NCBI GenBank assembly: GCA_903946925.1
Contig: CAJAXK010000211.1
Coordinates: 1-34,922, forward strand
Reading direction: 5' to 3'
Source: an uncultured Bacteroidales bacterium
GTDB lineage: Bacteria > Bacteroidota > Bacteroidia > Bacteroidales > UBA4417
DNA: 34,922 nt
This document shows, in pieces, positions 1 to 34,922 of the stretch (position 1 is the stretch's first letter; each line of letters starts with the position of its first letter). The notes below the pieces were generated by a model. The model saw nothing but the letters and a program-made list of their open reading frames with translations. It ran no database searches and was not told where the DNA came from. A program made the position numbers and the translations under genes.

Positions 1-717
1 AAATACAGTAAAGGTTCGTTTACTGTTGACATTACAACTTCCAGAAATGAGAACCGGAACCAAGTTGTTTTATCAAGCGAAACCAAGGATATGGAAATCC
101 GATATTCCATTGATGGCAGCGATCCAGTCACAAATTCCAATTTATATGATAAACCATTCGATTTGTCGAAACCAGCAAACGTTAAAGCAGCACTTTTCAA
201 AAAAGGTAAAATGGCGGGAAGCATCAACCAGCGCGGAATATCGGTTAACAAAGCATCGGGCAAACCGGTTACAATCCTGAAACCCTATTCATTCAAATAT
301 CCGGGCACTGGCGATCAGGCAATGACCGATGGCCTCACCGGCACAAATTCTTACAAAGCAGGTTGGCAAGGTTACGAAGGTTGCGACATGGAATTTATGG
401 TTGATTTACTGAAAACAACCATGGTTTCGTCGGTAAAACTAAATTTCGTGAAAAATCCCAGCGATTGGGTTTTATTCCCTTATGAGGTAATATTCGCATT
501 ATCAAAGGATGGGAAAACCTGGGAAAACCTGCCTCCAACCCAATTTGATGCTAACTCGCCCAGCAACAGGCAAATAAAAGCAGCCGAAAACAAAATCCCT
601 GAAACTCAGGCAAGATACATTAAAGTTATAGGTATAAGTCCAAAAACACTTCCCGAATGGCACGATTACAAAGGCGAGCCTTGCTGGATTTTTGCTGATG
701 AACTGATAGTGGATTAA
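1..717 (+). CDS. C-terminal part of a GH20-like beta-N-acetylhexosaminidase (5' end outside window)
   Basis: The frame is open from base 1 to a TAA at 715-717, so this is the last 238 codons of a longer gene. The first internal ATG at 91 is not a believable start, because the domain already runs through it. The visible part begins with a chitobiase/hexosaminidase C-terminal-like module (IRYSIDGSDP, then VKAALFKKGKMAGS), which in Bacteroidota follows the GH20 catalytic barrel. It ends with a discoidin (F5/8 type C)-like jelly roll holding a TDGLTG motif, a VDLLKT strand and ARYIKVIG, a common carbohydrate-binding appendage. The catalytic domain lies off the left edge, so the GH20 assignment is inferred from these accessory domains. 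Another glycosidase with the same tail is possible. The family releases terminal GlcNAc/GalNAc in the periplasm or outside the cell. Confidence 0.75.
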   Translation, partial: KYSKGSFTVDITTSRNENRNQVVLSSETKDMEIRYSIDGSDPVTNSNLYDKPFDLSKPANVKAALFKKGKMAGSINQRGISVNKASGKPVTILKPYSFKYPGTGDQAMTDGLTGTNSYKAGWQGYEGCDMEFMVDLLKTTMVSSVKLNFVKNPSDWVLFPYEVIFALSKDGKTWENLPPTQFDANSPSNRQIKAAENKIPETQARYIKVIGISPKTLPEWHDYKGEPCWIFADELIVD

Positions 718-779
718 GCTTAAATTCAGCCCTGTGGAAATGGGCGTAGCATTAGGGATGACTTGTACAAAACAATTGT

Positions 780-1118
780 TTACAGTTGTTCCCTTAGTTC
801 TAGCAAAAACCGTTTCATCCTTAACAGGGAATTTAATACATCCTGTTCCGGCGACTTAGTAGCAGCCCTTTTTTCGCGAAGTTGAAGTTTTGCCCCCTCA
901 AGGGTATATCCTTTTTCCTTTATCAGATGAAATATGGAGTGAAAATTATCCACATCGTTTTGGGTGAAGAGCCGGTTCCCTTTTTTATTGCGATGAGGTT
1001 TTATAATATCAAATTCCTTTTCATAAAACCGTATCAGCGAAGTATTTACTTTAAACATATCAGCAACTTCGCCAATCCGATAATATAATTTTCCAATAGG
1101 TTGTGTACGGAGGGCCAT
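780..1118 (-). CDS. MerR-family transcriptional regulator
   Basis: This 112-residue protein has an N-terminal winged-helix MerR DNA-binding domain at about residues 11-80. The signature is YYRIGEVADMFKVNTSLIRFYE, split here as YYRIGEVADMF and then VNTSLIRFYE, followed by RNKKGNRLFTQNDVDNF. The C-terminal part is a short helix rich in Lys, Arg and Leu, with no cysteine-based metal site, so an effector cannot be inferred. It starts 18 bp after the end of the M23 peptidase gene on the same strand and is probably co-transcribed with it. An M23 peptidase, a small MerR protein and alaS side by side is an arrangement I recall from other Bacteroidales, which suggests a housekeeping rather than resistance role. 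That recollection is not shown by the sequence. The family assignment is secure; the regulated genes are unknown. Confidence 0.9.
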   Translation of the reverse strand: MALRTQPIGKLYYRIGEVADMFKVNTSLIRFYEKEFDIIKPHRNKKGNRLFTQNDVDNFHSIFHLIKEKGYTLEGAKLQLREKRAATKSPEQDVLNSLLRMKRFLLELREQL

Positions 1119-1136
1119 GGGGTTAAAGAAAGATTT

Positions 1137-2108
1137 TTAATCTAAAGTTTGCGATGGTTTCGACGACATTTCAATCATGGCCTGGTATTCGGCTGGGGTA
1201 ATATCATTGAAGAAGAAATAGATTGGATTCATTGGAACGCCGGCTTTGTGAACCTCATAATGCAAATGGGGCGCGGTCGATTTTCCTGTGTTTCCCATTA
1301 AACCTATAATTTCGCCCCGTTTTACGCGCTGTCCTATCTTTACCTTAATTCTCGAAAGGTGAGCATAAACGGTTTCGTAACTGTAGCCGTGGTTAATTAT
1401 GATTTTATTCCCATAACCACCGCTGTTATATTCGGCTTCCGACACAACTCCATCGCCTGTTGCATAGATGGGTGATCCTACCGCTGCAGTAAAATCAATC
1501 CCTTCGTGAAATTTGGTAACTTTATAAAAGGGGTCGGTACGATAGCCAAACAAAGAACCGATCCTCCGTAAATCGTGAAAATCAACGGGTTGTATAGCTG
1601 GAATGCTTGCAATAAGTTTTTCCTTATTTTTTGCAAGCTTAAAAACATCATCGTAGGATTTACTCTGAACTACCAATTGACTTGTAATTTCGTCCAAACG
1701 CTTGGCTGTATTTACTATAATCTTCGAGTTGGCAAGGCCTTCAAGATGTTCATATCGGTCAACACCGCCAAACCCCGCCTTACGCACTTCAGAAGGAACA
1801 GGTTCTGCCTCAAAAATCACACGGTAAATATTGTCGTCCCTATCCTGAACATCGGCAAGTACTTTCTGGACCTTGTCGAGGCGGTCGTTCATAATCTTAT
1901 ATTGCAATTTATATTGCTCAAGTTCGTTAAGCAGCACTTTTTCGCGCGGCGACCGCATAAAGTTATAAGCAAGAACGATAACCACAACGCCAAATACCAG
2001 TCCGAAAGCCATTGAAGAAGCAATACGCTTAATGCGCTCCTTCATGGTAACTTGTACCTTCTCAATTTTGAGTGAGTTGGTATTAAACTGGTATCTTATT
2101 TTTGCCAT
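1137..2108 (-). CDS. M23-family peptidoglycan endopeptidase, membrane-anchored
   Basis: This 323-residue protein has a single N-terminal membrane segment at about residues 31-49 and a periplasmic alpha-helical, coiled-coil-prone region at about 53-165. A LytM/M23 domain follows at about 185-298. The zinc site is complete: H201 and D205 in HEGID, H250 in YAHL, and H281/H283 in HLHYE. This is the classic LytM set, so an active DD-endopeptidase cutting peptide cross-links is expected. The membrane anchor, coiled coil and LytM layout matches MepM/NlpD-like cell-wall hydrolases of Bacteroidota. It is the first gene of a likely two-gene unit with merR and faces away from alaS. No TAnnTTTG box was found close upstream, where the space is filled with repeats. 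Confidence 0.92.
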   Translation of the reverse strand: MAKIRYQFNTNSLKIEKVQVTMKERIKRIASSMAFGLVFGVVVIVLAYNFMRSPREKVLLNELEQYKLQYKIMNDRLDKVQKVLADVQDRDDNIYRVIFEAEPVPSEVRKAGFGGVDRYEHLEGLANSKIIVNTAKRLDEITSQLVVQSKSYDDVFKLAKNKEKLIASIPAIQPVDFHDLRRIGSLFGYRTDPFYKVTKFHEGIDFTAAVGSPIYATGDGVVSEAEYNSGGYGNKIIINHGYSYETVYAHLSRIKVKIGQRVKRGEIIGLMGNTGKSTAPHLHYEVHKAGVPMNPIYFFFNDITPAEYQAMIEMSSKPSQTLD

Positions 2109-2140
2109 CTATTTTAAGGGATTAGGGTGTTAGGGTTTAA

Positions 2141-2216
2141 GAGTTCAACCGCTTCGCTGTTTAATGGTTCAATCGCTTCGCTGTTCAATGGTTCATTCGC
2201 TTCGCTGTTCAATGGT
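2141..2216. repeat. 24-bp tandem repeat (about three copies)
   Basis: Two full 24-bp units sit at 2159-2182 and 2183-2206. They share the ending GCTTCGCT and the core AATGGTTCA. A partial unit precedes them (2141-2158) and a degraded one follows. The copies differ at two positions. This block opens the repeat-rich space between the M23 gene and alaS. Confidence 0.8.
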
Positions 2217-2221
2217 TTAAT

Positions 2222-2250
2222 AGCTGGCCACTGAGCTTGTCGAAGTGCGC
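2222..2250. repeat. 29-bp dispersed repeat, copy 1
   Basis: This stretch is identical over 29 bp to 7105-7133. Its core is CACTGAGCTTGTCGAAGTG at 2229-2247. Shortened or diverged copies occur at 20287-20299 and, inverted with one mismatch over 16 bp, at 28965-28980. All copies are intergenic. The core resembles a small dispersed repeat I recall from many Bacteroidota genomes. Confidence 0.85.
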
Positions 2251-2285
2251 TGTTCAATGTTCAATCCTTTGGCGTTCATTGGTTC

Positions 2286-2478
2286 AAATATTGAGTCCAC
2301 TCCGAAAAGTCTATTGAAAATTAATTTTACCGCAGAGGTCCGAAGATTTTCACAAAGATATATTTATCAGCACTTTACCTTTGTGGATCTTTGTGGTTTC
2401 TTTGCGTTCTTTGCGGTTTATTATGTTTTTAATGGTTTTTTAATGGGTGAACGACTTTTCGGAGGAAACTCAATATTT
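2286..2478. mobile_element. MITE-like element with 26-bp terminal inverted repeats (element A)
   Basis: The left end at 2286-2311 reads AAATATTGAGTC, then CACTCCGAAAAGTC. The right end at 2453-2478 is its reverse complement at 23 of 26 positions. The 193-bp interior has no credible gene but is full of CACAAAG/CTTTGTG and CTTTGCG words that can fold on each other. The same ends bound a 157-bp element at 20116-20272, and one end occurs alone at 7269-7287. This fits a non-autonomous transposable element mobilised in trans. No transposase is visible in the window and a target-site duplication is not obvious. Confidence 0.65.
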
Positions 2479-2484
2479 AATTTC

Positions 2485-2670
2485 CATTAACGATTAGCTA
2501 TTTTCCATTAACCATTTTCAATTAACAATTTTCCATTAACCATTAACCAATTTTCATTAACTAACAACCATTTTCCATTAACTATTCCCCATTAACCATT
2601 CTCTAGCAACCATTTTCCATTAACTATTCTCCATTAACTATTACCAAAAACCATTTTCCATTAACTACTT
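2485..2670. repeat. Degenerate CATTAAC/CCATTTTC tandem array
   Basis: About 185 bp are built from variable copies of CCATTTTC, CATTAAC and TATTC words with uneven spacing, strongly AT-rich and lacking G. The periodicity is loose (units of roughly 13-20 bp), so it is neither a CRISPR nor a clean satellite. It lies just upstream of the alaS promoter box. Confidence 0.75.
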
Positions 2671-2704
2671 TCAATCCCATAAGCGCAAAAATAATTATTT
2701 AACT

Positions 2705-2712
2705 TAAATTTG
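2705..2712 (+). promoter_or_regulatory. Candidate -7 box (TAnnTTTG) for alaS
   Basis: TAAATTTG matches the Bacteroidota -7 consensus. It would give a leader of about 130 nt before the alaS start codon. No clear -33 TTG was seen at the expected distance. Confidence 0.45.
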
Positions 2713-2850
2713 CAGCCATTTGGTTTGTGAACAATTGTTAAAAGCCTTCCAATCTTGGCATTTGCCTTTAAATCCTAACTTTTAAACAACTAAAGTACAA
2801 CTAAATACAAAGCCAGTATCCATAATAATTAAAAGCCATAAAATACTTCA

Positions 2851-5463
2851 ATGATGACCAGTGCCGAAATACGCCGTACTTTCCTGAATTTCTTTGCTTC
2901 CAAACAGCACCAATTGGTACCCTCAGCTCCAATGGTGGTAAAAAACGACCCCACATTAATGTTTACCAATGCTGGGATGAACCAGTTCAAGGATTGGTTT
3001 CTTGGCAACGAACCGCCAAAATGGCCGAGGGTTGCCGATTCGCAAAAATGCCTGCGTGTTTCAGGAAAACATAACGACCTTGAGGAAGTTGGCCACGACA
3101 CCTATCACCATACCATGTTCGAAATGCTGGGCAACTGGTCGTTTGGCGATTATTTTAAAGAAGAAGCCATTGCCTGGGCATGGGAACTTCTCACCGAAGT
3201 GTACAAAATTGATAAAGATAAACTTTATGTAACCATTTTTGGTGGCGATGCTGCCGATAATATGGCCGAAGATGTTGAAGCCCTCGAAATCTGGAAGAAA
3301 TACATTGCTGAAGACCGAATCCTTCGTGGCTCAAAAAAGGATAATTTTTGGGAAATGGGCGATACCGGCCCTTGTGGCCCTTGTTCTGAAATCCATGTGG
3401 ATATTCGTGACGAATCCGAAAAAGCTAAAATTTCAGGCGATAAACTAGTAAACAACGACCATCCTCAGGTTATCGAAATATGGAACAACGTTTTTATTCA
3501 ATACAACCGGCAGGCTAATGGCTCCTTGGTTCCACTACCTGCGAAACATGTTGATACTGGCATGGGCTTCGAGCGCTTGTGCATGGTTCTGCAAGGTACC
3601 CAAAGCAATTACGATACTGATGTTTTCACGCCTTTGCTTTCCGAAATTGCCAAGATTACTGGCATCGCTTACGGCAGCAACCATAAAAGCGATGTGGCCA
3701 TGCGCGTTATTGCCGACCACCTCAGGGCTGTTGCCTTTGCCATTGCCGACGGTCAGTTGCCTTCCAATGTAAAAGCAGGATATGTTATCCGCCGAATTCT
3801 CCGCCGTGCAGTCCGTTATGCTTATTCGTTCCTGAACATGCGCGAACCTTTGATGTATAAACTGGTGTCGGTTTTGGAAAAGCAAATGGGCGATTCTTTC
3901 CCCGAACTTACACGTAACCTGCAACTTATACAAAGGGTAATTACCGAGGAGGAATCTTCATTCCTTCGCACACTGGCAACAGGCATCGTAAAATTTAATC
4001 AATATATTGCCTCACATCCCGATCAGAAAGTGATAAATGGCGAATTTGCATTCGAGATGTACGATACTTTCGGTTTCCCGATTGACCTTACCCAATTGAT
4101 GAGCCGTGAGTTGGGCTGGGATGTGGACATGGAAAACTTCGGGTTGAAGCTTGAAGAGCAGAAAAACCGTTCGCGCCGTGATGCTACTGTTTCCACCGAT
4201 GATTGGCACGAACTGGAAGCCTCGGAAACTACTGAATTTATGGCTTATGATGCTACTGAGGCCGATGTGAAAATTACACGTTTTCGTAAAATAACAGCCA
4301 AAGGAAAGGAAGTTTACCAGTTAGTTTTCGACCGCACTCCGTTTTATGCCGAAAGTGGTGGTCAAACCGGCGATACCGGAATTCTGTCATCAGCAAACGA
4401 AAATATTAGAGTAATCGATACGCGCAAGGAAAACAACCTTATTGTGCATTTGGTCGAGAACTTGCCCGAAAACCCTACTGCTATTTTTAGGGCAGTTGTT
4501 GATATAGAAAGGCGGACAGCCACGGCTAATAACCACTCAGCCACTCACTTGTTGCATTATTCGCTTCGCAAAGTTTTGGGAACACACGTCGAACAGAAAG
4601 GCTCGTTCGTTGGTCCTGATTACCTTCGGTTCGATTTTTCGCATTTCCAAAAGCTTACTGAAGAAGAACTAACCACCATCGAAAAAATGACAAATAGCCT
4701 TGTCCGCGAAAATGCCATTTTAGACGAGCATCGGGCAGTAAGCATGGAACAAGCTGTTGATATGGGCGCTTTGGCCTTTTTTGGCGAAAAATATGGCGAT
4801 AAAGTAAGGGTAATCCGTTATGGGAATTCAGTCGAGCTTTGTGGTGGAACCCATGTAAAAGCGACCGGTCAAATAGGTTTGGTAAAAATTACCAGCGAAG
4901 GTGCCATTGCCTCGGGTATTCGCAGGATCGAAGCTATTTCTGCTGCCAAAGCAGAGGAATATGTATTTAATCAGGAAGCCATTGTATCAAACCTAAAAGC
5001 TTTAGTTAAAAGTCCCACCGAACCACTGAAAGCTGTTCAACAGTTAATGGATCAAAATGCCGAAATGCGTAAGCAACTCGAAGCACTTAACCTTGAAAAG
5101 GCACTCAAACTGAAAGATGAACTTGTTACCAAAGTTGAGTTAATAAATGGTATCAATTACCTGTCAGTGAGGATAAATGCAGATGCTAACTCGGCCAAGG
5201 ATATTGCTTTTGCAATGCGTGCCAAGTTCGAAAACCTGTTTTTAGTGTTGGGATCCGAAAATGAAGGCAAAGCAACATTGTCTGTTTTGGTTTCCGACGA
5301 ACTTGTTGCAACAAGAGGAATGAATGCCGGGACTATAGTCCGCGAACTCGCCAAATCTATACAAGGCGGTGGGGGAGGTCAACCAGGATTTGCCACAGCC
5401 GGTGGAAAAAATCCTGCAGGATTGGATGAAGCACTAGCACTTGCACGAAAGTTTGTGGTTTAG
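2851..5463 (+). CDS. alaS: Alanine--tRNA ligase
   Basis: This is a full-length alanyl-tRNA synthetase of 870 residues, matching the family's usual 860-880. It charges tRNA-Ala with alanine in the cytoplasm and hydrolyses mischarged Ser- and Gly-tRNA-Ala. The class II catalytic core occupies the first 240 residues or so (FTNAGMNQFKD, RVADSQKCLRVSGKHND, FEMLGNWSFGDYFK). The editing domain carries the zinc set H562/H566 (HSATH) and C664/H668 (CGGTH). The C-Ala domain ends with a glycine-rich GGGGGQPGFATAGG segment. Two ATGs in tandem (2851 and 2854) are both usable; relatives usually begin at MTxxEIR, which favours 2854. It is transcribed away from the M23-merR pair. Confidence 0.98.
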   Translation: MMTSAEIRRTFLNFFASKQHQLVPSAPMVVKNDPTLMFTNAGMNQFKDWFLGNEPPKWPRVADSQKCLRVSGKHNDLEEVGHDTYHHTMFEMLGNWSFGDYFKEEAIAWAWELLTEVYKIDKDKLYVTIFGGDAADNMAEDVEALEIWKKYIAEDRILRGSKKDNFWEMGDTGPCGPCSEIHVDIRDESEKAKISGDKLVNNDHPQVIEIWNNVFIQYNRQANGSLVPLPAKHVDTGMGFERLCMVLQGTQSNYDTDVFTPLLSEIAKITGIAYGSNHKSDVAMRVIADHLRAVAFAIADGQLPSNVKAGYVIRRILRRAVRYAYSFLNMREPLMYKLVSVLEKQMGDSFPELTRNLQLIQRVITEEESSFLRTLATGIVKFNQYIASHPDQKVINGEFAFEMYDTFGFPIDLTQLMSRELGWDVDMENFGLKLEEQKNRSRRDATVSTDDWHELEASETTEFMAYDATEADVKITRFRKITAKGKEVYQLVFDRTPFYAESGGQTGDTGILSSANENIRVIDTRKENNLIVHLVENLPENPTAIFRAVVDIERRTATANNHSATHLLHYSLRKVLGTHVEQKGSFVGPDYLRFDFSHFQKLTEEELTTIEKMTNSLVRENAILDEHRAVSMEQAVDMGALAFFGEKYGDKVRVIRYGNSVELCGGTHVKATGQIGLVKITSEGAIASGIRRIEAISAAKAEEYVFNQEAIVSNLKALVKSPTEPLKAVQQLMDQNAEMRKQLEALNLEKALKLKDELVTKVELINGINYLSVRINADANSAKDIAFAMRAKFENLFLVLGSENEGKATLSVLVSDELVATRGMNAGTIVRELAKSIQGGGGGQPGFATAGGKNPAGLDEALALARKFVV

Positions 5464-5804
5464 TTGTTGGTTTGGAATCGTTCAAAGCCTAACATTGATT
5501 CCCACACTTTTTCGAAAACAAAGGTCTTAACAAAAATTTCAATTGATTTAAAATCAATTTGGGAAATACCATAATGCTTTTAAACGAAACGGTTTATAAG
5601 TATCATACTATGAATATGTTGAATCTGCCATATCGTGGGATGTAAACCACATTGGGTCAACTTCCGGAATTCCAACTTAATAGTCACAGTTGATGAAGCC
5701 ATATTAATTCCGGTCATTGGCTTACTGGAAAATCTCAAAAAATGTTGAGAAAAGTTTATCTATATGCTTTGGTCAAAAAAGGTAACCAATCTGGTTGAAA
5801 GCCA
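5464..5804. other. Intergenic space with an AT-rich palindrome
   Basis: This 341-bp space between convergent alaS and the second M23 gene holds no gene I can support. The only structure is a palindrome at 5541-5559: AATTGATTT, a central A, then AAATCAATT. It is too AT-rich and lacks the T-tract of a standard terminator. It could be an operator, a weak bidirectional stop, or chance in AT-rich DNA. Confidence 0.4.
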
Positions 5805-7043
5805 TTATTTTATCAGTTTCAAATTCTTCTCATACAAAACCCTAATAGAATCAAAACTTGCTTTATAACTTGCATCAACAGGCAAGGCTGGAGGCGATTC
5901 AATTTTTAAAGGATCGATAGCTACATTGTTTTTATAAACCCTGAAATCCAGGTGAGCACCGGTCGATAAGCCTGAACTGCCAACATATCCAATAATCTGC
6001 CCTTGGCTTACACTTGCTCCCGGACGGATTCCAGAACCAAATCCAGCAAGATGCATATACGTTGTCGAATACCCGTTGCTATGCCTTATATTGACTAAGC
6101 GGCCGGCCCCACCGGAATAAGATGCCTTTACAACAGTGCCATTCCCGATTGTATGCACAGGTGTACCTTTTGGTGCAGCATAATCAACGCCATGGTGAGG
6201 GCGGCGAATGCGAAGGATGGGATGCATACGGCTATTAGAAAATTTGGATGTGATACGTGAAAATTTTAATGGTGCTTTAAGGAATTCCTTGCGGAGATTC
6301 TGGCCTTTATCATCAAAATAATCGGTAATATTCCGCTGTTCAAAGCGATGTGCGTAGAATTCCTTTCCATTATGGACAAAAATTGCAGAGTGTATTTCCC
6401 CAATACTTATTTGTTTCCCATCAACAGAAAGTTCCTCGTAAATTACTTTGAACGAATCGCCTTTTTGTATGGCATAAAAATCAATTGACCATTGGTAAAT
6501 ATTCGCTAAAGCAACAGCCATATTGGGGTCGGCACCAGCCTGTTGCATGGTAACCCATAACGAAGAATTGATTACGCCCGAAAGGGATTTTAACTGCCGG
6601 CTAACATCCTTGGCATCCTTATGCACATGCAGCGAATCGCGAAAATCGAATATTACATAGCTGGTATCATTGATGGAATAGATGAAATATTTCAGTTTAT
6701 TATCGCCGCCATTGCTCATCATGGCGGTGTAAGTATTGCCACTTTTAAGTTTGCGCAAATCAAAGACACCGTCGGTATATGAATTCAGGTTTCCAACAAA
6801 TTTTTTATCTACACCCAAACGGGTAAGAATACTACCCAGATTCTCACCTGGTTTTACCTCATTACGGTCAATTTTGAATGAATCGGTTACAATGCCATAT
6901 TCGATTGTTTGAGCTATCTTGCGCACAGGATGCACAATAGGTTCAAAAATGAAATCTTTAAAAATAATCAGGGCCGCAACCGAAAGCACAATTGCAATTG
7001 CCAATCCAACAACAAAGCGTATTTTCTTTTTATTTATTTCCAT
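5805..7043 (-). CDS. M23-family metallopeptidase with variant zinc motif
   Basis: This 412-residue protein has an N-terminal membrane segment at about residues 9-28. A LysM/OapA-like periplasmic region follows (IDRNEVKPGENLGSILTRLG, about 59-78), then a long spacer domain, and a C-terminal LytM domain at about 260-380. The layout is that of MepM/YebA-type endopeptidases, which open cross-links during wall growth. The first zinc motif is intact (HHGVD, H283/D287), as is YMHL (H331). The usual HxH motif reads H364-L-D366, so the second histidine, normally a zinc ligand, is aspartate. I recall this HLD form from other Bacteroidota paralogues, so it may still bind metal. A near-consensus -7 box (TATCTTTA, minus strand) lies at 7054-7061. 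The gene is isolated from its neighbours by repeats. Confidence 0.9.
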   Translation of the reverse strand: MEINKKKIRFVVGLAIAIVLSVAALIIFKDFIFEPIVHPVRKIAQTIEYGIVTDSFKIDRNEVKPGENLGSILTRLGVDKKFVGNLNSYTDGVFDLRKLKSGNTYTAMMSNGGDNKLKYFIYSINDTSYVIFDFRDSLHVHKDAKDVSRQLKSLSGVINSSLWVTMQQAGADPNMAVALANIYQWSIDFYAIQKGDSFKVIYEELSVDGKQISIGEIHSAIFVHNGKEFYAHRFEQRNITDYFDDKGQNLRKEFLKAPLKFSRITSKFSNSRMHPILRIRRPHHGVDYAAPKGTPVHTIGNGTVVKASYSGGAGRLVNIRHSNGYSTTYMHLAGFGSGIRPGASVSQGQIIGYVGSSGLSTGAHLDFRVYKNNVAIDPLKIESPPALPVDASYKASFDSIRVLYEKNLKLIK

Positions 7044-7104
7044 TTAATCAAGGTAAAGATATTTAATAGGTTCTTATGTATTTTCTTCTTGTTCAAGGTT
7101 CAAA

Positions 7105-7133
7105 AGCTGGCCACTGAGCTTGTCGAAGTGCGC
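7105..7133. repeat. 29-bp dispersed repeat, copy 2
   Basis: This is identical to 2222-2250 and in the same orientation. In both places it is followed by GTTCAA-type short repeats, so a larger repeat block was probably shared and has since decayed. Confidence 0.85.
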
Positions 7134-7195
7134 GTTCAAGGTTCAAAAAACTTCGGGTTCATACTTCGATAAACCCAATATCAGGCATTCCCGTT

Positions 7196-7268
7196 CATTG
7201 CATTCCCACATTATCGTATTATCACATTATTACATTATCGCATTACAATATTTCCACATCCTCACATT
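7196..7268. repeat. AT-rich CACATTATC-type degenerate tandem array
   Basis: Short variable units of the type CACATTATC and GCATTA repeat with loose spacing. A second block of the same kind is at 7543-7622, so the two arrays flank the hairpin cluster between them. Confidence 0.7.
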
Positions 7269-7287
7269 TTGAGTCCACTCCGAAAAG
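7269..7287. mobile_element. Lone terminal repeat of the MITE-like family (element C, decayed)
   Basis: TTGAGTCCACTCCGAAAAG is identical over 19 bp to the left end of element A. No clean right end follows. A weak candidate at 7525-7542 matches 13 of 18 positions of the inverted end, which would give an element of about 270 bp enclosing the hairpin cluster. Confidence 0.5.
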
Positions 7288-7326
7288 CAGTATGCTCATC
7301 CTGAAATGATTAAACCTCAAAATCCA

Positions 7327-7507
7327 CCAGCTTTGCAATGAGCTGGGACGAATGGTGAAACCAGTCAGTACAACCTCAAAATTAACCAAGCCTTAAAAGG
7401 GCTGGATATTTAGTTTGTTGAAATTCAACCTTTTCAGGGTTGTTCTTTCTCATTTTATTTTACCGTGGGCTTCACCCAAGGGTATTGAAATTTCGCCCTT
7501 TCAGGGC
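7327..7507. repeat. Cluster of short hairpins (REP-like)
   Basis: Five small inverted repeats follow one another: CCAGCT/AGCTGG (7327-7346), AGCC/GGCT (7389-7403), CAACC/GGTTG (7426-7442), TGGG/CCCA (7466-7478) and GCCC/GGGC (7495-7507). The phrases around TGGGCTTCACCCA and GCCCTTTCAGGGC are ones I recall as dispersed repeats in Bacteroidota. No gene is present in this space. Confidence 0.6.
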
Positions 7508-7542
7508 TTTTTCGATGAAATATGTTTTCGAACTGAGCCCAA

Positions 7543-7622
7543 TTTTCACATCCCCAAATCTCCACATTTTCACATTTTCAAATTATCACATTAACAAATT
7601 ATCGCATTAACACATTACCACA
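7543..7622. repeat. AT-rich CACATTAAC-type degenerate tandem array
   Basis: This is the second block of the same kind as 7196-7268, made of CACATTTTC, AAATTATC and CACATTAAC words. It runs up to the iorB stop codon. Confidence 0.7.
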
Positions 7623-8207
7623 TTAATTAAGGTGAGCTTCAGCAAAGTCCCGTCCAGCCTTCAATGCATCGAGGTTGAGTTTCACAACGTCATCACCTTT
7701 ACGGGAAAACATTTTTTCGATTGCACTTTGCAGTTCAGAGTATTCAATTTCGAGAAAAAGCGAAGCTGCCCCTAATATTACCATATTTGCCGACCGTGCC
7801 GAACCGAGCTGTTTTGCAATATTGTCGGCATCGAGGGCTATGTGGTTTTTAAAATGTTCAATTTCAGCCATTATCTCTTCCATTTTTGGATAATTAGGGA
7901 TATTGACAAAGGGTTTAGTATTTGTAATAAGCCAGCCATCAGGGGAAAGGTATGGTAAATATCGCAATGATTCCATAGGCTCAACTGAAATTATCAAATC
8001 GGCTTGACCAAATGGGATTAAATCGGACGCTATTTCGTGGTCGGCAATACGAAGGTTCGACGAAACATCGCCTCCTCTTTGGCTCATGCCATGCACTTCG
8101 GCTTGCTTAAGGTGCAATCCGGTGTTTAACGCTGCCATGCCAATAGTAGTAGCTATGGATAGGATGCCCTGTCCTCCAACTCCGGCAAGAATAATATCTC
8201 GTTTCAT
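7623..8207 (-). CDS. iorB: Indolepyruvate:ferredoxin oxidoreductase, beta subunit
   Basis: This 194-residue protein is a gamma-type 2-oxoacid oxidoreductase domain. It opens with the nucleotide-binding-like GVGGQGILSIATTIG and continues with HGMSQRGGDVSSNLRI, both diagnostic of IorB. With IorA it oxidatively decarboxylates aryl pyruvates (indolepyruvate, phenylpyruvate) to acyl-CoA, passing electrons to ferredoxin, as a cytoplasmic step in aromatic amino acid fermentation or reverse synthesis. It is near the usual length of about 190-200. It lies 168 bp downstream of iorA on the same strand. No promoter box was found in that gap, so it is probably expressed from the iorA promoter. Confidence 0.93.
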   Translation of the reverse strand: MKRDIILAGVGGQGILSIATTIGMAALNTGLHLKQAEVHGMSQRGGDVSSNLRIADHEIASDLIPFGQADLIISVEPMESLRYLPYLSPDGWLITNTKPFVNIPNYPKMEEIMAEIEHFKNHIALDADNIAKQLGSARSANMVILGAASLFLEIEYSELQSAIEKMFSRKGDDVVKLNLDALKAGRDFAEAHLN

Positions 8208-8375
8208 GTTGTTTGTTTTTTGTAAGCTGATTATAAGTTTGATTTTTAGAAAGATACAGTCAGCGGTTTGTGATATATGCCATTTGCCGACTTCCGATTG
8301 CCTGTTTCAGGTATTCAAGGTTGGGTATTGATTGTAAAACAGAGCTTTGTACTTTTAGTATTTGGACAAACAATT

Positions 8376-9989
8376 TTAAACCACCTCTGCTTTTTTAAGA
8401 GCTTTGTGGTGCTTTACGGCTGTTTGGATACATTCGCGCCTTGGGATAATAACCGAAACCCCCGTGTATTCGAGCTCTTGTTTTAAAATACCAAGGTTTT
8501 TCTCATGATATTTTGGCGAAGGATCCAGAACGAAAATATGATCTTTTTCAACCCCAACGCCTATGCAAATATCTTCAATCCTTCCAAATGCCGATGAATC
8601 CTGCCCACCGGTCATAGCAGTGGTTTCATTATCCAGAATCATAATTGTTATTTGGTTTTTATCTTTCACACAATCAATTAGTCCGGTTATTCCGCTATGG
8701 GTAAAAGTGCTATCGCCGATTACAGCTACCGCCGGGAGCAGTCCGGCATCTGCTGCACCTTTGGCCATTGTAATTGAGGCACCCATATCAACACATGTAT
8801 TTATGGCGTCAAAAGGGTCGAGGGCGCCAAGCGTGTAGCAGCCAATATCCGAAAAAACCCTGCCTTTGCTCCATTTTTCAAGAGCTTCGTTCAATGCATT
8901 GTACGAATAAATATGAGGACAACCTTTACAGAGCGAAGGTGGCCTTCCGGCAACAATCGAAGGAATTTCTTTTCCACGTGTATCTTTTTTCCCAAGGGCA
9001 ACGGCAACTATATTCGGGTTTAGTTCACCATCGCGGGGAACGGTGCCATCCAATCGTCCAAGAATGGTTTTGCCATTATCCATGAAACCTTTGATTGCTT
9101 CTTCAACAACGGGATATCCTTCTTCGAGGATAAGCAGTTTTTCGCATGAATTGTAAATTTCGGACACCATTGCATGAGGCAAGGGATATTGCGCAATTTT
9201 TAGTACCGGAAATGGAATATGGCGGTCAGGATAATTTTCGAGTAAGTAGTTGTAAGCTATACCTGTAGTAATTATACCCATGCTTTTATCTTCACCATCG
9301 GTAAAAACGTTGAAACCCGATTCTGATGCATATTTTTCAAATTCGGTTTGCTTTTGCAACAAGCTTTTATATTGGCGGCGGGCATTTGCTGGCAAAAGGA
9401 TAAATTGCCTTGGATTATCCGGTAGCCGGATTTCGTTTTGCTTACGGGTGGGTTTACGTAAAATACCTGCCCGTGAATGGGCCAAACGGGTAGTGATGCG
9501 CATTAAAACAGGAACTCCCAGCTTTTCCGACATATCGAAACCATAAAAAACCATATCATAAGCATCTTGCTGATTGGTTGGTTCCAAAACGGGAAGCAAA
9601 GCAAATTTGCCATACACGCGTGAGTCCTGTTCATTTTGCGATGAGTGCATCGAAGGGTCGTCAGCAGATACCACAATCAAACCACCATTTGCACCGGTAA
9701 TTGCTGAATTCATAAATACATCGGCAGCAACGTTAAGCCCGACATGTTTCATGCAAACCATGGTCCGCTTTCCTGCATACGACATTCCGAGTGCAGATTC
9801 CATTGCAGTTTTTTCATTCGTTGACCAGCCTGCCCTGATTTTCCCGGATTTTGCTTCCTTCGATTGCATTACATATTCAGTAATTTCGGTCGAGGGTGTA
9901 CCTGGATATGCGTAAATGCCTGACATCCCTGCATCTATAGCAGCTTGGGCAATAGCTTCGTCGCCAAGCAACATTAATTTTTGGTCCAT
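8376..9989 (-). CDS. iorA: Indolepyruvate:ferredoxin oxidoreductase, alpha subunit (short form)
   Basis: This 537-residue catalytic subunit has an N-terminal pyrimidine-binding domain (GIYAYPGTPSTEI, then KTAMESALGMSYAGKRTM). The C-terminal thiamine-diphosphate domain carries CKGCPH near residue 353 and the TPP motif GDSTFTHSG to LDNETTAMTGG at about 425-460. Archaeal IorA is roughly 100 residues longer because it ends in a two-cluster ferredoxin domain. Here the protein stops after RRECIQTAVKH and a short basic tail, with no CxxCxxC cluster, so electrons must go straight from the enzyme to an external carrier. Short forms seem usual in Bacteroidota, from memory. It is followed by iorB. A good promoter lies 33 bp upstream. 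Confidence 0.94.
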   Translation of the reverse strand: MDQKLMLLGDEAIAQAAIDAGMSGIYAYPGTPSTEITEYVMQSKEAKSGKIRAGWSTNEKTAMESALGMSYAGKRTMVCMKHVGLNVAADVFMNSAITGANGGLIVVSADDPSMHSSQNEQDSRVYGKFALLPVLEPTNQQDAYDMVFYGFDMSEKLGVPVLMRITTRLAHSRAGILRKPTRKQNEIRLPDNPRQFILLPANARRQYKSLLQKQTEFEKYASESGFNVFTDGEDKSMGIITTGIAYNYLLENYPDRHIPFPVLKIAQYPLPHAMVSEIYNSCEKLLILEEGYPVVEEAIKGFMDNGKTILGRLDGTVPRDGELNPNIVAVALGKKDTRGKEIPSIVAGRPPSLCKGCPHIYSYNALNEALEKWSKGRVFSDIGCYTLGALDPFDAINTCVDMGASITMAKGAADAGLLPAVAVIGDSTFTHSGITGLIDCVKDKNQITIMILDNETTAMTGGQDSSAFGRIEDICIGVGVEKDHIFVLDPSPKYHEKNLGILKQELEYTGVSVIIPRRECIQTAVKHHKALKKAEVV

Positions 9990-10400
9990 ATTGTTAGTTT
10001 TTTAACAGCACTATTTATGGCACAAACCTACATGAATTGAACCTTATTAACAAGCACTTTTAAAAATAATAGTACAAAAAATCTGAATAGCGGCAGCAAC
10101 ATTAGCAGAAGAAAATTGGATGTTTTGAACACCCTTGCATTTCAGGTGTTTATTGGTTATTCCCTTTGAAGACTCAAAATAAATTATCGGTTTTTTTAAG
10201 GGAATCAGTAAGTAGCAAGCCGTAAATGTGTTTTTTCCACCTTCTACCTGATTGAGGTTAATGAAAGTACTTGAAGGAAATTAGTGATGTTTTTGTAGGT
10301 TAGAAGGTCGTTTTTACGAAGGGTTTTGACTGTAATCTGCCGAAATTTATTTCCCTTGCAAAAAATAGAATTACAACAATTACCCAAAAAGCAGCCTGTT
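9990..10400. other. Intergenic space between divergent iorA and the AcpH-like gene
   Basis: This space holds the iorA promoter near its left end and otherwise AT-rich sequence in which I see no gene, repeat or hairpin. The frame of the right-hand gene stays open back to a TTG at 10326, but family length argues that this part is leader rather than coding. Confidence 0.5.
10023..10053 (-). promoter_or_regulatory. iorA promoter (Bacteroidota -33/-7)
   Basis: On the minus strand TAGGTTTG (10023-10030) is an exact TAnnTTTG box. A TTG (10051-10053) lies 20 bp upstream, the expected spacing. The leader to the iorA ATG would be about 28 nt. Confidence 0.65.
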
Positions 10401-10982
10401 TTGAATTATTTAGCACACCTTTTTCTTGCCGGAAACCATCCTGAAACCATTTTGGGTAACTTTATTGCCGATCATGTTAAAGGCAGCAATATTTTAAATT
10501 TTTCCGAAAAAACCAGGAACGGAATAGCCATGCATAGGGCTATTGATGCTTTTACCGATCAACATCCCGTTGTAAAACAGAGTATATTGCGGTTACGCAG
10601 CGATTTTAGCAAATATTCGGGTGTGATAGTTGATATGTATTACGATCATTTTCTTTCGGCTAATTGGGAAGAATATTCTGGTATCGACATCCACACTTTT
10701 ACCAAATCAAGGTACGATGTTTTAAATTCATTTCAAACCATTCTTCCTTCACGTTCGGCTAAGCTGCTTTATTTTATGGAAAAGCAGAACTGGTTGCTTT
10801 CGTATGGTAGTTTGGACGGGATGCAACAAGCTTTTAACGGCATGTCGAGGCGCACAACCTTTGAATCAAAAATGGAATTGGCGGTTGGAAACCTCGAAGC
10901 CGGATATTTGGAATTTAAACATGAATTCAGTTTGTTTTTTCCTGATTTGCAACAATATGTAAAAAATAATTTCGAGGTATAG
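10401..10982 (+). CDS. AcpH-like acyl carrier protein phosphodiesterase (DUF479)
   Basis: Read from the TTG at 10401, the protein is 193 residues, the length of E. coli AcpH. It begins directly with the family's N-terminal signature NYLAHLFLAGNHPETILGNF, followed by IADHVKG. Other hallmarks are the His/Asp-rich metal-dependent hydrolase motifs HRAIDAFTDQHP and VDMYYDHFLSANW. The family removes 4'-phosphopantetheine from holo-ACP in the cytoplasm. The frame extends upstream to another TTG at 10326, adding 25 residues with no family counterpart, so I prefer 10401. No ATG fits. It faces citrate synthase and shares a bidirectional terminator with it. Substrate specificity outside gamma-proteobacteria is poorly established, so the ACP substrate is an inference. 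Confidence 0.85.
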   Translation: MNYLAHLFLAGNHPETILGNFIADHVKGSNILNFSEKTRNGIAMHRAIDAFTDQHPVVKQSILRLRSDFSKYSGVIVDMYYDHFLSANWEEYSGIDIHTFTKSRYDVLNSFQTILPSRSAKLLYFMEKQNWLLSYGSLDGMQQAFNGMSRRTTFESKMELAVGNLEAGYLEFKHEFSLFFPDLQQYVKNNFEV

Positions 10983-10989
10983 AAGAATT

Positions 10990-11022
10990 AAAAAAGCCAC
11001 CCTGATATTGAGTGGCTTTTTT
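10990..11022. terminator. Bidirectional intrinsic terminator
   Basis: The stem AAAAAAGCCAC/GTGGCTTTTTT is perfect over 11 bp with an 11-nt loop. A T-tract on either strand lets it stop both the AcpH-like gene (plus) and citrate synthase (minus). Confidence 0.9.
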
Positions 11023-11041
11023 CAAATCATATAACAGAATT

Positions 11042-12370
11042 TTAATCCTCAATAATTACTTCCTTGCCTGCTGCAATATCTTCGAGAATGGCTGTGGTTA
11101 TTGACTTAGGCCTTTCCAAAGGATAACCAAGTGCACGATCCCAAATAAGATTGGCAGTGATACCTATTGCGCGTCCTATACCAAACAGTACGGTGTAAAA
11201 ATCGTATTCCTTTACACCATAATGCCATTGTATAACACCTGATTGGGCATCAACATTTGGCCATGGATTTTTAGCTTTGCCCTGGGCAAGTAAAATATCA
11301 GGCACCACTTTATACAACATATCTGTATATTTGAACATCAGATCGTCCTTCATGTGGATGGTCGCGAAATTGTGCTGCAAGGTATATCGTGGATCGGTTT
11401 TGCGTAATACGGCATGTCCGTAACCGGGTATTACCTGTCCTGATTTTAGCGTATCCCAAACAAATTTCTTCATATCTTCTTCGGTTGGTTCACGGTCTTC
11501 CATTTTTTCAATAACACCCTGAAGCCATCTGAGCACTTCCTGGTTGGCAAGTCCATGCAAAGGACCAGCTAATCCATTAACCATGGCGGCGATGCTCAAG
11601 TAAATATCTGATAACGAACTGGAAACCAAATGGCCTGTGTGTGCACTAACATTACCGCCTTCATGGTCGGCATGAATAATAAAGTGCATACGGCTTACAT
11701 CATCATAAGGTTTGCCGATTCCCATCATGTGGGCGAAGTTTGCACCAAAATCGAGGTATGGATTCGATTGTATCCTTTTGCCATCGCGATAAAGCTTAGC
11801 GTAAATATAGGTAGCAATTTCAGGCATCTTTGCCAAAAGGTTCAATGCATCCTCATAAGTAGGATCCCAATAATCAAGCTTATGCAATTTGCCCGAAGCA
11901 TATTTTTTAGCAAACAGCGATTCTCTCTGCAAAGTTGTGATTACGGCCGAAAATATCGCCATCGGATGGCTGCAGCATGGCATTCCATCAATAACTTCGT
12001 AAACATACCTTGGCAGGATGCGGCGTTTGTTAAATTCATCAATTACATCCTGTAATTCTTCTTCGTTTGGGATATCACCGGTAACAAGCAGGTAAAAAAG
12101 ACCTTCAACATAAGGCATTTCAGCACCTTTAGGCTTAGGTAGTTTTTCAAACACTTCCGGAAGTGTGAGGCCACGGTACCTAATGCCCTCATTTGGATCG
12201 AGGTACGAAATATCGGTGAGTAAAACTTTTACTCCGCGCATTCCACCAATAACCTGACCTATGGTTACCTGATCGATAACCACATGCCCATGTTCTTTAA
12301 GCAGTTTTTCAGTACGTGGGCGCCAGGCCAATATTTTCTCGTGTAGTCTGTCTTTTAGTCTGAATGACAT
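11042..12370 (-). CDS. Citrate synthase, mitochondrial-type
   Basis: This 442-residue enzyme condenses oxaloacetate with acetyl-CoA to citrate, the first step of the oxidative TCA branch. It belongs to the eukaryotic mitochondrial-like lineage rather than the GltA type, as shown by the block GPLHGLANQEVLRWLQ and by NPWPNVDAQSGV. The catalytic triad is complete: H272 (PLHG), H319 (PGYGHA) and D374 (NVDAQSG), equivalent to pig H274, H320 and D375. Substrate-binding HADHEGGNVSAHTGH is also present. It lies 218 bp downstream of icd on the same strand, so the two TCA enzymes probably form a unit; a separate promoter in the gap was not identified. The terminator follows the stop codon closely. Confidence 0.96.
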   Translation of the reverse strand: MSFRLKDRLHEKILAWRPRTEKLLKEHGHVVIDQVTIGQVIGGMRGVKVLLTDISYLDPNEGIRYRGLTLPEVFEKLPKPKGAEMPYVEGLFYLLVTGDIPNEEELQDVIDEFNKRRILPRYVYEVIDGMPCCSHPMAIFSAVITTLQRESLFAKKYASGKLHKLDYWDPTYEDALNLLAKMPEIATYIYAKLYRDGKRIQSNPYLDFGANFAHMMGIGKPYDDVSRMHFIIHADHEGGNVSAHTGHLVSSSLSDIYLSIAAMVNGLAGPLHGLANQEVLRWLQGVIEKMEDREPTEEDMKKFVWDTLKSGQVIPGYGHAVLRKTDPRYTLQHNFATIHMKDDLMFKYTDMLYKVVPDILLAQGKAKNPWPNVDAQSGVIQWHYGVKEYDFYTVLFGIGRAIGITANLIWDRALGYPLERPKSITTAILEDIAAGKEVIIED

Positions 12371-12588
12371 GGTATTATTTATTAAATGTTTGTAATGGAA
12401 GATAATTGCTTGTAAAGAACTGGTTATTTTTTATTTGACTTCATTATTATTAGGTATGTTTTTTAACCTGGTTTAATCCAAAAGGTACAGATTGCAAATT
12501 GCGATTTATTTTCTGCAGATTATATTTGTCAACCGTAATTCGTACATCGTAAATAGATATCAAACCCGACATTATGGACAGACCCTAT

Positions 12589-13854
12589 TTACATATTCTT
12601 AATCATTTCAGTCCCAAATTCAGAGGTTTTCAACTTGGTTGCACCTTCCATCAGCCTGTGAAAATCGTAAGTAACAGTTTTGTTGGCAATGGTCTTTTCC
12701 ATCGAATCGTAAATGAGTTGTGCAACTTCGTTCCATCCAAGGTACTCGAACATCAGTGCTCCTGAAAGTATTACCGAACCTGGGTTTACCTGATCCAAAT
12801 CAGCATATTTTGGTGCTGTGCCATGGGTAGCTTCAAAAATGGCAAAACCATTTTGATAATTAATATTGGCACCCGGAGCAATTCCAATACCGCCAACCAT
12901 TGCAGCCAAAGCATCCGAAATATAATCGCCATTAAGGTTCAGCGTTGCAATAACCGAATATTCGTCGGGACGAAGCAAAATTTGCTGTAGGAAAGCATCG
13001 GCAATAACATCTTTTACTATTATTTTACCTTCGGCAACAGCTTTTTGCTGTGCTGCTTCCGCTGCTTCGCGGCCTTGCTCGGCAGCTATGCGGTCGTATT
13101 GTGCCCAGGTAAAAGTTTTGTCGCCATATTCGCGTTCAACAAGTGCATAACCCCATTGTTTGAATGCACCTTCGGTAAACTTCATAATGTTCCCTTTGTG
13201 TACAATGGTAAGCGAAGGGAGTTTATGGCTAATAGTGTATTCTATTGCGGCCCTAACCAGTCTTTCGGTGCCTTCGAGTGAAACAGGTTTAATACCAATT
13301 GACGAGGTTTTAGGAAACCTGATTTTTGAAACACCCATTTCGTTTACAAGAAAACCGATAATTTTATCAGCTTCGGGTGTACCATGCATGTATTCGATTC
13401 CCGCATAAATATCTTCGGTATTTTCGCGAAAAATATGCATATCCACCTTATCGGGCCTTTTTACAGGGCTGGGAACTCCCTGAAACCAGCGTACCGGCCG
13501 CAGGCATACATAAAGGTCGAGTATTTGGCGGAGCGCAACATTCAGCGAGCGTATTCCTCCGCCAACAGGGGTTGTAAGTGGTCCTTTTATGCCAACCAGA
13601 TACTCTTTAAACGCTTCAAGTGTTTCATCTGGAAGCCAGTTGCCGGTTGTAGAAAATGCTTTTTCGCCAGCAAGTACTTCTTTCCACATTATTTTACGTT
13701 TGCCGCTATATGCTTTTTCAACGGCAGCATCAAAAACCCGCACGGATGCATGCCAAATATCTGGACCTGTCCCATCTCCAATTATAAATGGTATAATCGG
13801 AAAATCAGGCACTTGTAAACTTCCATTTTCAAAAATAATCTTACCTGTACTCAT
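12589..13854 (-). CDS. icd: Isocitrate dehydrogenase (NADP+), homodimeric bacterial type
   Basis: This 421-residue enzyme oxidatively decarboxylates isocitrate to 2-oxoglutarate. The substrate loop is intact ([14 protein letters not shown]103 corresponds to the E. coli phosphorylation serine S113). The metal-binding aspartates are D310 and D314 in [17 protein letters not shown] rather than NAD use is read from K349-Y350 in HGTAPKYAD, equivalent to E. coli K344-Y345. No aceK is seen, so the serine need not be regulated. A near-consensus -7 box (TATCTTTA, minus strand, 13890-13897) would give a 30-nt leader. It is followed by citrate synthase, which together supply 2-oxoglutarate and NADPH. Confidence 0.97.
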
Positions 13855-14007
13855 TCTTTTTTATGTTTTTTAAAGGATTTATTTCTTTGTAAAGATAGAA
13901 AAAACATTCAATTACCTAAATATATCAGAAAAATGTTTTTGTTTTTTTACGATAGGTTTTTATTGAGGTTGGTTGAAGTAAAAATGCTTTGTTTTGCCTG
14001 TTATACC

Positions 14008-14015
14008 TATATTTG
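14008..14015 (+). promoter_or_regulatory. -7 box for the TonB-dependent receptor gene
   Basis: TATATTTG is an exact TAnnTTTG box, 32 bp before the ATG at 14048. It lies inside the stretch that an earlier in-frame TTG (13994) would make coding, which supports the ATG as the true start. A TTTG at 13988-13991 is closer than the usual -33 spacing. Confidence 0.6.
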
Positions 14016-14047
14016 CAGCATTAATACAACAATCACAAACAGGGCTT

Positions 14048-16378
14048 ATGTTATCTCGTATCAAAATTTTAATTAGTTTATCCCTTTTCCTTTTTGCATT
14101 TGCAGGCACGGCATTTTCTCAGCAGGGTGTTGTTCGGGGGTTTGTGTTTGAAAAAGAAAGTGGGGAACCTGCACTTTTCACCAGTGTTTACCTGGCAGGC
14201 ACAACAATTGGTGCCGTTACCGATATAAATGGATACTTTACAATTACAAAAGTGCCGGATGGCAACCATACACTTGTTGTAACTTTTTTGGGTTTCGATA
14301 CTTTAAAGGAGAATATCTCAATTAGCGGAAATACGATTTTATCGAAAAAATATTTTTTGTCTAAAGCCGCCATTGTACTGCAAGGGGTAAGTATTTCTGC
14401 CGAGCATACTGAGCAACGCTCCGAAACACGGACTTCTGTTGTAAAAGTAACCCCAAAACAAATTAAACAAATCCCTGCCATTGGTGGCCAAGCCGATTTG
14501 GCCCAATATCTTCAGGTTTTGCCTGGCGTGGTATTTACAGGCGATCAGGGTGGTCAGTTGTACATAAGAGGTGGATCGCCCATACAAAATAAAGTTCAAC
14601 TTGATGGGATGGTAGTGTATAACCCATTTCATTCCATTGGTCTATTTTCGGTTTTCGAAACTGATATCCTCCGAACGGCAGATATATATTCAGGTGGTTT
14701 CGGGGCCGAAATGGGAGGGAGGATTTCGTCGGTTATGGATTTGACAACCCGCGATGGCAATAAAAAGCGTTTTGCCGGCAAAGTGGGAGCAAGTACTTTT
14801 GGAGCAAAAATCCTGTTAGAAGGGCCGGTTGTTAAGCAAAAAAATGATAATGGCGGCAGTTCCTCGTTTATTTTGTCGTATAAAAATTCCTACCTCGAAC
14901 AAAGTTCCAAAATTTTATACACCTATATTGATGAGGACGGTTTGCCTTTCAATTATAGCGATTTTTATGGAAAGTTGTCGGTAAACAGTTCGAATGGCAG
15001 CCGGATAAACTTTTTTGGCTTTTCTTATAACGATAGGGCCACATACAAGGCTGTTTCGCAATATGCATGGGATGCTGCGGGTGGGGGGACAAATTTTGTG
15101 ATAATCCCTGGTGGAAGCCCTGTTTTGATTGACGGCAATTTATCCTATTCGGGTTATAAAATTTCGTTGGAGGAAACTAATCAGCCACCTCGTACAAGTA
15201 GTATAAACGGGTTTAATGCAGGATTTAACATTACCTACTTTTTAGGGAAAGACCAACTCAAATTTGGTTTCGAGATGCTTGGTTTTGCCACCGATTTTAA
15301 ATACACCAACAGCGCAAGCATTACAATTTCGCAAACCCAGTTTACCTCCGAAATAGCACCTTTTATTACCTATAAATTATCCCGCGACAAATGGTTGGTC
15401 GAGCCAGGGATTAGGTTGCAATATTACGCATCGTTATCAAATACATCCTTGGAACCGCGGCTGGCGGTAAAATTTCTTGCCAACGATAAGCTTAGGTTCA
15501 AATTTGCTGGAGGGTTTTATTCCCAAAACCTGATTTCGGCCAATAGCGACCGCGATGTGGTTAACTTATTTTATGGCTTCCTTTCGGGATCCGACGAAAT
15601 CCAGGACGAATTTGATGGCAAGCCACTAAAACATAAGCTTCAAAAATCGCAGCATCTAATACTCGGCGTTGAGGTTGAACCCGTAAATCATGTTACCCTG
15701 AATATAGAAGCATACTATAAAAACTTTTCGCAGCTTACCAATATTAACCGGAACAAATTGTTTGAGGATAAACCACCTTATAACGATATGTCGTCGCCAA
15801 GCTATAAACCTGAATACCTCCGCAAGGATTTTATAGTGGAAATCGGGGATGCAGAAGGTTTGGATTTTTCGTTTAAATACGACTACAAAAAGATTTATTT
15901 GTGGGCAGTTTATTCACTGGCTTATGTTCACAGGTACGATGGCTTGCAAAATTATGTGCCTCATTACGACAGGCGACATAATATAAACTTGTTGGCGACC
16001 TATAAATTCGGTAAACTCGATTTATGGGATATAACCGCACGTTGGAACTATGGTTCGGGGTTCCCATTTACACAAACCCAAGGTTTTTACGAATCGCTCA
16101 CTTTCCCAAATGGGATGCAAAGCGATTTAACCACTGAAAATGGGGAACTTAGTATAATTTATGCCGATTACAATGCAGGTAGGCTTTCATCGTATCACAG
16201 GCTGGATTTTGGGGTTACCCGGAAATTTAACCTGAGCGAAACTTCAATTTTAGAAGGAAACATAACTGTTACCAATGTTTACGACCGCAACAATATCTTT
16301 TATGTTGACCGAATTTCGAACGAAAGGGTTTATCAATTGCCTATTATGCCAAGTATTGGCATAAATTGGTCGTTCTAA
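14048..16378 (+). CDS. TonB-dependent outer-membrane receptor with carboxypeptidase-regulatory-like N-domain
   Basis: Read from the ATG at 14048, this is a 776-residue outer-membrane protein. It has a signal peptide (LSRIKILISLSLFLFAFAGT, cleaved near FSQQ) and a beta-sandwich CarboxypepD_reg-like domain at about 30-110 (VVRGFVFEKESGEPALFTSV). The plug domain follows at about 120-235 (LAQYLQVLPGVVFTGDQGG, LYIRGGSP, VQLDGMVVYNPFH). The rest is a beta-barrel ending in the aromatic strand SIGINWSF typical of outer-membrane proteins. Such receptors import ligands too large for porins using TonB energy. It is shorter than SusC proteins and no SusD partner is adjacent, so a glycan-utilisation role is not supported; the ligand is unknown. 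A terminator follows. Confidence 0.92.
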   Translation: MLSRIKILISLSLFLFAFAGTAFSQQGVVRGFVFEKESGEPALFTSVYLAGTTIGAVTDINGYFTITKVPDGNHTLVVTFLGFDTLKENISISGNTILSKKYFLSKAAIVLQGVSISAEHTEQRSETRTSVVKVTPKQIKQIPAIGGQADLAQYLQVLPGVVFTGDQGGQLYIRGGSPIQNKVQLDGMVVYNPFHSIGLFSVFETDILRTADIYSGGFGAEMGGRISSVMDLTTRDGNKKRFAGKVGASTFGAKILLEGPVVKQKNDNGGSSSFILSYKNSYLEQSSKILYTYIDEDGLPFNYSDFYGKLSVNSSNGSRINFFGFSYNDRATYKAVSQYAWDAAGGGTNFVIIPGGSPVLIDGNLSYSGYKISLEETNQPPRTSSINGFNAGFNITYFLGKDQLKFGFEMLGFATDFKYTNSASITISQTQFTSEIAPFITYKLSRDKWLVEPGIRLQYYASLSNTSLEPRLAVKFLANDKLRFKFAGGFYSQNLISANSDRDVVNLFYGFLSGSDEIQDEFDGKPLKHKLQKSQHLILGVEVEPVNHVTLNIEAYYKNFSQLTNINRNKLFEDKPPYNDMSSPSYKPEYLRKDFIVEIGDAEGLDFSFKYDYKKIYLWAVYSLAYVHRYDGLQNYVPHYDRRHNINLLATYKFGKLDLWDITARWNYGSGFPFTQTQGFYESLTFPNGMQSDLTTENGELSIIYADYNAGRLSSYHRLDFGVTRKFNLSETSILEGNITVTNVYDRNNIFYVDRISNERVYQLPIMPSIGINWSF

Positions 16379-16471
16379 TGTTTGCATATCTGGTGTAAAG
16401 TAGCGAAACCCTAAGTTTTAAAGCACACTAATACGCAGCAAGAACAAGGAAGCTGTTTATGCAATTATAAA

Positions 16472-16511
16472 AATTACAGGAAGTTAGCACAATTCCTACC
16501 TTCCTGTAATT
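16472..16511. terminator. Bidirectional hairpin between the receptor gene and dtd
   Basis: AATTACAGGAAG (16472-16483) pairs perfectly with CTTCCTGTAATT (16500-16511) across a 16-nt loop. A-rich and T-rich flanks suit termination of both converging genes. Confidence 0.75.
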
Positions 16512-16527
16512 ATTTCTTTCTTAATGC

Positions 16528-16980
16528 TTATTCCCTGTTTTTGGAATCAATAAAAATAGTTACCGGGCCATCATTCACCAAATTAATGCTCATATCGGCG
16601 CCAAATTTTCCCGTTACTACCTTACATTCAGTCTTTTGTTCAATGGATTCGATAAAAGAATTATAGATCGGTTGTGCAAATTCTGGCCTTGCAGCTTTTA
16701 AGAACGATGGCCGTGTGCCTCTGCGGATACTGGCATGGAGGGTAAATTGGCTTACAACCATAACTTCGCCACCGATATCACGGATATCAAGGTTCATGGC
16801 CCCAAGATCATCATCAAAAATCCTTAACGCGGCAATTTTTGAAGTGATCCATTCCAAATCATCGGGGGTATCGGCTTCATCAATGCCCAAAAGTATTAAA
16901 TACCCATAACCAATGCGGTTATACTCCTGTCCTTCTATACTTAGAATACACGATGTTACCCTTTGAATAACTACTCTCAT
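16528..16980 (-). CDS. dtd: D-aminoacyl-tRNA deacylase
   Basis: This 150-residue protein is standard length. It hydrolyses D-amino acids wrongly attached to tRNA (and glycine from tRNA-Ala), recycling the tRNA in the cytoplasm. Both active-site motifs are present: SQFTL at 77-81 and NDGPVT at 136-141 (the family's NxGPxT, with the Gly-Pro pair that enforces chirality). The N-terminus MRVVIQRVTS is also diagnostic. It starts 40 bp after rsgA on the same strand and is almost certainly co-transcribed. It stands opposite the receptor gene across a terminator. Confidence 0.97.
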   Translation of the reverse strand: MRVVIQRVTSCILSIEGQEYNRIGYGYLILLGIDEADTPDDLEWITSKIAALRIFDDDLGAMNLDIRDIGGEVMVVSQFTLHASIRRGTRPSFLKAARPEFAQPIYNSFIESIEQKTECKVVTGKFGADMSINLVNDGPVTIFIDSKNRE

Positions 16981-17020
16981 AAGTTTATATTTGTTATTTT
17001 GTTAATTAATTACTTCCATT

Positions 17021-17953
17021 TTATTCATAATCAGTCATATCAAGGTTTTCATCATTGAGCAAACCTAAATAATTATGATACCGTTCCTGATTTATTGAAC
17101 CTTTGTCCAAAGCGGTTTTAACAGCGCACCCAGGTTCGTGAACATGTGTGCAGTTATTGTACCTGCAATTGTGTAGCAAGGCCCTGAATTCCGGGAACCT
17201 TTCTGCAATCTCTTGGCTTTCAAAGTGTACCAACCCAAACTCCTTAATGCCAGGTGTGTCGATCATATACCCTCCAAACGATAAAGGATGCATTTCTGCA
17301 AATGTTGTTGTATGCATTCCTTTATTGTGGTAAGATGAAATTTCACCTGTTTTTATCGAAAGCCCTGAGTCAATCGAATTTATTAAAGCTGATTTGCCTA
17401 CGCCGGAGTGGCCTGCAAACAAGTTTACCTTGTTACAAAGTACTGAACGAAGTTCTTCAACGCCAGTGCCTATCAGGGCAGAAACCAAAAACGTGGGATA
17501 GCCTAACGAGGCATACAACTTCATAAGGCTTTCGCACCGCAAATGGGCTTCGGCAGTATAAATATCGGATTTATTGAAAATTACTGCTGCCGGGATATGA
17601 TATGCTTCGGCGGTAACAAGCAACCTGTCGATAAAACCGGTAGATGTGCGCGGCAGCATGATGCTTGCCACAATATAAAGCCGATCGATGTTTGATGCGA
17701 TGATGTGGGCTGATTTTGAAAGGTTTATCGAGCGTCGTACAATGTAATTGGCACGAGGGGCAATTGCTGTGATTATGCCATTTTCGCCTGTGCCTTCGGG
17801 TTTAAAATCAACGTGGTCGCCAACGGCAACTGGGTTTGTGGTACGGATGCCATGAATACGGAATTGACCTTTAAGCCTGCAATTACAAAGCTTTTTGTCG
17901 TCCGTCATTACAATGTACCAGCTTCCTGTTGATTTTACTACGATACCTTTCAC
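17021..17953 (-). CDS. rsgA: Ribosome small subunit-dependent GTPase A
   Basis: This 310-residue circularly permuted GTPase checks late 30S ribosome assembly. The N-terminal OB-fold is at about 1-70. The GTPase motifs appear in permuted order: G4 NKSD (127-130), G5 SAL (158-160), G1 GHSGVGKS (181-188) and G3 DTPG (232-235). The C-terminal zinc finger is complete: C263, C268, H270 and C276. It leads the rsgA-dtd unit. A candidate -7 box (TATTTTTG, minus strand) is at 18016-18023, with a leader of about 55-63 nt; no matching -33 was found. Confidence 0.97.
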   Translation of the reverse strand: MKGIVVKSTGSWYIVMTDDKKLCNCRLKGQFRIHGIRTTNPVAVGDHVDFKPEGTGENGIITAIAPRANYIVRRSINLSKSAHIIASNIDRLYIVASIMLPRTSTGFIDRLLVTAEAYHIPAAVIFNKSDIYTAEAHLRCESLMKLYASLGYPTFLVSALIGTGVEELRSVLCNKVNLFAGHSGVGKSALINSIDSGLSIKTGEISSYHNKGMHTTTFAEMHPLSFGGYMIDTPGIKEFGLVHFESQEIAERFPEFRALLHNCRYNNCTHVHEPGCAVKTALDKGSINQERYHNYLGLLNDENLDMTDYE

Positions 17954-18153
17954 CGTGGATTTTTAGAAACATCATATTCAACCACAAATATTTTAATCAG
18001 CATTTTTGTTTGTGGCAAAAATAATCTTTGTAAAATTAGCGTATTTTAGTCAAACAAAGGCAAAAAAGCTTCATTTATTAGGCATATCTAAAATTTTCCT
18101 GATTTTGAAGGCAAATAAACATGATTCATAAAGGCCCAATCATAAATTATTCC

Positions 18154-18161
18154 TATTTTTG
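18154..18161 (+). promoter_or_regulatory. -7 box for the PrsW-like gene
   Basis: TATTTTTG fits TAnnTTTG exactly. It overlaps an in-frame TTG (18159) that could otherwise be read as a start, which favours the ATG at 18174 and a very short leader. Confidence 0.45.
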
Positions 18162-18173
18162 AAAAAAAAAACT

Positions 18174-18845
18174 ATGGATACTTGTTCGGTTATTTCAATC
18201 CTTCCCGGCCCAATAGTGGCGGGAGCCCTTTATTTGTTGCTCAGGTATAAGTACCCTAAGGGCAAGTTTGCCTTGGTACATAAAACTTTTTTGTTCGGTT
18301 TTTTGGGTTTTTTGTTCGTTTTTGCAACCGACAAAATTATTGCTTACCTTCATTTAGATAGCCTCCACAGCTTAAATCGCACCATTTTCTATTCGTTCGT
18401 ACTTACTGCTGGCGTTTATGAATTTTGGAAATTTCTGATTCTCAGATTGTTTGTTTATCCTTCAAAATTGGTTGTCAAAACCAGTGATGCAATTGTTTAT
18501 AGCATTTTTGTAGCCGCAGGTTTTACCCTTGGTTTTTCGATTTATACCGTAATTTTTCCAGCCCCTTTTATTGATGTGTGCTTTAATGCTATGACAAGGG
18601 GGCCGATTTTTCTGGCTATATCAATAATTATGGGTTATTTCATGGGTGTTTCGCTTAAGCGGGATAATGCATTGATTGACCACATGACGGGCTTATTATT
18701 AGCTGTTGTATTTCAGGGAATTAACAGGTTTTGCCTATTAACCCAGGATACCATACTGCATTATTTAACAATGGCAGGCATGTTTGTGATAGCAATAACT
18801 TTTATAATTATCAGCCTTCGCGAAAGAGCGGACGACTCAAATTAA
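18174..18845 (+). CDS. Multi-pass membrane protein, degenerate PrsW-like
   Basis: Read from the ATG at 18174, this is a 223-residue integral membrane protein with about seven hydrophobic segments. Two stretches resemble the PrsW/CPBP-type intramembrane protease fold: VYEFWKFL (E83, K86) stands where PrsW has an EExxK motif, and SDAIVYS (D105) where it has DGIVYG. The first glutamate of EExxK is tyrosine, and the histidine motif expected near residues 140-155 (TRGPIFLAISIIMGY) has no histidine. So it may be a non-catalytic relative or an unrelated membrane protein that looks similar. It converges on dprA and the two genes overlap by 9 bp at their 3' ends. Confidence 0.55.
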   Translation: MDTCSVISILPGPIVAGALYLLLRYKYPKGKFALVHKTFLFGFLGFLFVFATDKIIAYLHLDSLHSLNRTIFYSFVLTAGVYEFWKFLILRLFVYPSKLVVKTSDAIVYSIFVAAGFTLGFSIYTVIFPAPFIDVCFNAMTRGPIFLAISIIMGYFMGVSLKRDNALIDHMTGLLLAVVFQGINRFCLLTQDTILHYLTMAGMFVIAITFIIISLRERADDSN

Positions 18846-19931
18846 CCGATATACTTTTCCGGGCAAACAACGTAGAATACCATCAAATTCCATTTTTAAC
18901 AATATGGATGCTGCTTTCGACGGAATCATATTGGTATAATGAAGTAGTGTATCTATTTCAAGGTCACCGTTTTCTTTTAATAGGGTAACAATCGTTTCTT
19001 CTTCAGGACTTAAATCAAGAAATAGCTGTTGTTGGATTGGTTTCTTTTGTTTCTTTTCATCCCAGTTCAACATGTAGCTTATATCTTTTGTTGATTGGAT
19101 AAGTGCGGCTCTATTGGTTTTTATCAGTTTATTGCACCCCTCGGAATGGGGGTCGCCAATACGGCCCGGCACAGCAAAAACATCACGGTTATAGGAATTG
19201 GCAATATCGGCTGTAATTAAAGCGCCACCAGTTTCCCCTGCTTCAACCACCACCACGGCATCTACCATTCCTGCAATTATACGGTTGCGCATCGGGAAAT
19301 TTTCGCGGTCAGGTTTGGTATTGCTTAAATATTCGCATAAAAGCCCGCCCTGCTCGGTCATTTTTTCGGCTAAAGCCCTATTTGCATACGGATAAATCCT
19401 ATCAAGCCCATGACCCAAAACACCAACAGTTTCGAGGTTGCAATCCAGTGCAGCTTTGTGCGACCATGTATCTATTCCATAAGCCAAACCACTTACAACC
19501 AGCACATTGTTGACTACTAAACCGTCAATTATTTTACGGCAAATATCCCGGCCATATTCGGTTGCCTTTCTGGTACCAACCAAGGCGACAATTTTTGGTG
19601 CATTTAGATCGGCAACTCCTTTATAATACAACATCAAAGGGCTATCATGGCATTGTTTCAAACGGTTGGGATACTCTTTATCAAGGTAAAACAACGAGGA
19701 AATTTTATATTTTTCGATAAATTTCACCTCGGCTTCTGCCCTGTCAAAAACATTGTGGTTGGTAATAGCATTTACAGTTTGCTCGCCAATGCCGGGTATT
19801 TTTAACAATGTGTGCTTTTTCTCCATAAAAACGGACTTCACCCCGCCGCAGTATGCAACCAGGCTCTTGCCATTCACGCTCCCAACCCCAGGTATTAGTG
19901 TTAAAGCAATCTTATAAATCAAATCCTCCAT
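18837..19931 (-). CDS. dprA: DNA-processing protein DprA
   Basis: This 364-residue protein binds incoming single-stranded DNA and loads RecA during natural transformation. A helix-hairpin-helix/SAM-like region at about 1-60 (LIPGVGSVNG, KIPGIGEQTV) comes first. The Rossmann-like core follows: GTRKATEYG (119-127), SGLAYGID (147-154), FPMRNRIIAG (212-221) and GALITA (236-241). A C-terminal winged helix (about 300-364) completes the protein. It is full length and all core motifs are intact. The 3' end overlaps the convergent membrane gene by 9 bp. A TAnnTTTA-like box at 19940-19947 (minus strand) would leave almost no leader. Confidence 0.95.
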   Translation of the reverse strand: MEDLIYKIALTLIPGVGSVNGKSLVAYCGGVKSVFMEKKHTLLKIPGIGEQTVNAITNHNVFDRAEAEVKFIEKYKISSLFYLDKEYPNRLKQCHDSPLMLYYKGVADLNAPKIVALVGTRKATEYGRDICRKIIDGLVVNNVLVVSGLAYGIDTWSHKAALDCNLETVGVLGHGLDRIYPYANRALAEKMTEQGGLLCEYLSNTKPDRENFPMRNRIIAGMVDAVVVVEAGETGGALITADIANSYNRDVFAVPGRIGDPHSEGCNKLIKTNRAALIQSTKDISYMLNWDEKKQKKPIQQQLFLDLSPEEETIVTLLKENGDLEIDTLLHYTNMIPSKAASILLKMEFDGILRCLPGKVYRLI

Positions 19932-20115
19932 AATGCAGCTAAACTTACAAATTTTATAGAAACCGCCCTAACCCTAACAGTTGCTAATTTAATCAACTTC
20001 AAAATTATTGAAAATTAGTCAATACTCAAGGTTGAAGTTGGAACAAAAATGAAAGTTCTGACTAATTCTTGCCTTGAAGTGTTATTAGGCTAACATTGGC
20101 AATAACTGTTAACTC

Positions 20116-20272
20116 AAATATTGAGTCTCCTCCGATAACCTAAAAATTAAGAACCGCCACTAAGGCACTATGCCACAAAGGTACACAAAGCATTATTATT
20201 CAGAGTTATAGACTTGGTGAAGCTTAGAAGCTGTGTGGCTAAATAAGACTTTTCGGAGTGGACTCAATATTT
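20116..20272. mobile_element. MITE-like element with terminal inverted repeats (element B)
   Basis: The left end at 20116-20140 (AAATATTGAGTCTCCTCCGA) and the right end at 20247-20272 (GACTTTTCGGAGTGGACTCA, then ATATTT) are inverted copies with a few mismatches. The right end is the exact reverse complement of element A's left end over 26 bp. The 157-bp interior has no gene but shares CCGCC, CCACAAAGG and ACACAAAG words with element A. It lies between dprA and the glycosyltransferase gene, outside both. Confidence 0.65.
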
Positions 20273-20286
20273 TAATTTTTGCTTTT

Positions 20287-20299
20287 AGCTTGTCGAAGT
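20287..20299. repeat. Partial copy of the 29-bp dispersed repeat
   Basis: AGCTTGTCGAAGT matches the core of the repeat at 2229-2247 exactly, but the flanks have diverged. It sits immediately beside element B. Confidence 0.55.
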
Positions 20300-20441
20300 A
20301 TAAAGACAAAACAACAAAACGCATATTCCAAAGCACTTCAATAGAATTTGGCAGCTTTAAATAAGGTTGGATACAGTTAGGTTTAAATTGACAATTTAAT
20401 ATTAAAAGATCATCCGTTTCAATAATTTAAAAGCTTAAACT

Positions 20442-20449
20442 TATATTTG
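20442..20449 (+). promoter_or_regulatory. -7 box for the glycosyltransferase gene
   Basis: TATATTTG is an exact TAnnTTTG box, 16 bp before the ATG at 20466, giving a leader of about 10 nt. No firm -33 TTG was found. Confidence 0.55.
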
Positions 20450-20465
20450 CGATTTATTACACCTG

Positions 20466-21548
20466 ATGCAACCAAAACTGTTACGCATATTAATTAGCCC
20501 GCTCGATTGGGGATTAGGGCATGCAACCCGGTGCATACCTATTATCTGGCAATTATTAAAATCAGGTCACAAAATCACTTTGGCAGGAAACGGGCGTTCG
20601 CTTGTTTTATTGGAAAAGGAATTTCCCCTGCTCGAAACAATTGAATTACAAGGTTTTTCGCCAAGCTATCCAAAATCGGGAAAAATGCTGCTGCACCTTC
20701 TGTTGCTGCTGCCTAAATTTATTTTCTCCATTCTTCGCGAACATCAGCAACTTAGTAATGTCCTGTCCACCAACAGTTTCGATGTTATAATTTCGGATAA
20801 CCGATATGGATTATTTAACAAAAAAATAAGAAGTGTTATTATTACCCATCAGGTAATGATAAAATTGCCAAATTGGCTGAAATTAGCCGAATACCCGATT
20901 TACGTTGTCAGCCGCTTTATGATCAGCCGGTTTAATGAATGTTGGATACCGGATACTTTAGGAATTCCGGGTTTGAGCGGGGATTTATCGCACAAATATA
21001 CTTTACCCCGGAATGCCTGTTTTGTTGGGCCGCTAACACGTTTTAGTGGTTCCGGATATTTTGAAACAAATTGTTCGGGAGAGATTAGGATAACAGCAAT
21101 AATTTCGGGTCCGGAACCTCAACGAAGCTTATTCGAAGAATTGATTACCAAGCAACTTTCAGACTTAAACTTAACTTCCACAATACTTAGCGGCAGGCCA
21201 GATTTTGGAAAAACAGTTGATTCAGTTGGATGCCTGACCATTATATCCCATCTGGAAACGCATGAATTAGAGCAGATTATTGCTGTGTCAACATTGGTAA
21301 TCTGTCGCTCGGGTTATTCATCTATCATGGATCTTGCCGCAATGGGTTCAAAAGCATTGTTTGTTCCAACACCCGGGCAAACGGAACAAATCTATCTGGC
21401 TGAACTTCATCAGCAATTGGGAATAGCTTTATGGCGGCCGCAAGACAAACTAAACCTAAAAATAGATATTCCGGAAGCATTAAAATACAAGGGGTATATC
21501 CAGAAGTCGGCAATGCCGGATCATACTTTTACTATACCTGGATTTTAA
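20466..21548 (+). CDS. MurG-like GT-B glycosyltransferase (family 28-type)
   Basis: This 360-residue protein has a GT-B two-domain layout. The N-terminal acceptor-side loop DWGLGHATRC (14-23) is the glycine-rich motif of family 28-like transferases. The C-terminal donor-binding part contains CRSGYSSIMDLAAMGSKAL and VPTPGQTEQ at about 280-308, comparable to the nucleotide-sugar site of MurG. No cleavable signal is seen; a hydrophobic leucine-rich stretch at about 72-86 may contact the membrane. It is not murG itself, since it lacks the cell-division gene context. Proteins of this type are often annotated only as glycosyltransferases. The donor and acceptor cannot be told from the sequence. It stands alone with its own promoter. 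Confidence 0.8.
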   Translation: MQPKLLRILISPLDWGLGHATRCIPIIWQLLKSGHKITLAGNGRSLVLLEKEFPLLETIELQGFSPSYPKSGKMLLHLLLLLPKFIFSILREHQQLSNVLSTNSFDVIISDNRYGLFNKKIRSVIITHQVMIKLPNWLKLAEYPIYVVSRFMISRFNECWIPDTLGIPGLSGDLSHKYTLPRNACFVGPLTRFSGSGYFETNCSGEIRITAIISGPEPQRSLFEELITKQLSDLNLTSTILSGRPDFGKTVDSVGCLTIISHLETHELEQIIAVSTLVICRSGYSSIMDLAAMGSKALFVPTPGQTEQIYLAELHQQLGIALWRPQDKLNLKIDIPEALKYKGYIQKSAMPDHTFTIPGF

Positions 21549-21640
21549 ATCAACAATTATAGCCGATTCCAATATTTAATGGTTGCAATACAAAGTGCGT
21601 GAAACTATTCAGAGGCTAAAGTTTTAATTGCCTAAAATAC

Positions 21641-24600
21641 CTATTTTATTACTAACCGGGACGATAAAGCAAGCGTACCATCCTCCCGAAGAACAATAAT
21701 GTTATAAACAGCAGATGTTAAAATACTTACATCTATTTCAGGAGAATTGCTGTTTAACACATTTTTTCCATTCATGTTGTAAATTTTAACTTGTGCATTG
21801 TGGGGCAATCCTAAAACAGTAAGTTTTGTTGAAGCCGGGTTAGGCCATATTTCAATTGGTTTCCCCATATCCGAACTGCCTGAAGTTGAATTTTCGGAAT
21901 TTCCCGCAATTTGCGTTGATTTTAATCCGGTAGCATAGCCATACAATGCCAATTCGTTTATTGCAGCATATACCGAGCTATACATCGAAAGTCGGATATA
22001 CCGGGTTGTAACATCGGTTTGGTGGAGTTTCCAGTTATTGTAAGTATTGCAAGGTTCAGTGAACCAAGGAGTCCAGTTTTCAGGCATTCCATAAGAGAAA
22101 TCAAGATTTGCAATACTATTCATGTCGTGGATGTACACTTTTTTTATCACATATTCCTGTCCCAAATCGAAATAAATATGGTATGGGGCAAAGTTCATAT
22201 TGTAATATGGTTTCCATGAAGCACTCGTTGCATGTTGGTTTACTTCAGGGTTAAGACTTTGTTCGTCAACCAGATAAGCCGCCGAAGTCCAACTGCCATA
22301 AGGTGGCCGAACCAAATCTGTTATCATTGATGCTGAGAGTGGGATGCGTTCGACAATTTGCGAATTTACTATGGTAAGAATAAGAGTATCAACATCTGTT
22401 GCCTGATATGTATCCTGAACCGATATTATAATTGGGTAAATACCCGAATCGGAGTAACCTGGGGATACAACCAATTTGCCCAAGCCATTTCCAATTTGTA
22501 TAAATTGGGCAAAGGAGGGTAAATTGGCAAAAGTAAAAGCCATTGTTTGGTTATCAGCATCGGTAGCATTAAACAAGTAATTAGCCGACTGTCCCTCGGT
22601 GATGGTTAATGGTGTTAGTTCCGATAGCACAGGGGCGTTGTTTTGGAAAACATCGTTTACCGTAATAACGAAATCCAGGGTTAACCCCGAGCAGCTATCG
22701 TTTGCTGATATTGCAATTGGCTGATAAACACCTGAATCGGTGTAACCCGGATCGAGGATCAAACAAAAATTGCTTCCAATTTTTTGAAGCGTAACAAACG
22801 ACGGGGCATTGTTAAGTTCAACTATCAAAGTGTCGCATCCAGGAAATTGGTCGTCAGTAACAGAAAAATAAAGGGTATCAACCGTTCCTTCATTAATAAT
22901 CAAATTGCCAATCCCAGCTATTACAGGCGGGTTGTTGCTAGCCTCGATAAATTTTATCTCGAAGCCATTTATTTTGGCATCATTTATTATTGACTGAAAA
23001 GCAATATCAATTTTCTGATCCTTAACATCTGCAACAAAAACTTTTTTTGCTGCCGAATAAATTGATTGGCTGTAAATGTTATAGTTGTTAAGTACGAGGC
23101 TGTCTTCCAACATCACGTTAAAGGTTTCTGTTTTATTGTTGATTACCTCGGCTGGCCGTTCGGCAAACAAAAGGCTTACTTCGTATTTTCCATTGGTTGG
23201 GACTGGAAACTGAAACCGGAATGTTGAGTCGAACGCACAATGCCTATACGGCCCAAAAACAGCGTTGGGAGCACCGGTGGTATTGGTGCCAGTCCATGAG
23301 TGGCTTCCGGTTCCATAAGCCATATCAATACCATAAACAGGTTCCCTGTCCTTATCCGACTGCCAATTCATCGGCTCCGCCTCAAGCTCCGGCCCTGCAC
23401 AGTTAACCCTGTAAATTACTTTGCCGGGAACCAACACAGCATCAGAAACTATAACCGCAATGTTAGCTGTGTCGGGATTGCCATAGCCATCATCGGCAAT
23501 CAATTTAAAGTTGTAATTGCCTTTGTCAGCCAGTAAAGGCTTAATATACAGCGATGTTTGGTTGTTTGTTTTAACAACGGTGATAAATTCGGGAAGTTGC
23601 AAAAAACTGTACACTAACGCATCATTGTTTAAATCGGAAGCTGTAACATCCAACAATAGTTTTGTTGTAGCCTCAACGGAATAGCTGTTGTTAAGTGTAA
23701 AAACAGGTGGGGAATTAGCCGGATCTTTAAAAGCGATTTTAAATTTTATCCGGTTATAGGCATGGTTGCTACTATCGTGGACCATTACAATAATATGGTA
23801 AACCCCTTTGGTTGAGCTACCGGAAAGGCCTTTAAGTACAATTTGCCCGTTTGCAATATTTTGCCAAACGATACAGGCTGGCAAATTCCTGACTTCAAAA
23901 AAGAGTATGTCGTTATCGCTAACAAAAGCGTTGATGGCTAAATTTAATGAATCGCCAAATAAAACATACTGATCCTCAACAGGAGTGAACAATGGCAGGG
24001 AGTTCATGGTGTGGGTAATCCCTGATTGTGGGCCAATTCCGTTGTAAATACTTGGATTGGAAGGCGCTTGGGCAAATATCCCTTGTGTAAGCGAATAGCC
24101 CAACGAATCTAAAGGTTGAAATTGGTTTCCGGTAACATCCCACATAGGAACGGAAGCGTTGTTGTTCTTGGCAAAAATCCCGGTTGTGTTGTAAATATTG
24201 TTTTTAACATGCAACTCGTTTACCCCATTCAAGTTTGTTACAGGGGGCGCCTTACTGTTGTAAAAATAATTGCCCAACACCGAGATTGAGGAGGGAATGG
24301 TTGTGAATGAGCGCTCATCGATAAAAACCCCCTGAGTGTTCGAAATATAATTATTGAAAACTTCGATATCGCCCGAACCAAAGAGAGGAATGCCCAATCC
24401 AGGGCAATTCGAGAAAATGTTGTTGTAAAACCTGCCGACCGTATTGTCGCCAATTTGAAATGAGCCTTCCTGCCCATATATGCCATCAAGGCCAGTGGTG
24501 GAGCAGAAATTATTATACACTTCAATATCCTCAACGCAGTTTGCAATTTGTATGGCTTCGCGTTCGCAATGGGTTACAACATTATTATAAATGCGCACAT

Positions 24601-25207
24601 GCCGCAGTTCCATGCCTGGCGATTTTGTTTCACCAATATACATGCCTTCCCCAACATGGTGGATATAGTTGTCGTGGATTACCAAGTTTGTAAATTGCGG
24701 AAATGGCAAAGGTGGTGTTCCATTAAAATCTTTCTTTGCAACAATGCCAAAAAAACCTGAATTTTTGATTTCGATATATTCCGCTTCGCAATCGCTGCTT
24801 AACCCAACAAAAGCCAAACCTGAAGTAGCGGCACGCAAACTAAACCCAAAGTGGATTGTTGGGTCACCTTTTCCGGATATTTTTATATACCTACAATCAA
24901 CAAATGTTAAAGCCCCCCAAAAAAGCGTATCATCAATAACAACTTTGCCACCAGAATTTATGATAACAATTGGTGCTGTGGCTGAACCTGTAAGGTTGTG
25001 GAATTTTAACCCTAAAACCCTGGTTGACAATATTTTTATTGTATCACCACCCGATGGTATAGCCCCAAAAGTTGTAGGATATATATTGCTTGATGTTGAA
25101 GGGCTGATTGTAAAAACTGTGGCAAATGAACCACTGCCTAAGCAGCAAATACATACAAAAACCAACAAGTGTTTCAGCTTTTTTGATAAATGATTAATCT
25201 TTTTCAT
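21641..25207 (-). CDS. Large T9SS-secreted protein: beta-helix, Ig-like, malectin and discoidin-like domains
   Basis: This 1188-residue exported protein has a signal peptide at about 1-29 (LLVFVCICCLGSGSFA). A right-handed parallel beta-helix follows at about 60-400 (repeats such as NVVTHCEREAIQIAN and NNIFSNCPGLGIPLFG). Ig/cadherin-like repeats come next (about 430-590 and 770-985; NNAPVLSELTPLTITEGQ), interrupted by a malectin-like domain at about 595-755 (YRVNCAGPE to DAKINGFEI). A discoidin-like domain lies at about 1005-1095, and the C-terminal type A sorting domain at about 1118-1188 (IEIWPNPASTKLTV). The last directs secretion through T9SS and attachment to the surface. Malectin and discoidin modules bind sugars, and beta-helices often belong to polysaccharide-active enzymes, so a surface glycan-binding or -degrading role is plausible. 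No catalytic residues are recognised. Confidence 0.9.
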   Translation of the reverse strand: MKKINHLSKKLKHLLVFVCICCLGSGSFATVFTISPSTSSNIYPTTFGAIPSGGDTIKILSTRVLGLKFHNLTGSATAPIVIINSGGKVVIDDTLFWGALTFVDCRYIKISGKGDPTIHFGFSLRAATSGLAFVGLSSDCEAEYIEIKNSGFFGIVAKKDFNGTPPLPFPQFTNLVIHDNYIHHVGEGMYIGETKSPGMELRHVRIYNNVVTHCEREAIQIANCVEDIEVYNNFCSTTGLDGIYGQEGSFQIGDNTVGRFYNNIFSNCPGLGIPLFGSGDIEVFNNYISNTQGVFIDERSFTTIPSSISVLGNYFYNSKAPPVTNLNGVNELHVKNNIYNTTGIFAKNNNASVPMWDVTGNQFQPLDSLGYSLTQGIFAQAPSNPSIYNGIGPQSGITHTMNSLPLFTPVEDQYVLFGDSLNLAINAFVSDNDILFFEVRNLPACIVWQNIANGQIVLKGLSGSSTKGVYHIIVMVHDSSNHAYNRIKFKIAFKDPANSPPVFTLNNSYSVEATTKLLLDVTASDLNNDALVYSFLQLPEFITVVKTNNQTSLYIKPLLADKGNYNFKLIADDGYGNPDTANIAVIVSDAVLVPGKVIYRVNCAGPELEAEPMNWQSDKDREPVYGIDMAYGTGSHSWTGTNTTGAPNAVFGPYRHCAFDSTFRFQFPVPTNGKYEVSLLFAERPAEVINNKTETFNVMLEDSLVLNNYNIYSQSIYSAAKKVFVADVKDQKIDIAFQSIINDAKINGFEIKFIEASNNPPVIAGIGNLIINEGTVDTLYFSVTDDQFPGCDTLIVELNNAPSFVTLQKIGSNFCLILDPGYTDSGVYQPIAISANDSCSGLTLDFVITVNDVFQNNAPVLSELTPLTITEGQSANYLFNATDADNQTMAFTFANLPSFAQFIQIGNGLGKLVVSPGYSDSGIYPIIISVQDTYQATDVDTLILTIVNSQIVERIPLSASMITDLVRPPYGSWTSAAYLVDEQSLNPEVNQHATSASWKPYYNMNFAPYHIYFDLGQEYVIKKVYIHDMNSIANLDFSYGMPENWTPWFTEPCNTYNNWKLHQTDVTTRYIRLSMYSSVYAAINELALYGYATGLKSTQIAGNSENSTSGSSDMGKPIEIWPNPASTKLTVLGLPHNAQVKIYNMNGKNVLNSNSPEIDVSILTSAVYNIIVLREDGTLALSSRLVIK

Positions 25208-25714
25208 CCGGGACTAATATTAAATACTTTTGAAATTAATTCTTGCTATATTTAATTGCCAAAATTAGGAAAAGTAACATTCAAAAAGCGGAATATATAA
25301 CCCAATAAAATGGAATAAGCAGCAAACAGGCTAAATTTATACATTTATCAGAATTGAAATTACTACGATTATCTTAAAAACACCACCTCAAGGTGGCTTC
25401 AAAGTAATTCTGACGTATTCAACCAAAAAAAATGCAAACAAATTAAAAATAGGTTGAAAGCTGTAACAAATCCAAAAAAAATTGAAGGACTGTCATTTTA
25501 AATTATATCTTTATCACATGAATTAGCCATGATTGGGAAAAACCACAAACCGAAGACGATATTATGACCAATATGGCGTATTCCATCTGACCCGTAAAAA
25601 ATTAAAAATAAACAGATGAATAGCCATAATTTATCCCAATGATGGCTGTTTCATCTCAACAACAAACAAAAATCAACATAAGCCCACAATTTCAACAAGT
25701 TAGATTAAAATTAG
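25208..25714. other. Non-coding space upstream of the LytTR remnant
   Basis: Apart from the promoter box at 25260-25267, this AT-rich 500-bp stretch shows only a short hairpin, CCACCT/AGGTGG at 25383-25396. No open frame of credible composition was found. Since it precedes a fragment of a response regulator, it may include eroded coding sequence that is no longer recognisable. Confidence 0.45.
25260..25267 (-). promoter_or_regulatory. -7 box for the large T9SS protein gene
   Basis: On the minus strand TAATTTTG matches TAnnTTTG. It would start transcription about 46 nt before the ATG at 25207. No -33 TTG at the expected spacing. Confidence 0.45.
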
Positions 25715-25879
25715 GAAGGCAATGAGTTCTGTCGTATGCATAAGCCGACCAAAATCAACATCAATTTCTTGGCAAGATATACAAATTCTCAGGGAAACTT
25801 TGCCATTTTAAATGATGGCACACAATTGGATATTTCGAGTTGGAAAATTTTAAATCCCGAGAAATCAATGAAACAATAA
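25715..25879 (+). pseudogene. Remnant of a LytTR-type response regulator (C-terminal DNA-binding domain)
   Basis: A short frame, open only from a TAG at 25712-25714 to a TAA at 25877-25879, reads NEFCRMHKPTKINI, then FLARYTNSQGNFAILNDGTQ and LDIS. This follows the LytTR core in order: F-C-R-x-H-K/R-S near the start, an I-N-x pair, a Y..G strand, and DGT-x-I/L-x-I/V-S. The receiver domain and the first part of LytTR are missing, and the C-terminal basic helix is altered, so it cannot be a working regulator. It ends 9 bp before the LytS-like kinase gene, whose partner would normally be a LytTR protein. The match is by eye and short, so chance resemblance is possible. Confidence 0.55.
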
Positions 25880-25888
25880 TCAAGATAA

Positions 25889-28867
25889 ATGACTAATTTG
25901 AAAATCCGGCTTTTTCCCTTATTCGTTTTCATCCTTGGTTGTTGCTATAACACAACAGCACAAAATCCTTATATCAGGCATTTTACAACCAGCAATGGGC
26001 TTCCGAGCAATACAATATATCAAATTTTTCAGGATAGCCAGAAGTTTATTTGGTTTACTTCCGATGCAGGGGTTGTTAAGTTTGATGGTTCAAACTATAC
26101 AACATATAGAAAAAAAGATGGCCTGAGCAGCAACGATGTGGTTCGGATTAAAGAAGACACAAAAGGGCGGATTTGGATATTTAATTATAATGGCACAGTT
26201 AACTATATTTTCAACAACAAGGTATATAATGGCAACAATACCCCATTCCTAAAATCAATAATTGGAAAAGGTTTCATATTAGATTTTTTTATTGACTCAA
26301 AACAGACAATACATTTCTATAATTGGCAAAGAGAGGTTTTTTCTTTGGATATAAATAACAAAGTGACAAGGGATACAATATTTAAAAATACGAATATTAC
26401 AGGTGATAACTTAATTATTAACAGATATTTATCCTCGGTCAAGGTGCACTTCTTAAGTATAAATCCGCTAACTCAATGGGTGATTTGGACTAATATCGGT
26501 ATTTTTAGGCAAGAGATTCCTCAGAAAAACAAAATATCAGTGGTTGATTCCAGTTTATTTTGCCGATTGGTTTTCCCAACCAAGAACAATATCAATTATA
26601 TAAAAACCTATAATGAAGGTTTAATTAGAGTTTCAGGAAATTTTAGTAAAGAAAAAATATCTTATCCAGGCGACCCTGTGAAAATCAATAACATTATTGA
26701 AGATTCGGACGGATACCTTTGGATAGCTGCTTACGATGGAGTGTTTTGCCTTAGAAACAAGAAGCTTATCAAGTACTTTGATATTCAGGATGCCCTTGGT
26801 CTTTTGCAAGATCAAGAAAAAAATATCTGGGTAAGCACACAATCGGATGGCGTTTATATGATTAATTACAATTTATTACAACAGCATCATTTTGACTGTT
26901 CTTATTTCGAACAATCTGGAGTAACCCAGCTCTCCCTTTTCCCTGGATCCGGAATATGGTGTTCAAATACCAAAGCAGCATTTTTATTGAATAAATCTGC
27001 TTTTATTCATTTGCCGGCACCTAAAGATATACTCCCAATTAACTTATTGGGCATGTTGAAAGATAAAACACTATTTTTGGTTTCGTCAAGTCATAAGGTA
27101 TGCGCTTTCGAGAATCTAAAATTTAACAGTTCGTCAAAAGAGTTTGGTTATACAAACAGAACAATATTTCCCGTAGCTATTAAGAAGATTATTAATGATC
27201 AATCTGGTTATGCAAGTGTAATGTTTGAACAAAGCCAATTTTTCTTTGCTCCCCAGTTCAAACAATTAAATAGCCCCGAGTATAGTTTGATGAACGAGCG
27301 CATCAATAACATATTTTTTAATAGCGACAACAACCTTGTTATCAATACAAATAGGAATTATCTTTATAAAAATGGCAAAAAGGAAGTTTTTTCTGAAATA
27401 TCAAGGTTTGATGGATCTATAATTACCGACCATATAGTTTTAGACAAAGTAACTGAGTTGTACTCAATTGATGGGGAAGACCTTTATCTTATTAGGAAAA
27501 GTAAGATTTTAAATTTGTCGAATGCATTTGACACACCTATTGATGTACAAATCAAGAAAGTTGTATTTGCAGATTCAATCTTATATTTAGCATCAAATAA
27601 GGAAATATTTATTGCAACTAACCTAATGAAGGTATTTTCTGGATTCCCTGTACACATCGAACCTCTTAATATTAGCTTCAATAACATCAATGATATTTTA
27701 TTTCTTAATGACACACTTTATGTGGCCAGCAATGATGGGTTAACATGTATTGCAAAGGAATCATTCTTAAAGAATAAAGTTCTTCCTCCTATTCCATATT
27801 CGAGATCATTAATAGTTAATGAAACAAAATATCCAATCTCGGAGTTGAATCTTAAACTAATAGGCCAAAACACAATAAAGCTTTCTTTTGGTTGTATAAG
27901 CTATTCTTCCAGCCCAGTCATTTATTCATATAAGTTGGAAGGTGCCGACAATAAATATACCATGGGCACAGGCAGCAATATAAACCTGATGTATCAAAAC
28001 TTACCAAAAGGCAACTATGTTTTTAAATTGAGGGTGCGTAAATCGAATTCAGCATGGAGCGCACCGCTACTGTTAACAATTATTATAGAACCAACCTTAA
28101 TAGAATACCCCGCGTTTTGGGTGTTTATAGTCCTTATAGCAACAGGTTTGGTTTTCCTTATTGCTTTCAGGATTAAGGCTCAAAAAATAAAAAAAGCTGA
28201 AATAGACCACCAACTTGTTGTTATGGAGCAAAAGGCCTTACAATCAATGATGAACCCTCATTTTATATTTAATTCGCTTGGTTCTATCCAAAATTATCTG
28301 CTAAAAAATAAAGGAAGCGAAGCCGTTATTTACCTTTCACAATTTGCCAGATTGATAAGGCAAAACCTCGACACCATCAATGCACCTATGATAGCACTTA
28401 ACGAAGAAATAGATAGGTTGGGGAACTATTTGGATTTGGAAAACAAGAGGCTTGAAAATAAATTTGTTTACACTATTGAAATAGATAAGTTGCTAGAAGA
28501 AGAGAGGTTGTACATCCCAAGTATGATAATTCAGCCTATTGCCGAAAATGCAATCTGGCATGGATTGGCCACATTAGAGGAAGCCGGCTCAATAAAAATC
28601 AGTTTCAGGGCACACACCAACAAATCGTTAAAAGTGATTGTGGAGGATAATGGGATAGGGTTAAAAAAATCGCTTGAGTATTCTGCCAAAAGTTCGCACC
28701 ATCAACATCTGGGCATGAAAATAATAAAGAAGCGCCTGCTTTTGCTGGGCAAGAAATATCATACAGAATTAGGAATACAATATTCGGAGAATTATCCTGG
28801 TTTAAAGAGTCCGGGGGCAGTGGTAGAAATAATACTGCCATTTGTACTAAACGATACTGATTTTTAA
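25889..28867 (+). CDS. Sensor histidine kinase with two-component propeller domain, LytS-like
   Basis: This 992-residue sensor is membrane-bound. An N-terminal signal or anchor (LKIRLFPLFVFILGCC) is followed by beta-propeller repeats through about 640 (LPSNTIYQIFQDSQKFIWFT, DGLSSNDVVRIKEDTKGRIW, IIEDSDGYLWIAAYDGV). A Y_Y_Y Ig-like domain lies at about 660-735 (YSYKLEGADNKYTMG to YVFKLRVRKS). One transmembrane helix is near 742-760. The cytoplasmic kinase is of the His_kinase (LytS) class, with the phosphate-accepting H791 in MMNPHFIFNSL and the ATP site IAENAIWHGL (about 883-892) and DNGIGL. All catalytic motifs look intact. Such kinases normally pair with a LytTR regulator; none intact is adjacent. 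The neighbouring T9SS protein gene is divergent, so it is a possible target. The stimulus is unknown. Confidence 0.93.
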   Translation: MTNLKIRLFPLFVFILGCCYNTTAQNPYIRHFTTSNGLPSNTIYQIFQDSQKFIWFTSDAGVVKFDGSNYTTYRKKDGLSSNDVVRIKEDTKGRIWIFNYNGTVNYIFNNKVYNGNNTPFLKSIIGKGFILDFFIDSKQTIHFYNWQREVFSLDINNKVTRDTIFKNTNITGDNLIINRYLSSVKVHFLSINPLTQWVIWTNIGIFRQEIPQKNKISVVDSSLFCRLVFPTKNNINYIKTYNEGLIRVSGNFSKEKISYPGDPVKINNIIEDSDGYLWIAAYDGVFCLRNKKLIKYFDIQDALGLLQDQEKNIWVSTQSDGVYMINYNLLQQHHFDCSYFEQSGVTQLSLFPGSGIWCSNTKAAFLLNKSAFIHLPAPKDILPINLLGMLKDKTLFLVSSSHKVCAFENLKFNSSSKEFGYTNRTIFPVAIKKIINDQSGYASVMFEQSQFFFAPQFKQLNSPEYSLMNERINNIFFNSDNNLVINTNRNYLYKNGKKEVFSEISRFDGSIITDHIVLDKVTELYSIDGEDLYLIRKSKILNLSNAFDTPIDVQIKKVVFADSILYLASNKEIFIATNLMKVFSGFPVHIEPLNISFNNINDILFLNDTLYVASNDGLTCIAKESFLKNKVLPPIPYSRSLIVNETKYPISELNLKLIGQNTIKLSFGCISYSSSPVIYSYKLEGADNKYTMGTGSNINLMYQNLPKGNYVFKLRVRKSNSAWSAPLLLTIIIEPTLIEYPAFWVFIVLIATGLVFLIAFRIKAQKIKKAEIDHQLVVMEQKALQSMMNPHFIFNSLGSIQNYLLKNKGSEAVIYLSQFARLIRQNLDTINAPMIALNEEIDRLGNYLDLENKRLENKFVYTIEIDKLLEEERLYIPSMIIQPIAENAIWHGLATLEEAGSIKISFRAHTNKSLKVIVEDNGIGLKKSLEYSAKSSHHQHLGMKIIKKRLLLLGKKYHTELGIQYSENYPGLKSPGAVVEIILPFVLNDTDF

Positions 28868-29030
28868 GAGATTAACCAAGTATTTAGGGCCTGTCAATAA
28901 AGTGAAGTTTTATTTTTACGGATTAGGGTTGACGATTATAACCCGCTGAAAATAAATCGTACAATTCGACAAACTCAGTGTGAAAATCGTAATTCGAAAT
29001 TTGTTCATTTTGAATTAAACCAAGAAATTA
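28868..29030. other. Non-coding host flank with an inverted repeat copy
   Basis: This AT-rich space has no gene I can support. It contains an inverted, one-mismatch copy (TTCGACAAACTCAGTG, 28965-28980) of the dispersed repeat seen at 2229 and 7112. No terminator-like hairpin follows the kinase gene. Confidence 0.5.
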
Positions 29031-29108
29031 AAACAAGTAAATAAAACAAGTAAATAAAACAAGTAAATAAAACAAGTAAATAAAACAAGTAAATAAAACA
29101 AGTAAATA
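29031..29108. repeat. Perfect 13-bp tandem repeat, six copies
   Basis: The unit AAACAAGTAAATA repeats six times without a mismatch, from 29031 to 29108. There are no spacers, so it is not a CRISPR. It lies 30 bp outside the tRNA remnant that marks the edge of the mobile element. Uniform copies suggest recent slippage expansion. Confidence 0.95.
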
Positions 29109-29138
29109 AGCACATTCTATAATGCCCTATCAACTCCG

Positions 29139-29163
29139 TGCGTTGTACTGGACTCGAACCAGT
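29139..29163 (-). other. tRNA 3'-end remnant, probable attachment site of the element
   Basis: On the minus strand a canonical T-arm (ACTGG, loop TTCGAGT, CCAGT) is followed by a seven-base acceptor strand (ACAACGC) and discriminator A. CCA is not encoded. The rest of a tRNA is absent: no D-arm, anticodon arm or GCGTTGT 5' acceptor strand occurs on the right side. A lone 3' end is what remains when an element integrates into a tRNA gene. The whole tRNA would then stand at the far end of the element, outside the window, on the minus strand. The amino acid cannot be told. Confidence 0.7.
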
Positions 29164-29463
29164 GACTCTTTTTTGTGCATTTTGAAAACCTAATTAATTG
29201 ATTATCATTACGTTAATTTTTCCATTTTTGCCCCTTTTGGCACGATTTTGGACGAGGTCCAAATTCATATTATCCACTATTTACATACTTTTCAGCTTGT
29301 TCGTCTTCTCGTTAATTCACTAATTTTTAAAATTCGCGACAAAAAATTTCTTACTTTGTTCTATCAATATCGCTTCCTGTTTTTTAAGAAAGTTCCCGCT
29401 TCAAAATTGAATATCTAAACCATCATATTCACTAACATCTCAAAACCTCTTTAACCAGTATCA
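29164..29463. other. Left end of the mobile element, non-coding
   Basis: About 300 bp between the tRNA remnant and the repressor gene carry no supported gene. An integrase was looked for on both strands and not found. The space is AT-rich with a short more GC-rich island around 29231-29260. Confidence 0.5.
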
Positions 29464-29886
29464 TTATTCCACTTTATTATTTCTATTCTTTGTAACCAAA
29501 TAATTAATCGATTCACTATTTATATATTGCATGCGTAAAAGTTCCGTTACTTGATTTTTCAATTCCTTGTTTTGTTTAAGGATTTTCAAATATTCTTCTT
29601 TTGAATATGAAATATCTGTTATATCTATTTCATTTTCTATAATTTCCGAATCCATCGGTTGGCTTTTTTCAATAAACATTCCACCTTCACCAGTTAATAT
29701 CCATGATTTACTAATTTCGGGGAATGTCTCCACTATTTTTGCCGCAACTTTGAAATTTAATGGCCTTGTTCCATTTATAAAATCATAGATCGTTTTCCCT
29801 TTTGCATAACCTATCTTCTTAGCAAAAGCATTTGGAGTTAATTTCTTCCAATCAACTACCATTTTAATTCTTTCTTTATCAGTCAT
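29464..29886 (-). CDS. Phage-type HTH repressor (CI-like)
   Basis: This 140-residue protein has an N-terminal XRE/CI-type helix-turn-helix at about 16-45 (PNAFAKKIGYAKGKTIYDFI) and then FPEISKSWILTGEGGMFIEK. The WxLTGEGxM phrase is typical of Bacteroidota phage and integrative-element repressors. The C-terminal third (about 90-130) is a helical region, probably a coiled coil for dimerisation (KEEYLKILKQNKELKNQVTE). There is no S24 peptidase domain, so release would not follow LexA-style self-cleavage. It is divergent from the small HTH gene across a 152-bp operator region and is likely the regulator of the element's genes. Confidence 0.85.
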   Translation of the reverse strand: MTDKERIKMVVDWKKLTPNAFAKKIGYAKGKTIYDFINGTRPLNFKVAAKIVETFPEISKSWILTGEGGMFIEKSQPMDSEIIENEIDITDISYSKEEYLKILKQNKELKNQVTELLRMQYINSESINYLVTKNRNNKVE

Positions 29887-29955
29887 TTAAAAAGATATTA
29901 ACTTATTTTGAGAAATAAAATGACATATTTCGCATAAACATGACATTATTTGCCG

Positions 29956-29963
29956 TACTTTTG
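29956..29963 (+). promoter_or_regulatory. -7 box for the rightward genes of the element
   Basis: TACTTTTG matches TAnnTTTG and points right. It lies only 13 bp from the leftward -7 box, so the two promoters would compete. Confidence 0.45.
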
Positions 29964-29976
29964 ATGAATATTATCA

Positions 29977-29984
29977 CAAAGATA
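29977..29984 (-). promoter_or_regulatory. -7 box for the repressor gene
   Basis: On the minus strand TATCTTTG is an exact TAnnTTTG box, about 90 bp before the repressor ATG. It abuts the operator repeats that begin at 29985. Confidence 0.5.
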
Positions 29985-30013
29985 GTACATTTTCAGTACA
30001 TTTATGTACATTT
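29985..30013. promoter_or_regulatory. Probable operator: GTACATTT repeats and a palindrome
   Basis: GTACATTT-type half-sites begin at 29985 and 29996, with an ATGTACATTT at 30004, so spacing is 10-11 bp, about one helical turn. GTACAT-TT-ATGTAC at 29996-30009 is a perfect palindrome. A further weak half-site (ACACATTT) follows. The position between divergent promoters fits binding by the repressor or the small HTH protein. Confidence 0.6.
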
Positions 30014-30038
30014 TTAACACATTTATGCAAAAAAAAAC

Positions 30039-30254
30039 ATGATAAATATCGAAGAACTTAAAAAATTGCGCGAATCACTCCCTAAAGACTTTGCCTCTCA
30101 AATCGAATCAAAAACCGGTCTTTCTCCATCAACTATTTACAAAGTAATAGCTGGTGAACGCAACAATACTAAAATTATTGATGCTGCTATTGATCTTGCA
30201 AAAGAGCAAAAAATAAAATTAGAATTACAGAAACAAGCTATTGGGAAGCTTTAA
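30039..30254 (+). CDS. Small HTH protein (Cro-like)
   Basis: This 71-residue protein is nearly all helix. The stretch KDFASQIESKTGLSPSTIYK (about 16-35) is a helix-turn-helix, followed by VIAGERNNTKIIDAAIDLAK. It has the size and position of a Cro-type regulator, first gene of the rightward unit and divergent from a CI-like repressor. No other domain is present. The functional name rests on context and the HTH pattern. Confidence 0.75.
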   Translation: MINIEELKKLRESLPKDFASQIESKTGLSPSTIYKVIAGERNNTKIIDAAIDLAKEQKIKLELQKQAIGKL

Positions 30255-30268
30255 CAACAACAATTTTT

Positions 30269-30439
30269 ATGAGCAAGAAACGATCCTTCCTTCTCAAATA
30301 TTCAATAATAGAAAACGAAATTGAATATCCCCGCGAACTCGTGGTAAAACAAGTTGTGAATAAAATACAAGCCGAAAATAAACTTCGCGCTTTATGTAGC
30401 ACTGAAATCATAATCACTTCTAATACCGAAATTTTATGA
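30269..30439 (+). CDS. Hypothetical 56-residue protein of the element
   Basis: An ATG at 30269 opens a 56-codon frame (MSKKRSFLLKYSIIENEIEY, then PRELVVKQVV) that ends in a TGA overlapping the ATG of the next gene (ATGA at 30436-30439). The overlap and the 14-bp distance from the HTH gene argue that it is truly translated and coupled. It is charged, without a membrane segment or a family I recognise. Confidence 0.65.
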   Translation: MSKKRSFLLKYSIIENEIEYPRELVVKQVVNKIQAENKLRALCSTEIIITSNTEIL

Positions 30440-30630
30440 ACGCTTTTATCCTGGGATCAATCCCGCTCATAACCATAAATAAAAAATATTTGGAAATCGC
30501 AGCTACTAATTTAATGATGCTTCGCGATCAAACTCCCAACCTATCAGAAATTGATGCTTTCAATAAAGAAATAAATACCCTTATTTCATTGGTGGATCAA
30601 TGCGATTCCGTCTTAAAAACACTCGAATAA
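30436..30630 (+). CDS. Hypothetical 64-residue protein of the element
   Basis: This starts inside the stop codon of the preceding gene, so the two are translationally coupled. The product is small and mostly helical (YLEIAATNLMMLRDQ, EIDAFNKEINTLISLVDQC), with no membrane segment and no family I recognise. It is the last gene before the 221-bp non-coding interval holding the possible structured RNA. Confidence 0.65.
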   Translation: MNAFILGSIPLITINKKYLEIAATNLMMLRDQTPNLSEIDAFNKEINTLISLVDQCDSVLKTLE

Positions 30631-30663
30631 ATATAAAATATTTTTTACCCCACTTTTCAAAAA

Positions 30664-30771
30664 CGTCGGGGCATTAGAAGGTTCACTGTCTTGAGCCAGT
30701 TTTGCAATGATGAATGGCAATGTTTGTGGTTGTATAAACCGTAAATCAAACCCTTGTCTGCTCCCCCGACG
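30664..30771 (+). ncRNA. Possible structured RNA (multibranched fold)
   Basis: CGTCGGGG (30664-30671) is the exact complement of CCCCGACG (30764-30771), closing a loop of 92 nt. Inside, three further hairpins can form in order: GGTTCA with TGAGCC, TTGC with GCAA, and GGTT with AACC. The interval has no gene and is more GC-rich than its surroundings. A closing stem with several internal arms is what a structured RNA or an origin-type ssDNA fold would show. It matches no RNA family I recognise, and pairing was assessed by eye. Confidence 0.4.
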
Positions 30772-30817
30772 GCCTTTTCCTAAAGGTATGTTAACGAGCC
30801 AATTGCATTAGGACTGA

Positions 30818-30845
30818 CCCCGATAATTCGGGGCCCTTACTGGGC
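30818..30845 (+). promoter_or_regulatory. Two adjoining hairpins in the leader of the SSB-like gene
   Basis: CCCCGA-TAAT-TCGGGG (30818-30833) is a perfect 6-bp stem. GCCC-TTACT-GGGC (30833-30845) follows, sharing one base. They end 6 bp before the ATG at 30852. No T-tract follows, so they may control translation or mark processing rather than terminate. Confidence 0.5.
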
Positions 30846-30851
30846 TTAATA

Positions 30852-31517
30852 ATGTCATTCTCAAATTCTCTCATTTCACAATTTTCAAATTTTTTCTCCA
30901 TGCTAGAAAATTCGTCTGAAAACAGAACGTATGTCAGTGTTATTGATGGAAAATTCACCATCCGCGCTGAGAAATCAACACCAAAAGCAAAAGAACGCCA
31001 GAATAAAAACGGCGTTTTAGTATATGAACTTCAATTCGATACTATTTCAGGGATGCTGGAAAATGTTTTGGATCAAAAAACCGAAAATCAATATGGCACC
31101 TTTCGAAACATCGTTCTTATTATCCGGGATAACAGCGAATTGTATAATGTCTCTATACCTTACTCTTCCCGGGAATCAAAAGGTATTTTAATGCGCCTCC
31201 CCCACGCCGATCTTTCAAAACAGATCAAATTCAAAATCGCTAAAAAAGATCATGCTTTTACCTGGATAACTCAAAATGATAGTACCATTCCGCTAAAATG
31301 GACAAAAGAGAATCCGGGAGAATTGCCAGGAATGGTTGAAGTTGAAATAAAAGGGAAGAAAACCTTCGACGATACCCTGCAAATGAAATACCTATTCGAT
31401 TTTATTCAACAAAACGTACTATCAAAAATCAATTCCCAGTCCACAGAACAGGGTTTTAACAGCCCACCACTTCCCGCAAATGATCTATCTGCCACAGACG
31501 ATGATCTCCCGTTTTGA
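30852..31517 (+). CDS. Candidate single-stranded DNA-binding protein with DDDLPF tail
   Basis: This 221-residue protein has no recognised family but ends exactly in DDDLPF (residues 216-221), the acidic tip by which bacterial SSB recruits its partners. The tip follows a flexible, Pro/Ser/Asn-rich linker (about 195-215), again as in SSB. The body (about 25-175) alternates short beta-like strands, such as TYVSVIDGKFTIRAE, NIVLIIRD and MVEVEIKG, compatible with an OB-like or other beta fold. The usual SSB N-terminal signature is absent. It lies 68 bp upstream of the primase-ATPase gene. The SSB-like role is inferred from tail and context, not from the fold. Confidence 0.55.
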   Translation: MSFSNSLISQFSNFFSMLENSSENRTYVSVIDGKFTIRAEKSTPKAKERQNKNGVLVYELQFDTISGMLENVLDQKTENQYGTFRNIVLIIRDNSELYNVSIPYSSRESKGILMRLPHADLSKQIKFKIAKKDHAFTWITQNDSTIPLKWTKENPGELPGMVEVEIKGKKTFDDTLQMKYLFDFIQQNVLSKINSQSTEQGFNSPPLPANDLSATDDDLPF

Positions 31518-31585
31518 TCCTCACTTATAATGCTATTTTTTTTCTCTGGTATCTAAAATTGTAAAACAACGCATATACTTAAGTA

Positions 31586-34500
31586 ATGATAACTAATGAA
31601 AGTGAAATAAAAGATGCCATTCAGATTTACGACATAATTTCTGATTTCGTTACTCTAAAAAAAAAAGGCTCAAATTACAGCGGATGCTGCCCATTTCACA
31701 ACGAACGTACACCCAGCTTTGTAGTTTTTACAAGTTCAAATTCGTATAAATGTTTTGGTTGCGGAGAGTCGGGGGATGCTATCAGATTCCTTGAAAAACA
31801 CGAGCAGCAAACCTATTCAGAATCTCTAACCTACATCGCAAACCGATATTCTATAGCCATTGTTGAAAGCAATGCATCTCCCAAACACCAGGAAGAAAAA
31901 ACTAAAAAAGAAGCCATACTGGCTGCCAATAAATTCGCCGCTCAGCATTTCACCGAAAATCTCCTGAAAAACGAATCTGCCATTCAATATCTTTCTCAGC
32001 GCCAACTTCTCGATGCCATTTCCCCCTATTCCCTGGGCTACTCCGAAACAGGCAATGCTCTCATGCGAGCTGCAGCTTCTGCCGGGTATAGTCTGGATAT
32101 CCTGTTTGAAGCCGGGCTGATCAATAAAAACGAACAGGGCATTTATTATGATGCCTTCTCCCGCAGGATCATGTTCCCTTTTCTGGACCGTTCCGGCCGC
32201 ATAATCGGTTTTACCGGACGAATCCTTACCGGTGAAAAAGACAAACCCAAATACATCAACACCAAAGAAACAGAAGTTTTCAGCAAAAGCAAATTCCTAT
32301 ATGGCCTGTACCAGGCCAGAAAAGCTATTTCAGACGAAAAAGAATGTTTCTTGGTCGAAGGCCAAACGGACACCATCAGTTTATTCCTGGCAGGGATAAA
32401 AAATTCCGTAGCCGGTTCCGGTACCGCCCTGAGTGAAACTCAGGTCAGAATGATAAATACCCTTACTACATGCCTTACTTTCGTTTATGACGACGACCCC
32501 GCCGGTATCAGGGCCAGTATCGCAAATATCAAATTACCCTTACAGGCCGGTTTGGATGTGTATATTGTCGTGCTGCCTAAAAACGAAGATCCCGACTCCT
32601 TTGTAAAAAATGCTGGTGCCGAAGCTGTTAAAGCATACCTCGAATTACACAGGAAAAACCTCGTTTCTTTTCGCATCAACCTGATAAAAGAAGAAGTCAC
32701 AAAGGATATCCTGCAAAAAGCAAGGCTGGTAAAAGAACTTACGGCACAAATCTCCCTCATTCCAGACGAACAAACCCGGGGTATTTTAATCCGGGAAATT
32801 TGTTCTCAACTGGAAGTAAATATAGACGACCTTACCACCCAGGTAAAAAAAGCACTCCCAAAACCTATCGTTGATACTGAAAAAGGTTTCTATGGTTTTG
32901 AAGCTTCAAAAGACGGGATAAAAGCAAAAAATGAAGTCATTATCCTGCCGGATCCTTCCGAAGTGGTAAATCGTCATGCCTCCGGCATTGACAATGTTAT
33001 TGGCCTCCCTCATGGAGCTTTCGCAAAAGAGGAAATCTTCAACCTATCCAACCTTACCAAAAATGTAATCATTGAAGGGCTGGAAAAAGTTGTTGATTCT
33101 TCTGATTCTGAAACACTGCTGTCCATGGTTGGCCGCCAGCTAACAGAATTTGGATTGCATGTAGTCGTTCGTGCTGAACCTGATATAGATAATAAGACCG
33201 GCGAAGTTACTTATAGATCTACCGATTTCCTCGATTTCTATGTCGATTCACTTGCTCATTATTTAAACCACCACCCCGACACCAAACGCTCAAAAAAATA
33301 CGTCGAATTGGTCGCTGAATTTCTTAGCAAACTGGATAACACTATTATCCATATTAAAACAACGGATATTGCCAGGAAATTCAACCTCACTCAAACCGCT
33401 TTCAGCAAAGTACTGAAACCCTTTGTCGAAAAACGTAAAAACCTCGCTTCTCAACAACAGGAAAAAGTGGTTATCGATGAACTTCATTACGTTTTCGATA
33501 TCAACCATATTCCGGAATATGTGGACCTGGACTTCTTCCAGCGTAACGGCTTCTTCCCCGCCCAAAACAAAACCGGAAACAAAATATTTTACGTTTTCCG
33601 CACCCTGGACAACACACTTGTCAAAGTGGCCAACTTTTACATGGAACCTCTTTTTCAGGTTTTTGATCACGATCCCAATAAAAACAAGCGCATCGTAAAA
33701 CTCTACCACGCTGATCTCAACAGGGAAGAATATGTCGAGTTTAAAAGCTGGGATATGATCGAGTTAACCCCCTTTAAAAAATTCCTTTGGGGTTACGGCC
33801 CTTATATATTTTCAAATGGCAAACAATTTCATCACGAAAAAATAATCAACAGCATGTCTATGTTTTTCCCTAAATGCAACGAGCTTTCAGTGTATGGATG
33901 GCAGCCGGAAGGCTTCTTTGCTTTCTGCAATGGCATCATTGCCGATGGCCATTTCACACCTGTGGACGACCTCGGGCTGGTAACGTTTAAAAAAGAAACG
34001 TACTACCTGCCGGCGTTCTCAAAAATCTACAAAAACGAACGCGAAGATAACGACCGCTATCAGTACGACCGCGCCCTGGTTTTCAGGCCGGATCAAAATA
34101 CCTTATGGATCGATTGGGCTACATTAATGATGAAGGTCTATTCCTACAATAACAATGGAATGTGGGCAATCCTTTTTACCATGCTTGCCGCTCACAGATC
34201 CGTCATTTTTCAAATTGACCGACTTTTCACCGCCTTGTTTTTTATTGGCCCCACTGAATCCGGAAAATCAAAAATAGCTGAGAGCATCCGTGCACCATAC
34301 ATGCACGGTGCACCGCTTTTCAACCTCAATTCCGGTACGGATGCCGCTTTCTTCACCACGCTTGAAAGGTTACGGGATATTCCGGTAATCCTGGAAGAAT
34401 ACAACGACAACCAGATTTCTCCCATTAAATTCCAGGGCCTCAAAGCTGCAGTGTATGACAACGAAGGAAAACAAAAACGCAAAGATGCTACCAGTAAGGA

Positions 34501-34922
34501 CATTGATGTAAGCAAGGTCAATTGCTCACCGATATTGCTTGGTCAGGAAGCTCCCGAAAAGGACGACGGTTCTTTACAAAACCGCGTCGTTCTTCTTCCG
34601 GTACCCAAAAAAGATAACTGGACGGATGAAGAAGTAAACCTCTTTAAGGACTTGAAAGATCGGGAAGCAGAAGGCTTGAGTAATATCGCAGTAGAGATAA
34701 TAAAACGCCGACCGCTGATCATTCAGCACTTCGCCAAATATACCCGCGAATACCAAAAACAAGTTAAACAGGACATTATTAAAGACGGTGGATTATACCA
34801 AACCGGGAGTGTTCACAGAACTGTGTCTGCCTTATATTTTCTTAGAGACGATTTACGCCTGCCTTTTAGGATATTTCTCGCAGATTGGCAAGGGTGGCGA
34901 GGAACGAAGCCATTTATATACC
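31586..34922 (+). CDS. Primase-ATPase fusion: CHC2 zinc finger, TOPRIM and C-terminal P-loop ATPase (runs off the right edge)
   Basis: The frame is open from the ATG at 31586 to the end of the window (1112 complete codons, no stop). It begins with a DnaG-type zinc finger (C35, H38, C56, C59: CPFHNERTPSF, YKCFGCGESGDAI). A DnaG catalytic core follows, with TOPRIM residues E258 in VEGQTD and D302/D304 in YDDDPAG, and the LPKNEDPDSFVKNAG stretch typical of primases. The middle part (about 420-860) has a winged-helix-like IKTTDIARKFNLTQTAFSKV but is otherwise unrecognised. A P-loop ATPase comes last: Walker A GPTESGKS (888-895), Walker B-like IPVILEEY (E937/E938), and NCSPILLGQE as a sensor-like strand. 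This would make RNA primers and act at a fork for the element's replication. The ATPase subtype is not certain. Confidence 0.88.
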   Translation, partial: MITNESEIKDAIQIYDIISDFVTLKKKGSNYSGCCPFHNERTPSFVVFTSSNSYKCFGCGESGDAIRFLEKHEQQTYSESLTYIANRYSIAIVESNASPKHQEEKTKKEAILAANKFAAQHFTENLLKNESAIQYLSQRQLLDAISPYSLGYSETGNALMRAAASAGYSLDILFEAGLINKNEQGIYYDAFSRRIMFPFLDRSGRIIGFTGRILTGEKDKPKYINTKETEVFSKSKFLYGLYQARKAISDEKECFLVEGQTDTISLFLAGIKNSVAGSGTALSETQVRMINTLTTCLTFVYDDDPAGIRASIANIKLPLQAGLDVYIVVLPKNEDPDSFVKNAGAEAVKAYLELHRKNLVSFRINLIKEEVTKDILQKARLVKELTAQISLIPDEQTRGILIREICSQLEVNIDDLTTQVKKALPKPIVDTEKGFYGFEASKDGIKAKNEVIILPDPSEVVNRHASGIDNVIGLPHGAFAKEEIFNLSNLTKNVIIEGLEKVVDSSDSETLLSMVGRQLTEFGLHVVVRAEPDIDNKTGEVTYRSTDFLDFYVDSLAHYLNHHPDTKRSKKYVELVAEFLSKLDNTIIHIKTTDIARKFNLTQTAFSKVLKPFVEKRKNLASQQQEKVVIDELHYVFDINHIPEYVDLDFFQRNGFFPAQNKTGNKIFYVFRTLDNTLVKVANFYMEPLFQVFDHDPNKNKRIVKLYHADLNREEYVEFKSWDMIELTPFKKFLWGYGPYIFSNGKQFHHEKIINSMSMFFPKCNELSVYGWQPEGFFAFCNGIIADGHFTPVDDLGLVTFKKETYYLPAFSKIYKNEREDNDRYQYDRALVFRPDQNTLWIDWATLMMKVYSYNNNGMWAILFTMLAAHRSVIFQIDRLFTALFFIGPTESGKSKIAESIRAPYMHGAPLFNLNSGTDAAFFTTLERLRDIPVILEEYNDNQISPIKFQGLKAAVYDNEGKQKRKDATSKDIDVSKVNCSPILLGQEAPEKDDGSLQNRVVLLPVPKKDNWTDEEVNLFKDLKDREAEGLSNIAVEIIKRRPLIIQHFAKYTREYQKQVKQDIIKDGGLYQTGSVHRTVSALYFLRDDLRLPFRIFLADWQGWRGTKPFIY

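Follow-up and report, generated by a model that had tools for sequence, protein, structure and literature searches.

The right-hand part of a 34,922-nucleotide contig from an uncultured Bacteroidales bacterium (the whole of which is called the window here) carries a repressor gene, a short early operon and a primase gene behind a fragment of a tRNA, and the question raised by this locus is what kind of mobile element it belongs to. A preliminary description made from the letters alone had proposed an integrative element bounded by the 3' end of a tRNA and bringing a self-contained replication module, and had left the choice between prophage, satellite and integrative plasmid undecided. The integrative character and the tRNA junction stand, and a head protease gene together with the gene order of Porphyromonas gingivalis prophages leads us to answer the remaining question in favor of a prophage. 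We put the probability at about 0.92 that the element is one end of an ordinary prophage of a temperate tailed phage, integrated at tRNA-Val in an uncultured Bacteroidales genome; this copy is probably defective, its primase gene being interrupted by an insertion sequence. The features are collected in Table 1. The window is contig C211 of a 6.17-Mb genome (G000), to which all other contigs cited by a C number alone also belong; G002 is its closest relative and G011 another relative.

Table 1. Features of the element in the window.
Feature	Position	Strand	Basis
Attachment-site repeat (attR side): last part of tRNA-Val(GAC) and 8 bp beyond	29130..29166	-	37 bp identical to C462:6178-6214
CI-like repressor, 140 aa	29464..29886	-	PHROG transcription-regulation families
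Candidate operator: three GTACATTT boxes	29985..30013		boxes at 29985, 29996 and 30006; spacing 11 and 10 bp
Cro-like early protein (putative role), 71 aa	30039..30254	+	45% aa identity across 58 aa with an early gene of locus L105, E 8e-10
Tiny early gene 1, 56 aa	30269..30439	+	aa identity 98% G000:C326, 96% G002:C275, 68% G011:C829
Tiny early gene 2, 64 aa	30436..30630	+	aa identity 86-92%: G000:C326, G002:C275, G011:C829, G000:C337
Conserved intergenic stretch, candidate RNA or replication element	30645..30829	+	near-identity to G011
Protein with SSB-type acidic tip DDDLPF, 221 aa	30852..31517	+	75.6% identical to G011 copy
Primase (CHC2 zinc finger, DnaG_N, Toprim) fused to P-loop ATPase, N-terminal 1073 codons	31586..34804	+	Pfam, PHROGs, NCBIfam
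IS256-type insertion sequence, right end	34805..34922		118 bp identical to C37 and C196 copies, 78 bp to C283

The left boundary of the element is marked by tRNA sequence. A T-arm and acceptor strand had been recognized at 29139-29163, and the segment proves to be longer, 37 bp as against the 25 bp first noted. A search of the genome returned a single other match, 100% identical, on C462, where an intact tRNA-Val(GAC) (C462:6131-6206) ends within the shared block; the two blocks form the direct repeat of a tRNA 3' end by which an integrated prophage is recognized. A tyrosine integrase gene, a further mark of a prophage, lies beside this attachment site (C462:6284-7483; PF00589, 4.1e-9; phrog_1, 1.3e-23) and begins 72-78 bases past tRNA-Val. 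Both the complete tRNA with the predicted 3' end and the adjacent integrase were thus recovered, on another contig of the same genome. Only one integrase of this kind is present in G000, and none was found in the six genomes tested among those of the related Bacteroidales loci described below. G002 bears an 85% identical integrase behind the same tRNA; of its element, the end next to the tRNA is the only part found.

The window ends within an insertion sequence: an IS256-type element splits the primase gene at the end of the contig, which accounts for where C211 stops. The 9-bp target duplication at window positions 34796-34804 is shared with C278, and among 4 x 3 pairings of insertion sequence ends only window/C278 (9 bp) and C283/C313 (8 bp) matched. 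With its mutator-type transposase (Transposase_mut, PF00872, E 5.7e-96 on C37) and its 8- and 9-bp target duplications the element fits the IS256 family, from which nothing notable distinguishes it. The fusion of a primase to an ATPase, as first described, is borne out by the DnaG-type domains CHC2, DnaG_N and Toprim, found by Pfam, and by a Walker A motif, GPTESGKS, that is invariant across 11 aligned relatives; the open frame past 34804, formerly counted as part of the gene, belongs to the insertion sequence. An open frame that runs off a contig end may therefore stem from an insertion sequence that happens to be in frame, a caution for annotation. A predicted structure of the ATPase was poor (mean pLDDT 35.9) and was discarded. 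Homologs of the primase occur in 267 phage records.

Across the insertion sequence, C278 supplies the remainder of the primase, then a virion morphogenesis gene, that of a head maturation protease (phrog_53, 4.8e-55), and lastly the first part of a gene that occupies the capsid position and matches no family. Since the locus runs through the insertion sequence into C278 with its head maturation protease, we read it as a prophage and not as a satellite, an ICE or a plasmid. A phage satellite, PICI-like or P4-like, would carry its own integrase, repressor and primase, lack virion genes and be packaged by a helper; a repressor, a Cro-like gene and a primase-ATPase near an attachment site are also usual in satellites, and other related prophages in G000 are potential helpers. 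However, the primase leads on to a head maturation protease and to a gene that occupies the capsid position, which gives the element a virion gene of its own, and its gene order is that of full phage records of 42-50 kb, so that a satellite is very unlikely. Beside that protease, there is no support for the initial suggestion that the locus might be a satellite or an ICE-like unit bringing its own SSB-like protein and primase. An ICE or integrative plasmid with a phage-like control and replication module is extremely improbable: tRNA sites, tyrosine integrases and replication genes occur in such elements too, but here the head protease adjoins the primase, searches with primase and integrase match phages, and neither a relaxase nor a transfer gene was noticed in passing within the ~14 kb seen of the element. 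Relatives of terminase in G000 lie on C175, C160 and C219, at no more than 37% identity, on contigs not tied to the element. The genes of the replication module are confirmed, and its description as self-contained is not, the module being interrupted in the present assembly.

That C211/C278 and C462 would be the two ends of one element is suggested by the 37-bp repeat, the gene order and the single integrase, in place of an assembly join; GC content (39.3% vs 38.7%) fails to distinguish the element. The chromosomal flank bears on this pairing. In same-genus genomes (one tRNA-Val locus each from 10 of 15 searched) a dipeptidyl-peptidase gene adjoins tRNA-Val in all 10 loci fetched, and an iron-sulfur protein gene follows the tRNA in five of the six relatives' loci that have more than 2 kb of sequence and lack the integrase. 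The window's chromosomal flank differs from this block, and in G000 the iron-sulfur protein gene sits on C225 with different neighbors and no tRNA remnant. When the tRNA-Val loci of same-genus genomes were compared in search of an empty site, the other flank failed to match the window, and the flanks could not be joined to demonstrate one. The records of the relatives bear lake-sample names. An alternative is that the window's 37-bp block was left by an earlier, separate integration or by a secondary site near the sensor kinase gene, and that C462 belongs to a different element. The mismatch of the flanks speaks for it; yet only two copies of the block and a single integrase of the C462 kind were found in the genome, and integrase, primase and protease all trace to a single phage lineage; we consider it quite unlikely. 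Under the single-prophage reading the mismatch means that a rearrangement in the host lineage must be assumed. It had also been argued that a gene order shared with relatives as stable core genome would speak against an inserted element, and the chromosomal side lacks the gene order common to relatives.

The genes next to the attachment site agree with the repressor, divergent operator and Cro-like gene first described. The CI-like repressor matches four PHROG transcription-regulation families (best 1.2e-10) and nothing in Pfam or NCBIfam. Divergent from it stands a gene whose product, without a family match in Pfam, PHROGs or NCBIfam, is probably Cro-like, judging from its position. All three copies of GTACATTT in the 34.9-kb window lie between these two genes. 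This number is unremarkable, as 38 of 100 shuffles reach 3, but their clustering within 29 bp is unusual, and the boxes are a candidate operator that the repressor may bind. The two tiny genes described as coupled do overlap, by 4 bp, and have close copies on other contigs.

The most unusual part of the element is the intergenic stretch that follows, for which a possible structured RNA had been suggested. In the one relative on which its conservation rests, G011, 97 of 100 bases are identical at 30645-30744 and 47 of 50 at 30780-30829 (94-97%), as against 73%, 84% and 78% for the adjoining genes; positions 30745-30779 are missing from the G011 contigs, and identity drops to 16 of 23 aligned columns at 30830-30851. 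Judged by this identity, the stretch is under stronger constraint than the flanking genes. The RNA itself gained nothing from folding or Rfam: the folding energy of 30645-30850 is insignificant on both strands (z -1.57 and -1.72; minus strand -1.63), and Rfam holds no match. No homologs were found in phages or plasmids. Exact-word scans of viral contigs gave 0, 1, 15 and 0 matches; the single match fell within coding sequence on an unrelated contig and was rejected, and a profile search (nhmmer) backed none of the 15, the best of which (E 2.2, L156) was judged chance. Likewise, a search of 393 genomes of the order yielded, besides the genome itself, two weak matches, one in AT-rich intergenic DNA and one in an apparent ribosomal S12 gene, both judged chance. 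It is conceivable, if doubtful, that the stretch is a new phage-borne functional element, either a structured RNA regulating the early operon or a replication origin; in the latter variant, equally tentative, the SSB-tailed protein and the primase-ATPase would act on it. A true working RNA or origin would be of wider interest.

The SSB-tailed protein ends, as had been described, in an SSB-type acidic tip with a terminal F; the corresponding tip of the G011 copy is EDLPY. Its identity as an SSB is putative. It has no sequence match in Pfam, PHROGs, NCBIfam or PDB and no relatives in viral contigs, and it weakly resembles a protein of Cellulophaga phage phi46:1 (24%, E 6e-4). A limited literature search brought up neither primases that have SSB-type tips nor any lake Bacteroidales prophage at tRNA-Val.

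These features suggest the following history, of which the tRNA pair, the integrase, the insertion sequence with its target duplication, the primase and the head protease are the parts based directly on sequence. A temperate tailed phage would have entered its Bacteroidales host, where recombination by its tyrosine integrase between attP and the tRNA-Val(GAC) 3' end would have left the intact tRNA and the integrase at the C462 end and the tRNA remnant and the repressor at the window end. Binding of the repressor to its boxes would silence the rightward early operon; upon induction the operon would yield the Cro-like protein, the two tiny proteins, the SSB-tailed protein and the primase-ATPase, the last of which would copy the phage genome. 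Later, an IS256-type element jumped into the primase gene, which probably left this copy a defective prophage.

The kind and order of the modules agree with those of P. gingivalis prophages, which is the other ground for calling the element a prophage, and a prophage lineage hitherto known mainly from an oral bacterium would now be found in an uncultured Bacteroidales with a different tRNA target. Related loci also occur in uncultured Bacteroidales (L010 and L011 from IMG/VR; L100-L109 from GTDB genomes, L102 being probably the same contig as G011:C543): their primases are 41-76% identical, and nine carry a head protease of 32-43% identity. In L100 the early module lies 1.3 kb behind a tRNA-Arg, and the tiny-gene pair and the SSB-tailed gene turned up only in same-genus copies. 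In the fecal phage MT835875.1 the integrase (-), a repressor-like gene (-) and the primase (+) are adjacent, as expected upon joining of the ends.

In all 18 P. gingivalis phage records (BK068097-BK068113 and PP754931) the primase-ATPase is 34-36% identical over 94-98% of the query and the integrase 34-37% over 93-98%, with the primase (+) near one end and the integrase (-) at the other. The protease and the full order were read in BK068100.1 only, where a head protease, 33% identical over 219 aa, sits between primase and integrase and the order repressor (-), early genes, primase (+), protease and, further on, integrase (-) is the same as here. Neither the SSB-tailed gene nor the conserved intergenic stretch was found in these prophages, and the present element differs further in its interrupted primase and in its host, another genus of Bacteroidales. 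Both kinds insert at a tRNA 3' end. According to PMC10367356, the tRNA-Pro-inserting P. gingivalis phages have been proposed as a family, Nixviridae, to which the 18 records appear to belong. The element shares with this group a primase, a prohead protease and an integrase in the same order (protease and order from BK068100.1), but it occupies tRNA-Val(GAC) rather than the tRNA-Pro by which that source characterizes the group, and it is therefore best regarded as a relative, and not a member, of the proposed Nixviridae.

The tRNA remnant that the preliminary description had placed at the junction of the element is real: the 37 bp at positions 29130-29166 recur without mismatch at positions 6178-6214 of C462, another contig of the same genome, where an intact tRNA-Val(GAC) gene (6131-6206) has its 3' end. 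The block extends 8 bp beyond the tRNA, past which the window and C462 diverge. An intact tRNA with an adjoining tyrosine integrase gene, for which a search had been proposed, was likewise found, but on C462 and not on C211, whose full length is the window in this assembly of 6.17 Mb in 498 contigs. The related records found are from uncultured Bacteroidales, and the closest relative, G002, carries the same tRNA followed by an integrase 85% identical to that of C462. C462 also encodes a product that, by our reading, resembles a unimolecular spanin; it had no family match and no similarity to the spanin of the Porphyromonas gingivalis phage record BK068100.1. Beyond the att block, towards the chromosome, positions 29013-29122 hold a tandem repeat with a 13-bp unit of the AAACAAGTAAATA type, of which some seven copies are in register; this segment has 39 matches in the genome, mostly in related intergenic sequence. 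In the same-genus relative G011, contig C829 (8000-15069, L134) has the same early genes preceded by tRNA-Lys(CTT) (L134 coordinates 2302-2377) and by a short frame (2592-3026) read as a fragment of an integrase.

From position 34805 on, the window is identical to contigs C37 and C196 (118 bp) and to C283 (78 bp), and C37 encodes a mutator-type transposase (5.7e-96). Contig C278 starts with the opposite end of the same insertion sequence (IS), followed by the remainder of the primase gene. A comparison of four right-end with three left-end IS flanks revealed target duplications in 2 of the 12 pairings, of exactly 9 bp for the window and C278 and of 8 bp for C283 and C313. The IS end at 34805 and the 9-bp duplication common to the window and C278 therefore place a break in the primase gene after codon 1073, as read across two separate contigs; the in-frame residues past that point are those of the IS. 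The related primase genes in the phage contig L010 and the prophage locus L100 are unbroken.

The genes of C278 reveal what kind of element the window belongs to. The suggestion of a satellite or ICE fails, as C278 continues from the primase into a head maturation protease; the element is an ordinary prophage, of which this copy is probably defective. The gene after the protease resembles the post-protease gene of L010, L100, L103 and L104 (38.6% over 70 aa) and lies in the slot of the BK068100.1 capsid gene, its capsid identity being assigned by position only. Terminase relatives in the genome are at most 37% identical and lie on contigs without an established tie to the element.

Genes on contigs related to the window element
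Feature	Location	Strand	Match or basis
Tyrosine integrase	C462, frame from 6278 or 6284		PF00589 4.1e-9; phrog_1 1.3e-23
Spanin-like gene	C462 7950-8492	opposite to integrase	lipoprotein with C-terminal membrane helix, by reading
82-aa gene	C278, after primase remainder		
Nucleoside-deoxyribosyltransferase-like gene	C278, after 82-aa gene		phrog_355 9.1e-22
Four genes	C278, between deoxyribosyltransferase-like gene and protease		no family match
Head maturation protease	C278, after the four genes		phrog_53 4.8e-55
Incomplete further gene (start only)	C278, after protease		
Candidate defence gene	L049 5101-7728		PDC-S06, 8.4e-290
Retron III-A phosphoribosyltransferase	L049 9875-11287		1e-127
Retron III-A reverse transcriptase, stops at stretch end	L049 11445-12000		7.8e-75

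All three copies of GTACATTT in the 34.9 kb lie between the repressor and Cro-like genes, spaced 11 and 10 bp; given this clustering, their natural reading is as a candidate repressor operator. The non-coding stretch further downstream is 97% (97/100, 30645-30744) and 94% (47/50, 30780-30829) identical to G011, whose contigs break within it, such that the comparison covers its two sides. Identity drops to 70% at 30830-30851 and is 73.1%, 84.1% and 78.2% in the DNA of the first and second tiny genes and the SSB-tailed gene, respectively. This single pair suggests constraint on the stretch. Neither strand has a significant folding energy, Rfam yielded no family match, and searches of phages, of plasmids, of viral contigs and of 393 genomes from the order (a sample evidently without G011) gave no convincing copy.

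Further related prophages reside in the same genome. A second early module and primase are represented by pieces on contigs C326 and C153, with identities of 69% and 82%, and a third related prophage by C337 (1-8138, L113). Between C337 and C278 the late genes share 72-97% identity, yet the C337 primase is only 30-39% identical to that of the window; replication and late modules therefore recombine independently of each other. The tiny-gene pair is nearly identical among C211, C326 and G002:C275 (96-98% and 89-92% aa) amid divergent neighbours, as would be expected of module exchange. The primases of nine of the 14 homologs read (C278, L058:144-866; C153, L049:1-1671; L010; and prophage loci L100, L101, L103, L104, L107 and L109) terminate in an acidic residue followed by PF, resembling the SSB acidic tip (DDDLPF on C278); those of L105, L106, L108 (ending LPY), BK068100.1 and C337 do not. 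On C153 (1-12000, L049), the primase remainder of the second prophage is followed by a candidate defence gene and a retron III-A pair. C160 (1-18513, L146) and C219 (16000-22514, L147) have apparently the same terminase C-terminus at a contig end and different defence genes beyond, mad2/mad6/mad8-like and methyltransferase genes in C160 and a type I restriction enzyme in C219; in these prophages, defence genes may have a hotspot 3' of the terminase.

Positions 1-25.9 kb encode what we take, on reading the translations, to be alanyl-tRNA synthetase, citrate synthase, isocitrate dehydrogenase and others, and are on that basis read as core chromosome. Several observations weigh against the simple picture of the element, as do the terminase relatives noted above. 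In five of six same-genus loci, counting those that lack an integrase and extend more than 2 kb past the tRNA (listed over their first 6 kb), the tRNA is followed by an iron-sulfur protein gene. In this genome the gene lies on C225 among other genes, where the 16 kb examined contain no tRNA remnant, and the window junction is flanked by a sensor-kinase gene with relatives in other places; one must therefore assume a rearrangement in this lineage. GC content showed no difference setting the element apart.

The lineage of the element is already known. Its primase has relatives in 267 phage records, in 32 cases with a match spanning at least 80% of the query, and 18 of the matching records are P. 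gingivalis phages (about 35% identity), all of which recur among the 42 records matching the integrase. All 18 have the primase (+) in the initial 8.1 kb and the integrase (-) at the opposite end. The order in BK068100.1 is repressor (-), small early genes, primase, prohead protease, capsid, terminase, portal, tail, endolysin, spanin and integrase (-), and its prohead protease is 33% identical over 219 aa to the protease of C278. The fecal phage MT835875.1 (16 kb) has integrase (-), a (-) gene that reads as a repressor, small (+) genes and primase (+) in one run, the arrangement that would be expected from the C462 end joining the window end across attP. A published group of P. gingivalis phages from 17 strains inserts at tRNA-Pro and has been proposed as Nixviridae (PMC10367356); from their number and integrases, we infer that the 18 records represent this group. 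The window element, in contrast, occupies tRNA-Val, and is therefore called a relative, rather than a member, of the proposed Nixviridae as described there.
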